From Chitinivorax sp. B (GTDB taxonomy: Bacteria; Pseudomonadota; Gammaproteobacteria; Burkholderiales; SCOH01): a DNA stretch of 64,000 nt. The position numbers and the translations under genes are program-made. Under the pieces are notes generated by a model that worked only from the letters and a program-made list of their open reading frames with translations, ran no database searches and was not told the origin of the DNA. The number at the start of each line of letters is the position of its first letter. The first letter of the stretch is position 1. Location: NCBI RefSeq assembly GCF_005503445.1, contig NZ_SCOH01000021.1, forward strand, positions 1-64,000, written 5' to 3'. Below are positions 1 to 64,000 of this stretch, in pieces.

Positions 1-8
1 CCCTCTAA

Positions 9-39
9 AAACGCCCTTAGCTCAAACCTAAGGGCGTTT
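9..39 (-). terminator. Intrinsic terminator at left edge
   Basis: Perfect 12-bp inverted repeat (arms 9-20 and 28-39, loop 21-27) around AACGCCCTTAG. Read on the minus strand the hairpin is followed by five T residues, so it should stop minus-strand transcription coming from the insertion sequence side. On the plus strand the downstream bases are mixed, so it is weaker there. Confidence 0.75.
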
Positions 40-187
40 ACTCTTCTACAACCAGTCAAAACAAAATCCACTCAAAAACACCTCTTCGAAAGCTGCAAAC
101 GTTGCCTCCGGACCAAGGAGGCATGGGGCCAGCTATACCACTAGATCAAACAACTACACCTCAACACCACCTTAAGATCAGGCTAGC
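40..187. other. Short non-coding flank left of the IS481-type element
   Basis: No open frame with coding character. It holds a small hairpin (arms 104-109 and 117-122, GCCTCC/GGAGGC) without a T-run. The last bases, 182-187, are GCTAGC and form one side of the insertion target of the neighbouring element. Confidence 0.4.
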
Positions 188-1122
188 TGTTTAGTCCCTT
201 GGTGTGCTGGGTTGGGTTGATCTTGAAACGTTCAGGCTCATTTGCCCAGATTTTGCAAACGTATTCGTAGGGGGTGAGCCCCTAAAGAGTTCTCAGTCGG
301 CAGGTAAAGTTGTAGGCCATCAAGAAGGTTTGCAAATGGTTTTTCAGCAGGTCATGCGATTGATATAATGCTTGACCATTGCCTCCTTGATCGTGCATTT
401 CATGCGTTCCACCTGTCCATTGGTCCATGGATGGCAGACTTGGGTGAGCCGATGTTCAATACGAAGTGCGTTGCAAATCCGGTCAAAGGGAATATCCCAA
501 TACGCTTCCATCCTCTGGCGTTTTGCAAACTAGATGCCGTTATCAGTCAGGATTGTGTGAATGGTGTAAGGCATGGCCGCGATCAGATTGTCGAGGAACG
601 CTTTCGCGATCACCCGTGTGGCCTTGGGATGAAGTTCTGCATAGGCAAACTTTGACGTCCGATCAATCGCCACGACTAGATACGGCCGACCTTCATCGGT
701 GTGAGCTTCGGCAATATCGATATGGAAGTAGCCAATGGGGTAGACCTTGAATTTCTGCTGCGTGGGCTTATCTCTGGCGGCAAGCGGGAAATGCCATGCC
801 GTTGCAAACACCGATGCAGCGAGGAGCGAGTCAGATGCGGAAAGCTGGGCTGCAATGCATACAAGCAGTCGTCCAGAGGAAGTAGCATGTATTTGCGAAA
901 GGAGACCATGGCGGCCTCTTCCTCCGGCGTCAGGGCCGTTGAGCGAACCTCCTGCAGTCCCATCCGGGCATCGTGTGCAAAGTCCCGCTGACGCCATTCG
1001 GCAACCGTCTTTGGATTGAGTCCATGCTGCGCGGCCAGCGCGTTCAGGCTCGCTTGACTATGCTGTATCGCTCGACGTACTGTCTTTGTCGTACGGACGC
1101 TTCCATGCAAAATTTGTTCCAT
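183..1122 (-). pseudogene. IS481-family transposase, inactivated
   Basis: The reading starts at 1122 (MEQILHGS) with an N-terminal helix-turn-helix region (SLNALAAQHGLNPKTVAEWR). It must change frame near 770 to continue as KPTQQKFKVYPIGYFHIDIAE. The DDE catalytic residues can still be read: Asp in FHIDIAE, Asp in ILTDNG, and Glu in TNGQVERM. A nonsense codon at 530-532 follows LTDNGI, where the family has Gln. A second frame change near 350 is needed to recover YQSHDLLKNHLQTFLMAYNF, and another stop sits at 282-284 before GLTPYEYVCKIW. At least two frameshifts and two stops mean no active enzyme can be made. The distal frame runs out into the flanking CTAG, where its stop codon lies. Confidence 0.88.
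188..211. repeat. Left terminal inverted repeat of IS481-type element
   Basis: Starts TGTTTAGTCCC and ends GGTGTGCTGGG. It pairs with 1155-1178 with two mismatches in the middle. Confidence 0.85.
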
Positions 1123-1154
1123 GGATTTCTCCTCCGTAGCTGACTATAAATTAG

Positions 1155-1178
1155 CCCAGCACACCGTGGGACTAAACA
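1155..1178. repeat. Right terminal inverted repeat of IS481-type element
   Basis: Reverse complement of the left end with 22 of 24 identical positions. The transposase start (1122) lies 33 bp inside this end. Confidence 0.85.
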
Positions 1179-1318
1179 CCTAGGTCGCAAAATATGAGAG
1201 TCATGACGTGCTTGTGTTATCGGTGAGAGGTAAAGGAAGTGCGGATCAGCTGGAAAACTGCCGGATCACAGTTTAACCTGATTAAAGATACCCTTTATCT
1301 ACTTGGCTGGAGCATCCC

Positions 1319-2251
1319 ATGGCTCAAAGTAAATACCGGTTGGTAACACGCAGTGATTTCGACGGACTGGTTTGCGCCGTCTTGTTGAATGAACTCGATA
1401 TGATTGATGACATACTATTTGTTCATCCAAAGGACATGCAGGATGGTAAGGTCAACATCACTGATCGGGATATCGTCACCAATCTACCTTATGTAATCGG
1501 AGCCCATTTGATCTTTGATCACCATTACTCAGAAACCATCCGAAACACAGGTGAGCGTGTCAATCACATTATTGATGCCGATGCACCTTCTGCTGCGCGA
1601 GTGGTGTATGAGCATTTCGGTGGGAAAGCACGCTTCTCGACAATCAGTGATGACATGATGATTGCAGTCGATAAGGCCGATTCCGCACAATACACGCAAG
1701 ATGAAATCCTGCATCCAACAGGTTGGGTATTGCTGAATTATTTGATGGATGCGCGAACCGGTTTGGGGCGCTTTCGGGAATTCCGGATTTCCAACTATGC
1801 CCTGATGATGGATCTGATTCGCTATTGTCGTGATCACACCATTGACGAGATTCTCGATCTACCCGATGTGAAGGAGCGTAGTCAGCTTTACTTCGATCAT
1901 GAGCCGAAGGCACGTGATCAAATCATTTGTTGCAGTACTGTTCACAATAATTTAGTGGTATTGGATTTGCGGAATGAAGAAACCATCTACGCTACCAATC
2001 GTTTTCTTATCTATGCAATGTACCCATCCTGCAATGTATCCATCCATGTGATGTGGGGGCGGGACAAGCAAAACACGGTATTTGCTACTGGAGCCTCAAT
2101 CGTTAATCGCAGCCCACATATCAATATTGGAGAGTTGATGTTGGCGTATGGTGGGGGAGGGCATGCGAATGCAGGCACTTGCCAAGTAGATAATCACAAT
2201 GCTGACAGTACGTTGAGGGAAGTGGCTATGAAGATCACTGCATTCAAATAG
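1319..2251 (+). CDS. DHH-family phosphoesterase, exopolyphosphatase-like
   Basis: A 310-residue cytosolic DHH/DHHA1 protein. Metal-binding motifs are present: RSDFDGLVCA (Asp13, Asp15), FDHH (67-69) and the C-terminal YGGGGHANAG (277-286) typical of DHHA1. The superfamily hydrolyses phosphoanhydride or phosphodiester bonds (oligoribonucleotides, cyclic dinucleotides, polyphosphate). The exact substrate cannot be read from the motifs. No transmembrane, CBS or ligand-binding domains are fused. Start ATG 1319 has a GGAG-type ribosome site about 10 bases upstream. The gene sits alone between two dead insertion sequences but is itself intact. It may be called exopolyphosphatase-related, which is a family label rather than a demonstrated activity. 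Confidence 0.85.
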   Translation: MAQSKYRLVTRSDFDGLVCAVLLNELDMIDDILFVHPKDMQDGKVNITDRDIVTNLPYVIGAHLIFDHHYSETIRNTGERVNHIIDADAPSAARVVYEHFGGKARFSTISDDMMIAVDKADSAQYTQDEILHPTGWVLLNYLMDARTGLGRFREFRISNYALMMDLIRYCRDHTIDEILDLPDVKERSQLYFDHEPKARDQIICCSTVHNNLVVLDLRNEETIYATNRFLIYAMYPSCNVSIHVMWGRDKQNTVFATGASIVNRSPHINIGELMLAYGGGGHANAGTCQVDNHNADSTLREVAMKITAFK

Positions 2252-2259
2252 TACACTGT

Positions 2260-2680
2260 CTGACAGTAGTTCCACTTTGTCACATTTCGTCGGTAGCGGC
2301 AGGCCTTGCATGGTATGAGCGGAAATGGCCGTTTGTCGCTTTTGCGTGTGGTGGTCGGCGATGCGTTGAACCGGTGCGGTGTCGTGGCCGGGGGTAGGGG
2401 GAGGTGCAGCATCTTCACTACATCCTTGCTCGACAGCAGGCAGTGCGTATCACGCAAAGCCAGATGCTTCTTGGTCGAGAACATTTGGGCCATCATCACC
2501 AGACTCATGTGCTAATGCCAGCAGCGCCAGCCTCGTGTCTGGTAGTCCGCCAAACCGCAAGCGCTCTTGGCATCGTCGAGGACGCGTTTGACGAAGTGGC
2601 GGAAAGTTTGCATGGAAATCAACTGGGTCAGTGGGGTATCGGCAGGGGCATTGCTCAGGCAGTACTTAAGTTTGCCTACG
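2260..2680 (-). pseudogene. Truncated IS701-like transposase remnant
   Basis: Read on the minus strand from about 2680: VGKLKYCLSNAPADTPL, a frame through VKRVLDDAKSACGLADYQ, then RGWRCWH, a stop codon, and HMSLVMMAQMF followed by HCLLSSKDVVKMLHL. This matches the C-terminal third of IS701/IS4-type transposases (KYSLSNAPADTPL, GMADYQVR.W..WHHHM, LLSC.D). A further frame change near 2335 restores RQTAISAHTMQ. The N-terminal two thirds and the upstream end of the element are missing. Identification is by motif recall, so the exact IS family is tentative. Confidence 0.65.
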
Positions 2681-3145
2681 CCGAACTCGCTTCGAATTCA
2701 GTTCGTTTGGATGTCATGATTCTTCCTTATTGAGGTCAATAATGACCTATCGAGGTGTCCGAAAAAATTAGACTATTACAGACGTCGGTTCGATTCCCGT
2801 TTGCGAAATTGAACCCACGTCCGCAACTCCGGATCGGTGCATGGTTTCACTCAGCCGAACCGGCCCTGAGAAGGACTGCGTGCTTCCGAAGTAAGCGCCG
2901 GAAGAATGATTCAATCCGTTCTGTGGGCCCGTGGCCGGTGAGAGTTCGTTGACCCCGAAACGATTGATCTGTAATGAGAGAGGTCGTGGACTTTGGGCCA
3001 TTTTCGGAGAGCGAGGTTGGAGCGAAGAATGGCCAGGAGACCGTGGAATATGGCCCGCAACGGCCGATTTGGGTGGTTGGCGAAGTCCGCAGGCGTTCGC
3101 AGGAACCCGCACGAGTACGCGGGAACTGGTGCGATCAGGTAAGAA
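2681..3145. other. Non-coding debris between IS remnant and ssrA
   Basis: About 460 bp with no convincing gene on either strand; the open frames here have no recognisable domain or ribosome site. It contains a palindrome AGGTCA-ATAA-TGACCT at 2733-2748 and a plus-strand stretch near 2786-2803 resembling a tRNA T-arm (GGTTCGATTCCC). The region is most simply the scar of past insertions next to ssrA. Confidence 0.4.
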
Positions 3146-3173
3146 AACCCCCAGCCGAGAACGGTTGGGGGTT
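3146..3173 (-). terminator. ssrA terminator
   Basis: Hairpin with arms AACCCCCAACCG and CGGCTGGGGGTT (minus-strand reading, one G-T pair) and a 4-base loop, followed by TTTTC. It lies 6 bp past the 3' end of ssrA. Confidence 0.75.
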
Positions 3174-3179
3174 CATTAT

Positions 3180-3539
3180 TGGTGGAGCCGGCGGGAATCG
3201 AACCCGCGTCCGAAAGTCCTCTACGGTGAGATCTACATACTTAGTCTGGCCAATTGAATTTGACCCGGCATCCGCCGACCGACAGGCTGAAGACGAGCGA
3301 GTTACCTTGGATTTAATGCCAAACCAAGTAACCCGGCCTGACACGATCTGATGTAAATGACTCTGCTGCGGTTGCCCGCCTGACCCACCAGCAGATCAGT
3401 GCAGAGTCCAGCTGGGATTAAGCAGCTAGAGCGTAAGTTTCGTCGTTTGCGACTACATTTGTTCAGCGTTTTACGGGAATCTGAGATCCCGGTATGCACC
3501 CATCCGCTTTGCAACCCCCGTCGAAACCTGGTCGGCCCC
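3180..3539 (-). ncRNA. ssrA: Transfer-messenger RNA (tmRNA)
   Basis: A 360-nt one-piece tmRNA. The 5' end GGGGCCGACC and 3' end GCCGGCTCCACCA form a 7-bp acceptor stem with a G3-U70 wobble, the alanine identity element. The 3' part contains the T-arm GGTTCGATTCCCG and encoded CCA. The tag reading frame lies at 3450-3418 and encodes ANDETYALAA followed by TAA; the resume codon is GCA. With SmpB it rescues ribosomes stalled on broken mRNAs and tags the products for proteolysis. The tag matches that of Neisseria-type betaproteobacteria. A TATAAT box lies upstream and an intrinsic terminator directly downstream, so it is its own transcription unit. Confidence 0.97.
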
Positions 3540-3596
3540 AAATTGGATACTGAGTAAGATGCGGCCTATTCGATTAAGTTCAAGCCGCAGGATGCG

Positions 3597-3602
3597 ATTA
3601 TA
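3597..3602 (-). promoter_or_regulatory. Likely -10 box of ssrA
   Basis: Perfect TATAAT on the minus strand, 58 bp upstream of the mature tmRNA 5' end, leaving room for a processed precursor leader. A good -35 match at the right spacing is not evident. It overlaps the gap after the diguanylate cyclase stop codon. Confidence 0.5.
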
Positions 3603-3619
3603 GCAAGGGCGGGCCTGTT

Positions 3620-4924
3620 TCAGCTACAGATTTGATTGCGGCCACCTTGTTTGGCGTTATAAAGCTTTTCATCGGCATGTAAGAATAAATCGCTTTCACT
3701 TTTGAAGTCCGGATAAAAGGCAACCCCGCCGCTGAACGAAAAGTGGCGAATGTCGCCGGGTTCGACTTCAAATGGTAGACGATTGAAAGCTTCGCGCATG
3801 TTATTTAGCTTTTGTAACAGGGTGTCACGTTGAATGTCCCAGAACAGCATGACGAACTCTTCCCCGCCGAAGCGGCTGAGGTGATCATTGGCGCCCATGT
3901 ATGCACCTAGCAGTAAGGACAGGCGTTTAATGACGATATCGCCGAAGTAGTGGCCCCAGGTATCGTTGATGGTCTTGAATTTGTCGATGTCGATCACGCA
4001 CAGACCTAGTTCGGTGCCATCCCGCATGTCTGCAATGCGGATTACATCTTGTGCTTTACGCTTGAAGCCAATTTTGTTGAGTAGGCCAGTGGCGCGGTCT
4101 TTATTGATCAGATCTTTATTGATGCGGATTTTGGCAACCCGATTCACCAGTTGTCGGGTGGTGACGGCTTCTCCCTGCTCAATCAGCAGGTCATCAAATC
4201 CGGCCTGGATGGCGCGGGTTGCTGCTGCCGTATCCATACGGGGCAAGTGCAAAAACATTTCCAGGCAAGGGTCTGTCTCCATGTTCAGGCGAATGACTTG
4301 CTGTACCGCCGGGATTTTGGAGAACATGATGTCGCTGACAACGGCGATGTCAGGCTTGCGTTGTTTGACGGCTTGGTTGAAGCCATCCACATCCTGATAT
4401 TCGAGCATTTCTATGCGGCTGGCACTCAATAATTCGCGGCTGAACGGAAAATCTCGCCCCAGTGCGACGATAAGGCTGACATCTGGTGCGCGTCGTTGGG
4501 TGAACAGGTTGAACAGCTTTTCAATCAGGCTTTCATTGGAGATGGGTTTTTCGGCATAGGCCAAACAGTTGCATTCAACCAGAGTACGTTGCAAAAGAAA
4601 GCGGCCGCCTTGCTTGGCGGTTTGAAGGTAGACGTAACGGTGGTTCTGCGGTAGCTGCCGGAGCAGCTCGGATAGAAACATGGTCTTGTTGTCGCGGTCT
4701 TTTTGCAGGCTATAGAGCGAATCGAGATCGACCACAAACAAGTCGTCGTCAGTTGACACGGCGCAAGCCTGTAAGAAATCGACCATCTGATCAAAAAACA
4801 AGACGTCGAAATCGTACTTATGCGCGTGCAACAGCAGTTCGTGCTGGTTGTCTTTGATAAAGTACGTCTGTGCAAGCATGTATACCTTGCGCTTGAACAG
4901 GTGGTCGGTATCGATACCGCTCAT
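3620..4924 (-). CDS. Diguanylate cyclase with two receiver-like domains
   Basis: A 434-residue cytosolic protein. Residues about 10-140 form a receiver-like domain (FVVDLDSL with Asp near 66, conserved Lys in AEKP near 126). Residues about 150-268 form a second, more divergent one (AVVSDIMF). From about 275 there is a GGDEF domain beginning DRATGLLNK, with metal-site VIDIDKF and the active loop GGEEF at 353-357. It should make cyclic di-GMP from two GTP. The usual inhibitory RxxD site five residues before the loop reads GAND, so product inhibition through that site is unlikely. Start ATG 4924 has only a weak ribosome site; Met16 is an alternative. It is transcribed toward ssrA. Confidence 0.88.
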   Translation of the reverse strand: MSGIDTDHLFKRKVYMLAQTYFIKDNQHELLLHAHKYDFDVLFFDQMVDFLQACAVSTDDDLFVVDLDSLYSLQKDRDNKTMFLSELLRQLPQNHRYVYLQTAKQGGRFLLQRTLVECNCLAYAEKPISNESLIEKLFNLFTQRRAPDVSLIVALGRDFPFSRELLSASRIEMLEYQDVDGFNQAVKQRKPDIAVVSDIMFSKIPAVQQVIRLNMETDPCLEMFLHLPRMDTAAATRAIQAGFDDLLIEQGEAVTTRQLVNRVAKIRINKDLINKDRATGLLNKIGFKRKAQDVIRIADMRDGTELGLCVIDIDKFKTINDTWGHYFGDIVIKRLSLLLGAYMGANDHLSRFGGEEFVMLFWDIQRDTLLQKLNNMREAFNRLPFEVEPGDIRHFSFSGGVAFYPDFKSESDLFLHADEKLYNAKQGGRNQICS

Positions 4925-4997
4925 TGTTGTTACCGGTGGCGATGGATGATCTCTATAGCCTTATCATCGTATGTTAATCGGGGCGGTTTCAAGTTTT

Positions 4998-5645
4998 TTA
5001 AACGTGTTGCAGCAACTCTTCGGGATGGTCGATGAAACCGTCGGCCCCCCATGTATGTGGGGTATCAGTATTCGAAATATAGCCATAACTGGCGATGATT
5101 GCGCGCATGCCTGCCGCTCGGGCCGCTTCCACATCTCGTTCGGCATCGCCCAGATACAGGCAGGTTTTAGGAACGACACCCAACTGTGAGGCTGCATGTA
5201 GCATGGGTTTGGGGTCTGGTTTGGGCACACCAACCGTGTCGCCACTGACTACCACGCCAGGCGGCACTGCCCAGGGCAGCGCCGGTACCAATCGGTCGGT
5301 AAAGCGCATGGGTTTGTTGGTGACAATACCCCATTTCAGCCCTCGCGCGGTAAGTGCCTGTAACAGTGGATTGACACCATCAAACAGGGTGGTGAGGTCT
5401 GCGAAGCTGGCCTCGTAATGATCCAGAAAGCGGCGGCGATAATCGTCGAATATAGGATCTGTCTTATGGATCCCAAAACCAAGCTCGATCAGCCCACGTG
5501 CACCATGTGAGGCTACTGGGCGGATCAGTTCATAGGCTACTGGTGGTTTGCCTTCTTCTGCCAGCAAGCGATTAAGTGCGGCACCAAGATCGGCAGCAGT
5601 ATCGGCCAAAGTACCATCAAGGTCGAACAAAACAGCCTGGATCAT
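4998..5645 (-). CDS. gph: HAD phosphatase, phosphoglycolate / MurNAc-6-P phosphatase type
   Basis: A 215-residue HAD-superfamily subfamily IA hydrolase. Motif I is FDLDGTLAD (Asp8, Asp10), motif II TNKP, motif III KPDPKP and motif IV GDAERD. The helical cap region lies between motifs I and II. It removes phosphate from a small phosphometabolite. Phosphoglycolate is the default family substrate. In Pseudomonas the homologue directly downstream of ubiG is MupP, a MurNAc-6-phosphate phosphatase of peptidoglycan recycling, and the same position here makes that equally likely. Its ATG overlaps the ubiG stop codon by 4 bp (ATGA), so it is translationally coupled. Which of the two substrates applies cannot be told from motifs. 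Confidence 0.85.
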
Positions 5646-6364
5646 GCGATGGCCTTTCGGCAGGCGATGAGATAGTTCACATCAGTCTGTGTCGTCAGGT
5701 GATAGGTCTTGTTCAACAGGTTGTAACCCATGCCGCGTACATCGACGACGTCCAGTCCTGAATGCCTGGCCATACGGGAAAGCTCGGAGGGCTTGAGGAA
5801 GCGTGCGTAGTCATGTGTACCACGTGGGAGCAGCCCGAGCAGGTATTCGGCACCAAGAATGGCGTGGACGTAAGCTTTGGGATTGCGGCTGATCGTGGAG
5901 AAAAACACCCAGCCACCGGGTTTGGCAAGCTGTGTGCAAGCGTGTACCACACTGTCTGGGCTGGGGACGTGTTCCAGCATCTCCATGCAAGTGACCACAT
6001 CAAACTGTCCAGGCTGTTGCTGGGCTACTTCCTCGACCGAGATGCAACGGTAATCCACTTTGTTGCCGGATTCCAGCAAATGCAATTTGGCGACTTTCAA
6101 CGATTTTTCTGCCAAATCAATACCAGTGACAGCAGCACCATGCTCGGCCAGGCTTTCGGCCAAAATCCCGCCACCACAACCCACATCGATGACCTGCTGG
6201 CCAGTCAGCGTGGCATATTCTTCAATGAACCCCAGGCGTAGCGGGTTGATATCGTGCAGCGGCTTAAATTCGCTTTCCTTATCCCACCATTTGTGGGCAA
6301 GCTCGCTGAATTTGGCGATTTCAGCATCGTCTACGTTGGGGGCTCGGGTATCAGTCATCATCAT
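5642..6364 (-). CDS. ubiG: Ubiquinone biosynthesis O-methyltransferase
   Basis: A 240-residue class I SAM-dependent methyltransferase that performs both O-methylations in ubiquinone synthesis. SAM motif I is [16 protein letters not shown] (about 58-73), followed by GIDLAEKSL and a motif near TCMEMLEHV. The conserved N-terminal region [16 protein letters not shown] and the later [10 protein letters not shown] and [12 protein letters not shown] are UbiG signatures. The start is ambiguous: TTG at 6367 is followed by ATG codons at 6364, 6361 and 6358, and no strong ribosome site discriminates. It is the middle gene of a three-gene minus-strand run, 44 bp after the deaminase and overlapping the phosphatase. 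Confidence 0.95.
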
Positions 6365-6408
6365 CAAGGATTGCTAAAAGTAAGAAATCACGCTCAAACA
6401 GGCAGGTA

Positions 6409-7728
6409 TCACAGGTTGCGCACTTTATCACGCCATGCCCGGGCACGAGTAATCAATTGGGCCATGTGGAGTGTGGTCAGTTCCCTGGATTTCAACAGGC
6501 GTTGGCCGGCCACCCATACATCGGTGACATGCTCGCGTCCAGCGGCATAGACCAAGTGGGAGATCGGATCAAAGCAGGGGGCGGTTTCAACATCGTCCAA
6601 CCGGATGGCGCACATGTCGGCAGCCTTACCTGGTTTGAGTGAACCAATCAGATGATCCAGCCCCAAGGCTTTGGCGCCGTGCAACGTGGCCATTTCCAAT
6701 GCCTGATGGGCAGGTACGACATCCGCCTGCAGGGTGGCCACCTTGGCTAGCAGTGCAGTAGTACGCATTTCATTGAACATGTCCAGACGATTGTTGCTGG
6801 CCGCACTATCGGTGCCGATGCCGACATTGACACCGGCCTGCAACAGTGCATTGACCGGTGCAATGCCACTGGCCAATTTCATATTGGAGGTTGGGTTGTG
6901 GGCAACATGGCAACCGTACTGCGCGAGCCAGTCGATTTCTTCTTGATTCAAGTGCACGCAATGTACGCCAATCAGGTTGGGGGACAGCAAGCCCAGTGCT
7001 TTTAACCGGGCAAGTGGCCGTATGTGGAATTGCTGCAGGCTGGTTTCGATTTCAGACAGCGATTCATGCAGGTGAATATGGATTGGTAGGTTCAGTTCTT
7101 CAGACAAGGTGATCACTTTGCCAAAAGTACGGTCTGAAATGGTGTAGGGTGCATGTGGGGCCAGTGTGAAGCTGATCAATGATTCGCCGCTGAATTCGTC
7201 ACGTGCAGCCAAGCCCTTGTTCAAGTAATCATCGGCATCGCTGGCATAGATGGTGGGAAATTCCATGATCGTGGCACCGACCACACCGCGCATTTTGGCG
7301 GTAAGCAAGGCTCGTGCTGTGGCAGCCGGATAGAAGTACATGTCGTTGACGCAGGTAACCCCGCTGCGTAATTGCTCGGCCAGTGCCAGCAGGGTGCCAT
7401 CATAGACGAAGTCATCACGCACCAACCGGCCTTCGGCAGGCCAGATGTGGTGGTTGAGCCAATCCATCAGAGGCAGGTCGTCTGCCAAGCCGCGTAACAG
7501 GCTCATTGCGCAATGAGCATGAAGATTGACCAAACCTGGCATCAGCACATGACTGCCGAGATCGACAGTTTCTTTTGCGATATAAGTGGCGGGTGCTTCT
7601 GCCGTTGGCAGAATCGTCAGGATGCGGCCTTTGTCGATTGCGACGCTGTGTTGTCGAAGCACGGATCGTACCGGCTCAATAGGAATAATCCAGCGGGCAC
7701 TGATCAATGTATCGATGAGTTGAGGCAT
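6409..7728 (-). CDS. TRZ/ATZ-family amidohydrolase, MTA/SAH deaminase type
   Basis: A 439-residue metal-dependent amidohydrolase of the TRZ/ATZ group that includes 5'-methylthioadenosine/S-adenosylhomocysteine deaminases. The zinc-site HxH lies in GLVNLHAHCAM (70 and 72), with further ligands in IHIHLHES, GVHCVHLN and the Asp of GIGTDSAASNN. Start chosen at ATG 7728 (MPQLIDTLIS), because the 96 codons upstream in frame have no family similarity. It leads a run with ubiG and the HAD phosphatase, an arrangement also known in Pseudomonas. Deamination of SAH or MTA would link to methyl-transfer by-products such as those from UbiG. That link is inference. Confidence 0.88.
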   Translation of the reverse strand: MPQLIDTLISARWIIPIEPVRSVLRQHSVAIDKGRILTILPTAEAPATYIAKETVDLGSHVLMPGLVNLHAHCAMSLLRGLADDLPLMDWLNHHIWPAEGRLVRDDFVYDGTLLALAEQLRSGVTCVNDMYFYPAATARALLTAKMRGVVGATIMEFPTIYASDADDYLNKGLAARDEFSGESLISFTLAPHAPYTISDRTFGKVITLSEELNLPIHIHLHESLSEIETSLQQFHIRPLARLKALGLLSPNLIGVHCVHLNQEEIDWLAQYGCHVAHNPTSNMKLASGIAPVNALLQAGVNVGIGTDSAASNNRLDMFNEMRTTALLAKVATLQADVVPAHQALEMATLHGAKALGLDHLIGSLKPGKAADMCAIRLDDVETAPCFDPISHLVYAAGREHVTDVWVAGQRLLKSRELTTLHMAQLITRARAWRDKVRNL

Positions 7729-7929
7729 AGGTGCGGGCGGGGATTGCAGTGGATGCACCGATTGTAGGTGGCGACAAGAGCGACAGCAAGGAAATACCCA
7801 AGGCCGAATTTGCTGTCGATCAAAAGCTTGTCGGATGGGCTCTGGCACAATCCCTGCTGAAAACGAACCGGCAAGCAGAGTAGTCTCAGTGCCAGTGACC
7901 AGTATGTAACCCGTTAGAGTAGGGAACGT

Positions 7930-10623
7930 ATGAAGCAGAACGAGGTACCGAATCAAGCGTGGCATGCCATGGTGGCAGAAGCCGTGTTGGAGAAGGTGGG
8001 AAGCCATCGCCAACAAGGGTTGACTCAGGGTGATGCCGAGCGTCGGTTGGCAGAATGGGGGGCCAACCGATTGCCGCCACCGTTTCGTCCGCAGGCATGG
8101 CGACGGTTTTTAAGGCAATTCCACAATGTATTGATCTATGCGCTGATCTTGTCTGCCGCCGTGACGGGTCTTTTGGGGCATTGGTTGGATATGTCTGTGA
8201 TTGCGGGGGTTGTGGTGATCAATGCGGTGATCGGTTTTGTTCAAGAGGGCAAAGCCGAACAGGCATTGGACGCGATTCGGAATCTGTTATCACTGAAGGC
8301 CATGGTGGTGCGTGATGGGCAACGTAAGGAAGTGGATGCGGAGCATTTGGTGATTGGCGATGTTGTCTGGCTCCAATCCGGAGACAAAGTACCAGCGGAT
8401 CTCCGACTGATTGAAACCCGTAACCTTCGCATTGAAGAGGCCGCGATTACTGGGGAATCATTGGCCGTGGAAAAGCAACCGGCACCAGTCGGGAGAGCGG
8501 CTGCGTTGGGCGACCGAACAGACATGGCCTTCAGCGGTACGCTGGTGACGTATGGGCAAGGACTTGGCATTGTGGTGGCAACAGCTGCACAGACCGAGCT
8601 TGGCAGAATCAGCCAGATGCTGCGAGAGGTCGAACCCATCAGTACCCCGTTGTTACGACAGATGGCCCGGTTTGCACAGATACTGACATATGTCATTGCA
8701 GGGGTGGCCTTGGCGGTATTTCTGTTGGGCACACTTTGGCGCGACTATCCTGTCGAACAGATGTTTCTTGCCGTGGTGGGGTTGGCTGTGGCCGCCATTC
8801 CAGAGGGATTGCCTGCGATCATGACCATCACCTTGGCGGTCGGCGTGAGACGGATGGCCAAACGTAAAGCCATCATTCGGCAATTGCCGGCAGTCGAAAC
8901 ATTGGGCGCCTTGACGGTCATCTGCAGTGACAAGACAGGTACGCTGACGTGCAACGAAATGACGGTTCGTCATGTGATTCTGGCTGATGCATTGCTGAAT
9001 GTATCTGGCGCCGGGTATGCGCCACACGGCGGTTTCACACTGGATCAACACGATGTTGACCCAACGTCCATGCCGGTGTTGCAGCAAGCCAGCCTGGCGG
9101 CAGCGTTGTGTAACGATGCACGCCTGATTGGTGAAGGTGTGCATTGGCACATCGAGGGCGATCCGACTGAAGGGGCTTTATTGACCCTGGCCGCCAAGGC
9201 TGGTTGGGATGTGACACAGGAAAAAGGCCGCAGACCGCGTACAGACATGATTCCATTCGAATCAGAGTACCAGTTTATGGCCACCCTGCATCATGACCAT
9301 GCTGGCAAAGGCCTGCTGTTTGTCAAAGGCTCGCCCGAAAAGTTGCTGCGGATGTGTTTGCACCAGCGTACCGCCGACGGCGATGTCTCGTTGAATGTAA
9401 CCTATTGGCAACAGCAGTGTGCTGATTTGGCGAAACAAGGGGAACGTTTATTGGCCATTGCCTGTGGCCAGCCCTCGTCAAATGGGCAGACTCTGACATT
9501 TGACGATGTTGCAGATGGCCTGGTGCTGCTGGCCATGGTCGGCATCATTGATCCGCCGCGTGAAGAAGCCCGACAGGCTGTGGCAGCCTGCCATGCGGCA
9601 GGCATTACCGTGAAAATGATCACGGGAGACCATGCCGATACAGCTCGTGCGATTGCCGGTGAGCTGGGTATTACCGGAAATGCGCTGACAGGCCTGGAAC
9701 TTGATCAATTACCCGCTGATGCTTGGCCTGACGCGGCAGCCGGGTGCAATGTGTTTGCACGTGTCAGCCCGGAACACAAGCTCAAGCTGGTATCCGCCTT
9801 GCAAACCCGGCAGCAGGTTGTGTCGATGACCGGTGATGGCGTAAATGATGCCCCTGCGTTAAAACGGGCCGATGTCGGTATTGCAATGGGTATGAAGGGA
9901 ACCGAGGCCGCCAAGGAGGCTGGCACCATGGTGCTGGCAGACGACAATTTTGCCACCATTGCTCACGCTGTTGAGGAAGGGCGGGCTGTCTATGACAACC
10001 TTAAAAAAGCCATGATCCAGGCGCTGCCCACCAATATTGCACAAGCCTGCATGGTGATCATCCCCATTTTGGCGGGTATGCCCCTACCCATCAACGCAGT
10101 ACAGGTACTGTGGGTCAATATGGTGTGCGCCGTGACCTTATCGCTGGCGCTTGCCTTTGAGCCGGCCGAGCCAAATGTCATGCAGCGTCCGCCGCGTGCG
10201 GCAGATGAGCCCATCTTGTCCAGATTTCTGGTCTGGCGAATCATTTTCGTCTCGGCATTGGTGGCCACAGCAAGCCTGATCCTTTATCAATGGGCACAGG
10301 CTGCAGGCCAGCCAAAGGCTGTATGTCACGCGGTAGCTGTCAATACCCTGGTGTTCTGTCAAGCATTTTACCTGCTCAACTGCCGATATCTGCTGGCTCC
10401 TGTACTCAATCGTCAGGGTTTGTTCGGCAATCGTTACATCTGGTTGGCGCTTGCTGCATTGACTCTGCAGCAGGCCGCATTCACCTACCTTCCTATCTTG
10501 AATCGGCTCTTTGACACCGCCCCGATGAATGGGGAGCAATGGCTCTGGGTCATGCTGTCAGGTGGGGTGGTCATGTTCGTGGTAGAGATGGAAAAGTGGC
10601 TGATCAGCCGTTGGCGAATGTAA
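7930..10623 (+). CDS. P-type (P2) cation-transporting ATPase
   Basis: An 897-residue inner-membrane ATPase. Domains in order: N-terminal cation_ATPase_N, M1-M2 (about 65-105), actuator domain with TGES at 174-177, M3-M4 with PEGLPA at 291-296, phosphorylation site DKTGT with Asp334, nucleotide-binding domain, hinge MTGDGVNDAP, and C-terminal membrane helices. The PEGLPA sequence is that of SERCA-like P2A pumps, so calcium or manganese export is the best guess. Na+ or mixed P2 pumps cannot be excluded. ATG 7930 has an AGGGA site close upstream. It is divergent from the deaminase gene with about 200 bp between. No dedicated regulator or partner gene lies beside it. Confidence 0.92.
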   Translation: MKQNEVPNQAWHAMVAEAVLEKVGSHRQQGLTQGDAERRLAEWGANRLPPPFRPQAWRRFLRQFHNVLIYALILSAAVTGLLGHWLDMSVIAGVVVINAVIGFVQEGKAEQALDAIRNLLSLKAMVVRDGQRKEVDAEHLVIGDVVWLQSGDKVPADLRLIETRNLRIEEAAITGESLAVEKQPAPVGRAAALGDRTDMAFSGTLVTYGQGLGIVVATAAQTELGRISQMLREVEPISTPLLRQMARFAQILTYVIAGVALAVFLLGTLWRDYPVEQMFLAVVGLAVAAIPEGLPAIMTITLAVGVRRMAKRKAIIRQLPAVETLGALTVICSDKTGTLTCNEMTVRHVILADALLNVSGAGYAPHGGFTLDQHDVDPTSMPVLQQASLAAALCNDARLIGEGVHWHIEGDPTEGALLTLAAKAGWDVTQEKGRRPRTDMIPFESEYQFMATLHHDHAGKGLLFVKGSPEKLLRMCLHQRTADGDVSLNVTYWQQQCADLAKQGERLLAIACGQPSSNGQTLTFDDVADGLVLLAMVGIIDPPREEARQAVAACHAAGITVKMITGDHADTARAIAGELGITGNALTGLELDQLPADAWPDAAAGCNVFARVSPEHKLKLVSALQTRQQVVSMTGDGVNDAPALKRADVGIAMGMKGTEAAKEAGTMVLADDNFATIAHAVEEGRAVYDNLKKAMIQALPTNIAQACMVIIPILAGMPLPINAVQVLWVNMVCAVTLSLALAFEPAEPNVMQRPPRAADEPILSRFLVWRIIFVSALVATASLILYQWAQAAGQPKAVCHAVAVNTLVFCQAFYLLNCRYLLAPVLNRQGLFGNRYIWLALAALTLQQAAFTYLPILNRLFDTAPMNGEQWLWVMLSGGVVMFVVEMEKWLISRWRM

Positions 10624-10868
10624 CTGGAGATAGTTTGCAACAACGTATTGGGACGTTACTCTCTTTCAAATGGCCGCTTGGATTGTGGATTGGCTTGGAC
10701 TAATGGGCGCTTGCCAGACATGGAATTCACAAGGGGGCGTGGTATGCTGTTGGGAGAATAACACTCTGGTGTGGCGTGTATACCAGGAGCCTGAAGATGA
10801 AGGGCTTCGTCATGGGTATTTGCATTGCCACACTGTCCCCCTCGATAAACGATCCCGGGAGTATCGAA

Positions 10869-11222
10869 ATGTATGTGATCGACCGCAATGTGGCTGTGAT
10901 CAAGCCCAAGCAGCCTTTTCTGGAATGGCTCAACAAATTGCCTGAAAATGATGTCCAACTTGGATTGGATAGCCTGCGTGCCGATTGTACCGTGTTGTTG
11001 ACGCCGGAATTTGAAGAGCCGGAGGAAGCGGTATCTTACATTGATGACATGTTTGAGCAGATTTTCGAGGCGGAACTTGGCTCTTGGTGTACTGACCAAG
11101 CCTTGTGGCCGCGCGAACGCAATTTGAAGGTTTTTTGGGATTGGTTTGATGTTGAAATCCACACCATGGTGGTGGATACATTGGACGAAGATGTGCCACC
11201 GACGCCACATGACGTGCATTGA
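10869..11222 (+). CDS. Conserved hypothetical protein, 117 aa
   Basis: An acidic soluble protein of unknown function starting MYVIDRNVAVIKPKQPFLEWL. It is rich in Asp/Glu and Trp toward the C-terminus (FWDWFDVEIH, DTLDEDVPP). There is no signal peptide, membrane segment or metal motif. The start is ATG 10869, chosen because GGGAG lies nine bases upstream. The longer in-frame reading from 10776 has no ribosome site and looks non-coding. The sequence resembles small uncharacterised proteins common in betaproteobacteria, but I cannot name the family. It lies 245 bp after the ATPase and 150 bp before the SIMPL gene in the same direction. Confidence 0.75.
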   Translation: MYVIDRNVAVIKPKQPFLEWLNKLPENDVQLGLDSLRADCTVLLTPEFEEPEEAVSYIDDMFEQIFEAELGSWCTDQALWPRERNLKVFWDWFDVEIHTMVVDTLDEDVPPTPHDVH

Positions 11223-11375
11223 TGGGCTGGCTGTTCAGCTCTGGTGCAGGTAGCCTCCATACAATGTGTCCGGTAGCCTTGCCACCCGTGTCATCGGTTG
11301 GGGGCAGGGGAATTCAGAATGTCCGTCAATGTCACCCGTGAAAGGCTGTGCGGGTGCTACAACCAAGGAGTTTCA

Positions 11376-12065
11376 ATGCGCCGTTTGACTGTTGTTGCCC
11401 TGTCGGGCTTGCTGCTGGCAGGTATTGCCCAAGCTGAGCCACTCAACTACAACGTAGTGAATCTGCAGGCCGAGGCACGTCGTGATGTGCCAAATGATCT
11501 GATGGCAGTCACCATGTTTGCCGAGCAAAGCGACAATGATGCCAATCGCCTGTCTGCTGGGTTGAACAAGGCGTTGAACATGGCAAAGGGCATGGCAGAT
11601 GCTTACCCGAAAGTGAAGTTTTATTCGGGTGAAAACCAGACTTATCCAGTGTATGACAACAAGAACCGTGCTTCCGGCTGGCGTGGTCGTGTCGAAGCTA
11701 AGCTGGAATGCCGCGATTTCAAACAGTGTGCAGAATTGATCGGCAAGATGCAGTCGGTGCTGCAGATCGGTCAGTGGACATTCTCGGTATCGCCGGAACG
11801 TCGCCGTGAGGTAGAGAATGAGCTGATTGGTGACGCCTTGCAGGCTTTCAATCAGCGTGCCGAGATCGTACGTAGCAGCTTGAAGGCCAAGGGCTACAAA
11901 GTGGTGAATCTGAATGTAGGTGGTGGCGATGTTGAACCGCCGCATCCTGTTTATGCAAAACGTGCAATGGCCATGGCCGCCGAAGCGGCGCCTGCACCCG
12001 TGGCCGAAGGTGGGACGGGTGCGATTACCGTAACCGTTACAGGGGCAGTGCAGTTGGCCGATTGA
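11376..12065 (+). CDS. SIMPL (DUF541) domain periplasmic protein
   Basis: A 229-residue secreted protein. Signal peptide residues 1-20 (MRRLTVVALSGLLLAGIAQA), with cleavage probable before EPLNY. The body matches the SIMPL/DUF541 pattern: VNLQAEARRDVPNDLMAVTMF near the start, the central repeat of about 80 residues, then ALQAFNQRAEIVRSSLKAKGYKVVNLNVG in two pieces. Family members are envelope proteins of poorly defined function, some linked to oxidative stress. The start is ATG 11376 with an AAGGAG site six bases upstream; the longer frame from 11298 is not needed. The gene ends in a strong terminator that runs directly into zapE. Confidence 0.88.
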   Translation: MRRLTVVALSGLLLAGIAQAEPLNYNVVNLQAEARRDVPNDLMAVTMFAEQSDNDANRLSAGLNKALNMAKGMADAYPKVKFYSGENQTYPVYDNKNRASGWRGRVEAKLECRDFKQCAELIGKMQSVLQIGQWTFSVSPERRREVENELIGDALQAFNQRAEIVRSSLKAKGYKVVNLNVGGGDVEPPHPVYAKRAMAMAAEAAPAPVAEGGTGAITVTVTGAVQLAD

Positions 12066-12162
12066 TCGGCTGTCGGTATGGCGGATTGGTTCGGAAAATC
12101 CAACCATAGCGTGATTGTGGTCCATTGCCCGGTTATACTTGAGCACTCTCCGAACTCGAATA

Positions 12163-12198
12163 GCCACGTCGGCGTCAAGCTGACGTGGCCATGTTTTT
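12163..12198 (+). terminator. Intrinsic terminator abutting the zapE start codon
   Basis: Stem GCCACGTC (12163-12170) / GACGTGGC (12182-12189) with an 11-base loop, then CCATG and TTTTT ending at 12198. The T-run touches the zapE ATG at 12199. Confidence 0.75.
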
Positions 12199-13314
12199 AT
12201 GTCGCAACATGTTTTCTCTCCTGATACCGATGGCCAGATGTCGCCTGCGGCATGGTATGCCGCTGCAGCACAACGGGATGGCTTCATTGCCGACGATGCT
12301 CAGGCCAATGCCATCCGTTATCTGCAATCCCTTTATGAAGCCTTGCTGGAATTCAAACGCAAACGTCATCGGCCCTTTGGTAAGTGGCTGTTGACGCCGG
12401 ATGTCCCGCGCGGATTGTATTTTTGGGGAGGCGTCGGGCGTGGTAAGAGTTTCCTGATGGATTCTTTCTACGCTTGTGTGCCCTACAAGCGTAAGGGGCG
12501 ACTGCATTTCCACCATTTCATGCATGATGTGCATGCCGAAATGCGTACGCTAAAGAATGAGCCAGATCCACTCCAAACCGTCGCAGAGCGGATTGCCAAA
12601 AAGTATCGCTTACTGTGCTTTGACGAGTTTCATGTGTCGGATATAGCCGATGCGATGATTCTGGGTCGCTTGCTGACGGCATTGTTTGAACTGGGGGTGG
12701 TGCTGGTGATGACCTCCAACTACGAGCCGGAAGGTCTTTATCCGAATGGGCTGCAGCGACACAATTTCCTACCTACTATCGAATTGCTGAAGGCCAACCT
12801 GACCATCATCAACGTTGATGGTGGCAACGATTATCGCTTGCGGAGCTTGCAGCGCATTGAAACCTATCTCTATCCGATTACGCAGGATACCCACGGCAAG
12901 CTGGAATTCGCCTTCAATGAAGTGGCCAATGCCGCTGATCTGAAACCGGAGATCACCATTGAAGGCCGCAAGATCAAGTGCATTCGTCATGCACCGGGTG
13001 TGATCTGGTTCGATTTCATGGATATCTGTGGTGGGCCGCGTGCCCAGACTGATTACCTGGAAATTGCGCGTGAATACAATACAGTCATTGTATCCGATGT
13101 CCCCAGACTGACTGAAAAGGATGCATCTGCAGCACGACGTTTTACCTGGCTGGTGGATGTATTCTATGACTGCCGCGTCAAATTGATTCTGTCTGCACAG
13201 GTAGCACCAGAGGCGTTGTATACCGAAGGGGTGCAGGCGAGTGAATTCTTCCGTACTGCAAGTCGTCTTCAGGAGATGCAAACTGCTGAATATCTAGGGC
13301 TGGCTCACCGATAA
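12199..13314 (+). CDS. zapE: Cell-division ATPase ZapE (AFG1-like)
   Basis: A 371-residue AFG1/ZapE-family P-loop ATPase, a Z-ring-associated division protein in gammaproteobacteria. Walker A is GGVGRGKS (77-84), Walker B LLCFDEF (138-144) and sensor-like MTSNYEPEGLYPNGLQR. The C-terminal signature IWFDFMDICGGPRAQTDY and FTWLVDVFYD are typical. The start at ATG 12199 gives the expected N-terminus, but there is no Shine-Dalgarno sequence: the start codon directly follows the T-run of the upstream gene's terminator. Translation may depend on read-through or on initiation without a ribosome site. No other start in frame nearby looks better. Confidence 0.93.
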   Translation: MSQHVFSPDTDGQMSPAAWYAAAAQRDGFIADDAQANAIRYLQSLYEALLEFKRKRHRPFGKWLLTPDVPRGLYFWGGVGRGKSFLMDSFYACVPYKRKGRLHFHHFMHDVHAEMRTLKNEPDPLQTVAERIAKKYRLLCFDEFHVSDIADAMILGRLLTALFELGVVLVMTSNYEPEGLYPNGLQRHNFLPTIELLKANLTIINVDGGNDYRLRSLQRIETYLYPITQDTHGKLEFAFNEVANAADLKPEITIEGRKIKCIRHAPGVIWFDFMDICGGPRAQTDYLEIAREYNTVIVSDVPRLTEKDASAARRFTWLVDVFYDCRVKLILSAQVAPEALYTEGVQASEFFRTASRLQEMQTAEYLGLAHR

Positions 13315-13463
13315 TTCCGCTTATCGGTGGACTGATCGCGTGGCACATACTCTGTGCCCGCCCCAACGTTTTCGATTTCGCACAAGCCAGACTGCAAGCC
13401 TTTCACAGCCGAAATCTGTACTAACATTCGTAGCACCGGCTATAGTGTTTGCAAGGGGGATGC

Positions 13464-15068
13464 ATGCACTCAATTCGGTTCCGGCTGAGCGTCCTGTATA
13501 TCGTTGTTGTGACGCTCATTCTTGCCATTTCTGGTATCTATTCTCAGTACCAGCTCTCCAAAGAGTTGGAGATGCGCTTTGATCAGCTCCGTCATGGCGT
13601 GGTGACGCGCTTGCAGATCAGCCTGCCCTCTGCCCTGTGGGATCTGGATGAAGCCAAGGTCAACAGTATCATCGAAGCGGAAATGCTGCCGCCCGAGGTG
13701 CGGGGCATCCGGGTTTTTGATAGTGCAGTGAGCCTGTTTGCCGGCAAGGTGCGCGATGAGCAGGGGAAGATCGCATCGGCCCGACCGGATTTCAAGATTG
13801 ACGGCCTGCCTTATGAAAGCAGTCTGTATTTTCGCAGCAATGTCGAGCGCAGTGGTGACGACGCCCAGCAACGTGCGTTGGTTGGCAAGGCCGTGGTGTA
13901 CTTCTCGCGCGAGAAGATCGATGCGGCACTGACTGCTGAGCTGGTGCGCAAGATCATCGAAGTGGTGGTGGTGGACTGCGTGTTGCTGTTTGCCTTGATC
14001 TTGAGCCTTCGGCTGGTGTTTGACCCATTGTCCCGGCTACGAGATGCGCTATTCGACTTGGCTCGGCATGACAGCGATGAGGTGGAGGAATTGCGTGAAG
14101 AACGTCGTGACGAGTTTGGCGAGGTGATCCGGGGCTTCAACAGCATTCAGCGTAAAGTGAAAAGTGTGATTGAGCGTCGGCGCCAGGCGGAAGAAGAGGC
14201 CCGGGCGGCGGAGGAAGACGCCCGTCAGGCAACCCGCAAGGCGGAGAAAGCCTTGGCCGAGTTGAAAGAAGCTCAGGAGTCGCTGCTGCAGTCCGAGAAG
14301 TTGGCTTCGTTGGGGGGCTTGGTGGCGGGTGTCGCGCACGAGATCAATACGCCAGTGGGAGTGACGCTGACCAGTGCTTCGGTATTGAAGCAGGCATCTG
14401 AGCAGATACGCTCGGTGATGTCATCCGGGCAGGTCAAAAAGTCGGAAATCAATGCCTATATCGATACCGCCGACGAAAGTGCCCGTCTGATCATGACCAA
14501 TGCTGATCGTGCTGCCCATCTGATCCAGAGTTTCAAGCAGATTGCTGCAGACCAGACCAGCGAGATTCGCCGTCGTTTCGATTTGAAGCAATACATCGAA
14601 GAGGTGATCACCAGCCTGCACCCCAAGATCAAGCACACCCATGTCACCGTTCGTATTCACTGCGATCAGCAAATTGAAATTGACGGCTATCCTGGCGCGT
14701 TTGCACAAGTCATCACGAATCTGACCATCAATGCCTTGACCCATGCTTTCCAGGCAGAGCAGGAAGGACATATCGATATCCGTGCGGAAGAATCCAATGA
14801 CTGGGTCGAGGTGAGTTTTGAGGATGATGGCGTCGGCATTCCGCCTGAATTCCAGGCCAAGATTTTTGATCCTTTTTTTACGACCCGCCGCGGCCAAGGG
14901 GGAACCGGACTGGGGTTGAACATTGTCTATAACATCATCACCAAGCAGTTTGGCGGTACAGTTCATACCCGCAGCGAGGTCGGCAAGGGTACCTGCTTCA
15001 TTTTGCGTTTTCCGCCCGTTGCACCGGAAAGCGGGGTGCCAAGCGTCGGGTTGCCACGTGTGGATTGA
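13464..15068 (+). CDS. Membrane sensor histidine kinase
   Basis: A 534-residue inner-membrane kinase. TM1 at about 10-27, a periplasmic sensor loop of about 135 residues (LPSALWDLDEAKVNSII onward), and TM2 at about 165-185. Then a HAMP-like linker, an Ala/Glu-rich coiled coil (about 235-280), a HisKA box LVAGVAHEINTPVG with phospho-His near 292, and an HATPase domain with N-box NLTINALTHAF, DDGVGIP and GGTGLGLNIV. ATG 13464 was chosen because AAGGGGG precedes it; an upstream TTG would add five residues. The response regulator follows after 48 bp, so the two form a two-component pair. The signal is unknown. Confidence 0.92.
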   Translation: MHSIRFRLSVLYIVVVTLILAISGIYSQYQLSKELEMRFDQLRHGVVTRLQISLPSALWDLDEAKVNSIIEAEMLPPEVRGIRVFDSAVSLFAGKVRDEQGKIASARPDFKIDGLPYESSLYFRSNVERSGDDAQQRALVGKAVVYFSREKIDAALTAELVRKIIEVVVVDCVLLFALILSLRLVFDPLSRLRDALFDLARHDSDEVEELREERRDEFGEVIRGFNSIQRKVKSVIERRRQAEEEARAAEEDARQATRKAEKALAELKEAQESLLQSEKLASLGGLVAGVAHEINTPVGVTLTSASVLKQASEQIRSVMSSGQVKKSEINAYIDTADESARLIMTNADRAAHLIQSFKQIAADQTSEIRRRFDLKQYIEEVITSLHPKIKHTHVTVRIHCDQQIEIDGYPGAFAQVITNLTINALTHAFQAEQEGHIDIRAEESNDWVEVSFEDDGVGIPPEFQAKIFDPFFTTRRGQGGTGLGLNIVYNIITKQFGGTVHTRSEVGKGTCFILRFPPVAPESGVPSVGLPRVD

Positions 15069-15116
15069 TGGCTTAGAGAACAGGTATCGGGTTGAACAAA
15101 GGCGAGGAGTGTCGGC

Positions 15117-16703
15117 ATGAGTGATGCGGATAACGCAGGCGACAGCTGGATCATTGATGACGAAGCGGGCAGTGAGGCAGGCAATCCGTTGGAAAGCAAG
15201 CCTTGGCGCGTGTTGATCGTTGATGACGAAGCAGATGTGCATTCGGTCACCAAGCTTGCACTTCGTAACGTGAGCTTCAAAAGCAGACCACTGGAACTGC
15301 TTTCGGCCTACACCGGGCGCGACGCGGCCACCATTTTGCGGGCCGAGCGGGATATTGCGCTGATACTGCTTGATGTGGTGATGGAATCGGATGATGCCGG
15401 CCTCAAGCTGGTTGAACTGATCAGAGGTGAGCTGAACAATCAGCTGGTGCGCATCGTGTTACGTACCGGTCAACCTGGGCAGGCACCAGAGCAACGGGTC
15501 ATTGTTGACTACGATATCAACGATTACAAAGCGAAGACCGAGCTCACCACGCAAAAGTTGTTTACCACGGTCATTGCATCGTTACGGGCTTATGAAGGCC
15601 TGGTGACTATTGAGCGTAGCAGGGTGGGATTGTCGAAGATTCTGGAAGGCGCCACCAATCTGTATCAGGCGCATTCATTGCGGGAGCTGGCCTCTGGTGT
15701 GTTGAACCAGATCAGTGCGATTCTTGACGTAGGGGCTGATGGCGTACTCTGTGTGGTACAAAACCGGCTGGGCATGTCATCAATGCCAGAAGTGGTGGCT
15801 GCCACGGGCAATTACACTCCGTTGGCAACGACGCAAGGCATTCCCGATGATCACCCGGTTGCACCGGCGGTTGCACGGGCGTTGAAGGAAAAGCGCAGTG
15901 TATTCGATCATCCGCTGGATGTGTTGTATATCAAAACCATGCAGGGGCATGAATTTGCCATTCTGGTCACGCCACCCTGGCCATTGGCCGATATTCAGCG
16001 CGATCTACTGGAAGTATTCTGTAACCGTATAGCGGCCGCGTTCGATAATCTCTACCTGTTTGATCAATTGCGAAAAGCCCAGGAGGCGACCGTGTCGGCT
16101 CTGGCGGATCTGGCAGAGTTCCGCGACAAAGATACCGGTGGACATGTGCAGCGGGTTCGACTGCTGACGGATGCCATTGCGCAGACGTTGCATCAGCAAG
16201 GCAAATTCAGTGGCGATCTGACACCCGAATTCCTGGATATGGTGGGTATTGCCAGCATCCTGCACGATGTTGGCAAAGTGGGAACCCCGGACAGCATTCT
16301 GCTCAAACCGGCGCGGCATACGGCGGAAGAGCGGGTGATCATGGAGGAACATGCGCACATTGGTGAAGTGGTGTTGGCGCGTGCGGCGGAGATGGTGGAT
16401 GGCATCAGCTACCTGACTTTTGGGGCGCAGATTGCCGGCCATCATCATGAGCATATTGATGGCAATGGTTACCCAAGAGGACTGAAACGTCATGAAATTC
16501 CATTGGCAGCGCGCATTGTGGCGGTGGTGGACGTCTTTGATGCATTACTACACCGGCGGCCATACAAAGATCCATGGCCGTTGGAAGAGGTGATGACCTA
16601 TATACGCGAGCGGAATGGCAAGCAATTTGACCCGGATGTAGTCGATGCGCTGGAATACTGTTTGCGAGATGGCTTACCGGAATGGATGCAAGGGGGCGAC
16701 TGA
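15117..16703 (+). CDS. Response regulator with DUF3369 and HD-GYP domains
   Basis: A 528-residue cytosolic regulator. Receiver domain at about 30-155 with acidic VDDEAD and phospho-acceptor Asp86 in LLDVVM. A DUF3369 domain (GAF-like) at about 165-315. An HD-GYP domain from about 325 with HD at 383-384 (ILHDVGKVG) and HHEHIDGNGYPRG at about 443-455. The complete HD-GYP signature predicts cyclic di-GMP hydrolysis. Phosphorylation by the upstream histidine kinase would control the phosphodiesterase. ATG 15117 follows a GAGGAG site. With the diguanylate cyclase at 3.6-4.9 kb the window encodes both synthesis and breakdown of cyclic di-GMP. Confidence 0.93.
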   Translation: MSDADNAGDSWIIDDEAGSEAGNPLESKPWRVLIVDDEADVHSVTKLALRNVSFKSRPLELLSAYTGRDAATILRAERDIALILLDVVMESDDAGLKLVELIRGELNNQLVRIVLRTGQPGQAPEQRVIVDYDINDYKAKTELTTQKLFTTVIASLRAYEGLVTIERSRVGLSKILEGATNLYQAHSLRELASGVLNQISAILDVGADGVLCVVQNRLGMSSMPEVVAATGNYTPLATTQGIPDDHPVAPAVARALKEKRSVFDHPLDVLYIKTMQGHEFAILVTPPWPLADIQRDLLEVFCNRIAAAFDNLYLFDQLRKAQEATVSALADLAEFRDKDTGGHVQRVRLLTDAIAQTLHQQGKFSGDLTPEFLDMVGIASILHDVGKVGTPDSILLKPARHTAEERVIMEEHAHIGEVVLARAAEMVDGISYLTFGAQIAGHHHEHIDGNGYPRGLKRHEIPLAARIVAVVDVFDALLHRRPYKDPWPLEEVMTYIRERNGKQFDPDVVDALEYCLRDGLPEWMQGGD

Positions 16704-16779
16704 GTTGCTGTGGTACTGATGGAAGCAGGGTTGTTTCGTCCGGCTTTCAGGATTGGTATGTTCGCAATCCACGACAAAT

Positions 16780-16807
16780 GACAACGGCACCGTCAGGTAC
16801 CGTCGTC
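16780..16807. terminator. Hairpin between convergent genes
   Basis: Stem of 12 bp with a 4-base loop: GACAACGGCACC (16780-16791) / GGTACCGTCGTC (16796-16807), two non-Watson-Crick positions. It sits between the HD-GYP regulator (plus) and the tricorn-like gene (minus). T-runs are weak on both sides, so bidirectional termination is only probable. Confidence 0.5.
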
Positions 16808-16819
16808 ATGGGGATCGTT

Positions 16820-19800
16820 TTAGTGTGGCAAGGGTGGAATGGGTTGTGGCCGCAATGGTGAAATCGGCATGGCCTTCAGCTTGTCCTGTAACAGCCCGAT
16901 GGCGGCATTCAACTGGGCATCCTGCCCTTGAAACGTGGCATGGGGTGGATTGTCTACCTCCTGATCCGGCATGACACCCTTACCTTCAATCAGCCACTCA
17001 CCAGTTTGTGCCGAGAATTGTGCAAACTCGGCGGCACGTGCTATCCCATTGTCCAGTAGCTTGTTGTAGTCCGTCAGCCACACACCGGCCCCACTGGTAC
17101 GTTTGCCGATCAACGGGCCCAGTTTGAGCGCCTTCACCGCTGCAGCAAAGGTTTCACCGTCGGAATAGGTGTTTTCGTCGATCAGTACGGCCAAGTGACC
17201 GCGGAAGGTTTGTTGCATATGAGTTGAGGCGATATTGCCATGGCGCGGTTGCCAGAACCCCCAAACCCTGCGCAACAGTTTTTCGACAATCCAGCTGTCG
17301 ACATTGCCTCCTTCATTATTCCGGATATCGATGATCAAGCCTTCCCGATCGATTTGTGCATAAAACTGACGAACAAAATCTGCCATGTCCGCTTCACCCA
17401 TCGCTTTCAGGTGCAGATAGCCGATCTTGCCATTGCTGGCTTGGTCGACAATTGCACGGCGGCTTTCCTGCCAGTCGCTGTAACGTAGCTGGGCATGTCG
17501 CGCCTGTTGGACCGGCGTGACCACGACCTGATGCTCGGCTTGACCCCTGCGCAGTGTCAGTAATACCTGCTGCTCAGCTCGATTGCTTAACAGGTCAGCG
17601 ATATCTCGCGCTTGACCAACTGCAAGGCCATTTACGGCAATGATCAGATCACCTGTCCTGGCATCGACGCCTGGTTGGGCCAATGGTGCGCGTTCTGTTG
17701 GCAACTCAGGGTCGGTTCGGTAGATATGTTGGATGCGCACACCATTTGGTTCACGTACCAAGACGGCACCGAGAAAAGCGGCGGTACGGCCGTCAGTTGC
17801 CTGGCGCTGGTCACCGGTACCGATCTGTGAGTGCAGTGTGCCGAGCTCCGCCACCATTTGCGCCAACAGGTCGTTCAACTCGGACCGGTCATTGATGCGG
17901 TCAACCAAGGGCTCGTATCGACGATGAACGGCCTGCCAATCGACACCACGCAATTGGGCATCATAGAAAAAATCGCGTTGCATGCGCCATGCATCGGCAA
18001 ACATCTGCCGCCATTCGTCTGCAGGTTTCACCAGAATGGACCAGTCAGCTGTTTTGACCTGTGCCTTGGCCAGCTCATTGGGTGGCTTGGGGGCGGCATC
18101 GACGATGAACAGATCACCGATGGTGTCCTTCGGCCCCCGGCTGAATAACAGCTTCTTGCCATCGCCGGATAATGCGTAGCCCTGGATGTCTGATGCGAAC
18201 ACTTCGGGTTCGGGGCTTTGATCATCGATTGCCAGTGATTTCAATGTGGTCTTGCCATCACTACCTGCTTCATGGTCGGTAAAGAACAGTCGCTTGCCAT
18301 CGGTTTTCAAGTGTGTGTAGTTACCTGCTGACAACGGTACCTCGAATAGCCGGCTGGCCAACCCCGACCATTGCAAGGGAGCTGGTTTGTCGGTGGATGG
18401 TTTTTCCTTGCCTGTTCCTGCTGGTTTGGCGGGTGTCACCGGGGTGTCCAGCTCGGTTTTGGCGGCATATGGGAACCGCAAACCAGTCTGGAGCGCCAAT
18501 GCATATACCTTGGCACGGCGATCAAAAAATGCGCCGGTGTTACGATCACCCCAGGGTGCAGGGGAGGAAGACTGAAAGTGCCGATCAGATAGAAAGTACA
18601 GCCATTTCCCATCGGGTGAGAATGCAGGCGAGCCGGATTCGTAGCGATCGGAGGTCAATACCTGCAACTTGTGGTCAGTCAGTCGCATCAGCAAAAGTTG
18701 ATTACGGCCTATCGAGCTGTTTGGTCGGGTGAGAGCAAGAAACTGGTTGTCTGGCGAAAAAGCGATTTCGCCATATTCGGCAATATTGCTCTGATCGATA
18801 TGCTCATTTTTACCTGTGGCCAGATTCAATAACCACAGCACACCCGCTTTGTCCGAATGAGCCAGCCAGTTGCCGTCCGGGGATAGCTTCAAGCTGACGC
18901 GCATCAACTTGCCATCATTGGTCAGCGCCTTGCCACCTGAGCTGCCGTCTGCGGGAAAGCGCCAGATTTCCTGTTCGCCACTGGCATCGCAGATTGCATA
19001 TACCCATTTGCCATCAGGGCTGAGGATGGATTGGCTGGCTCTGCTGCCAGCCGGCAGCGCGATCTGAACCCGGCGCTGCGTGCCTTGATGGGTGACGGCG
19101 ATCTGACCACGCGCATTCAACACGACTTTGTCACCAGATGGCGCAAAGCTGAGATGCCCGGCGAAACTCAAAGGTGCGCGAATCAGGCGATCGCGACGTT
19201 GATCGAAATCGGAGGTCAGGGTAACGGGTACGGTACGATCATATTGGCTGGCCAGATCGATGACGTGTAAATCCGCCCCCAACTGATAGGCAATCTTGCC
19301 ATGTGACAGATTGGCGTGCCGGATGTCGAAATCACGGTGTTGTGTGTGTTGACGTAAATCTTTGCCATTCGGTGTCATCGACCACAGGTTATCGCGGCCA
19401 CTGCGATTGCTGACGAAATACAATCGACCTTGCCACAGCATTGGGCGGCGATCCGATGAGTGGATGTCGCCACTCAGCCGGGTGGCTTCCTGCGAGCGAC
19501 CTACCTCGTAGCGCCAGATGGCGGCCGTGGTACCGCCTTGATAGAAGCGGGCATTATCGCCCGTCGTTGCCAGACCATGGCGAATAAAGAACAAGGTCTT
19601 GCCGTCGTCAGACAGCACCGCATCATTGGCGTTAGCCAATGGGAAGACGGTTTGCTTGAGGGTGAGTGGATCAATCATAGCCACCACCCGTTGGCCATCC
19701 ATCCCCTGACTGTGACGCATGGTAAACAGTACCTGGCCTGTATTGGTGAAGCCCAGTACGGTGCTGCGTTCTCCACTAAAGGTCAGGCGCTTGGGCTGTC

Positions 19801-20089
19801 CTCCGGCGACAGGCATCAGGTAGGCTTCCGGACTGCCTTCATAGGTGGCGGTGAAGGCCAACCAACGCCCGTCGGGAGAGTAGGCAGCGTGGGTTTCCTG
19901 ACCTGGGTGGGTGGTTAGCCGGGTGGCTTGACCGCCCGCCAATGGTACGGACCATAAATCGCCTTCAGCCGTGACAACGGCCTGATCACCTTGTAAGGTC
20001 GGAAATCGAATATAGGCGGCATTCCCGGCATGGATACTGCTGCTACCAAAAGCCAGCACCAGGGCCAGCGCTGTTTGTTTGATCATCAT
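16820..20089 (-). CDS. Tricorn-like S41 protease, exported
   Basis: A 1089-residue protein with signal peptide residues 1-21 (cleavage near SSIHA). It has an N-terminal WD40-like beta-propeller (repeats such as YSPDGRWLAFTAT, LSPDGKWVYAI, FSPDGKWLYFLSD), a core domain, a PDZ domain (about 790-850, DARTGDLIIAVNGLAVG) and a C-terminal S41 peptidase. The nucleophile Ser976 lies in TYSDGE, a Glu near 1035 in IEGKGVMPD, and His753 in ELGTLH. The residue before that His is Leu where archaeal tricorn has the assisting Ser. Likely a periplasmic oligopeptide-degrading protease. ATG 20089 follows GAGGGAG very closely, so the second ATG (20086) is equally possible. Confidence 0.88.
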   Translation of the reverse strand: MMIKQTALALVLAFGSSSIHAGNAAYIRFPTLQGDQAVVTAEGDLWSVPLAGGQATRLTTHPGQETHAAYSPDGRWLAFTATYEGSPEAYLMPVAGGQPKRLTFSGERSTVLGFTNTGQVLFTMRHSQGMDGQRVVAMIDPLTLKQTVFPLANANDAVLSDDGKTLFFIRHGLATTGDNARFYQGGTTAAIWRYEVGRSQEATRLSGDIHSSDRRPMLWQGRLYFVSNRSGRDNLWSMTPNGKDLRQHTQHRDFDIRHANLSHGKIAYQLGADLHVIDLASQYDRTVPVTLTSDFDQRRDRLIRAPLSFAGHLSFAPSGDKVVLNARGQIAVTHQGTQRRVQIALPAGSRASQSILSPDGKWVYAICDASGEQEIWRFPADGSSGGKALTNDGKLMRVSLKLSPDGNWLAHSDKAGVLWLLNLATGKNEHIDQSNIAEYGEIAFSPDNQFLALTRPNSSIGRNQLLLMRLTDHKLQVLTSDRYESGSPAFSPDGKWLYFLSDRHFQSSSPAPWGDRNTGAFFDRRAKVYALALQTGLRFPYAAKTELDTPVTPAKPAGTGKEKPSTDKPAPLQWSGLASRLFEVPLSAGNYTHLKTDGKRLFFTDHEAGSDGKTTLKSLAIDDQSPEPEVFASDIQGYALSGDGKKLLFSRGPKDTIGDLFIVDAAPKPPNELAKAQVKTADWSILVKPADEWRQMFADAWRMQRDFFYDAQLRGVDWQAVHRRYEPLVDRINDRSELNDLLAQMVAELGTLHSQIGTGDQRQATDGRTAAFLGAVLVREPNGVRIQHIYRTDPELPTERAPLAQPGVDARTGDLIIAVNGLAVGQARDIADLLSNRAEQQVLLTLRRGQAEHQVVVTPVQQARHAQLRYSDWQESRRAIVDQASNGKIGYLHLKAMGEADMADFVRQFYAQIDREGLIIDIRNNEGGNVDSWIVEKLLRRVWGFWQPRHGNIASTHMQQTFRGHLAVLIDENTYSDGETFAAAVKALKLGPLIGKRTSGAGVWLTDYNKLLDNGIARAAEFAQFSAQTGEWLIEGKGVMPDQEVDNPPHATFQGQDAQLNAAIGLLQDKLKAMPISPLRPQPIPPLPH

Positions 20090-20244
20090 GCTCCCTCGAT
20101 GGACATCTCGTTCTTTTGCTCTAGACCGCTATGGGTGCGGTTTGACGGTACCAAGCAGCATTGTAGGGGAAAGTAGCGATGCCGGGCATGGGGGAGGCTG
20201 GCCCTAGGTAATATCGATGCCAGTAAGGGGGTACTAAGGACGGA

Positions 20245-21000
20245 TCATTTCATTGCAACAGAATGAGCACACAGCCGGAGTTGTATGGCTTGTATGATGT
20301 CGTTACCCGTGGGCTTTTGTAGAAAGGCCACGGCCGTGGCCGGCGGGGTGACGTGATCAGCGGGTAAATTGATCGCTTGGCTGAACCGTCCAAATGGTAT
20401 CGTCATTGGGCCAAGCAATTGTCTGGCCACGTGGTCATGCACCAGTTGTCGCCCTTGATTCTCACCCGCCACAATTCGTGAAGTCAGACCAGATGTGGTT
20501 GTGACTACATAAAGCTGACTGGGGATGGGGGCGTATCCACTGATCACCAATTGCCAGCCTGTTTGCAGGGGCCGGGCTGTCAGAGTAATGTCGGCACCCG
20601 CTGGCTTGGTCAGGGCACGGCTTAACTGCCGATCGCGACCAGGCCAAAATGAAGCGGCAGTGCCGTCAATGCGAATTTGCGGGGTATAAATCGTACGTTC
20701 GTCGGCCTGTCGTGCTGCATGTTGCTGACGTTGGGTAAATGCGGGTTGAGCGAACCGATCCGGCCAGCCCAGACTATCCCAGTAATCGACATGGAAACCG
20801 ATCGGCACGATACGGTTTGCTACATCATGACTCGCCAGTTTTGATAGCCAGGCATCGGCAGGTGGGCAACTGCTGCAGCCTTCCGAGGTATACAGCTCCA
20901 CCAGCACATGATGCAGACCATTTGTCCGGGCGATGCAGTCTGCTTGGGCAGGGGATGTCAGCCAGGGGGCAAGTATCAGGACAAGCATAGGGTGGCGCAT
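20245..21000 (-). CDS. DUF1223 thioredoxin-fold secreted protein
   Basis: A 251-residue protein of the DUF1223 family. Signal peptide 1-20 (MRHPMLVLILAPWLTSPAQA). The mature part begins DCIARTNG and contains VELYTSEGCSSCPPADAW with a CxxC at 42-45, as in thioredoxin-like folds. Conserved FHVDYWDSLGW and TPQIRIDG follow. Function is unknown; a periplasmic thiol role is inference from the CxxC. Start ATG 21000 has GGAG upstream. The longer frame to 21324 adds 108 residues without family support. It precedes the tricorn-like gene in the same direction with a 155-bp gap, so a shared transcript is possible but not shown. Confidence 0.85.
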   Translation of the reverse strand: MRHPMLVLILAPWLTSPAQADCIARTNGLHHVLVELYTSEGCSSCPPADAWLSKLASHDVANRIVPIGFHVDYWDSLGWPDRFAQPAFTQRQQHAARQADERTIYTPQIRIDGTAASFWPGRDRQLSRALTKPAGADITLTARPLQTGWQLVISGYAPIPSQLYVVTTTSGLTSRIVAGENQGRQLVHDHVARQLLGPMTIPFGRFSQAINLPADHVTPPATAVAFLQKPTGNDIIQAIQLRLCAHSVAMK

Positions 21001-21175
21001 ATCGTGCTCCAGTTCAACGAGGTGACCGATGCTATTGGTCGCTTCGTCCCCTGCTGGCTTACATCGGGTATCAGAACGTGCAGTAATATCGGGGGTAAAT
21101 GGCCATGTGGTTAGATGTTTATCTAAATCAGTGCCTTGGTTCGTCATGTGGCAATTTGAACACCACTGATGACCA

Positions 21176-21391
21176 TCAACGATGGGGCGAATGGCTGAGT
21201 TTTTGCGGCAAATTGCCGACCCAATTACATTGAAAGCCAAAACACTGATAACGGAAGCAGGGTGAGAACAGGCTGTAAAACCGGTCGATTGGTCGCCGCC
21301 GTATTCGTTGTAAAGCGCCGCCACAACGGGGGCAGCACAGGGTTTTACCTTCTTCGGCTGAATCGGTTGGAAGGAGATTCGAGGTGTTCAT
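21176..21391 (-). CDS. Small zinc-ribbon protein, 71 aa
   Basis: A short basic protein starting MNTSNLLPTDSAEEG. Two cysteine clusters, CCPRCGG (19-25) and CFGFQC near residues 53-58, look like a zinc ribbon. The stretch QRIRRRPIDRFYSLF between them and CNWVGNLP after are typical of an uncharacterised small betaproteobacterial family. The role is unknown; metal binding is inference from the cysteines. ATG 21391 is preferred over longer in-frame starts because the upstream part has low coding character. A GAGGGC sequence nine bases upstream could serve as ribosome site. Confidence 0.65.
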   Translation of the reverse strand: MNTSNLLPTDSAEEGKTLCCPRCGGALQRIRRRPIDRFYSLFSPCFRYQCFGFQCNWVGNLPQKLSHSPHR

Positions 21392-21432
21392 GGTGAGATG
21401 CCCTCGGTATTGCTCAGCCATATTCTGGCGGG

Positions 21433-21549
21433 TCATTGTGGTATGGCGGGATGCATGATCATTGTCCCGCCTTCGTCTTCCCAATACAACAATTCCAGGT
21501 ATTGCCGATGTGCACTGACGGATGGTAACTGCACCATCGTGATGCCCAT
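21433..21549 (-). CDS. Possible small ORF, 38 aa
   Basis: A minus-strand frame reads MGITMVQLPSVSAHRQYLEL, then LYWEDEGGTMIMHPAIPQ. It is open upstream to about 21663 without a normal start (ACEVILVASDQVIATGWPYRR). The composition looks protein-like, unlike the other frames here. No ribosome site or family is recognised. It could be the tail of a decayed gene. Confidence 0.2.
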   Translation of the reverse strand: MGITMVQLPSVSAHRQYLELLYWEDEGGTMIMHPAIPQ

Positions 21550-22167
21550 ATATTGACTGGTACGGCGGTAGGGCCAGCCTGTTGCAATGACTTGATCAGA
21601 GGCGACCAAGATAACTTCGCATGCTTTTGTCTGAATCCGGATGTTGTTCTTAATGAGATGGTTATAGCCAATTTACCGCAATGAAGATAGTACGCAACGG
21701 ACTAAGAACCTGCTCAATGTCTTATTGCGCGACCACGATCGGGGCGCATGTGCTGCTCAACATCCTCATGTATCACACCTACACGCCAGTTTTTGCGCTG
21801 CCCTTCACCCCGCTGGTGGCCGCTCATCACAGACCTTGAACAGGTTCTAAGGCCGATTTGCATGCCTGGCAAAAAAGATCCATTCATGATGACTGACAGC
21901 ATATCGATGAGATGGTTGCCTGATCGACAAATCCTTAAACCCGGAATCGATGGAGGCTGTTGTTTGGCTTGGTTCGTGTGCCGATCTGTTTCAGCATACA
22001 CACTTCATGGTAAGAACGTAGTTACGCATAAGATCAATGATAAATCTACACTTGCCGACCCTGAAAATTTGTCCGTATGATCATGCCAATACGCAATTCA
22101 CATCATGAACCGCACGGAATCGTTTCTGACATGCGGTAAGGCAGTTCAACCAGCAAAGGGCAGCGTC
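21550..22167. other. Gap with no supported gene
   Basis: About 600 bp upstream of the monooxygenase. Several overlapping frames exist on both strands, including a 52-residue plus frame at 21681-21839 with a hydrophobic stretch (VLLNILMYHTYTPVFALPF), but none has a ribosome site or a recognisable family. It probably holds the monooxygenase promoter and old gene debris. Confidence 0.4.
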
Positions 22168-23703
22168 ATGAAGCAGGCCGGGCAGTGTGTGGATGTGGTA
22201 ATCATCGGGGCGGGGTTTTCCGGCCTGGGCATGGCAATCAAGCTCAAGCAGTCCGGCCGAACGGATTTCCTGGTGCTGGAGCAAGCTGCCGATGCTGGTG
22301 GATGTTGGCGCGACAATACCTATCCCGGCTGTGCTTGCGACGTGCCGGCCCATCTTTACTGCTTCTCGTTTGCGCCTAGGGCGGATTGGTCGCGCAAATA
22401 TGCTGGGCAGGCTGAAATTCACGAATACTTGCGGCAATGCGTGACCCGGTTTCAACTCGAGCCTTATCTGCGTTTCAATCACTGCGTGATGCGCCTCCAA
22501 TTCGATGACGAGACCCAGCGCTGGCAGGTGGATTTGGCGAATGGTGGAACCCTATCGGCACGGATCGTGGTGGTGGGTCGCGGCCCGCTTAGTGTTCCCA
22601 AGTTGCCAACCATTCCTGGATTGGCGCATTTTCCCGGTCCGGTGTTTCATTCTAGCCAATGGCAGCATCAGCATGATCTGACAGGCAAGCGTGTGGCGGT
22701 GGTTGGCACAGGCGCCAGTGCGATCCAGTTCATTCCTGCGTTGGCGAAAGTTGCTGGTGAGTTAACTGTTTTCCAGCGTACACCTGCCTGGGTGTTCCCA
22801 CGTCCGGATCGTACCATTGGCCGGTTGGAACAACGGCTGTATCAGGCGTGGCCTGCTTTACAACACGGCTATCGGCAATGGCTGTTCAGGCAGCACGAGT
22901 GGCGTTATCGCGCATTGGCCCAACCTGCTTCCTGGTCACATAGCCTGGCGGAGCGATTGGCTCGGCGCTTTATCCGACGGCATGTGAAAGATGCAGATAA
23001 GGTGCGACTGCTGACACCCAGTTATGTATTGGGGTGTAAGCGGGTATTGTTGTCGAACGACTATTACCCCGCCATGAACCAGCCGCATGTCCAGTTGACA
23101 CCCAGCGCGCTGCAATCGGTCGATGATCATACATTGGTTGCTGCCGATGGCAGCCGCCATGATGCCGATGTGCTGGTGTTTGGCACCGGCTTTGAGGTGG
23201 CCGATAGCTTGCAACCAGGTTGGATCATCGGGCCCAAGCATGAGGACCTGGGTAGCCGCTGGCAACGGGAAGGCATGCAGGCATATCGTGGTATGGCTGT
23301 GGCCGGCATGCCCAACCTATTCTTCCTGATCGGTCCCAATTCCGGCCTGGGACACAACTCGCTGGTGCTGATGGTCGAAGCACAGATCGCCAATATCCTG
23401 GCTTGTCTGGACCATATGCAGGTGAATCGATACCACGCTTGTCACGTTCATCCAAGCGCTCAGCAGCGATTCAACCAACAGATTCAGAATACCTTTCCAG
23501 CGACCGTCTGGACTAGCGGATGCCAGAGCTGGTATCTGGATCAGCACGGTCGGAACACGACACTATGGCCGGGATTGGTCACACAATATCAACAACTGAT
23601 GGGTAAATGGGCGGCAGAGGATTACGGCTGGTCAATGATGGACATGCCGCCAGCATTGCAGAATAAAAAAAATCGGGCCGAGGTTGCGGTGATGACTGGA
23701 TAA
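22168..23703 (+). CDS. Flavin monooxygenase, Baeyer-Villiger type
   Basis: A 511-residue FAD- and NADPH-dependent monooxygenase. The N-terminal Rossmann motif is VVIIGAGFSGLG (about 10-21). The Baeyer-Villiger fingerprint FxGxxxHxxxW appears as FPGPVFHSSQW at about 155-165, followed by the second nucleotide motif VVGTGASAIQF (about 178-189). Further family features are GGCWRDNTYPGCACDVPAHLY (in two parts) and NLFFLIGPNSGLGHNS. It would convert ketones to esters or lactones; the substrate is unknown. ATG 22168 has AAAGGG eight bases upstream and starts right at the FAD domain; ATG 22105 would add 21 residues. It is convergent with the FGGY kinase, so it is not in that operon. Confidence 0.9.
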   Translation: MKQAGQCVDVVIIGAGFSGLGMAIKLKQSGRTDFLVLEQAADAGGCWRDNTYPGCACDVPAHLYCFSFAPRADWSRKYAGQAEIHEYLRQCVTRFQLEPYLRFNHCVMRLQFDDETQRWQVDLANGGTLSARIVVVGRGPLSVPKLPTIPGLAHFPGPVFHSSQWQHQHDLTGKRVAVVGTGASAIQFIPALAKVAGELTVFQRTPAWVFPRPDRTIGRLEQRLYQAWPALQHGYRQWLFRQHEWRYRALAQPASWSHSLAERLARRFIRRHVKDADKVRLLTPSYVLGCKRVLLSNDYYPAMNQPHVQLTPSALQSVDDHTLVAADGSRHDADVLVFGTGFEVADSLQPGWIIGPKHEDLGSRWQREGMQAYRGMAVAGMPNLFFLIGPNSGLGHNSLVLMVEAQIANILACLDHMQVNRYHACHVHPSAQQRFNQQIQNTFPATVWTSGCQSWYLDQHGRNTTLWPGLVTQYQQLMGKWAAEDYGWSMMDMPPALQNKKNRAEVAVMTG

Positions 23704-23818
23704 TATGGGATAGGGCGTGTAGGCGCCGAAATCGTTTTTTGAGGATGGATGGGATGCAAGTCAGCAGATGGTTGTTACGCTGTGGGGGTAGGTGAGACCC
23801 GTTGAGAGCGTCGGTCAC

Positions 23819-25384
23819 TTAAACGTTGGCGGGGTAACCGGTAATACGGCCGATTTCTTCATAGAGCGGCTTCAAGCGCTTGTACATCCGTTGGTAAACC
23901 TTCTCATACAGTTCGGCATAAATGGCCGCGTGCTGTAGGGTGGGCTCGAATTCCGCTCCGATTCGGGTCATGCAGCGGAGGGCACTGGCAAAGTCGCGAT
24001 GCAATCCGAGCCCCACACTGGCATCAATAGCAGCGCCCAGCCCAGAGGTTTCATACAGATGAGGGCGTGCGACTGGCAGGTTGAAGATGTCGGCCGTCAA
24101 TTGCAATGCGGCGTCCGATTGCGATCCACCACCCGATACACGTAATTGCCGAATCGGTACGCGAGAGGCTTTTTCGATTCGCTGCTTGCCCTCTTTCAGT
24201 GCATACGCCAAGCCTTCCAGAATGGCGCGGTAGACATGGGCACGCGTATGCACGTCGCCAAAACCGATGATGGCCCCCTTGGCTTCTGGCCCAGGCACCT
24301 TGATACCGGGGCTCCAATACGGCTGCAACATCAAGCCCATCGATCCAGGGGGAACCGCATTCACCAGTTCGTCAAACAGCTGCTCCGGCGCAATACCTTG
24401 TTCCTCCGCGGCCATTTTTTCCAGGTGGCCGAATTGCTCCTTGAACCAGCTGACCATCCAGAATCCACGAAAGATCTGGACTTCGCTGCTGTAATGTCGC
24501 GGAACGGCAGCAGGGTAGGGCGGGATGAAGGGTGTGGCTTCGAAATAGCGCTGGCTGGTGACGTTGATCGTGGCAGTGGTACCGTAGGATAGGCAACCAA
24601 TATCCGGTGTCAGGCAGCCGGCGCCGATGACTTCACAGGCTTTGTCTGCTGCCGCAGCGACCAACGGGAGGCCAACGGGAATGCCCGTCTGTTCTGCAGC
24701 AATGGTGCTGATGTGGCCGATGACCGTACCGGGTGGGACCAGCTGTGGCATCTGTTCCGGGCGGATGGGCATGGCTTGCCATTTCCAGTCGCGTTTGCCG
24801 GCCCAATCATGCTTTTTGTAATCGAAGGGCAGATAACCGACCTGCGAGCCGATGGAATCCACCATTTCGCCACTGAGTTTGTAATTCAGGTAACCGGACA
24901 ACAGCAGGTATTTGTCGGTTTTGTCCCAGATGTCCGGCTGATGCTCTGCCAGCCAGTTGGGGTAAGCCTGATGCAAAAAGAACCGGATGGTGTGATCGAC
25001 GCCCGCCAGTTTGAAAGCCTGTCGCCAGAACCAGGGCAGGGTTGGCACGCGGGTGGCCTTGCGTTGATCCAGCCAGACGATCGCAGGCCGAAGCGGTTGG
25101 CCGTGTCTGTCGAGGTTGATCATGGTGCCACGCTGGGTGGTGACCGCAACCCCCTTGATCGCCGCCTTGGGCGCATGGGTCATCGTCCATAAGCGCTGGC
25201 AGGCTTGGCACAGGGCTTGCCAGTAATCCTCAGCATGGTGTTCAGCCCAACCGGGCTGGTCCGAAAAGTAGGCCTGTAGCGGTACTTGCGATTTGGCGAC
25301 CAAGTGACCGTTCAGATCAAACAGTAGCGCACGTACGCTTTGTGTGCCGTTGTCGATGGCGAGCAGGTAATCGTTGGACATCAT
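23819..25384 (-). CDS. FGGY-family carbohydrate kinase
   Basis: A 521-residue cytosolic kinase of the FGGY (xylulose/glycerol kinase) fold. N-terminal phosphate-binding AIDNGTQSVRALLFD, a middle GVAVTTQRGTM and VWLDQRKA, and C-terminal adenosine-binding VSGGGSQSDAALQ are seen. It is not canonical GlpK: the residues around the glycerol site (TTQRGTM rather than NQRETT) differ. The start codon ATG 25384 overlaps the stop of the preceding dehydrogenase in TGATG, so the two are translationally coupled. As third gene after AGPS-like and GlpD-like enzymes, a glycerol-derived or alkylglycerol substrate is inferred. A sugar or polyol substrate cannot be excluded. Confidence 0.87.
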   Translation of the reverse strand: MMSNDYLLAIDNGTQSVRALLFDLNGHLVAKSQVPLQAYFSDQPGWAEHHAEDYWQALCQACQRLWTMTHAPKAAIKGVAVTTQRGTMINLDRHGQPLRPAIVWLDQRKATRVPTLPWFWRQAFKLAGVDHTIRFFLHQAYPNWLAEHQPDIWDKTDKYLLLSGYLNYKLSGEMVDSIGSQVGYLPFDYKKHDWAGKRDWKWQAMPIRPEQMPQLVPPGTVIGHISTIAAEQTGIPVGLPLVAAAADKACEVIGAGCLTPDIGCLSYGTTATINVTSQRYFEATPFIPPYPAAVPRHYSSEVQIFRGFWMVSWFKEQFGHLEKMAAEEQGIAPEQLFDELVNAVPPGSMGLMLQPYWSPGIKVPGPEAKGAIIGFGDVHTRAHVYRAILEGLAYALKEGKQRIEKASRVPIRQLRVSGGGSQSDAALQLTADIFNLPVARPHLYETSGLGAAIDASVGLGLHRDFASALRCMTRIGAEFEPTLQHAAIYAELYEKVYQRMYKRLKPLYEEIGRITGYPANV

Positions 25385-26997
25385 CACCTTACACCATCAA
25401 GCATGGTCGTGTTGCTTGGGGGGATTTGTTCACGCGATGGCAGGCTGTAGTGGCTGGCAATCAGCGCCTGGTAGGCATCGCATTCTGCCTGCCAGCGGGT
25501 GTCATCCCAGCCCAATTCTGCCTGACAGCATGTTCGAATGCGTGGAAGCAGCGCGCGGCCACCTTCACGTAAAAGCAAGCCAAGCCGGGTACGCCGTAAC
25601 AGCAGGTCTTCCAGGTGAACGACTGCCTCGCTGCGGGCTGCCCAACGTAATTCGATCCAATAGGTATCGGTGCCGCTGATCAATTCATGCTCGGTTGCAG
25701 GGCCACAAGTCAGTACTGCCTGGGCATCGGTGCCATAGCGGGCCTGCAACCGCTTGCGCAGCATGGCTGGGAGGGTCTGATCCAGCTTGGGCGCGGGTTG
25801 AAAGTGTGGAAGGGGCGTCAAATCCAGTGTTTGGTCGAGCCGCGTTTGTGCCTGTTGCAATGCATCCAGTGCGATCACCCGGAAGGTGGTCAACTTGCCA
25901 CCGGAAACGGTGAGCAGACCCTGCTCCAACCAGCATACATGATCACGACCTTCTTTGGAGGGGGCAGTCTGGCCGCTGGATACTACCGGCCGCACGCCAG
26001 CATAGGTGGAAAGCACGTCTTCCTGGGTCAAGTTCAGTTCGGGAAACTGAAACGCCAGTGCTTCCATCAGGTAACTGACTTCTGCCGGGGTAATGCGTGG
26101 TTCGCCTTGCAGGTCGTCATGATCCAGATCGGTGGTGCCAACCAGTGTGGCCCCCTCCCATGGGTAGATGAATACAGGCCGTCCGTCCTGTGGGTGCATC
26201 AGACTGACAGCCTGGGCCACCGGCAAGCGCCAGCTGGGGAAGAGCAGATGCGAGCCACGCAATGGCCGTAGCCGCTTGCCAACTCCGATCTCCCCACGCA
26301 GTTGGTCCGCCCAGGCCCCGGTGGCATTGATGACCACTTTGGCGTGGATGGCGGCGGTTTGCCCCGTCTGTTGGTCAGTCACCTGGGCACCGGTGACTTG
26401 GCTGTTTTCACGCAGCAGCGCATCACAGCGGACGTAGTTGATTGCCAAGCCGCCATATGACTGTGCCTCCTGCAACGTACGCAGCACCAGCCTGGCGTCA
26501 TCGGTCTTGGCGTCCAGATAGCGCATACCGCCCTTCAATTGATGCCGGCTGATATGTGGCGCCAGCATCAGGAATTCTGTCGGATGGTAATAGGCCCGGC
26601 TTTTTTCACCCGCAAACCGATCATAAATGGCCAGCCCCAATGAAAACAGCCAACGACCGGGCTTGCGGCCTTGATAGTCGGCAAACACAAAGCTTTGCGG
26701 TTCGACCAACCCTGGTGCTGTCTGCAGCAATTGCTGCCGTTCATGTACCGATTCGCGCGTCAGCCGGATCTGGCCTTCCTTCAAATAGCGCAAGCCGCCG
26801 TGAACCAGCTTGGATGAACGGCTGGATGTCCCCCAGGCAAAATCCTTCTGCTCTACCAGCAGCGCTTTCAAGCCACGCCGTGCAGCCTCCAGTAGAATGC
26901 CTGCACCGGTGATGCCACCTCCGATGACCAACACATCCCAGGGTTCCGCTAGGCGAGGCCAACTGGCCTCACGCCAACCTTGTGTCCACATGGTCAT
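25384..26997 (-). CDS. FAD-dependent glycerol-3-phosphate dehydrogenase-like protein
   Basis: A 537-residue GlpD-family flavoprotein. FAD motif DVLVIGGGITGAGILLEA near residue 20, the family signature TSSRSSKLVHGGLRYLKEG, and C-terminal VSGGKLTTFRV. GlpD oxidises sn-glycerol-3-phosphate to DHAP and passes electrons to quinone at the membrane. This copy lacks the usual glpFK-glpR context and sits between an AGPS-like enzyme and an FGGY kinase, so it may act on a substituted glycerophosphate. Start ATG 26997 overlaps the upstream stop by 4 bp (ATGA). The longer frame to 27168 lies wholly inside the upstream gene. Confidence 0.88.
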   Translation of the reverse strand: MTMWTQGWREASWPRLAEPWDVLVIGGGITGAGILLEAARRGLKALLVEQKDFAWGTSSRSSKLVHGGLRYLKEGQIRLTRESVHERQQLLQTAPGLVEPQSFVFADYQGRKPGRWLFSLGLAIYDRFAGEKSRAYYHPTEFLMLAPHISRHQLKGGMRYLDAKTDDARLVLRTLQEAQSYGGLAINYVRCDALLRENSQVTGAQVTDQQTGQTAAIHAKVVINATGAWADQLRGEIGVGKRLRPLRGSHLLFPSWRLPVAQAVSLMHPQDGRPVFIYPWEGATLVGTTDLDHDDLQGEPRITPAEVSYLMEALAFQFPELNLTQEDVLSTYAGVRPVVSSGQTAPSKEGRDHVCWLEQGLLTVSGGKLTTFRVIALDALQQAQTRLDQTLDLTPLPHFQPAPKLDQTLPAMLRKRLQARYGTDAQAVLTCGPATEHELISGTDTYWIELRWAARSEAVVHLEDLLLRRTRLGLLLREGGRALLPRIRTCCQAELGWDDTRWQAECDAYQALIASHYSLPSREQIPPSNTTMLDGVR

Positions 26998-28586
26998 AGC
27001 CCAAGGTTGCCGGAATTCATGATGCCATCCGGGTCCAGCTGGCGCACGATGGCCATCAGGGCATCCATGCCCAACGGCCCTTTTTCGGCGGCTAAGTATG
27101 GCGCATGGTCTTTGCCGACACCATGCTGGTGACTGATGGTACCGCCCAGTTGTCCCATGGTTTCGCACACGGCCTGCTTCATGGCTTGCCAGCGAGCGTA
27201 GTTCTCCTCGAAGCTAGCCGCACGGCGGAACACAAAGGTGGTATAGACACTGGAGCCTTGCGGATAGGTATGTGACAGATGGGTATAGGCATGCACTCTT
27301 TCACCGAACTTGGCCAACGCTTCGACGGCAGCCGCTTCGACACGTCGCATCATGGTTTCCACCTTTGGCCAGTCGCAGGCGGTTTCCACCGTATCGGCGC
27401 AGTAGCCGTGCTCCCATAGGGTGTTGCGTAAATACACTGAGCGGAATCGGTTGGCCTTCCACTTTTCGCCAAACGCCTTGCCGACAGCCACGCCGCCAAA
27501 TTGCTTGACGATATCCCTAGCGGCGTGCAATGCCCCGCGGCAGGTGGCCGCATGGCCCGTCACCCCAAACAGCAGTAAGCACTTGGCCCCTTTGATGCCG
27601 CGTACTCCCAGGTATTTCTCCAGCATGCCGATCAGGCGCGGGTGTCCAGCCAGCGTCAACGACGTCAACGTTTCCACCTCGTTGGACAAGCGCAGCATCG
27701 ATAGCGGCAGCCGGCTTTGCACCAAAGTACGCACGGCCGTTTCCGCCTGTGCCCAACTTGGGAAAAACACAGCATGAAATTGCTCGAACTCGGGCAAGGG
27801 GGTGACACGAACGGTCGCTTCCGTCAGCACGCCAAAGCGGCCTTCCGAGCCCATGACCAGCTCGCGCAAATCAGGCCCTGCGCTGGATGCCGGGAACGTT
27901 GGAATCATGAGCCTACCAGCTGGGGTCTCCACCCGGCCACCTGCGAAAAGCTGCTCGATACGGCCATACCGCAACGATTGCTGGCCCGACGACCGGGTGA
28001 CGATCCAGCCGCCCAGTGTCGAGTATTCGAATGACTGTGGGAAATGCCCCAAGGTATAGCCCTGTGCCCTTAGCTGCGCTTCCAGATCTGGCCCTGCCAC
28101 GCCAGCCTGAAACGTGGCCAGTTGCGCGGTATGGTCCAGATGCAGCAGACGATTCAAGCGAGACAGATTCAGCGAGATCACCGGCTGATCGGTCTGTGGC
28201 GGAGTCAGGTGACCTACTACGCTGGTGCCACCGGCGTAAGGGATCACAATTGCACGGTGTTGCAGCGCCAGATCGAGTACCTCACGGACATCGTCACCGG
28301 ATTCGGCGTAAGCAACGGCATCGACAACCCGGCCCAGCTTACCGAAACGTAACCGCAGCCAGTCTGGCAGGCTTTGCCCAAAGCTGGCTCGAACTCGCAC
28401 TTCTGCATCGGTCGACCAGCGTGGGTGGGTTGGTAAACGGCTGGTAGGTACACTGGCAACGGTTGCCTCAAGGCTGGCATCATCAGGCGATGTCGTCTCG
28501 CCTACACGCTCCTGTAAAAACTGCAATGCCGCACCATTCAGCGTTGATTGGATCGTATCGTCACCCCAGCCGTTCCAGCGTCTCAC
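26994..28586 (-). CDS. Alkyl-DHAP synthase-like FAD-binding oxidase
   Basis: A 530-residue VAO/PCMH-type flavoprotein most like alkyldihydroxyacetonephosphate synthase (AGPS). The N-terminus RRWNGWGDD matches the AGPS start. The FAD domain holds VIPYAGGTSVVGH and FPQSFEYSTLGGWIVTRSSG, the signature shared with eukaryotic AGPS, and YGRIEQL. The C-terminal part has THLSHTYPQGSSVY and ISHQHGVGKDH, where eukaryotic AGPS has three consecutive His. The start is set at GTG 28586: AAGGA lies eight bases upstream, and a TATAAC box lies just before it, downstream of the alternative ATG 28622. It is the first gene of a coupled three-gene operon. Catalysis of ether-bond formation or the reverse is inference. 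Confidence 0.87.
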   Translation of the reverse strand: MRRWNGWGDDTIQSTLNGAALQFLQERVGETTSPDDASLEATVASVPTSRLPTHPRWSTDAEVRVRASFGQSLPDWLRLRFGKLGRVVDAVAYAESGDDVREVLDLALQHRAIVIPYAGGTSVVGHLTPPQTDQPVISLNLSRLNRLLHLDHTAQLATFQAGVAGPDLEAQLRAQGYTLGHFPQSFEYSTLGGWIVTRSSGQQSLRYGRIEQLFAGGRVETPAGRLMIPTFPASSAGPDLRELVMGSEGRFGVLTEATVRVTPLPEFEQFHAVFFPSWAQAETAVRTLVQSRLPLSMLRLSNEVETLTSLTLAGHPRLIGMLEKYLGVRGIKGAKCLLLFGVTGHAATCRGALHAARDIVKQFGGVAVGKAFGEKWKANRFRSVYLRNTLWEHGYCADTVETACDWPKVETMMRRVEAAAVEALAKFGERVHAYTHLSHTYPQGSSVYTTFVFRRAASFEENYARWQAMKQAVCETMGQLGGTISHQHGVGKDHAPYLAAEKGPLGMDALMAIVRQLDPDGIMNSGNLGL

Positions 28587-28594
28587 TGTATCAA

Positions 28595-28605
28595 TCCTTG
28601 TTATA
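28595..28605 (-). promoter_or_regulatory. -10 box and ribosome site of the AGPS-like operon
   Basis: Minus-strand TATAAC (28605-28600) directly followed by AAGGA (28599-28595), then GTG at 28586. If this is the promoter, the mRNA leader is very short and the ATG at 28622 would not be transcribed. The -35 is not clear, as expected if an activator such as the divergent AraC protein is needed. Confidence 0.45.
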
Positions 28606-28684
28606 CTCGTTGCAAAAACCATGGCATCTTAAAACAAGCCGCCCATGCGCTCTTGGGCGATCATGACACAGACGTTGTGCAATC

Positions 28685-29728
28685 ATGCCAAATCTCATGC
28701 ACTCTCCGATTCAAGCTCGCGTTGTGGGCGCCTACTTGCAAGTCTCCCTGGATGTGGCGAGCCAGCGTGGCGTCAACTTGGCTGAGCTGGCGACCGCAGC
28801 AGGCTTGCCCGAGCACGCACTGTCGCCAACGCCGGAACAGTTGCCGGTATTGGACTACCTGAAGGCATTGAATGCAGCCGCAACACTGAGCGGTGACACC
28901 TACTTTGGCGTGCATGTGGGTGAGGCCATGCGACTGGCGAATTATGCCGTCTATGGCATGATCACCTTATCCTGCCGTACTTTCGGGGAGGCGATGGCGC
29001 AAGTGATGCGTTATGAAGTGTTGGCCCATGATCTGGGCCGATCTGGCCTGCGGGTATTGGGGGATGAGGCTGAATATGTTTGGGAGAGCCCCTGGTTGGC
29101 TGAATTGCCATGTCGACACATGCCGGAAAGCGTCATGGTCGGTATCAAGACCTTTGTCGACTGGATGGCAGGGCAATCCATGCCAGTATTGGAAGTCTGT
29201 TTTGCGCACCCGGCACCAGCCGATGCCAATGAGTTGGAGCGTATCTTCTGCTGCCCGGTACGTTTCAATGCAGACGAATACAAAGCCCGTTTTCCGGCAG
29301 CGATCCTTGATTGGCCAGTCCCGCATGCCGAGCCGACACTATTCCCGGTGTTGGTACAACATGCAGAACAACTGTTACAAGCCCGTGAACGACACCAACG
29401 CGAACCTGACATTGCGATCAAGGTTCGCGAAGCCATTCTGCAACATCTTAGCCAGGATCGAGCCCGCCTTAGCTGGATTGCCGACACGCTGCAAATGACC
29501 GTTCGAACGCTGCAACGTAAATTGAAGGACGCCAATACCAGTTTTCAGACCGTACTGGACAATACCCGCTGCGATCTGGCCAAACACTATTTGCGAGAAA
29601 CGGATTTGAGTCTGACGGACATCGCATTCCTGCTCGGCTACCAAGAGCAAAGCAGTTTCAATCATGCATTCAAAGAGTGGACGGGAGTGAATCCGGGTGG
29701 GTGGCGGAGTCAGGCAAGCGGAAGGTAG
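28685..29728 (+). CDS. AraC-family transcriptional regulator
   Basis: A 347-residue regulator with an N-terminal arabinose-binding-type (DUF4880-unrelated, OruR/ArgR-like) sensing domain, about 15-210, and a C-terminal AraC HTH domain, about 240-340. The HTH reads LSWIADTLQMTVRTLQRKLK and, in the second helix pair, LTDIAFLLGYQEQSSFNHAFKEWTG. It is divergent from the AGPS-like operon with a 98-bp shared intergenic region, so it is most likely its dedicated regulator. The effector could be a lipid or glycerol derivative, which is a guess from the neighbours. ATG 28685 is the first start; Met5 is an alternative. Confidence 0.9.
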   Translation: MPNLMHSPIQARVVGAYLQVSLDVASQRGVNLAELATAAGLPEHALSPTPEQLPVLDYLKALNAAATLSGDTYFGVHVGEAMRLANYAVYGMITLSCRTFGEAMAQVMRYEVLAHDLGRSGLRVLGDEAEYVWESPWLAELPCRHMPESVMVGIKTFVDWMAGQSMPVLEVCFAHPAPADANELERIFCCPVRFNADEYKARFPAAILDWPVPHAEPTLFPVLVQHAEQLLQARERHQREPDIAIKVREAILQHLSQDRARLSWIADTLQMTVRTLQRKLKDANTSFQTVLDNTRCDLAKHYLRETDLSLTDIAFLLGYQEQSSFNHAFKEWTGVNPGGWRSQASGR

Positions 29729-29940
29729 TTGAATGACCGCATTGTTTATCCGTCAATCGTTCAGTTCACGTTTAAACATTACGGCCATGCCGTTTCGATG
29801 CGTACTGCAAACAAAATGCAGACTTTTCAGCTACAAGTATTTCAATTCACTGATTGTTGCTAATGCGTGGCTGGTAAAATTCAGCAAAGTACCTGAGACA
29901 GCGCGTCGCAATGTAGCATATAGGATATTTACTGGCCGCT

Positions 29941-30507
29941 TTAAATTTTGGGCAGTGTGACACCTTTCTGTCCCAGATATTTTCCACCACGATCTTTGTA
30001 AGATACCTCACATATCTCATCCGATTCGAAAAACAATACCTGTGCTACACCTTCATTGGCATAGATTTTTGCTGGCAACGGAGTGGTATTGGAGAACTCC
30101 AGTGTCACGTGGCCTTCCCATTCCGGTTCGAAAGGGGTGACATTGACAATGATACCGCAACGAGCATAGGTGGATTTGCCCAGGCAAACAGTCAATACTG
30201 AACGCGGGATGCGGAAATATTCAACTGTGCGGGCGAGTGCAAACGAATTGGGCGGGATGATGCAGGAGTCGCCTTTGAATTCGACAAAAGAGTTCGGATC
30301 AAAATTTTTGGGGTCGACGATGGTGCTGTTGATGTTGGTAAATACCTTGAATTCATCAGCGCAACGAATATCGTAACCATAGCTGGATGTGCCATAGGAA
30401 ACGATCTTATGACCATTTACTTCTCGGACCAGGTTTGGTTCGAACGGCTCGATCATGCCGTGTTTCTCAGCCATTCGGCGAATCCATTTATCTGATTTGA
30501 TGGACAT
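29941..30507 (-). CDS. dcd: dCTP deaminase
   Basis: A 188-residue trimeric enzyme that deaminates dCTP to dUTP for thymidylate synthesis. Signatures: [42 protein letters not shown] and the catalytic region [17 protein letters not shown] with the active-site Glu. The length is normal for betaproteobacterial Dcd. Start ATG 30507 follows AGGAAA. It is read in the same direction as apbC, which lies 158 bp upstream. Confidence 0.96.
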
Positions 30508-30665
30508 GGCGTATTTCCTGTTTCAGTTGAGGGCGGTAGTCTAACCAACCGCCCATGATTTGCATATGTGTGATGGTTAAACACCCATGCACGGTGGGTG
30601 CTGGTCTGGGTCGTAAAAGGTGAGAGGCCTGAATTGTATGCTTGTTGGCACATTCACGACGGATA

Positions 30666-31757
30666 TTAGGTATTCTGGATCACAATCTTCGGGAACTTGG
30701 ATGAAAAATCCTGAGCTTTTTCACCAATCTTGACGGCAACACGACGGGCGATCTGCTTATAGATGTCTGCAATCTGTCCGTCTGGCTCAGCTACGACAGT
30801 GGGTTTACCTGCGTCGGTCGACCGTCGGATCGACATGTCTAACGGCAATTGACCCAACAATTCTACGTTGTAATCCACGCTCATTTTTGCACCACCGCCC
30901 TCGCCAAAAATGGGCTCGGTGTGGCCACAGTTGGAGCAGATGTGCATGCTCATGTTTTCGACAATACCCAAAATCGGTACGCCGACTTTTTCAAACATTT
31001 TCAGTCCCTTGCGAGCATCCAGCAAGGCAATGTCTTGTGGTGTGGTGACAATAACGGCACCAGTGACGGGAATTTTCTGCGATAAGGTCAGTTGTATGTC
31101 ACCAGTACCCGGTGGCAGGTCAATGACCAGATAGTCGAGGTTATCCCAACGGGTTTCGTTTAGTAATTGGGTCAGAGCCTGGGTAACCATGGGGCCGCGC
31201 CAGACCATGGGTTGTTCCGGGTCAATCAGATAACCGATGGACATGGTTTGTATGTCATATTGCACTACTGGCGTCATCGTCTTGCCATCCGGCGATTCTG
31301 GCCGTTGTTGCTCGCAACCCATCATGGTGGGTTGCGAGGGGCCGTAAATGTCCGCATCCAGTAAGCCAACTCGTGCCCCTTCTGCCGCCAGTGCCAATGC
31401 CAGATTGACCGAAGTGGTTGATTTGCCGACCCCACCCTTGCCAGAGGCAACGGCGATGATGTTCTTCACTCCACTCAGTAATGGGATGCCACGTTGCACA
31501 CCATGCGAGGTAATGACGGAGCGAACATGGACATTGATGGTGCCCAATCCGTCCAGGCCGGTAAGCGAATCCTGGATCAATTGGGCCAAACCCGCCGCTT
31601 GCGACATGGCCGGATAGGCGAGTTCAATGTCGATGGTGGTTTGACTGTCCTCGATCTTGATATGTTTGACTGCTTTACCGGTAATGAAGTCTTTGCCGGT
31701 ATTCGGGTCGATTACCTGCGCCAGGCAGTCACGGATTGCTTGTTCGTTGGGTGTCAT
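30666..31757 (-). CDS. apbC: Iron-sulfur cluster carrier protein ApbC/Mrp
   Basis: A 363-residue P-loop ATPase that carries Fe-S clusters to apoproteins. An N-terminal MIP18/DUF59 domain (about 1-80) precedes the deviant Walker A motif VASGKGGVGKSTTSVNLAL. The cluster-binding CxxC is in ICSNCGHTEPIFGEGG. Start ATG 31757 (MTPNEQAIR) has GGGGGAG about seven bases upstream. The longer frame to 31820 lacks a ribosome site. Confidence 0.95.
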   Translation of the reverse strand: MTPNEQAIRDCLAQVIDPNTGKDFITGKAVKHIKIEDSQTTIDIELAYPAMSQAAGLAQLIQDSLTGLDGLGTINVHVRSVITSHGVQRGIPLLSGVKNIIAVASGKGGVGKSTTSVNLALALAAEGARVGLLDADIYGPSQPTMMGCEQQRPESPDGKTMTPVVQYDIQTMSIGYLIDPEQPMVWRGPMVTQALTQLLNETRWDNLDYLVIDLPPGTGDIQLTLSQKIPVTGAVIVTTPQDIALLDARKGLKMFEKVGVPILGIVENMSMHICSNCGHTEPIFGEGGGAKMSVDYNVELLGQLPLDMSIRRSTDAGKPTVVAEPDGQIADIYKQIARRVAVKIGEKAQDFSSKFPKIVIQNT

Positions 31758-31947
31758 GGTCGGCTCCCCCGCTTTACCGGGGTTTAAGATGCGTTGCAAA
31801 AACTGTTTCATACAGATCACTTGGGTTGTGGGGCGAGTGTATCAAAGCCCGAGATTTGAACAAGTGACTTGCGACAAGTTTTCTATGACAGTTTCGGTTG
31901 GTGTTGTTGGGTGACCGCGAAATATTGTGACCTGTGGATGTCCGGTG

Positions 31948-33987
31948 TCAGCCGGAAGCCTCAGCGACGGAACGGCTTGCCAGTGGAAGTGTCACGCAAA
32001 ACCGGGCTCCTTTGTTCCCTGGGCGTTCATACCAAACTCGACCAGCCATGGAAGTAGTAAGCCGTTTGACAATTGACAGACCCAAGCCTGTGGAATGCTC
32101 ACCACCAGTTGGACGGGCAGAAAGTTTGGCGAACGAACGGAACAGCTGGGGCATTTCATCAGGCTGGATGCCAGGGCCTTGATCTTCTACTTCGAGCCTA
32201 GCCAAACCGCTGGATTCGATGAGTCGGATGGTCACCATGCTGCCAGCGGGTGAGAATTTGATGGCATTGGAAATCAGATTTTCACAAATCTGGTAAACCA
32301 GTTCAGCATCAGCCCAAATGTCGATATGATCGGGCATTTGTGACTGCAAGCTGATCTGTTTGCTCGCAGCCCAATCATTCAGCTCATCCAGTACGCAATG
32401 AATGCTGCCACACCAGTCCATTCGAGTAGCATTGACCTGCAATTTACCTGATTCGATGGCATCCAGATCCAACAACTTGGTGATGATGTCCATCATTCGG
32501 ACCGTAGCCTGATGCATATTTCCCAGCATGGCCGACGATTTTTCGGCTGGCCACTGGCTGATTTTGTGCTTCAACAGATCGCTGGCTGCCCGCAATTGAC
32601 TTACAGGATTTTTCAGGTCATGTGCGGCAATACGTAACAATTCAGTTTTTTCGTGATTCAGACGGTCCAATTCGTGATTGGCGTCTTCCAACTTCTTATT
32701 GGTTTGCAGCAGTGCCTCTGTTCGTTCTTCAACCCGTTGCTCCAGCATGCGCTCAGTAGTGCGGAGGGTATGCAACGCCAATTCACGAGCTGCTTCACGT
32801 TGGCGGTGCATTTGCCGGTAACGATCTGACAGTGCAATGGCCAGCAATAACATTTCAATTGGAATGGAAAGATGCGTGCCATACAAACTCAAAAACTCAG
32901 TGCTGGCCAAGCCGGCAGCCCGTAATGCGGTTATCAGCAGGGCGGACAGCCACACACATTGCGAGAACACCAGAAAACGGGCAATCAACTGGCCACGTTG
33001 CCAGCATAAAATACCGGCAGTGACACACAGAATCCCGCTGATTAGGGCCAGCAGGGTATTGATACGAGACAGCAGCACTTGGTCTGCCAGGTTGGTGACA
33101 GCGCCAATCATGGTAAGCAAGCAGGCCGTGACAATGATCCACAATGCGGTATTCAAGCGTTCGGCAGTTACCTTGAGTTTCAGAAAATACAAGGTGAATA
33201 ATGCTAAGCCTGCAATACCCATTGCCGCAAACAGGTTGACTGCGACATTCTGGAAATAGATGGCATTTGGCCAAAGATAACGATAGGCCAGCCCACTGTG
33301 GGTCAATTGCCACATGCCGATGCCAAATACGGAAATGACGTAATACAGATAGCTGATGTGGATGCGCGACAAATACAACACCAGATTATATGCCGCCAAA
33401 GCAAAAATGAAACCAAAATACAGGCCAAATACCAAGTGCGTGGTTTCACTCTTGCGTGCATAGCTTTCCGGATCCCAAAGGGTCGTTGGTACGGTCATGC
33501 TGCTCTGGGTTTGTACTCGCCAGTACAGTGTAACTGGGGTGTTGGTGGGTAGCGTCAGGGGAAAGGTGAATTCACGGGTTGGCAGTGGCCGTGCAGCATA
33601 GGCCAGCGTGTCACCTGCCCGTAGCAATCGATACCGATTTGGTTGGTTGGTTTCTGGTACATAGAAATCGATCTGGTCCAAGGCAGGCAAGTCAATATTG
33701 ACCATCCAGCTATTGCGTGTACCAGTATTGTGCAGCGTGATTTTGAACCAGTAGCTGGCTTTGGTATAGCCAAATGCCGCTTGTTTACCAGTGGGTTGCT
33801 GAAATTGTGCTTGCCGTTTTGCACTTTGAATATCGGCCAGGGTCCATTCGCTCTTTGTGTCCACCAGAAATTGCAGGTGCCCATCCAGATTCAACCTGGT
33901 GGTAGCGTTTCCAACTTTGGTCACGTCAGCATGGCCATAAAGCGATAACAGGCAAAGCAATATGGCGATGGCTAAACGTTGTAGCAT
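31948..33987 (-). CDS. 7TMR-DISM sensor histidine kinase
   Basis: A 679-residue membrane kinase. Signal peptide about 1-20, then a periplasmic 7TMR-DISM extracellular domain (about 30-165) with WFKITLHNTGTRNSW and LYWRVQ, and seven membrane helices (about 180-395). A coiled coil (ELALHTLRTTERMLEQRVEERTE split in two) leads to a HisKA domain LLRIAAHDLKNPVSQLRAAS with the phospho-His, and an HATPase domain ENLISNAIKFSP, DQGPGI, STGLGLSIV. The ligand is unknown; the DISM fold resembles carbohydrate-binding modules. No response regulator gene is adjacent, so it is an orphan kinase. The ribosome site at ATG 33987 is weak. Confidence 0.92.
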   Translation of the reverse strand: MLQRLAIAILLCLLSLYGHADVTKVGNATTRLNLDGHLQFLVDTKSEWTLADIQSAKRQAQFQQPTGKQAAFGYTKASYWFKITLHNTGTRNSWMVNIDLPALDQIDFYVPETNQPNRYRLLRAGDTLAYAARPLPTREFTFPLTLPTNTPVTLYWRVQTQSSMTVPTTLWDPESYARKSETTHLVFGLYFGFIFALAAYNLVLYLSRIHISYLYYVISVFGIGMWQLTHSGLAYRYLWPNAIYFQNVAVNLFAAMGIAGLALFTLYFLKLKVTAERLNTALWIIVTACLLTMIGAVTNLADQVLLSRINTLLALISGILCVTAGILCWQRGQLIARFLVFSQCVWLSALLITALRAAGLASTEFLSLYGTHLSIPIEMLLLAIALSDRYRQMHRQREAARELALHTLRTTERMLEQRVEERTEALLQTNKKLEDANHELDRLNHEKTELLRIAAHDLKNPVSQLRAASDLLKHKISQWPAEKSSAMLGNMHQATVRMMDIITKLLDLDAIESGKLQVNATRMDWCGSIHCVLDELNDWAASKQISLQSQMPDHIDIWADAELVYQICENLISNAIKFSPAGSMVTIRLIESSGLARLEVEDQGPGIQPDEMPQLFRSFAKLSARPTGGEHSTGLGLSIVKRLTTSMAGRVWYERPGNKGARFCVTLPLASRSVAEASG

Positions 33988-34400
33988 GGGTAAGATTAAC
34001 GGTCGTGAAAAAGAGACAGAGTGTCAGTTTGCATCCAACGACAGAAACCGAAGGCATCGGCTTGGTCGCCAGGCAGGACTGGGCGGGATTGCGACGGCAT
34101 TTCCAGAAAGGGAATCGAGTCGTTTGGTTTCAAGGTAGCTGCTGTCCTCTTGTTTGCTTGATATTTGCCAAATTACAATCGAATATGCCAGACCACACCA
34201 TCGTCGGGGTGGTAGGTGCAGCAATCTGCTCATGATATCCAGATGCCATCATTGGCAGTTTTTGAAAGGTGTATCAGGGCTCAGCAGATAATCATCAGTA
34301 TATTTTATCCAGGTAACGTATTAAAAGGTAAAAACACGTTTTAATCGTTGCCAGTAAAGTCATTTAATTTTAATAAGTGCGGAAATTGTTATGTAATAAA
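33988..34400. other. Gap of about 410 bp without a supported gene
   Basis: Between the DISM kinase and dapE. A 76-codon plus frame from GTG 34005 exists but has no ribosome site, no family and an odd composition. The right half is A/T-rich. I see no repeat or RNA gene here apart from the dapE terminator at its right end. Confidence 0.4.
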
Positions 34401-34428
34401 TAAAAAGCCCTTCTTGTAAGAAGGGCTT
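34401..34428 (-). terminator. dapE terminator
   Basis: Perfect 11-bp stem AAGCCCTTCTT (34405-34415) / AAGAAGGGCTT (34418-34428), followed on the minus strand by a T-run. It lies 20 bp past the dapE stop. Confidence 0.85.
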
Positions 34429-34448
34429 GAATATTGCTTGATGATGAA

Positions 34449-35582
34449 TCAAGTAAGTATTCGCTCTAGTACGCCATGATAAATCTCAGACAGCTTGGGC
34501 AGATCATCAATGGCAACACATTCATTGAGCTTGTGGATCGTGGCATTGATCGGGCCAAACTCCACGACCTGAGGGCAGATCTGTGCAATGAAGCGTCCAT
34601 CGGATGTGCCACCGGTCGTTGACAGTTCGGGTGCAAATCCACAGATTGCTTCAATGGAATCGGACAATGCCTGAACCAATGGACCTCGTTCGGTCAGGAA
34701 AGGGTTGCCGGATAGGGTCCATTCAATTTGATAGTCAAGTTGATGTCGATCAAGAATGGCGTGAACGTTGTCTTTGAGCGACTGTTCAGTATTTTCTGTT
34801 GAAAAACGGAAGTTGAACAATAGCTCACACTTGCCAGGGATGACGTTGTTGGCACCAGTGCCAGAATGGATATTTGACACTTGCCAAGTGGTCGGCGGGA
34901 AGTAGTCATTTCCTTGATCCCATTCGGTATTGGCCAGTTCGGTTAGTGCGGGGGCCAGCAAATGAATCGGGTTCTTTGCCAGATGTGGGTAGGCAATATG
35001 CCCCTGTATGCCCTTCACCAGCAAACGACCAGACAACGATCCACGTCTACCATTCTTGATGACATCGCCAAAACGCTCGCTGGACGTCGGCTCGCCTACA
35101 ATGCAGCAGTCAATATGTTCCCCACGAGCGGCCAACGCTTCGACCACTTTGACGGTACCGTTGATTGATGGCCCTTCCTCGTCAGAGGTAATCAGCATGG
35201 CAATCGACCCTGTCGGGCGTTTATGTTCAGACAAAAATGATTCAGTTGCTGTAACAAAAGCCGCCAGTGAGGCTTTCATGTCGGCTGCGCCTCGCCCAAA
35301 CAGCATGCCGTCCTTGATGGTTGGCATGAATGGGTCTGTATGCCATTGATCCAGTGGGCCGGTCGGGACAACATCGGTATGACCAGCAAAGCAGACCACT
35401 GGCCCTTCCGTGCCTAACCTGGCCCAGAAGTTGTCAACATCGGCAAAGCGCATGCGTTCAACGGTAAAGCCCAGCTTCTCCAGACGCTCAATTATGATGT
35501 CCTGGCAGCCTGCGTCGTGTGGGGTGTTGGAAGGCAGTGAAATCAGTTGCTCAGTAAGCAGCAGGGTTGGATCTTGATTCAT
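34449..35582 (-). CDS. dapE: Succinyl-diaminopimelate desuccinylase
   Basis: A 377-residue M20 zinc hydrolase that makes LL-diaminopimelate from its N-succinyl form in lysine and peptidoglycan synthesis. Metal and catalytic motifs: [37 protein letters not shown] and [13 protein letters not shown] dimerisation domain lies at about 180-290. The C-terminal [11 protein letters not shown] is typical. ATG 35582 overlaps the stop codon of the ArsC-like gene (ATGA), so the two are coupled. Confidence 0.96.
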
Positions 35583-35926
35583 TTACCGAATACCTGCTGA
35601 TATGTCTGTTCATCAAAACCCAGATAAAGTTTCCCATTTGCTTCCAGCACGGGGCGTTTGATCACGGATGATTTGTCCAACATCAGCGCGATGGCACTCT
35701 GTTCGTTGTTTACTGTCGCCTTCTGTTCGTCGCTCAGTTGCCGCCAGGTTGTACCCTGGCGGTTCACCAGCTTTTCCCAGCTGACCTGTTTCAGCCAGTC
35801 GCTCAACATGGCTTCGGTCACACCAGCTTTTTTGAAATCATGAAACGGGATATCGATCTGGTTGGCTGCGAGCCATTCGCGCGCCTTTTTGACCGTATTG
35901 CAGTTGGGAATGCCGTAAATTTTCAT
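35579..35926 (-). CDS. ArsC/Spx-like protein, YffB type
   Basis: A 115-residue thioredoxin-fold protein of the ArsC/Spx family. It begins [19 protein letters not shown] with a single Cys9 and no CxxC, and contains FHDFKKAGV and the C-terminal [20 protein letters not shown]. The RP motif is the conserved arsenate-reductase-fold arginine/proline. YffB-type proteins are not proven arsenate reductases; they are typically paired with dapE, as here and in E. coli. The gene overlaps dapE by 4 bp. Start ATG 35926 lies just 12 bp after the pilU stop. Confidence 0.88.
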
Positions 35927-35938
35927 TCTTGTGTATCG

Positions 35939-37102
35939 TCAATGGGGTGAATCGATCAGATCAATATCGAAGCTGACCTTGGGTTGGTCGGATCCATCCT
36001 TGTTTTCCAAGGGTGAATCGTTCTTGTTGCCATTTTCATCCACCACTTCGCCATGGCTGACCAGCCAGTGCAGGTTGGTGGGGGAGTCTGCGTGCAACAT
36101 GGCTTCGTCGAGCGTGATCTTGCCTTCTTTGTAAAGCCGGTAAAGTGCTTGTTCGAAAGTCTGGGAGCCTTGATGCAGCGAGTTTTCCATGGCTTCCTTG
36201 ATCTCGTTGACTTCCCCGTTGCGGATCAGCTCGGCGACGCGGTTCGAATTTAACAACACCTCGACCGCCGGGAGCAACTTGCCATCGATGCCGCGCACCA
36301 GCCGTTGCGATATCACGGCACGTAACGATGTCGACAAATCCAGTAACAGACCGGGCCGCGCGTCCTCCGGGAAGAAGTTGATGATGCGATTCATGGTGTG
36401 ATAACTGTTGTTGGCATGCAACGTTGACAGGCATAAGTGGCCTGACTGCGCATAGGTCAATGCCTGCATCAAGGTGTCCTTGTCACGAATTTCACCAATC
36501 ATCAGTACATCTGGTGCTTCACGCATTGCGTTCTTCAATGCATCAGCGTAAGTCTTGGTATCGATACCGACTTCCCGTTGGTTGACAATGGATTTCTTGT
36601 GGCGATGCTGGAATTCGATCGGGTCTTCAACCGTCAGAATATGGCCAGGAGTGGTTTCGTTACGATGGTTCAGCATGGCTGCCAGGGTAGATGACTTACC
36701 GGAACCGGTCGCACCTACCATCAAAATCAATCCGCGCTTGAGCATACACAATTCACCCAAGACTTCTGGCACGCCCAATTCACCCAATTTGGGTGGTGTT
36801 GCTTTGATGTAACGAATCACAATTCCGCAAGCGCCACGCTGTCGGAATATATTGACCCGGAAACTGCCAACATCCGCGATCGGAATGCCGAAATTCATCT
36901 CCCACTCAGCTTCAAACCGGGCAATCTTTTCAGCATCCATCAAACTGTAAGCACATTGCTTGACCTGTTCGACACTTAGAATTTGCTGATTGACCGGCAT
37001 GACCACACCTTGCAGTTTGATCTGAATCGGCGCGCCTGCCGTAAAGAACAGATCGGAAGCGTGCTTCTCGGCCATGAGCTTGAAAAGGGGAGTGAGATCC
37101 AT
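35939..37102 (-). CDS. pilU: Type IV pilus retraction ATPase, PilU type
   Basis: A 387-residue hexameric secretion-type ATPase that helps retract type IV pili. N-terminal PAS-like domain with KHASDLFFTAGAP, Walker A GATGSGKSS, Asp box LTVEDPIEFQH, Walker B APDVLMIGEIRD and His box GHLCLSTLHANN. PilU rather than PilT is indicated by the start (HASDLFFTAGAPI), the IRYIKATPPKL region and the C-terminal extension past 345. No pilT lies directly upstream, which is the usual neighbour. ATG 37102 has an AGGACA about eight bases upstream. Confidence 0.92.
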   Translation of the reverse strand: MDLTPLFKLMAEKHASDLFFTAGAPIQIKLQGVVMPVNQQILSVEQVKQCAYSLMDAEKIARFEAEWEMNFGIPIADVGSFRVNIFRQRGACGIVIRYIKATPPKLGELGVPEVLGELCMLKRGLILMVGATGSGKSSTLAAMLNHRNETTPGHILTVEDPIEFQHRHKKSIVNQREVGIDTKTYADALKNAMREAPDVLMIGEIRDKDTLMQALTYAQSGHLCLSTLHANNSYHTMNRIINFFPEDARPGLLLDLSTSLRAVISQRLVRGIDGKLLPAVEVLLNSNRVAELIRNGEVNEIKEAMENSLHQGSQTFEQALYRLYKEGKITLDEAMLHADSPTNLHWLVSHGEVVDENGNKNDSPLENKDGSDQPKVSFDIDLIDSPH

Positions 37103-37508
37103 GAAAGCGTGTCCTGCGTTGATGGTGTGTCAACATGTCGGCTTGTCTGGCATGCCGACGTGCTGCACAACCTTATGGTTGGTACCGGGCCCAATGCAAC
37201 TGACCATCATTGAAAAAGACCCATCCTCGGCCAAGCGTGCCTTATGGGCCGATTACTGGTGCAAAAGCTGCGACTTTATAACAAAAGCATGTGGTTTTCG
37301 AGCCCTGTTCTCGTGGCCAACGGCATTCATCATATTGCTCAGACTGTCGCGGGCTAAGTAGACAACGGCAATATTGAAGTTTTGTCACCTGTGAAAACGA
37401 TGTGATTAGCTTGGTGTGTCAAACATAACAAGTTCGGTACACTATCAATGTGCAATCACGCAGGCGGTAAATCGAGTTTAGCACAGCAAAATTGGCCTCG
37501 CGCTCAAC
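37103..37508. other. Gap of about 400 bp upstream of pilU
   Basis: No convincing gene. A plus frame ending at 37361 (MQLTIIEKDPSSAKRALWA) lacks a family and a clear ribosome site. A hairpin GTCGGC/GCCGAC lies near 37137-37159. It should contain the pilU promoter, which I cannot place. Confidence 0.35.
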
Positions 37509-37532
37509 AAAAAACCCGCGACTGGCGCGGGT
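37509..37532 (-). terminator. fadD terminator
   Basis: Stem ACCCGCG (37514-37520) / CGCGGGT (37526-37532), loop 5, with a six-T run on the minus strand. It is 25 bp past the fadD stop. Confidence 0.85.
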
Positions 37533-37556
37533 GTTCTTGTTGAAGACAGTGCTCGA

Positions 37557-39239
37557 TCAGGCGGGCTGTTTTTTCATTTCTTCGTCACGTAGCGCACGAC
37601 GCAAGATCTTGCCAACATTGGTTTTGGGTAATTCCGTACGGAACTCCACGAACTTGGGAATCTTGTAGCCAGTCAGATTTTTCTTGCAGTGCTCTATGAT
37701 GTCTTTCTCGGTAATTGATGGGTCTTTCTTCACAACAAAGACTTTGACTACCTCACCGGATTTTTCATCTGGCACACCGATGCAGGCGACCTCCATAATG
37801 CCGGGTAAAGCTGCAATAACCTCTTCGATTTCGTTAGGATAGACATTGAAGCCCGATACCAGCACCATGTCTTTCTTGCGATCCACCAATTTGAAAAATC
37901 CATCTTCATTCATGATGGCCATATCGCCAGTGGCTAGCCAGCCGTCACCCTTCAAGACTTTGGCGGATTCTTCAGGGCGTTTCCAGTATCCAAGCATGAC
38001 TTGTGGGCCACGAACCCACAATTCGCCAGATTCGCCTAATTTGACTTCGTTTCCATTCTCATCACGTACCGAGCATTCGGTAGAAGGAATCGGTAAGCCG
38101 ATGCAGCCAGAGAATTCCGTCACATTTAATGGATTAATGCATGCAGCGGGTGAGGTTTCAGTCAGTCCATATGCTTCAATCAATGGTACACCTGTTGTCT
38201 GCTTCCATCGCTCTGCGACGGCTTTTTGAGTTGCCATGCCACCACCTAACACCATCTTCCACGTCTTGAAATTCAATTTGGCGAAGTCTGGATTGTTTAG
38301 TAAGGCATTGAACAAGGTATTTAGCCCGGTCATGGCTGTGACAGGGTACTTGGCCAATTCTTTGACAAAGCCGGGAATGTCGCGAGGATTGGTAATCAGA
38401 ATGGTATGTCCACCCACTTTGGTGAACACCATGCAGTTCGCTGTCAATGCAAATATATGGTATAGCGGTAATGGTGCCACGACGACTTCGGCACCGTCCT
38501 GGAGGGCGGGTTTAATCCAGGCATGTGCCTGCTGCATGTTGGCGATGACGTTGCGATGCGTGAGCATTGCGCCTTTTGATACACCAGTTGTTCCACCGGT
38601 ATATTGCAAGAACGCCAAATCATCGTGGGTGACATCATATGTCTTGAGCGGCTGGCTGCGACCTTTGGCAAGAGCATCGTTGAATCCGGTGGCGCCGGGT
38701 AGGCTAAAGTCTGGCACCATTTTTTTAACGTGCTTGACGACCAGATTTACAATCAGCGACTTGGGGAAGCCCAGCATGTCGCCAATACGTGTAGTGATAA
38801 CGTTTTTAATCGGCGTACGCTTGGCCACCTCTTGCAGGACGCTGGCAAAATTTTCAATGATGACAATGGTTTCCGCACCTGAATCCTTAAGTTGATGCTC
38901 AAGTTCTCGCGGGGTGTAAAGCGGATTGACGTTGACTACGGTCATCCCTGCGCGTAACGCGCCAAAAACGGCAATCGGGTACTGCAGTAGATTGGGCATC
39001 ATGATGGCTACGCGATCGCCTTTTTGCAGGCCCAACGTATTTTGAAGGTATGAGCCAAACTGCTGTGTCAGCTGATCGACCTCGCCATACGTCAGTGTCT
39101 TGCCCATACAAGAGAAGGCTGAGCAATTGGCAAATTTCTTCGCACTTTTTTCAAACACTTCTCCGACGTTCTTAAACTCGTTGAGGTCGATTTCCGCCGG
39201 AACGCCGGACTGGTAGTGTTTCAACCAGATTTTTTCCAT
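37557..39239 (-). CDS. fadD: Long-chain fatty acid-CoA ligase
   Basis: A 560-residue AMP-binding (ANL) enzyme that activates fatty acids to acyl-CoA through an acyl-AMP. The N-terminus MEKIWLKHYQSGVPAEID is typical of FadD. The P-loop is YTGGTTGVSKGAMLTH, with later YGLTETSPAACINP, GELWVRGPQVMLGYW, ATGDMAIMNEDGFF and C-terminal hinge DRKKDMVLVSGFNVYPNE. The catalytic Lys lies in PKTNVGKILRR. ATG 39239 follows GGGAG. It stands alone with its own terminator, so it is a single-gene unit. Confidence 0.95.
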   Translation of the reverse strand: MEKIWLKHYQSGVPAEIDLNEFKNVGEVFEKSAKKFANCSAFSCMGKTLTYGEVDQLTQQFGSYLQNTLGLQKGDRVAIMMPNLLQYPIAVFGALRAGMTVVNVNPLYTPRELEHQLKDSGAETIVIIENFASVLQEVAKRTPIKNVITTRIGDMLGFPKSLIVNLVVKHVKKMVPDFSLPGATGFNDALAKGRSQPLKTYDVTHDDLAFLQYTGGTTGVSKGAMLTHRNVIANMQQAHAWIKPALQDGAEVVVAPLPLYHIFALTANCMVFTKVGGHTILITNPRDIPGFVKELAKYPVTAMTGLNTLFNALLNNPDFAKLNFKTWKMVLGGGMATQKAVAERWKQTTGVPLIEAYGLTETSPAACINPLNVTEFSGCIGLPIPSTECSVRDENGNEVKLGESGELWVRGPQVMLGYWKRPEESAKVLKGDGWLATGDMAIMNEDGFFKLVDRKKDMVLVSGFNVYPNEIEEVIAALPGIMEVACIGVPDEKSGEVVKVFVVKKDPSITEKDIIEHCKKNLTGYKIPKFVEFRTELPKTNVGKILRRALRDEEMKKQPA

Positions 39240-39539
39240 GCTTTACTCTCCCGATTGGTGTGCTGCTAACATGTGTAATGTGGAAAACCGGCCGGTCCTG
39301 AATGGATATGAACCTTGTTGACTAAGTGTTTGATCCAGATATCGAAACAGGGGCTGGGGAAAATACCTATATGCAAAATTCAATATTGTGGTTTGCCGTA
39401 ACTGTAACGGATTTGATGGCAGGGTGCAAAGCGGATTCCAGCCATTTTCTCCCTTGTCACGACGTGATAGTGCGCATTTCGATGGCGGGGTGATGCGCCG
39501 CTGCGAGCGCTTCAAACCTACTGTTTATTCAATGGGGCT

Positions 39540-39568
39540 TTGTCTCGGTAATGGTTTTCTGGTAAACT
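39540..39568 (+). promoter_or_regulatory. Probable promoter of the rimP-nusA-infB operon
   Basis: TTGTCT (39540-39545), 17-bp spacer, TAAACT (39563-39568). Each box matches four of six sigma-70 positions. It leads directly into the leader hairpin and rimP. Confidence 0.5.
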
Positions 39569-39586
39569 CTTATCGATTTTCTAGAG

Positions 39587-39608
39587 ATGGGCGTTACGCC
39601 CATTTTTT
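39587..39608 (+). terminator. Terminator-like hairpin in the rimP leader
   Basis: Perfect 7-bp stem ATGGGCG / CGCCCAT with a 3-base loop and six T residues (39603-39608). It starts about 12 bases after the predicted transcription start and lies 20 bases before the rimP ATG. In this position it can only act as an attenuator of the operon. NusA autoregulation through such leaders is plausible but is inference. Confidence 0.7.
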
Positions 39609-39627
39609 ATTTCTCAGGACGGAATAT

Positions 39628-40053
39628 ATGGATTTGCGGCATCTGCTTGAAACAACGCTGACGGGTTTGGGTTATGAAATGGTCGACCTGGAGCTTGGGC
39701 GTGGCGGGATGATTCGCATATTCATGGATTCGCCGAACGGTATCACGGTAGACGACTGCGTCAAGGTCAGTAATCACCTGACACGCATGTTCATGGTTGA
39801 AAACATTGATTTCGAACGGCTTGAGGTGTCGTCGCCAGGGTTGGATCGGCCGCTGACCAAAGAGTCTGATTACACCCGTTTTGCTGGCCAAAAGGTCAAG
39901 ATCAAGCTTCGTGTGCCGATTGATCGGCGCAAGACTTTTGCTGGGACATTGATTGGCCTGCACGATGGTCGTCTCAACCTGGAGGTGGACGGTGCCCCAG
40001 TCGAGATCGATCTATCCAATATTGACCGGGCTCGACTGGATCCTCAGTTCTGA
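39628..40053 (+). CDS. rimP: Ribosome maturation factor RimP
   Basis: A 141-residue protein needed for 30S subunit maturation. Signatures include [35 protein letters not shown] and the conserved [12 protein letters not shown], followed by the C-terminal SH3-like domain. Start ATG 39628 ([10 protein letters not shown]) was chosen because GGACGGA precedes it; the longer frame to 39388 runs through the promoter and hairpin. First gene of the rimP-nusA-infB-rbfA-truB-rpsO-pnp region. Confidence 0.94.
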
Positions 40054-40142
40054 CGAAATCGCGTGGGTTGGAAAACGCAACGCTATATGAGATTGGCGGG
40101 CCTACTGCCCGCCCATAGGTAATGAAGCCGGAGGTGTGATAG

Positions 40143-41621
40143 ATGAGTCGCGAAATGTTGTCGCTGGTAGATGTGCTGGCGCGCGAAAAAAACGTCGACA
40201 AGGAAATTGTATTTGGCGCACTTGAGCTTGCGCTGGCGTCGGCGACAAAAAAGCGTTTCTCGGATGAGGATGTAGATGTTCGCGTCTCCATCGACCGCAG
40301 TTCTGGCGCGTATGAGTCATTCCGTCGCTGGCATGTGGTGGCTGATCAGGATTGGTTATCTGAAGGTCGGGAAATCGGCCTGACGGAAGCCCGCAAGCAA
40401 AAGTCCGATATCGAAGTCGGTGACGTATTGGAAGACCCGCTGGAAGCAATTGAGTTTGGTCGTATTGGCGCTCAAACTGCCAAGCAGGTGATTTTGCAGC
40501 GTATTCGTGATGCGGAGCGTGAGCAGTTGCTGAATGATTTTCTGCAACGTCGGGAGCACTTGGTCAACGGTGTGATCAAGCGCATCGAGCGTGGTAACGC
40601 CATCATTGAATGCGGCAAGCTTGAAGCGTTGTTGCCACGTGAGCACATGGTCCCCAAAGAGAACCTTCGCGTTGGCGATCGTGCCCGTGCGTTCTTGTTA
40701 CGTATTGATCGTGGTGGCCGTGGCCCACAATTGATTTTGTCGCGTACGGCCAAAGAATTCCTGATCAAATTGTTTGAGCTGGAAGTGCCGGAAATAGAAG
40801 AACGTTTGATTGAGATCAAGGCTGCAGCTCGCGATCCAGGTTTGCGTGCCAAGGTTGCCGTTAAGTCCAACGACCCGCGCATTGACCCTCAAGGCACATG
40901 TATTGGCATGCGTGGCTCCCGTGTGCAAGCGGTAACCAATGAACTGGCGGGTGAGCGTGTTGACATCGTGTTGTGGTCGAATGATCCGGCCCAGTTCGTT
41001 ATCAACGCGCTGTCGCCTGCTGAGGTAACCAGTATCGTCATTGACGAAGACACGCACAGCATGGATGTGGTGGTTGATGAAGACCAACTGGCGCAGGCAA
41101 TTGGTCGTGGCGGTCAAAACGTTCGACTGGCTTCCGAACTGACTGGCTGGACGATCAATATCATGACGGTTGATGAGGCTGAAAAGAAGCATGAGGCTGA
41201 GTATGAGCAGATCCGTAATCTGTTCATGTTGTCACTTGATGTTGATGAGGAAGTGGCTTCAGTGCTGGTGCAGGAAGGTTTTTCGACACTGGAGGAAGTC
41301 GCTTACGTGCCCTTGGCCGAAATGATGGAGATCGAAGGTTTTGATGAGGATCTCGTCAATGAGCTACGTAGTCGCGCACGTAATTCTTTGCTGACACAAG
41401 CGATTGCCAGCGAAGAGAAAAAGGAAAACGAGGCCGGTAGCCTCATGAGTATCGAAGGTATGGACGCCGACACCTCGCATGCGCTGGTCGAGAAAGGCGT
41501 GGCAACACGTGACGATCTGGCAGACCTGGCAGTCGACGACCTGGTCGAGATGACCGGTATGACGCCGGAACGTGCCAAGGCGCTGATTCTGTCAGCCCGC
41601 GCACACTGGTTCGCCGAGTAA
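40143..41621 (+). CDS. nusA: Transcription termination/antitermination factor NusA
   Basis: A 492-residue RNA polymerase-associated factor. Domains in order: N-terminal RNAP-binding domain (about 1-125), S1 (about 135-200), two KH domains (about 205-345, with [11 protein letters not shown] and [15 protein letters not shown]), and two acidic C-terminal repeats (about 355-490), as in E. coli. GGAGGTG lies just upstream of ATG 40143. A GC-rich hairpin GGCGGGC/GCCCGCC at about 40095-40114 between rimP and nusA lacks a T-run, so it is more likely a processing or stability element than a terminator. Confidence 0.97.
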
Positions 41622-41669
41622 CAGTGCATCTGACTCACGATCAGGCATGCAATACATTTAGGAGTCGTA

Positions 41670-44366
41670 ATGGCGGAAACGAACGTACAACAGTTTGCCA
41701 GCGAATTGGGCCTTCAGTCGGAATTGCTACTGGAGCAACTAAAAGCAGCGGGTGTCAGCAAGAGCAAGACGACCGATCTCTTGACCGAGCAGGATAAGAC
41801 GCGTCTCTTGGACTACTTGCGCCGTTCTCACGGAAATAAGGACGACAAGCAAAAGATTACGCTGACACGTCGAGAGACGTCTGAAATCCGAAAGTCGGAT
41901 GCTACCGGAAAAGCGCGCACGATTCAGGTTGAAGTACGCAAAAAGCGTGTATTTGTGAAGCGTGATCCAAATGATGCATCAGTGGCTGAGGATGTCCCTC
42001 CGATGCCTGAGCCGGAAATTGAAGTCGTGCTGCCGCAGGTATCTGTGATTGACGAGCAAGAGCGTGCTGCACGTGAAGCAGATGCGCGCCGTCAGGCTGA
42101 ATTGCAGCAGCGTCAGGCAGAAGAGCTCCGTCAGAAACAGGCTCGTGAAGCAGAGCGCCGGGCGCATGATGCCGTTGGCCAAGAAAAAACAGTTGAGTCG
42201 GCGGTTGTGATCAAAGAAGAGCCTGTGGCTGAAGTTGCGATCATGCCTGAGCCTGTTCCGACTCCCGCGCCCGTAGAAGTAACCCCAGTACCAGCACCAT
42301 CTAAGGCAGACACAACTTTGCACGTATCCGAACATCGAACTACTGAAGCACCCAAGCCGGCTCAACGTCCTGCGCAGCCTGCAAATAAACCCGCAGCAAA
42401 CAAGGCTGCAACGCAGCCTCCTAAGGCTGCAGACAAAAAGGCCGACAAGGGCAAATCTGGTGGTGGGCGCGAGTCTGGTTGGGATGACTCTGCCAACAAA
42501 AAGCGCGGTCTCAAGGTGCGTGGGGGTGACTCGAGTGGTGGTTGGCGTGCTGGCGGTAAAGGTCGCAATCGTGGCGACGCGCAGCATGCTTTCCAGCAGC
42601 CGACTGAGCCCATTTCTCGCGAGGTGGTGATTCCGGAAACCATTACGGTTGCTGAATTGGCCCATAAAATGTCGGTCAAGGCTGCCGAAGTGATCAAGAA
42701 CTTGATGAAAATGGGCATGATGGTGACCATTAATCAGGTATTGGATCAGGAAACAGCCATGATCGTGGCTGAAGATATGGGCCATAAGCCACAGGCAGCG
42801 AAGGCGGATGACCCCGAAGCATTCTTGGCGGATCATGCTGAGTCCGAGCTGCGGGTTGAGCCTCGCGCACCGGTTGTGACGGTCATGGGGCACGTCGATC
42901 ATGGTAAGACTTCACTGCTGGACTATATTCGCCGTACTCGAGTGGCAAGCGGTGAGGCTGGTGGTATTACCCAGCATATCGGTGCGTATCATGTAGAAAC
43001 CGAGCGTGGAATGATCACTTTCCTCGATACCCCAGGTCACGAAGCGTTTACAGCAATGCGTGCACGTGGTGCCAAGGTAACGGACATCGTAGTATTGGTC
43101 GTTGCGGCAGATGATGGTGTGATGCCTCAGACTATTGAAGCGATCCACCATGCCAAGGCGGCTGGCGTGCCTATCGTGGTTGCGGTGAACAAGATTGATA
43201 AGCAGGATTCCAATCCAGAGCGCATCCGTCAGGAGTTGGTGGCACAGGAAGTTGTACCCGAGGACTGGGGTGGTGATGCCATGTTTGTTGACGTATCTGC
43301 CAAGACTGGCCACGGTATTGACGACCTGCTGGAAGGTATCTTGCTTCAGGCTGAAGTATTGGAACTAAAGTCGGCGAAAGATGCGCCCGCAAAAGGTTTG
43401 GTTATCGAAGCGCGACTGGATAAAGGTAAGGGCCCGGTGGCGACCATCCTGGTGCAGTCCGGTACCTTGAAGCGTGGTGATGTTATTCTGGCTGGGTCGG
43501 CGTTTGGTCGGGTTCGCGCGATGCTGGATGAGAATGGGAAGCCGATTCAATCTGCGGGGCCGTCCATTCCTTGTGAAATTCAAGGCTTATCTGATGTGCC
43601 AAATGCCGGCGAAGAAGTGCTGATGCTGCAAGATGAGCGCAAGGCCCGAGAGATCGCCTTGTTCCGTCAAGGTAAGTTCCGCGATACTTTGTTGGCTAAG
43701 CGTCAAGCTGCGAAGCTTGAGAACATGTTCCAGCAAATGGGTGAAGGGGAGGTGAAGAACCTGCCTTTGATCATCAAGGCTGATGTACAAGGTTCGTGCG
43801 AAGCACTGGCTGCCTCACTGCAAAAACTGTCGACCGAAGAAGTGCGTGTCAATATCGTACACGGTGCTGTCGGGGCGATTTCCGAATCAGATGTCAACTT
43901 GGCCATTGCATCGCAGGCTGTCATCATTGGCTTCAACATTCGTGCTGATGCCAATGCTCGCAGACTCGCTGAATCTGAAGGTATCGATATTCGTTACTAC
44001 AACATTATCTATCAAGCGGTGGATGATGTTAAAGCAGCGATGTCCGGCATGTTGGCGCCAGAGAAGCGAGAGCAGGTAATTGGTAATGTTGAAGTCCGTC
44101 AGGTATTCCATGTATCAAAGATCGGTACGATCGCCGGTTGTTTTGTGCATGATGGTCTGATCAAACGTAATGCACGTGTTCGTGTGTTGCGTAGTAACGT
44201 GGTGATCCACGATGGTGAGCTGGAGTCACTAAAGCGTTTCAAGGACGACGTGAAGGAAGTGAAGCTAGGCTACGAATGTGGTCTGCAGGTTCGCAACTTT
44301 AACGATATCGTTGAGGGTGACTTCCTCGAAGTGTATGAAATCATTGAGGTTGCACGTACGCTCTAA
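41670..44366 (+). CDS. infB: Translation initiation factor IF-2
   Basis: An 898-residue GTPase that brings initiator tRNA to the 30S subunit. N-terminal IF2_N domain ([15 protein letters not shown]), then a long low-complexity linker rich in Ala, Glu, Lys and Pro (about 90-310), a second IF2_N-like segment ([18 protein letters not shown]), and the G domain from about 395 with G1 GHVDHGKT, G3 DTPGHEAF and G4 NKID. Domains II-IV follow. A clear GGAG site precedes ATG 41670. The long linker is normal for proteobacterial IF-2. No internal second start is obvious. Confidence 0.97.
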
Positions 44367-44453
44367 TTGTCCGATACAGGCTGTCAGTATTACCTTGGCA
44401 GCCTGTTGGGACATTGCGGGCGAGAGCGCCTCGCTCGCAGCGAGTAAGGAAGT
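44367..44453 (+). other. infB-rbfA intercistronic hairpin
   Basis: CAGGCTG and CAGCCTG arms at about 44377-44405 enclose a 15-base loop. There is no T-run after it, so it is probably an mRNA stability or processing element inside the operon. Confidence 0.4.
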
Positions 44454-44828
44454 ATGGCAAGAGACTTTTCCCGTTCGGATCGCGTTGGTCAACAAATTCA
44501 GCGTGAATTGCCGGACATCATCCGTTTTGATTTGAAAGATCCACGTATTGGGATGTTGACTATCACCGACGTGGAGGTAACGCGTGACTATTCTCATGCA
44601 AAAGTGTTTTTCACCGTTCTGGGTGACGCGGAGCAACAAGCTCGAACGCTTGAAACGCTGGAGCACGCTGCAGGGTTCCTGCGAAACGAGTTAGGTAAAC
44701 GCATCAAGATGCGCACTATGCCATTGCTGCATTTCAAGTATGACGTATCAGTTGAGCGTGGTATGCAGTTGTCGAGTTTGATTGATCAGGCCGTCTCTGA
44801 TCATGCCAAGGACGATGACGAAGCGTGA
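44454..44828 (+). CDS. rbfA: 30S ribosome-binding factor RbfA
   Basis: A 124-residue KH-fold protein that binds the 16S 5' region during late 30S assembly and cold adaptation. The conserved MARDFSRSDRVGQQIQREL start, LTITDVEVTRDYSHAKVFFT (two parts) and GKRIKMRTMPLLHFKYD are present. AAGGAAG lies just before ATG 44454. Its stop codon overlaps the truB start (TGATG). Confidence 0.96.
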   Translation: MARDFSRSDRVGQQIQRELPDIIRFDLKDPRIGMLTITDVEVTRDYSHAKVFFTVLGDAEQQARTLETLEHAAGFLRNELGKRIKMRTMPLLHFKYDVSVERGMQLSSLIDQAVSDHAKDDDEA

Positions 44829-45736
44829 TGCAGCAGCTCAAACGAATAAGACGGCCAATTACAGGTGTATTGTTACTTGATAAGCCATTGGGTTTTTCAA
44901 GTAATGGCGTCTTGCAAAAAGTGAAATGGCTTTATCAGGCCGAAAAAGCAGGGCATACAGGCAATTTGGATCCGCTGGCTACTGGGTTGTTACCTGTGTG
45001 TCTGGGGGAAGCGACCAAGTTCTCACAAGCGCTGTTGGATGCAGATAAAGCATATATTGCTACCATCAAACTGGGGCAGACCACTACGACTGGGGATGCT
45101 GAAGGCGATCTGCTTGAGCAGCGGTCTGTTCAATACACTGTCGAGCAATTGAACTTAGTGTTGCAGTGTTTGATCGGCCCGATTAAGCAAGTGCCGCCAA
45201 TGTATTCTGCCTTGAAGCATCAGGGGCGTGCGTTGTATGAGTATGCCAGGCAGGGCCTTGAAATCGAACGTAAGTCACGAGATGTGACTGTCTATTCGAT
45301 TCAGCTTCTGGAGGTGGGCCATGATGTCATCAAGATTGATGTCTCCTGTAGTAAAGGCACATATATCCGGGTCTTGGCAGAAGACATCGGCCGGAAATTG
45401 GGTTGCGGTGCGCATTTAATTGGATTACATCGTACTCGAACAGCAGGTTTTCATGTGCATGATGCGGTAACCGTTGAGGCTTTGGAAGCCATGGGCATGG
45501 CTGAGCGGGATGCCTTGCTGATGGCGGCGGATTGCCTATTGTCCACCTTACCTTCGGTCGAGATATCGTCGGACTCCAGTTATGCATTTACACACGGACA
45601 ATCGGTTCGTCATAAAGTAAACATGTGTGCCGGAGAGGTACGTGTGTATGACCCGTTAGGTGGTTTTTTGGGATTGGGCGAGATGACGTCGGATGCCAAA
45701 ATTGCACCTAAGCGGGTGTTAAGGATTGATCGCTGA
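44828..45736 (+). CDS. truB: tRNA pseudouridine-55 synthase TruB
   Basis: A 302-residue enzyme that makes pseudouridine 55 in the tRNA T loop. The catalytic Asp48 lies in HTGNLDPLATGLLPV; other motifs are GVLLLDKPLGFSSN, PPMYSALKHQGRALYEYAR and SCSKGTYIRVLAEDIG. A C-terminal PUA-like domain follows from about 240. Start ATG 44828 shares its A with the rbfA stop codon, so translation is coupled. Confidence 0.96.
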   Translation: MQQLKRIRRPITGVLLLDKPLGFSSNGVLQKVKWLYQAEKAGHTGNLDPLATGLLPVCLGEATKFSQALLDADKAYIATIKLGQTTTTGDAEGDLLEQRSVQYTVEQLNLVLQCLIGPIKQVPPMYSALKHQGRALYEYARQGLEIERKSRDVTVYSIQLLEVGHDVIKIDVSCSKGTYIRVLAEDIGRKLGCGAHLIGLHRTRTAGFHVHDAVTVEALEAMGMAERDALLMAADCLLSTLPSVEISSDSSYAFTHGQSVRHKVNMCAGEVRVYDPLGGFLGLGEMTSDAKIAPKRVLRIDR

Positions 45737-45795
45737 GTCATGTGCTTGGTGGTTTATGTGTTGCGCTAAGCAAGTTAGTCTTCGCCATCGACAAC

Positions 45796-45825
45796 TTGAG
45801 AATGTGCCTGTTGCAAAGGTACAAT
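45796..45825 (+). promoter_or_regulatory. Probable rpsO promoter
   Basis: TTGAGA (45796-45801), 18-bp spacer, TACAAT (45820-45825), 33 bp before the rpsO start. It would give rpsO-pnp a supply independent of the long upstream operon. Confidence 0.6.
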
Positions 45826-45858
45826 AAGCGTTTTTGAATATTTTGGAGAATACCGAAC

Positions 45859-46128
45859 ATGGCTATGAATGCTGTAAGCAAAGCCGAAGTAGTTAAGCAA
45901 TTCGCGCGTCAAGAAGGCGATACCGGTTCCCCTCAAGTGCAAGTCGCACTGTTGACTGCTCGTATCAACGACCTGACTGGTCATTTCAAAACCCATCAAA
46001 AAGATCACCACGGCCGTCGCGGCCTGTTGAAAATGGTAAGTCGCCGTCGCCGTTTGCTGGATTACCTGAAGGATACTGATCTGGATGGTTACCGCGCTCT
46101 GATCGAGAAGCTCGGCCTACGTAAGTAA
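45859..46128 (+). CDS. rpsO: 30S ribosomal protein S15
   Basis: An 89-residue primary 16S rRNA-binding protein of the 30S platform. The full family pattern is present: [36 protein letters not shown] and the C-terminal [23 protein letters not shown] (in parts). Start ATG 45859, with a TGGAG ribosome site. In E. coli S15 represses its own translation through a pseudoknot at the start; the short leader here could do the same but I cannot show it. Confidence 0.98.
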
Positions 46129-46138
46129 GCCAAATCTG

Positions 46139-46163
46139 GAAGTCGGGTCGGACTTTTGTCTGA
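46139..46163 (+). terminator. Possible weak terminator after rpsO
   Basis: Two alternative short hairpins: AAGTC/GACTT ending in TTTT at 46156, or GTCGGAC/GTCTGAC at 46146-46163. Both are weak, which allows read-through into pnp as in other bacteria. Confidence 0.35.
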
Positions 46164-46273
46164 CTGTCTTGTTGGGTAGGTGACCGATTATCAATTCTGG
46201 TAGCTGGTTGCCATCCGGCCCGTCTCCATTCTCTTATTTCAACCCGCAGCGTCCAGTCTCTATCGAGCGTCTG

Positions 46274-46335
46274 GCAGGTTGTTGAAAGTGGCTTGTTTAC
46301 CAAGGGCTTGTTACAGGTCACTTTCCACAGCCTGC
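46274..46335 (+). promoter_or_regulatory. pnp leader stem-loop (RNase III type)
   Basis: A long duplex: arms 46274-46290 and 46319-46335, 17 nt each, pair at 16 positions including one G-T. The 28-nt loop holds a smaller CTTG/CAAG hairpin. It ends 60 nt before the pnp start. In E. coli, pnp is autoregulated by RNase III cutting of just such a leader duplex followed by PNPase attack. The same mechanism here is inference from position and shape. Confidence 0.75.
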
Positions 46336-46394
46336 TCGTTCTGACCAACGCCAAAACGAACTGCACGTTGCGCGACTTTTTTGAAAGGACCGTC

Positions 46395-48521
46395 GTGAGT
46401 CTCGTTAAAAAATCATTTCAGTATGGCCAGCATACCGTTACCTTCGAAACCGGTGAAATCGCACGCCAAGCTACCGGTGCCGTGAAGTGCTCGATGGGTG
46501 ACACCGTCGTATTGGTGACAGTTGTAGGTGCGACAGGTGTTAAGCCCGGGCAAGACTTCTTCCCGTTGACGGTTGACTATCAAGAACGTACCTACGCTGC
46601 TGGCAAGATTCCAGGTGGTTTTTTCAAGCGTGAAGGCCGCCCGTCTGAAAAAGAAATCCTCACTTCCCGCCTAATCGATCGCCCTCTCCGTCCACTTTTC
46701 CCCGAAGGTTTCTACAATGAAGTCCAGATCGTTGCGACGGTTATGTCGTCCGATCCGGAAATTGATGCGGATATTCCTGCATTATTGGGTGCCTCTGCTG
46801 CTTTGGCTGTCTCAGGCATCCCATTTGATGGTCCGATCGGGGCGGCACGAGTGGGTTATGTCGATGGACAGTATGTACTGAATCCAACGGCGATTCAGTT
46901 GAAGTCAACGCAGCTAGACCTGGTAGTTGCGGGTACTGCTCAGGCTGTCTTGATGGTTGAATCTGAAGCGTTGGAGCTACCGGAAGATATCATGCTGGGC
47001 GCGGTGGTGTTTGGCCATGATCAAATGCAAGCAGCCATCAATGCCATCAATGAATTGGCCGATGAGGCAGGTAAAGATTTGTGGGATTGGCAGCCGCCAG
47101 TTAAAGACGACACAATGATTGCACGCGTCGCTGAGCTGGCAGATGCAGAGCTGAACGAGGCATTCCGTATTAAGCAGAAACAACTGCGTTCGGGCAAGAT
47201 TGATGAAATCGCGGATCGTGTTTTTTCTCAGTTGATCACCGAAGATATGGACACTCAGCGAGTCAACCAGATTAAGGGTATTTTCAAGGATCTGGAAGCC
47301 AAGATTGTGCGCGGCCAAATTTTAGCTGGGGAGCCACGTATTGATGGCCGTGATACTCGTACAGTCCGCCCAATCACAATCCGCACTGGAGTGTTGCCCC
47401 GGACTCACGGTTCAGTATTATTTACCCGTGGCGAAACACAGGCATTGGTTGTTGCTACCTTGGGGACCAAACAGGATGAGCAAATCATTGATGCATTGAC
47501 TGGTGAATATACTGAGCGCTTCATGCTGCATTACAATTTCCCACCCTATTCCACAGGGGAAACTGGACGTGTAGGTTCACCCAAGCGTCGTGAAATCGGT
47601 CACGGCCGTTTGGCCAAGCGTGCATTGGTTGCTGTATTGCCGGCGGCAACTGACTTTGGCTATTCGATGCGTGTTGTGTCGGAAATTACTGAGTCGAACG
47701 GTTCCAGCTCAATGGCATCTGTGTGCGGCGGTAGTTTATCACTGATGGATGCTGGTGTGCCTTTGAAGGATCACGTGGCTGGTATCGCCATGGGGTTGAT
47801 CAAGGATGGCAACCGTTTTGCAGTGTTGACTGATATCTTGGGTGATGAAGATCATTTGGGTGATATGGATTTCAAGGTAGCAGGTACTGCCAATGGCGTG
47901 ACTGCACTGCAGATGGATATCAAGATCAATGGTATTACCAAAGAAATCATGAAGGTGGCACTGGATCAGGCCAAAGAAGGGCGCCTGCATATCCTGAACA
48001 TCATGAAGGGTGAGTTGCAAGGCGCACGTGACGAGATTTCCGAACATGCACCACGTATGTACTCGATGAAGATCAATCCGGAGAAGATTCGTGATGTGAT
48101 CGGCAAGGGTGGCGCGGTAATTCGCGCATTGACAGAAGAGACCGGAACGCAGATCGATATTGCTGAAGATGGCACAATCACTATCGCGTCAACTAGCGCG
48201 GAAGGTGCAGAAGCAGCGAAGAAGCGTATTGAGCAGATCACTGCTGAGGTAGAGATTGGCAAGATATACGAAGGCACGGTAGTTCGTTTGCTTGAGTTTG
48301 GCGCGATCGTCAATATTCTGCCTGGCCGAGACGGTTTGTTACATATTTCGCAAATTGCTAATGAGCGTGTCAACAACGTGGCTGATTATGTGAAAGAAGG
48401 TCAGCAAGTTCGCGTGAAGGTGCTTGAGCAAGACGAGAAGGGTAAGATTCGCTTGTCGATGAAGGCGTTACTGGCTGAAGTTGCACCAGCACCTACCAGC
48501 GAACAACCTACTGCAGAATAA
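46395..48521 (+). CDS. pnp: Polynucleotide phosphorylase
   Basis: A 708-residue trimeric 3'-5' exoribonuclease of RNA decay. It has two RNase PH domains (about 1-220 and 310-540), with [20 protein letters not shown] (in two parts) and [17 protein letters not shown], then KH ([17 protein letters not shown]) and S1 ([19 protein letters not shown]). Start set at GTG 46395 because AAAGGA lies five bases upstream and the protein then begins [11 protein letters not shown], as in the family. The frame upstream to 46293 overlaps the leader duplex. Confidence 0.97.
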
Positions 48522-48545
48522 TCAGCCTTTAGCTAGGCCGATTTA

Positions 48546-48573
48546 AAACGCCCCGCTTTGATGCGGGGCGTTT
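48546..48573 (+). terminator. pnp terminator
   Basis: Perfect 11-bp stem AAACGCCCCGC / GCGGGGCGTTT with a 6-base loop. It ends the rimP-pnp region. Confidence 0.9.
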
Positions 48574-48726
48574 CAATTTAGGGCTGTCAAATATGGTTGT
48601 TGTCATGGTATTGGCAAATTGGGGTGGGGAATCAGGTTGTATTTCCATTGTTGTGCTGATCGGTAATTGGCATTACTCGGTAATGAGGCCATACTTTGAA
48701 GCAAATGACTGATGATAGAGGATGGT

Positions 48727-49098
48727 ATGAAAGAGTCGCTGAATGTGTTGGGTTTGCCATTGGAGGCATGTAGCCGATCACCAATGACGGGCTTTTTCCG
48801 GGATGGTTGCTGTAATACCGATGATACAGATGTAGGCGAGCATGTGGTTTGTGCGGCAATGACAGCAGATTTTTTGGCATTTTCGAAATCAAGAGGAAAT
48901 GATTTATCGACGCCACGTCCAGAATATGGTTTTACTGGGCTGAAGCCGGGTGATCATTGGTGTTTGTGTGCAGATCGCTGGGTAGAAGCATTGCTACATG
49001 GTGCGGCGCCAAGGCTTATGTTGGCGGCAACACACGAAGCCATTTTGGACAAGGTTTCACTTGAAACGCTGGTTGAGTATGCAATTGACCGTCCATAA
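48727..49098 (+). CDS. DUF2237 family protein
   Basis: A 123-residue soluble protein beginning MKESLNVLGLPLEACSRSPM. It carries the DUF2237 pattern: TGFFRDGCCNTDDTDVGEHVVC (in parts), CAAMTADFLAFSKSRGNDLSTP and GLKPGDHWCLCADRWVEAL, with four or five conserved Cys. Function is unknown. ATG 48727 was preferred over ATG 48712 because AGAGGA sits right before it. It stands alone between the pnp terminator and a bidirectional terminator. Confidence 0.88.
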   Translation: MKESLNVLGLPLEACSRSPMTGFFRDGCCNTDDTDVGEHVVCAAMTADFLAFSKSRGNDLSTPRPEYGFTGLKPGDHWCLCADRWVEALLHGAAPRLMLAATHEAILDKVSLETLVEYAIDRP

Positions 49099-49146
49099 TG
49101 ACCAGACCATTTTATTTGGCACAGTCATCGGACTTATGTAAACAAC

Positions 49147-49175
49147 AAAAAGCCCGTCAATTTGACGGGCTTTTT
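49147..49175. terminator. Bidirectional terminator between DUF2237 gene and maeB
   Basis: A 14-bp perfect inverted repeat around AAAAAGCCCGTCAA with A-run and T-run flanks, so it works for both convergent genes. Confidence 0.92.
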
Positions 49176-49194
49176 GTTGGCAATGCACTGGGAC

Positions 49195-51471
49195 TTACAC
49201 AGTCGTTGTATCCACAACAGCCAATGCAGTCATGTTGACTACTCGGCGTGGGCTTGCCGTTGGGGTCAGAATATGTACTGGCTTGGCTGCACCTAGCAGG
49301 ATTGGCCCAATGGTGACGCCATCTGCTGCAGACACCTTGAGCAAATTGAAGCTGATGTTTGCCGCATCCAGAGTAGGCATGATCAGCAGATTGGCATCTT
49401 CCTTGAAGCGAGCATTGGGAAACACCAACTGGCGAATTGTGCCAGACAACGCAGCATCACCATGCATTTCACCTTCGACTTCAAGATCTGGTGCGATTCG
49501 ATTAAGAATATCCAGTACCTGACGCATCTTGGTTGCCGATGGTGTATTTACTGTACCAAAACTGGAGTGCGACAGCAGGGCGACTTTTGGTGCAATACCA
49601 AAGCGGCGGACAGCATCGGCGGCCATGCGGGTGATTTCTGCTAGTTGCTCGGCAGTTGGGTCCGGGTTCACATATGTATCCGCAATGAACACGTTACCGT
49701 GTGGCAAAATCAGCGCATTCATTGCGCCAAAAGTCTTGACGCCATCACGCAGACCGATGACCTGTTCGACAAATTCTAGATGGCTTTGATACTGGCCATA
49801 GGTACCACAAATCATGGCGTCAGCTTCGCCACGACGCAACATCAAAGCCCCGATTAGTGTCGTCTTGCGACGTACTTCACGGCGAGCAAACTGGATGCTG
49901 ACGCCTTTACGTTGCATGATTTCGTAATAAGTTTGCCAGTAATCCCCATAACGCGGATCGTTTTCGTTATTAACCAGTTCGAAATCGACACCAGGCTTGA
50001 TACGCAGGCCCAGACGCTGAATGCGTTGCTCAATCACATGGGGACGACCAATCAGAATCGGGTGGGCCAGACCCTGATCGACAACTTCCTGAACACCATG
50101 TAGCACGCGTTCATCTTCTCCTTCGGCGTAGACAACACGCTTTTTCGATTGCTTGGCTAGGCTGAATACCGGCTTCATGAATAGATTGGACTTATACACG
50201 AACTGAGTCAGTTCGTCGGTATAAGCCTGCATATCCTTGATTGGGCGGGTTGCCACGCCGGATTCCATGGCAGCTTTGGCCACAGCAGGTGCGATCTTCA
50301 GAATTAAGCGCGGATCGAACGGCTTGGGAATGATGTAATCAGGGCCAAAGCTGAGGTTCTGACCGACATAGGCATCAGCAACCACATCCGATTGTTCTGC
50401 CATGGCCAGATCGGCAATTGCGCGAACGCAGGCCAGTTTCATCTCTTCATTGATCGTGGTAGCACCCACATCCAGTGCGCCACGGAAAATGAAGGGGAAG
50501 CACAGAACATTATTGACCTGATTCGGGAAGTCAGAGCGGCCGGTACAAATGATGGCATCCGGACGGGCTTCCTTCGCCAGTGGTGGCAGGATTTCCGGCT
50601 CGGGGTTCGCCAGTGCCAAGATCAGTGGATGCGCCGCCATGGTCTTGACCATGTCCTGGGTAACCAGTTTGGGGCCAGACAAGCCCAGGAAAATGTCAGC
50701 ATTGATGATGCCGTCTTTCAGCGTGCGTGCATCCGTTTGCTTGGCATAGCGGCGTTTGGACTCATCCAGTTTTTCCCAGTCTTCACGCTCGGTATGCACG
50801 ACACCTTTGGAGTCGCACATGATGACGTTGTCCATGCTGACACCCAACGCAACCAGCAAGTCCAGGCATGCAACGGCTGCGGCGCCCGCACCAGACGTGA
50901 CCAGTTTCACTTTGCTGATATCTTTGCCGACAATGCGCAGGCCGTTCAGTACCGCCGCTGCCGTAATGATCGCGGTACCATGCTGATCATCGTGGAAGAC
51001 CGGGATCTTCATCTTTTCGCGCAGCTTCTTCTCAATGTAGAAGCACTCAGGTGCCTTGATGTCTTCCAGATTGATACCACCAAATGTGGGCTCCAATGAG
51101 GCAATGATATCAACTAGCTTGTCCGGGTCGTTTTCGTTGACTTCGATATCAAACACGTCGATGCCAGCAAATTTCTTGAACAGGACGCCTTTCCCTTCCA
51201 TGACAGGCTTACCAGCCAGCGGGCCGATATTACCCAGTCCCAGCACGGCAGTACCATTGGAAATCACTGCAACCAAGTTACCGCGAGCGGTGTAGGCATA
51301 AGCATTAGCGGGGTCTTCGACGATTGCGTCACAAGCAGCTGCGACACCGGGAGAATAAGCAAGTGCAAGGTCGCGCTGGCTGGCAAGCGGCTTGGTTGGC
51401 GCAACCTGAATCTTGCCGGGTTTGGGAAATTGGTGGTAGTGCAGCGCGCTGCGGCGCAATTCGTCATCCAT
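49195..51471 (-). CDS. maeB: NADP-dependent malic enzyme with phosphotransacetylase-like domain
   Basis: A 758-residue fusion. The N-terminal malic domain (about 15-160, [13 protein letters not shown]) and NAD(P)-binding domain (about 165-420, [27 protein letters not shown]) decarboxylate malate to pyruvate. The C-terminal PTA domain (about 430-750) is the regulatory acetyl-CoA-sensing part in MaeB rather than an active transferase. Conserved KDHxxD-type catalytic residues are in DDQHGTAII and the surrounding helix. ATG 51471 follows AGGAG. It is a single-gene unit. Confidence 0.95.
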
Positions 51472-51830
51472 AAACGGCTCCTGCGTGGGGTTTTATTGCG
51501 GAGAGGGCAATATTATAGCGATTCGCTCGAAAACGTGGCGCTTGTGGTTTACACCTAGGCCATATCTCAGTCAGCAATCCTGTTAAAAAGCAGGCCAGCC
51601 CGATATGGCCCGTACTTTGAAATAACAGGGAAATAAGGTGATCAAACGAACCGGCCATTACGTGCCTGAATATCGACATGTGTTTGATCTGTGCTCAGAT
51701 AGCAGGTAATGAGAAATGTTCAATCTACAATTGGTATTGTCTGTGCTTTGTTGTAGTGGAGATTCCACTACCTTGCCAGCCGGTTTGCATCTGCCAGACC
51801 AAGGGGCCGCAAGGTTGGACTATGCATCAG
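51472..51830. other. Gap of about 360 bp upstream of maeB
   Basis: No gene seen. It holds a perfect hairpin GTAGTGGA-GAT-TCCACTAC at 51753-51771 and a 9-bp inverted repeat GGCCATATC / GATATGGCC near 51560-51608. Neither has a T-run. It should carry the maeB promoter and the 3' end of the reductase transcript. Confidence 0.4.
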
Positions 51831-52973
51831 CTAACGTAACCAACCGGGGGTTTGATTGACCAGGGTCTGTTTGTCGGCTTGAGTGTCGCCTAGCAGTGCA
51901 AAGCCCATCAATTGGCCATTATGCATGAATAGTGCTTTAAGTCCCGTTGTCGTTTCCGTAATCTGCCATTGCCCATCATGTTTGGGGGGAGGGCACACTG
52001 TGGTTGGGCAGGCCGGGGTCTTGACCAAAACAGGCATGGCTGGGTAATTCAGGGTGGCTGACTGGCCGGCCAATATTGGTGCCAATGTACGGGCTGCTTG
52101 CATAATGGGCATGACAAATGGCAAGCTCAAGCCATCTACTTCAGCACAATCACCCAGGGCATAGATATTGGGATCGTTGGTTTGCAGGGATCGGTTGACA
52201 ACTATACCTTTATGGGCGACCAAGCCCGCTTCTGTTGCCAAACGAGTTCGCGGTTTCAACCCAATGGCAGACAATACCAGATCGGCTTCCAAGGTGCTGC
52301 CATCACTCAGGCTCAGACGATATCCATCGTTGGTATGTTCAATCGTTGTTGCGGTCACCCCCAGTTGAAAACGAACACCAATATTGCCAAGTCGTTGCTG
52401 TAGCCATGCTCCAGCTTGTTCGGGTAATAGCCGAGACAGGGGCCAGCCGGCTGGGTCGATCAGGCTGACATCGAAACCGGCACTACACCAATCATTGGCA
52501 AATTCGCACCCGATCAGTCCGGCGCCTAGAATGACGACGCGTCTTTTCTCAGCCAGCAAGGTTCGGCAATGGCGGTAGTCATCAAGGTCATTGACTGTCA
52601 GTACATCTGTTTGCGCGTCCCCAGTCAGTTTGGGATCAATCTGATCCGCACCCATAGCCAGGACCAGCTTTTCATAGGTACGTTCTTCGCCTGCCAGCGT
52701 AATGTGCTGCCGCAGACGATCGATTGCAGTGACAGTTTGCCGTGTCAATATTTCAGCATTCAGCTCGGTCGCCATCTGAGTTGAATTCTTCATTGCCAGC
52801 TGATCAGGTTGCTTGTTGTTCGCCAAGCTGTTGGACAACATGGGTTTGGAATAGAACTCACCGCTATCACGGGTGATGATAAGCAGCGGGGTGGTTTTAT
52901 CCAGTTTACGGAATTCGCGGGCAACGTTATAGCCGGCCAGGCCGGAACCGATGATGATGACAGGTCGGATCAT
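51831..52973 (-). CDS. Rubredoxin-NAD+ reductase-like flavoprotein
   Basis: A 380-residue pyridine nucleotide-disulfide oxidoreductase of the AlkT/RubB group. The FAD motif PVIIIGSGLAGYNVAREF lies at the N-terminus, the NAD(P) motif RRVVILGAGLIGCEFAND near 145, and the FAD-closing ALGDCAEVDG near 275. It would pass electrons from NADH to rubredoxin, but no rubredoxin gene lies in this window. The start is uncertain: ATG 52973 (MIRPVIII) begins at the fold, while ATG 52988 and 53009 also fit; none has a good ribosome site. It follows oxyR in the same direction by about 200 bp, so peroxide control is possible. Confidence 0.82.
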   Translation of the reverse strand: MIRPVIIIGSGLAGYNVAREFRKLDKTTPLLIITRDSGEFYSKPMLSNSLANNKQPDQLAMKNSTQMATELNAEILTRQTVTAIDRLRQHITLAGEERTYEKLVLAMGADQIDPKLTGDAQTDVLTVNDLDDYRHCRTLLAEKRRVVILGAGLIGCEFANDWCSAGFDVSLIDPAGWPLSRLLPEQAGAWLQQRLGNIGVRFQLGVTATTIEHTNDGYRLSLSDGSTLEADLVLSAIGLKPRTRLATEAGLVAHKGIVVNRSLQTNDPNIYALGDCAEVDGLSLPFVMPIMQAARTLAPILAGQSATLNYPAMPVLVKTPACPTTVCPPPKHDGQWQITETTTGLKALFMHNGQLMGFALLGDTQADKQTLVNQTPGWLR

Positions 52974-53059
52974 GGCGAAATTTACCATCGAGTTGTCAAA
53001 AGTGGGCAAGCGTAACGGAGTGTGCGTTGAATCACCAGCGTTTCAAATGATTAGAGGTA

Positions 53060-53125
53060 GCTGTCGGTCGGCAATGTAAAGTGCGGCAGTTGGTTGACTC
53101 AAAATCAGCATGGCCTGCCGACAGC
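53060..53125. other. Stem-loop between oxyR and the reductase gene
   Basis: Arms GCTGTCGG (53060-53067) and CCGACAGC (53118-53125), extended inward by GGC/GCC after a 2x2 mismatch, with a loop of about 40 bases. No T-run on either side. It may end the oxyR mRNA or act as a processing site. Confidence 0.4.
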
Positions 53126-53179
53126 ATGTTTGGTGTATCCCACTTATTGCCTGACAGTTGCCCATGTTTGTGGCGGCAT

Positions 53180-54109
53180 TTAATGTACGACGGCGCAGGT
53201 ACCTGGTAACTGACAACGTAAAATGGCCTGTTTCACAGTATCGATTGCATCAGGTCTTGGGAAGCTTTTGCGCCAAGCCAATACAATACGCCGAGTGGGG
53301 CTGGGTTCGCTGAATGGGCGCACGCTCAAGAGTCTATCATCGGCAAACTTGCCTTCAACTGATGATGCAGGCACAACGCTGACACCGCTGCCGCTGGCAA
53401 CCATATAACGAATGGTTGCCAGCGAGCTACCTTCCAGGGTCGAGTGCTGACCCTGCGATGCGAAGGCGGACCGATTCAATGCAGGGCAGACCTGCAAGAC
53501 TTGATCACGGAAGCAGTTACCGGCACAAAGTAACAAGACATTTTCGTCGCTGAGAATGCCGGGGTCCACCTGGGGAAATTGTTCCCAATCGTGACCAACA
53601 GGCATGGCTACACGAAAAGCCTCGTCATAGACCGGTTCGACCACAATGCCAGGTTCGGCAAAGGGCAGAGCCAGCACAGCCACATCCACTTCACCTTGTT
53701 TGAGCAGTTCTGCCAGCCGGGCAGTATAGTTCTCTTCAATGATCAATGGCATGCGTGGCGCAACTTCACGCAGTGCAGGGATCAGGTCGGGTAGCAAATA
53801 TGGGCCGATGGTAAAGATGACCCCCAACCGTAATGGGCTGGCCAATTGGTCTTTGCCATGAGCGGCAATTTGTTTGATGACCGATGTCTCTTCTAACACG
53901 CGTTGGGCTTGTTCCACAATGCGACCACCAATAGGTGTGATGGTAATGTCGCCGCTATTGCGCTCGAACAGGATCACACCCAGTTCATCCTCCAATTTTT
54001 TAATAGCAACGGATAACGTGGGTTGGCTGACGAAGCAGGCTTCGGCGGCGCGGCCGAAATGGCGTTCGCGTGCGACGGCGACAATGTAACGTAGTTCGGT
54101 AAGCGTCAT
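53180..54109 (-). CDS. oxyR: Hydrogen peroxide-sensing regulator OxyR
   Basis: A 309-residue LysR-type regulator. HTH at about 1-60 (MTLTELRYIVAVARERHFGRA, FVSQPTLSVAIKKLEDELG in parts). The effector domain has CFRDQVLQVC in the sequence AGNCFRDQVLQVCP, two Cys nine apart, exactly the spacing of the redox pair Cys199-Cys208 of E. coli OxyR. Peroxide forms the disulfide and activates the protein. ATG 54109. The patatin gene is divergent upstream; the reductase gene follows downstream. Confidence 0.93.
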   Translation of the reverse strand: MTLTELRYIVAVARERHFGRAAEACFVSQPTLSVAIKKLEDELGVILFERNSGDITITPIGGRIVEQAQRVLEETSVIKQIAAHGKDQLASPLRLGVIFTIGPYLLPDLIPALREVAPRMPLIIEENYTARLAELLKQGEVDVAVLALPFAEPGIVVEPVYDEAFRVAMPVGHDWEQFPQVDPGILSDENVLLLCAGNCFRDQVLQVCPALNRSAFASQGQHSTLEGSSLATIRYMVASGSGVSVVPASSVEGKFADDRLLSVRPFSEPSPTRRIVLAWRKSFPRPDAIDTVKQAILRCQLPGTCAVVH

Positions 54110-54391
54110 GATGGCTTCCTAATCCCGATTTCTATCACGATAGTCTACGGCTAATATGTGTGGCAAGTCATGTTGTATTGCAATTGAAAAGAATGGTTGC
54201 AGGTCTTGTCAGGCGTGGCGTTGGTAAAGATGCTGGGCGGGGTGATTGGAAAGAAGTTGGGTAAACATAAGCTGTATCTGCAATTTGTGAACTTTGTCGA
54301 CGGCTACGTTAGAATACGCCGCTTGTTTTCTCCCTAAATGGAAGGTGTAAAGCTGTCGGTGAATAGTGGCCGATGGCTGGCCCAGAATGCT

Positions 54392-55303
54392 ATGAGACGT
54401 TTGCTGATTTCTCTTACCCTGTTGACACTGTTGGGTGCGTGTACCACGGTACCGACCAATGCGCCTGTTGATCCGAAACCCAAGTCTGTTGAGCCGGCGA
54501 AAGTAGTACGGCCCTATGTGAAGCCCAAGGTTGCGTTGGCGTTGGGTGGTGGTGCTGCCAAGGGTTTTGCTCACATTGGTGTTATCCGCACATTGGAAGC
54601 GAATGGCATCGTGCCCGACATTGTGGTGGGCACCAGCGCGGGAAGCGTAGTTGGTGCACTTTATGCAGGTGGATTGAGCGGTAACGAAATGATGAGCATG
54701 ATCGGACAGGTCAATTCTGACAGCATTGCCGATTTTACCTTCTCGACCAAAGGCTTTATCAAAGGGGAGGAATTGCAGAGTTTTGTCAACCGACTGTTGC
54801 AGGGGCGGCCGATCGAAAAGCTGCAAAAGCCATTTGCCGCCGTGGCAACAGATTTGAAGACCGGACGCATGGTCAGCTTCCGGCAAGGTAATACTGGCCA
54901 GGCGGTACGGGCATCCAGCAGCGTGCCTGGTGTGTTTGAACCCGTGATCATCAGTGGCGCAGAATATGTCGATGGTGGTCTGACTTCCCCAGTGCCTGTG
55001 CGAGCAGCGAAGGCCATGGGCGCTGATATCGTGATTGCAATTGATATTTCGTCCAAACCTACCTATGGCAAGGTGAATGGGATGATGGACATTTTGCTGC
55101 AGACAGTGACCATCATGGGACAATCAATCTCCAGTTATGAATTGAACGATGCTGATGTGGTGATCCGACCTGCAGTGGGCCGAATTGGTGGGGCAGATTT
55201 CGATTCCAAATATGAAGCTGTCAACGTGGGTGACAAGGCAGCAGTGGCTGCGATCCCCTACATCAAACAAAAGGTGGCCAACTGGAAAGGTAATGGCGTG
55301 TAA
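54392..55303 (+). CDS. Patatin-like phospholipase lipoprotein, RssA type
   Basis: A 303-residue predicted lipoprotein. Signal MRRLLISLTLLTLLGAC with lipobox LLGAC, then a Pro-rich linker and a patatin domain from about 45. The oxyanion loop is LGGGAAKGFAHIGV, the nucleophile Ser is in VGTSAGSVVG, and the catalytic Asp in EYVDGG. It would hydrolyse acyl esters of lipids at the inner face of the outer membrane or periplasm. The start is uncertain: ATG 54392 gives an ideal lipoprotein signal but has no clear ribosome site, while ATG 54338 adds 18 residues. A terminator follows. Confidence 0.87.
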   Translation: MRRLLISLTLLTLLGACTTVPTNAPVDPKPKSVEPAKVVRPYVKPKVALALGGGAAKGFAHIGVIRTLEANGIVPDIVVGTSAGSVVGALYAGGLSGNEMMSMIGQVNSDSIADFTFSTKGFIKGEELQSFVNRLLQGRPIEKLQKPFAAVATDLKTGRMVSFRQGNTGQAVRASSSVPGVFEPVIISGAEYVDGGLTSPVPVRAAKAMGADIVIAIDISSKPTYGKVNGMMDILLQTVTIMGQSISSYELNDADVVIRPAVGRIGGADFDSKYEAVNVGDKAAVAAIPYIKQKVANWKGNGV

Positions 55304-55362
55304 GCGCATATCAACGGTCCCTTACCTCATCAGTGAGGGTGGGTTGATCAGTACCTGAATGG

Positions 55363-55386
55363 GGCCGCTTGATGTGGCCTTTTTTT
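55363..55386 (+). terminator. Terminator of the patatin gene
   Basis: Stem GGCCGC / GTGGCC (one G-T pair) with a 5-base loop followed by seven T residues. Confidence 0.8.
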
Positions 55387-55414
55387 GGTGCGTGGTAATC
55401 AGTTGCATGAGCTA

Positions 55415-55954
55415 TTATCTGCCTGCAGAGAGCAATGGCCACTCCGCCAGTGATGAATAGTGCGGCCCATCGGCTTGTAGTTCGGATGCCATCAGTGCAA
55501 ATCGATCTACTTGCCAGATAATGGCATCGGTCATTTCTGTGTTGGGGGCATGTAAAGCTTTACGTAACAAGGTGATATGGGGTTTGAAAGGACGTGTTTC
55601 CGTTGGTAGGCCAAGGCCAGTCAAACCCTGATTGATACGTTGATGCAGTTCGATCAATGGTGGGGGAATGTACTGTGGAGCACACCAGCCAATGCCAGAC
55701 CGGCGCCATATGCCGTAGCAGTCCAATTGCAATGCAAAGATAGAGGCGTGTTGCAGCATATTAAAGACGCTTATCAGCTCGTTGAGCCGTTCGATGGGTG
55801 TGTCTCCCAAGAATGCCAGCGTAACGTGTAGTAGATCGGTCCTGACCCGGCGACCGCCACACTGCCGATGTAGCATGTGCCCAACACGCTCAAGCTGTGT
55901 CAGAACGCTGGTGGGCGGCGGTAAGGCGATAAACAGTCGCAATGGCGGTACCAT
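55415..55954 (-). CDS. thpR: RNA 2',3'-cyclic phosphodiesterase
   Basis: A 179-residue 2H phosphoesterase. The two HxTx motifs, HVTLAFLGD (near 43) and HITLLRKAL (near 129), form the active site. LRLFIALPPP at the start is typical. It opens 2',3'-cyclic phosphates and can join tRNA halves in vitro. Its ATG directly follows the TAA stop of the upstream alpha/beta hydrolase gene with no spacing, so the pair is coupled. Confidence 0.92.
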   Translation of the reverse strand: MVPPLRLFIALPPPTSVLTQLERVGHMLHRQCGGRRVRTDLLHVTLAFLGDTPIERLNELISVFNMLQHASIFALQLDCYGIWRRSGIGWCAPQYIPPPLIELHQRINQGLTGLGLPTETRPFKPHITLLRKALHAPNTEMTDAIIWQVDRFALMASELQADGPHYSSLAEWPLLSAGR

Positions 55955-56773
55955 TTATAAAGCCTGTTCACTCAGCCAATTGAGAATTCGTTTGGCAGGC
56001 TCTTCCCAGTTAGGTTCCAGCATCATTACGTGCGCCATGTTCGGGAATATTTCCGCATGTACACCATAACGGCTGGCGGTGGCATGTACTAGATAGGGGG
56101 GAAACAATCCATCCTGTTCTGCGCCGATGACCAGCACGGGTAAGTTGACAGGTTTATCTGTCGTACGGAAGGGCAGAAAGGACAGATCAAGAATCGCCCG
56201 GTGTGATTCTGGTTGAAATCGCGCCAGATAGCGTACCGCTTGTTGTTCAGGCATGGAGTCAGAAAACAATTGGCGGCGGATGCTGGCAATGGTTGACAGA
56301 CGACCGTCACTGGCATGGATCAGATTCAGCTCAAAAAAAGCCTGGGGTTCGCGAAACGCCAATTGCATAGTGGCCCCCAGCAGGCCTTCTGGTGGAACTG
56401 ATGCCATCAACACCAATGCAGCTGCGGAATACTTGTGCAGGTAGAGTTGTGCCAACATACCACCCATCGAATGACCTACCAAGATGGGAGGGGTGGGTAA
56501 ATCCTGCGTGATTTGGCGGATATCAGCCAGATAGTCATCTATGCTGGTCAGGGCCAGGTATTCATGCCCCTCACTGCCCCCATGGCCACGCAAACTCAGT
56601 GCATAGCAATCGTAGCCATGGCTCGCAAAATAGGGCAGATAGAACGTTTCCCAACACCATGCTGCCGAATAGGCGCCATGGATAAAAAGGATTGGATGTG
56701 GTTTGGCTTTGCCCGCAGGAGCCCGGTGAAGCAATTCCAGATCCAGATGGGGCTTTGTTCGATAGTTGAACAT
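55955..56773 (-). CDS. Alpha/beta hydrolase
   Basis: A 272-residue soluble hydrolase. Oxyanion region ILFIHGAYSAAWCWE, nucleophile elbow VGHSMGGMLAQ (Ser near 103), acid residue in VIGAEQDGLFPP and catalytic His in NMAHVMMLEP. There is no signal peptide. Substrate unknown, probably a small ester or lactone. First gene of a two-gene unit with thpR. ATG 56773 begins MFNYRTKPHLDLELL. Confidence 0.88.
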   Translation of the reverse strand: MFNYRTKPHLDLELLHRAPAGKAKPHPILFIHGAYSAAWCWETFYLPYFASHGYDCYALSLRGHGGSEGHEYLALTSIDDYLADIRQITQDLPTPPILVGHSMGGMLAQLYLHKYSAAALVLMASVPPEGLLGATMQLAFREPQAFFELNLIHASDGRLSTIASIRRQLFSDSMPEQQAVRYLARFQPESHRAILDLSFLPFRTTDKPVNLPVLVIGAEQDGLFPPYLVHATASRYGVHAEIFPNMAHVMMLEPNWEEPAKRILNWLSEQAL

Positions 56774-57049
56774 GACGGCTCTGAGTGAATTGATAACCCC
56801 ATTAAAGCATGCCTTGCTGGGAATGTGGGTATGTTGGTCAATTGCTGTTCAAGCTGTCGGCGGTGATGGAGTTTCCACGCCGCTGTAAAGTTTTGAATCG
56901 GCACGTATTCTGGCGGTACTTGTTTTAAGGTGCTTGAACTTGACGATATGAATGATCGGTGCCAATGGGTGTACTGTTTAGACGGGTAGAAAACGTAGGC
57001 GGAGTGAAAAAATAGAGCAATACAGCTTGGTTGGTTTTTCCTGCAGTCT
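56774..57049. other. Divergent intergenic region before tex
   Basis: Together with the tex leader this is about 355 bp without a gene. It must hold the divergent promoters of the alpha/beta hydrolase and tex, which I could not place with confidence. Confidence 0.35.
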
Positions 57050-57072
57050 CAAGCCAATCGGCTTGCTTTTTT
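57050..57072 (+). terminator. Terminator-like hairpin in the tex leader
   Basis: Perfect 6-bp stem CAAGCC / GGCTTG with a 4-base loop (57050-57065), followed by C and six T residues. It lies 57 bases upstream of the tex ATG and no gene ends here on the plus strand, so it may act as an attenuator. Confidence 0.6.
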
Positions 57073-57128
57073 ATCCGGGTTTGCGCAAAGTTCGCACCTT
57101 CCGTCATTTTGTTCAGTGTGATTGCCTC

Positions 57129-59453
57129 ATGTTGAAAAGCATTCCCCAACGTCTTGCCGACGAACTCAACGCCCGTGAAGCCCAAGTGGCCGCAGCTATC
57201 CAGTTGCTGGACGAAGGTTCAACGGTCCCGTTTATCGCCCGTTATCGTAAGGAGGTGACAGGTGGATTGGATGATACCCAGTTACGCATGCTGGAAGAAC
57301 GCTTGCGCTATATGCGTGAACTGGAAGAGCGTCGTGATACGGTATTGAAGTCAATTGACGAACAAGGAAAATTGACGGACGAATTGCGATCAGAAATTAT
57401 GTTTGCTGATAACAAAACCCGCTTAGAAGATCTTTATCTGCCGTATAAGCCCAAGCGTCGTACCAAGGCACAGATTGCACGCGAAGCGGGTTTGCAGCCA
57501 CTGGCAGATAGCTTGCTGAATGATCCGACAATGGATCCTGAGGCAACGGCGACGGCCTACATCAGCATTGATCGTGGGATTGCCGACACAAAGGCTGCAC
57601 TGGATGGTGCCCGTCAAATTTTGATGGAGCAGTTTGCGGAAGATGCTGAACTGTTGGGCCGATTGCGGGATCACTTATGGCAGCAAGGTGTGGTCTGGTC
57701 TGTCGTTGTGGAAGGCAAGAATGACGAAGGCACAAAGTTTGCTGATTATTTCGAGTATAACGAATCGCTCAAAGCAATCCCCTCACATCGTGCCCTGGCT
57801 TTGTTCCGTGGCCGCAACGAAGGCATACTGAATATTGCGCTTAGATTGGTGGATGAAGATCCGAATGCGCCACGTTCTACTACGCCAAATGCATGTGAGG
57901 CGATGGTGGCCAGTCATTTCGGGATCAAAGATGCTGGTCGGTCAGCTGATCGTTGGTTGTTGGATACGGTGCGCATGGCTTGGCGCGTCAAAATATTCCT
58001 GCATCTCGAGCTGGAATTGATGAACCAGCTGCGTGAGGCAGCAGAGGCTGAAGCCATCAAGGTATTCTCAGCCAATCTGAAAGACCTCCTGTTAGCGGCA
58101 CCGGCCGGCCCCAAGGCCACCATCGGTTTGGACCCTGGTCTGAGAACTGGGGTGAAAGTGGCTGTGGTCGACAGGACCGGTAAGTTGGTTGATACCGCCA
58201 CCGTCTACCCGCATGCCCCCCGTAACGACTGGGATCAAGCGATTGCGGTGGTTGCTGCCTTGGCCGCAACACACAAAGCTGAATTGATCAGCATTGGCAA
58301 TGGTACGGCCAGTCGTGAGACTGATAAGTTAGTGCTGGATCTGTTCAAACGCCATCCAGAACTCAAATTGCAGAAGTTGGTGGTGTCGGAGGCCGGTGCG
58401 TCGGTCTATTCCGCATCAGAACTAGCAGCACGTGAATTCCCCGAGTTGGATGTTAGCCTGCGGGGGGCAGTTTCCATTGCGCGTCGCTTGCAAGACCCAC
58501 TGGCTGAGCTGGTGAAGATCGATCCAAAATCGATTGGCGTCGGCCAGTATCAGCATGATGTTAATCAAGGTGAGTTGGCACGTACGCTAGGCGCGGTGGT
58601 GGAAGATTGTGTCAATGCAGTAGGTGTTGATGTCAATACTGCTTCGGTACCGCTATTGACGCGGGTGTCAGGCCTGACTACCAGTTTGGCCAGTAGCATT
58701 GTCGCCTATCGTGATGCCAATGGCGCATTCAAGAACCGCAAGGAATTGAAGCAGGTGCCGCGTCTGGGTGAGAAGACATTCGAACAGGCCGCAGGCTTTT
58801 TGCGCATTATGAATGGTGATAACCCGTTGGATCGCTCGGCAGTTCATCCGGAAGCCTATCCGGTGGTAGAACGGATCATTGCTCAATGTGGTCGCCAGAT
58901 TGATGGCTTGATTGGTGACAGTGGGTTCCTGAAAAAACTGAGTCCAGCGGAATTCACCGACGAAAAGTTTGGTGTACCTACCGTGAAGGACATCCTGACA
59001 GAACTGGAAAAGCCTGGTCGTGATCCACGTCCAGAATTCAAGACCGCTGAGTTCAAAGAAGGGGTTGAGGAAATCGGTGATTTGCAGCCGGATATGATTC
59101 TGGAAGGTGTGGTCACCAATGTCACCAACTTTGGTGCATTTGTCGACATCGGTGTCCACCAAGATGGCTTGGTGCATATCTCGGCCTTATCCGAAAAGTT
59201 CGTCAAAGATCCGCGTGAAGTGGTGAAGGCTGGCGATGTCGTGAAGGTGAAAGTGCTTGAGGTGGATGCCAAGCGTAAGCGTATTGCCTTGACCATGCGC
59301 ATTGCTGACAAGGCCAAGGAACATGTCAGCGGCGAGATCGGCCGGTCACCGGCAAGCAATCGGGAGAAACAGGCAGTCAATCGCGTGAATCGAGATAGCC
59401 AATCGACACAGCAATCGGCTATGGCAGCCGCTTTTGCTAAACTGAAAAGGTGA
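57129..59453 (+). CDS. tex: Transcription accessory protein Tex
   Basis: A 774-residue RNA-binding protein. N-terminal HTH-rich Tex region with [17 protein letters not shown], a YqgF-like domain (about 325-450; [18 protein letters not shown]), helix-hairpin-helix motifs ([34 protein letters not shown]) and a C-terminal S1 domain (about 650-725; [20 protein letters not shown]). It acts in transcription and RNA homeostasis and is involved in toxin expression in Bordetella. Start ATG 57129 ([14 protein letters not shown]) chosen by family alignment; the ribosome site is weak. The frame upstream to 57027 crosses the leader hairpin. Confidence 0.95.
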
Positions 59454-59942
59454 TAGTGAAACAGGTGGCGTATTTTCATGTGCCACCTGGGCTCCCAACT
59501 TGATTGCGCGGTGTAATACTTGCTAATGGCAGGTAGTAAAATCTGGCTGGTGTTTTTTACAGGCTTATCGTATACTAGACCGCTTGGCTAGACCGCAGAT
59601 GTGGCTGGCCAGTGTGTGCGATACCCTTCAGTTACAAGCAACTTCCTGCCTGTTTGGCTTGCTTCATCGCCTACCGTCGTGAAGCGTCCTTGATGCACTT
59701 AGCGCTTGTTGCAGCCGTTATGCGCTGATCGCATCGTGTTTCTGCCGTTGCTGAATCCGCTGTGTCAAGGTGGCTTTGTGCCGATTTTGACGACAGATAC
59801 ACCGTTTCGCTCTGACCTTGTGATACGCAGATTTCCACATTTGTTGGCATCTACGTAATGTGTTTACCCGTAAACAGACGTACCGAACCGGCCTACTTGC
59901 CCTCGGCTGCGACTGTTTCAAGCAGACAGGATATTCTTAAAA
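59454..59942 (+). promoter_or_regulatory. Long leader of the IF-1 paralogue
   Basis: A 489-bp gap without a plausible gene. A clear TATACT box (59571-59576) lies 366 bp before the start codon; the -35 is poor. If used, the mRNA has a leader of about 360 nt, the length known for cold-shock mRNAs. The minus-strand frame at 59718-59921 is basic and starts at TTG without a ribosome site; I treat it as non-coding. Confidence 0.4.
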
Positions 59943-60194
59943 ATGTCAAAAGAAGAAACGATTCAATTTGAAGGTGTCGTTACCGAAGTATTGCCCGAAT
60001 CTCGTTACCGCGTTACTTTAAGCAATGGCGTCAAAATTTTGGCCTATGGTTCAGGTAAGATGAAGATGCACCGCATCAAAGTATTGATGGGTGACCGGGT
60101 TACCGTTGAGATGTCGCCCTATGATCTGACCAAAGGACGGATTACCTTCCGCCATTTGGGTGCCCCTCGCAACGATGCAACGCAAACGCGTTAA
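59943..60194 (+). CDS. Translation initiation factor IF-1 paralogue
   Basis: An 83-residue S1/OB-fold protein. The body follows IF-1 closely: [41 protein letters not shown] (in parts), [16 protein letters not shown]. It has an extra tail of about 11 residues ([11 protein letters not shown]) beyond the usual 72. Many betaproteobacteria have two infA genes, one inside the ribosomal protein region and one elsewhere; this looks like the second kind. The true infA is probably outside the window. A long untranslated leader precedes it. ATG 59943 with weak AGGAT upstream. Confidence 0.88.
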
Positions 60195-60288
60195 GTTGTA
60201 ACGGGATATAGCAGTTGTTGTCATGCTTGATTGATAAAGTCTGTGGAGCGCATCAACATTAAAAATAAAGATGAATAAAGGAAAGACC

Positions 60289-60471
60289 ATGAAAGTAAAA
60301 GAACTCCAGCCTGGAGACCATGTTGTAGATCAATACAATGGTGCGCCGGTTGATTTCGAAGTTGTATCCGTTCAGCCGCTAGGCTATCTGATTGAAGTCA
60401 CATTCCGCTCGGTGCTGGGTATGGCATCGGCGGCTTATCACGGTAATGCCTATATCAACGCGCAGCGTTGA
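60289..60471 (+). CDS. Hypothetical 60-aa protein
   Basis: Starts MKVKELQPGDHVVDQYNGAP and continues VDFEVVSVQPLGYLIEVTF. Predicted all-beta and soluble, without Cys, signal peptide or membrane helix. It could be a small SH3- or S1-like barrel, which is only an impression. ATG 60289 is chosen over ATG 60271 because AAAGGAA lies seven bases upstream of it. It follows the IF-1 paralogue by 94 bp in the same direction. I do not recognise the family. Confidence 0.6.
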   Translation: MKVKELQPGDHVVDQYNGAPVDFEVVSVQPLGYLIEVTFRSVLGMASAAYHGNAYINAQR

Positions 60472-60496
60472 TTCCTCGGCCATCTCCGTTAGCTGA

Positions 60497-60571
60497 TCCC
60501 CATTTGGGAATGATGCCCGCCTCAGAATATCCCCTGCACTAAAGCTTCGGGATGATGAACGGCGGGCTGTT
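60497..60571 (+). terminator. Structured RNA / terminator-like element
   Basis: A small hairpin TCCC/GGGA near 60497-60509, then an outer stem GCCCGCC (60515-60521) / GGCGGGC (60561-60567) enclosing an inner stem ATCCC (60529-60533) / GGGAT (60549-60553). Only a short T-run follows (TGTTT). It lies between the 60-aa gene and the next promoter, so it is probably the terminator of the former, though larger than usual. Confidence 0.5.
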
Positions 60572-60584
60572 TGGCTTTCCCGGT

Positions 60585-60612
60585 TTGGTTTGTATGCCAT
60601 TCGACGTACAAT
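60585..60612 (+). promoter_or_regulatory. Probable promoter of the small redox cluster
   Basis: TTGGTT (60585-60590), 16-bp spacer, TACAAT (60607-60612). Transcription would start around 60619, which is the A of an in-frame ATG, giving a leaderless mRNA. Confidence 0.55.
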
Positions 60613-60618
60613 ATGAGC

Positions 60619-60810
60619 ATGAGCACTCCTCCCCCTGCACCAGATAAACGTGATCCCGAGCAAATGATCGGGCCTGGTGGTTTGAGCATGCGACAAATTC
60701 ATGTGGCTACCTTAAAAAGCCTTGAGCTTGAACGACAAGCCCCTGCTCGAAAGCAAGCTGACTTGTCTTGGTGGCGTCGATTGCTGAAGAAGGTGTTTGG
60801 TCGTGGCTGA
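60619..60810 (+). CDS. Small basic protein, 63 aa, possibly leaderless
   Basis: Starts MSTPPPAPDKRDPEQMIGPG, then LSMRQIHVATLKSLELERQ and a C-terminal basic, Trp-containing tail WWRRLLKKVFGRG that could be an amphipathic helix. No family recognised. No ribosome site lies before ATG 60619 or ATG 60613. The preceding TACAAT box ends at 60612, so the transcript should begin at about the start codon. The last eight bases overlap the next gene, which implies coupled translation. Confidence 0.6.
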   Translation: MSTPPPAPDKRDPEQMIGPGGLSMRQIHVATLKSLELERQAPARKQADLSWWRRLLKKVFGRG

Positions 60811-61048
60811 CCACTTGGTCATTGACCGCTGCATCTGTAAGCGCCGATCCTTCGCTGAGTTGCTGGTGATGGCCCAAGACTGGGATCATGATGTGGACTG
60901 TGTGATGCTGGTATCTGGGGCTGGTTTGCAATGTGGTCGATGCCGTCCCTGGCTCGCTCAGGCTATTCGTGGACAAAGTCCAGCGATTGTGGTCGATTTG
61001 GGGGAAGTGGCTGATGCAGATGTGCTTGCCATTCATTTTTCAACTTGA
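60803..61048 (+). CDS. Bfd-like [2Fe-2S] protein
   Basis: An 81-residue protein from GTG 60803. Cysteines at 10 and 12 (RCICKRRSF) and 44 and 47 (LQCGRCRPW) reproduce the CxC-x31-CxxC layout of bacterioferritin-associated ferredoxin, with the same 32-residue step from the second to the third Cys as in E. coli Bfd. The rest is divergent and there is no bacterioferritin gene nearby, so it is Bfd-like rather than Bfd. It should bind a [2Fe-2S] cluster. GTG is chosen because GAAGAAGG lies nine bases upstream. It overlaps the preceding gene by 8 bp. Confidence 0.72.
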   Translation: MADHLVIDRCICKRRSFAELLVMAQDWDHDVDCVMLVSGAGLQCGRCRPWLAQAIRGQSPAIVVDLGEVADADVLAIHFST

Positions 61049-61062
61049 CTCAGTTCGCTAAG

Positions 61063-61350
61063 ATGAAACCCATTATTCAAATTGAATACTGTACTCAGTG
61101 TCACTGGCTGTTACGTGCTGCCTGGATGGCGCAGGAGCTGTTGACCACCTTTGAAGCGGAGTTGGGGGGCGTTACTTTAACGCCGGGAACTGGTGGTATT
61201 TTCAGAATCACTATTGGTGATGTGGAGCTTTGGGATAGGAAAGTCCAACAAAGTTTCCCGGATATCAGGCAGTTGAAACAGTGTGTACGTGATCTGGTCG
61301 CGCCAGACCGGCCGTTGGGCCATATCGATCGCGTTGCACAAGCAGACTGA
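61063..61350 (+). CDS. SelW/Rdx-type selenoprotein-like redox protein
   Basis: A 95-residue thioredoxin-fold protein of the SelT/SelW/SelH (Rdx) family. The redox motif CTQC (10-13) uses Cys, not selenocysteine. LLRAAWMAQELLTTF, GTGGIFRI and FPDIRQLKQCVRDLV are family hallmarks. It probably acts as a small thiol oxidoreductase; partners are unknown. Start ATG 61063 is 14 bp after the Bfd-like gene's stop; an upstream TTG at 61045 would overlap that stop. Last gene of the small redox cluster. Confidence 0.85.
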   Translation: MKPIIQIEYCTQCHWLLRAAWMAQELLTTFEAELGGVTLTPGTGGIFRITIGDVELWDRKVQQSFPDIRQLKQCVRDLVAPDRPLGHIDRVAQAD

Positions 61351-61410
61351 GTGGTAACATCAAGCTTGTTGCCAGAAGTGCCTATCGGCTAATGATGAAC
61401 GATTCAAACA

Positions 61411-61442
61411 AATCAGGCTCGACTAATGTGTCGGGCCTGATT
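61411..61442. terminator. Terminator between convergent genes
   Basis: Stem AATCAGGCTCGAC / GTCGGGCCTGATT (61411-61423 and 61430-61442), 6-base loop, one G-T pair. T-rich on the minus strand side; usable for both directions. Confidence 0.75.
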
Positions 61443-61476
61443 GTATTATGCGTTGATATGATAGGTCAGGCTTGAT

Positions 61477-62124
61477 TTATCCGGCGTAGAAGGCGCTAAA
61501 ACGTTGCTTGTCATGCTTGGGTGATTCAATTTCATCCAACACGGCAACGGCATAGTCTGGTGAGGTGAGGTTCGGGCTTTGCGTCACTTGTAGTGGAGAT
61601 CGATCAACAATCACCTCATAGCGGCCAGTACGTTCTCCAGGGTGCAGGTCTGGTGCAGGGGCCAGAAAGGTCCATGCCATGCCGACCTTTTGTTTCAGAA
61701 GTCGATAGGCTTCACGTGTTGCCAGTGCGCCTTGTTTCCATTGTTCGGGAAATTCAGGCGTATCGATCAGATCCAGGCCAGGGGCAATCTCCATGCTACC
61801 AGCCCCCCCGACTTGCAGAAAATACCGCGTGCTGGCCTGTACGGATGCGTTGATGATGCTGGTATGGGCTTTGACACCATCTTGATAGATGTTTGGGTTA
61901 TTCCAACCGCCATTGTAGGCGTTGATCACGCTGTCGTGCCCGGCCAACACGGCGGTCAGGGCAGCAGTATCAAATACATCCAACTTGTTCGCAGTCAGAT
62001 TGGCGTGTTGTGGCAACTTGCTGGGGTCGCGAACAATAGCCGTGACGTGGTGACCACGTGCCAGTGCTTCATTCAGAATGGCTTGGCCGACAAAACCTGT
62101 GGCACCGATCAATGCGATTTTCAT
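61477..62124 (-). CDS. NmrA-like NAD(P)-binding oxidoreductase
   Basis: A 215-residue atypical short-chain dehydrogenase. N-terminal dinucleotide motif MKIALIGATGFVGQA, then HVTAIVRDPSKLP and LQVGGAGSM. It lacks the catalytic YxxxK of classical members, as NmrA/YwnB-type proteins do. Probably a redox sensor or quinone/flavin reductase. ATG 62124 follows AAGGAG. It is divergent from a LysR gene, the usual arrangement for a LysR-controlled target. Confidence 0.87.
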   Translation of the reverse strand: MKIALIGATGFVGQAILNEALARGHHVTAIVRDPSKLPQHANLTANKLDVFDTAALTAVLAGHDSVINAYNGGWNNPNIYQDGVKAHTSIINASVQASTRYFLQVGGAGSMEIAPGLDLIDTPEFPEQWKQGALATREAYRLLKQKVGMAWTFLAPAPDLHPGERTGRYEVIVDRSPLQVTQSPNLTSPDYAVAVLDEIESPKHDKQRFSAFYAG

Positions 62125-62210
62125 GAGGAAACTCCTTGGTGGGTTGACTTGATGTGAATGCATCATCGCAGTTGTTATTGATCTGATAAACTAGCTATTG
62201 TTGTTTTTAC

Positions 62211-62229
62211 TGTTCTTGAATTAAGAACA
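62211..62229. promoter_or_regulatory. Candidate LysR operator
   Basis: Perfect dyad TGTTCTT / AAGAACA with a 5-bp centre (T-N11-A within it) in the intergenic space between the NmrA-like gene and the LysR gene. It lies 33 bp before the LysR start. Confidence 0.65.
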
Positions 62230-62262
62230 ATTAAAGACTTTTCTCTTTATAGCGGGTTTCTC

Positions 62263-63165
62263 ATGGTGTTGCCTGACCTCAATCGACTTTCAATGTTCAT
62301 TGCCGTTGCACAGGCTGGAGGATTTACGGCCGCTGCAGAACGGATGGGGGTGGCTAAATCTATGGTCAGTCAACAAGTGGGGCAGTTGGAGTTGGAGCTT
62401 GGCGTGACCCTATTTGCCCGCACCACTCGACGCGTGACATTGACTGAATCAGGTGAGGCATTGCTTGGGCTGAGTGAGCCCTTATTGCAAGGCTTGCAAG
62501 ATGCGGTAGCTAGTATGGGGAGTGGTGCGGCTGAGTTGTCCGGTCGTTTGAAACTGACGGCACCTGCTGATTACGCCGGCCAGATATTGGCGCCCGTGCT
62601 GGCCCAGTTTGCTTTGCAACACCCTCGAGTGCAATTGGAAATTCTGGCGACTGATCAGCAAGTGGATCTGGTTGCCGAAGGGGTGGATCTGGCGATCCGG
62701 ATGGGAACATTAAGTGATTCCAGCTTGCGAGCCACCAAATTGGGCCAGTTTGAACAAGTTCCAGTGGCGGCACCGGGATTGCTGGCACGTGTTGGGGTGC
62801 CAAACCAGCCTGCCATGCTTGCCGAGTTGCCTTGGCTGGCGTTGACGGCATTGCGGGCACCTTTGTCCTGGCGGTTTACAGACCCGACAGGAGCCGAGAC
62901 ATTAGTAAGACTGCGCGCTGTGCTCAAGGCCAACTCTACCACCATCTTGATGGAAATGGCGCGAGCGGGTTTGGGGGGGGCCATACTGCCAGACTATATG
63001 GTGATGGGAGATCTGGCCATCGGTAGGCTTTGCCGGCTGGTGCCAGACCAGCAGCTACCTGCCGGCGGTACGTATGCTGTGTATCCAACCACCCGTCAGC
63101 CACCTGCCAAAGTGCGTTCACTCATTGATTTCCTCAGGCAGCATATGGACGCTGCGGGAGCTTGA
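62263..63165 (+). CDS. LysR-family transcriptional regulator
   Basis: A 300-residue regulator. HTH at about 1-65 (LSMFIAVAQAGGFTAAAERMG, SMVSQQVGQLELELG). Effector-binding domain from about 90, with LKLTAPADYAGQILAP and LVAEGVDLAIRMGTL, typical of the CrgA/AaeR-like group. It probably controls the divergent NmrA-like gene and itself through the dyad at 62211-62229. ATG 62263 has a weak GCGGG site. Confidence 0.92.
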   Translation: MVLPDLNRLSMFIAVAQAGGFTAAAERMGVAKSMVSQQVGQLELELGVTLFARTTRRVTLTESGEALLGLSEPLLQGLQDAVASMGSGAAELSGRLKLTAPADYAGQILAPVLAQFALQHPRVQLEILATDQQVDLVAEGVDLAIRMGTLSDSSLRATKLGQFEQVPVAAPGLLARVGVPNQPAMLAELPWLALTALRAPLSWRFTDPTGAETLVRLRAVLKANSTTILMEMARAGLGGAILPDYMVMGDLAIGRLCRLVPDQQLPAGGTYAVYPTTRQPPAKVRSLIDFLRQHMDAAGA

Positions 63166-63251
63166 GCACTTACCGGAGCAGGCTGGCCGTTATACATGTG
63201 TATGGGCGAATGCCAATAGGGCTATATGTGTTGTTTGCTGGGGTAAACAAA

Positions 63252-64000
63252 TCAATTGACCTGATGGCGTGGCGAACCTGCTACAAAAGCTTCAATATTT
63301 CCAATCAACTGATCAGTCAGCGTTGTGATGGCGCCAGAGCCAAGCCATGCGCAATGTGGGGTGATGATCAAATTAGGTAGATTCAGTGATAATAAAGGAT
63401 TGCCTTCGCGTGGTGGCTCACTGCTGATGACATCCAGTCCAGCCCCACCAATTCGCTGTTGCTGAAGGGCATCAATCAAAGCTGCTTCGTCGATCAAGCT
63501 ACCGCGTGCCGTATTGATTACCAGGGCATGCCGTTGCATCAGGTTGAATTCTCGATGTGACAGTGTGTGTTGAGTTGACTCGTTGGCTGGAAGGTGCAGG
63601 GAAATGACATCTGCCTGCCGCAATACCTCATCGAATGGCGTGTAGTCTGGTCGCGTGGTTGTTGTTCCTTTTCGTTCGGCAAACAGCACTCGCATGCCAA
63701 AAGCTTTTGCCAGTGTGACAACGCCATCACCAAGTGAGCCTCGCCCGAATATGCCCAAGGTCATATCTGCCAAGTCCCGTACGGGGTGCTGAGACAGACA
63801 AAACTGTGATGATTGCTGCCATTCGCCAGCTTGCACTGACTGACGATAGGCGAACAAATTTCGAGACAAGCTTAGGATCAACATCATCACATGCTCCGGT
63901 ACTGTATGCCGGGCATAGTCCCGAACATTACAGATAGTGACACCGCGTGCCTTGCATGCAGCCAGATCGATCTGGTTTACACCAGTGGCTGCAACGGCAA
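63252..64000 (-). CDS. D-2-hydroxyacid dehydrogenase, 5' end cut by window
   Basis: The C-terminal 249 or so codons of an NAD(P)-dependent 2-hydroxyacid dehydrogenase; the frame is open through the right edge (AVAATGVNQIDLAACKARG). Rossmann motif LGIFGRGSLGDGV, catalytic Arg region VINTARGSLIDEAALI, Glu region SSEPP and His in LIITPHCAWLG. It resembles glycerate/hydroxypyruvate reductase (HprA) types. The substrate is not certain. Convergent with the LysR gene. Confidence 0.9.
   Translation of the reverse strand, partial: AVAATGVNQIDLAACKARGVTICNVRDYARHTVPEHVMMLILSLSRNLFAYRQSVQAGEWQQSSQFCLSQHPVRDLADMTLGIFGRGSLGDGVVTLAKAFGMRVLFAERKGTTTTRPDYTPFDEVLRQADVISLHLPANESTQHTLSHREFNLMQRHALVINTARGSLIDEAALIDALQQQRIGGAGLDVISSEPPREGNPLLSLNLPNLIITPHCAWLGSGAITTLTDQLIGNIEAFVAGSPRHQVN

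Follow-up and report, generated by a model that had tools for sequence, protein, structure and literature searches.

Does the gene for a small conserved protein near the end of the window (the whole 64,000-nucleotide stretch of DNA analysed here) begin its message at its own start codon? An initial annotation had read the region in front of this gene, called gene 1 below, as a promoter placed so close to an ATG that the transcript would be leaderless. Judging from the sequence and its comparison with related genomes, we consider gene 1 to be probably a leaderless gene. The features of the locus are listed in Table 1.

Table 1. Features of the gene 1 locus, in positions of the window
Feature	Positions	Strand	Basis or remark
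Hairpin between the 60-residue gene and the promoter, possibly a terminator	60515..60567	+	Seven-base perfect arms
Proposed -35 hexamer TTGGTT	60585..60590	+	Sequence read; 3/6 match to TTGACA
Proposed -10 hexamer TACAAT	60607..60612	+	5/6 matches; first base 12 before ATG 60619
Predicted transcription start, A of the start codon (C at -1)	60619	+	Inferred from six-base discriminator
Gene 1, conserved 63-residue protein	60619..60810	+	Homologs; no Pfam or NCBIfam model
Gene 2, Bfd-like [2Fe-2S]	60803..61048	+	Overlaps gene 1 end; GTG start assumed, TTG 60797 possible; orthologs beside gene 1 in G001, G003
Gene 3, Rdx/SelW-family protein	61063..61350	+	PF10262; ortholog at the same place in G001, G003

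The start codon of gene 1 and the element in front of it

The arrangement described initially is present as described. TTGGTT and TACAAT are separated by a spacer of 16 bases, and the latter hexamer ends at 60612, with the A of ATG 60619 seven bases further on. Another ATG, at 60613, abuts TACAAT, six bases before ATG 60619, and would fall in the discriminator. The sequence ATGAGC is duplicated in tandem at this point (60613-60618 and 60619-60624), its first copy forming the discriminator. From ATG 60619 the frame is open to TGA 60808-60810, which gives the 63 residues that had been claimed, and conserved homologs of the protein were found. Homology supports ATG 60619 as the predicted start, located 17 residues before a GPGG motif as in the orthologs of G001, a congener, and G003, a member of another genus.

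The statement that no ribosome site precedes either ATG also held, the duplex energy with the anti-Shine-Dalgarno (anti-SD) sequence being -0.7 kcal/mol at -20 to -4 in both cases and, for ATG 60619, +0.5 at -14 to -4. Zheng et al. (2011, PMC3160421) recognize leaderless genes in bacteria by a TANNNT hexamer about 12 bp upstream of the start. At 60619 we observed a hexamer of this type, TACAAT, together with the absence of an SD site; the first T of the TA-led genes in that report lies about 12 bp before the start, and that of gene 1 exactly 12.

The proposed -35 fared less well. TTGGTT had been presented as a meaningful element, and its three matches out of six are no better than chance. A promoter scan with a cut-off of 9/12 did not list the TTGGTT/TACAAT pair, which scores 8/12. 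Within the window, 107 of the 149 hexamers matching a -10 at 5/6 positions have a -35 with at least 3/6 matches within 15-19 bases. At this frequency (0.84 per kb per strand), a promoter match taken by itself lacks significance and constitutes no evidence. The leaderless claim is carried by the -10 and its placement, not by the -35.

The median anti-SD duplex energy of 277 sampled genes from the window genome (G000) is -6.5, compared with -0.7 here, a contrast that is flattered, as the sampled starts were picked partly by SD strength and SD-less starts look rarer than they are. In a second tally, made with other settings, a 5/6 -10 hexamer with its first base at -11 to -13 was found in 3 of 301 sampled G000 genes, and in none of the 301 in combination with a missing SD; the same placement occurred in 0 of 150 sampled genes of G003. 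With every in-frame candidate start close to the beginning of an ORF admitted, 277 ORFs yielded 11 with a 5/6 -10 hexamer ending 5-7 bases upstream, and the duplex energy was above -3 for 7 of the 11 (only one of the seven is an ATG, and it is not the first start of its ORF), so that lookalike pairs of -10 and start do arise by chance. A marked enrichment of -10 hexamers at about -12 was not found in sampled G000 (2 of 267 first ATGs, 3 of 301 chosen starts), the background in the start tallies of this genome being means of about 1 per position. In this respect the sampled genome differs from the TA-led genes, which are treated as a genome-wide statistical class in PMC3160421.

A conserved gene cluster and a small-protein family

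By its conservation, the ORF at 60619-60810 is a real gene, belonging to a betaproteobacterial family that has no name and is marked by a GPGG motif and a C-terminal Trp. Counting the window's own genome each time, 10 of 100 relatives gave a match (one of them, L010, lacks the motif and was dropped), as did 16 of 300 genomes of the order, where the matches in G018 (E 5e-5) and G065 (2e-4) are weak and partial. In a named collection, 110 of 135 pattern-matched stretches matched and 80 were kept. The 80 listed records are all betaproteobacterial by name and come from Paraburkholderia, Caballeronia, Burkholderia, Nitrosospira, Nitrosovibrio, and metagenome bins. Across 22 aligned sequences, P13, GPGG, R25, H28, and S34 do not vary, while D38, W52, and R54 are nearly invariant.

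What the analysis defines here is a conserved small-protein family for which no Pfam or NCBIfam model matched. The sole Pfam match of the 63-residue protein, to RsiG (PF22802), scored 15.3 bits and was below the cut-off of 27; at E values up to 0.5, one of nine members of the family matched this model. A PDB sequence search gave one match, at E 0.53, and no name was gained from it. An AlphaFold2 model, for which the input alignment A3 held 22 of 33 diverse sequences, places helices at residues 24-40 and 42-60 (mean pLDDT 78.5, pTM 0.43), and most of the first 23 residues are without predicted secondary structure.

Gene 1 is present in three of the five genomes examined from the window's taxonomic family, and in all three we observed a Bfd-like and then an Rdx/SelW gene downstream, gene 2 starting at or just before the stop codon of gene 1. 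Gene 3 scores 99.4 bits against PF10262 (cut-off 22.6). Scores of gene 2 against Fer2_BFD (PF04324, cut-off 26) are 16.4 bits in the window, 21.0 in G001, and 26.7 in G003, and only the G003 copy passes the cut-off. Across 79 loci, here and elsewhere, the gene upstream is divergent and aroC-like in 20 and ABC-transporter-like in 22, according to our reading of the sequences. The gene upstream of gene 1 in G003 is divergent. In the window, a 60-residue protein is encoded on the same strand at 60289-60471, upstream of the hairpin; it is 86% identical in G001, where gene order is kept, and no Pfam match above cut-off was found for it in G000 (scanned without its first Met) or G001. Rfam at gathering thresholds returned only tmRNA for the whole window. 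On the minus strand (60621-60619), GGAGGAG lies a few bases before the ATG of a short open frame, probably a chance product of the proline codons of gene 1.

The start region in orthologs and homologous loci

In G003 the homologous start reads TAAAAT-ACGGTC-ATG, with the same 12 bases from the first base of the -10 to the ATG that the window shows. An in-frame stop that leaves only three codons before the ATG precludes any upstream start in this genome. In G000, G001, and G003 alike, the protein begins at the same distance from GPGG. An AGAGG lies 15 bases before the G003 ATG, with a duplex energy of -7.0 when spacing is ignored, -3.2 at -18 to -5, and +2.4 at -14 to -4.

G001 is syntenic with the window. 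The intergenic DNA has diverged, yet CGTACAAT, which holds the -10 word, is common to both, and the two promoter regions share no longer word; among 5000 shuffles, 200 share a word of at least 8 and 6 share one containing a -10. One of three MAFFT modes paired the CGTACAAT words of G000 and G001, and the region came out differently in the alignments of the remaining two. The -10 of G001 is separated from the ATG by 47 bases, and GAGGG stands before the ATG, which amounts to a leader about 40 bases long that includes an SD. The window arrangement is kept in G003 and not in G001, and it is thus not fixed, the congener having a leader with SD. The same promoter appears to serve a leadered gene in G001 and a leaderless gene in the window species.

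For a wider survey we took loci L001-L106 with the motif, after excluding the motif-less L010 (E 0.0092) beforehand, and removed identical copies, which left 88 distinct loci, 87 of them with a usable start (L054 is without one). A general leaderless arrangement was not found across the 87. A 5/6 hexamer starting at -12 is present at three of them, namely the window, G003, and Nitrosovibrio L070 (AATAAT). TAACAT, TAGCAT, or TACCAT starts at -24 to -49 at 23 loci, and a TCAAGAT block lies within -50 to -21 at 40; these candidate blocks, if promoters, would give leaders of about 10-40 bases. SD strength is mixed, the energy with spacing ignored being at or below -4 kcal/mol at 43 loci and above -3 at 28. 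With three hexamers at -12 among 87 loci, many upstream candidates, and this range of SD strength, leaderlessness would therefore be at most a property of this branch and not of the gene family.

Explanations of the locus and known leaderless genes

In the mechanism that we favor, a sigma-70-type promoter with TACAAT as its -10 would direct initiation to A60619 or to a position a few bases from it. The resulting message would have neither leader nor SD, and its 5'-terminal AUG would be bound by the 70S ribosome with initiator tRNA, a known leaderless route, while overlap or reinitiation would allow the downstream Bfd-like and Rdx/SelW genes to be translated from that mRNA. We infer the position of the transcription start, the leaderless initiation, and the co-transcription. 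The classical example of a leaderless message is that of lambda cI from PRM, whose first base is the A of AUG; cI is a phage repressor unrelated to gene 1, and what the two would have in common is the leaderless start at this A. The initial claim of a leaderless transcript gains support because the spacing in G003 is an identical 12 bases, the -10 word is common to the congener, and the ORF is conserved; it does not extend to the congener, whose copy is leadered with an SD. Counting against the leaderless reading are this leadered copy in G001, the two MAFFT modes that did not pair the CGTACAAT words, the AGAGG of G003, the unenriched -12 position, the hairpin, and the proportion of 3 in 87 loci.

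It is possible, if rather unlikely, that transcription comes from further upstream, either from a promoter near 60480 or by read-through from 60289-60471. The leader would then hold the hairpin, translation would begin without an SD at ATG 60619, and TACAAT would be incidental. Such an origin agrees with the position of the 60-residue gene on the same strand in an order kept in G001, with a hairpin that is conserved in G001 and could be part of a leader, and with the weak SDs (above -3) at 28 of the 87 loci, as SD-poor starts are common in the family. However, there is no 9-of-12 promoter on the plus strand from 60472 to 60600, the hairpin may terminate the upstream transcript, and the divergent upstream gene of G003 makes read-through impossible there, yet the -10 spacing is the same. 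G001 has identical hairpin arms at the corresponding position, with the rest of the spacer diverged. The hairpin is more stable than shuffled sequences (z -4.3 and -3.6, with its borders chosen beforehand by the analyst); the whole intergenic stretch is not more stable than its shuffles (z -0.40). No strong T-tract follows the hairpin, which could belong to a longer leader or equally end the transcript of the upstream gene. We rejected it as a dispersed repeat, the strict pattern being found once in G000, twice in G001 (one orthologous), and once in G003, elsewhere in that genome; a second GATGCCCGCCTCA of G000 does not match the strict pattern.

An ordinary leadered mRNA, translated from TTG 60571 into a 79-residue protein with GGCGGGC as the SD, can hardly be credited at all. 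Its frame is open and the duplex energy before TTG 60571 is -5.5, but the in-frame stop of G003, four codons before the ATG, makes the extension impossible there, and an ATG exactly 17 residues ahead of GPGG is common to G000, G001, and G003. We rejected TTG 60571 as the start on account of the stop codon and the common start position, and GGCGGGC is the 3' arm of the hairpin. A role of the region mainly as a repressor site, with the imperfect palindrome TTGTATG-N8-CGTACAA at 60590-60611 as an operator over the -10, would be compatible with a leaderless start and seems to us very improbable. The palindrome has seven-base arms with one mismatch and does overlap the -10, but the pattern occurs at one place in G000 and is absent from G001 and G003, and a reversed control is as frequent in G000. 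As the operator of a regulon it was discarded on the same count in G000 and on control patterns that are as frequent.

Leaderless genes as such are already documented in betaproteobacteria, and gene 1 is ordinary in kind. Their description as uncommon in proteobacteria was overstated, as they form an established betaproteobacterial minority (PMC3160421, PMC7563307, PMC4603805). They are reported as predicted in 9 of 71 betaproteobacterial genomes, with a mean of 6.8% (Zheng et al. 2011, PMC3160421). In Cupriavidus metallidurans CH34, 4.67% of primary transcription start sites (TSSs) give leaders of <5 nt (PMC7563307), and in Burkholderia cenocepacia J2315, the primary TSS coincides exactly with the annotated start in 72 genes and falls within 10 nt of it in another 42, with tRNAs making up 24 of these transcripts (PMC4603805). 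Both organisms, whose leaderless mRNAs were found by dRNA-seq, are Betaproteobacteria like the host of gene 1 (PMC4603805, PMC7563307), and the leaderless genes of B. cenocepacia are described as having a TA-rich promoter motif directly upstream instead of an SD, as does gene 1 (PMC4603805). The genes of these two sets have mapped 5' ends and are enriched in transcriptional regulators, whereas gene 1 encodes a small unnamed protein, heads a redox-type cluster, and has a start predicted from sequence. If transcription starts at 60619, gene 1 and its G001 copy form a natural leaderless/leadered pair behind a shared -10, a pair that could measure what a leader adds in a betaproteobacterium.

Among the three genomes compared, the leaderless arrangement is present only in the two with a second infA. 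There are two copies in G000 (one at 59943-60194), two in G003 (on contigs other than that of gene 1), and one in G001. Leaderless messages are described in a review as bound mostly by 70S ribosomes and stimulated by IF1 and IF2, with a dual and often inhibitory effect of IF3 (PMC9031893). That the ortholog switches between a leaderless form (G000, G003) and an SD-led form (G001) behind a shared -10, with an IF1 paralog that may favor leaderless initiation, is a conjecture to which we give very little credence, and with three genomes the coincidence may well be chance. The infA copy of the window lies about 0.4 kb upstream of gene 1 and is absent from the syntenic place in G001.
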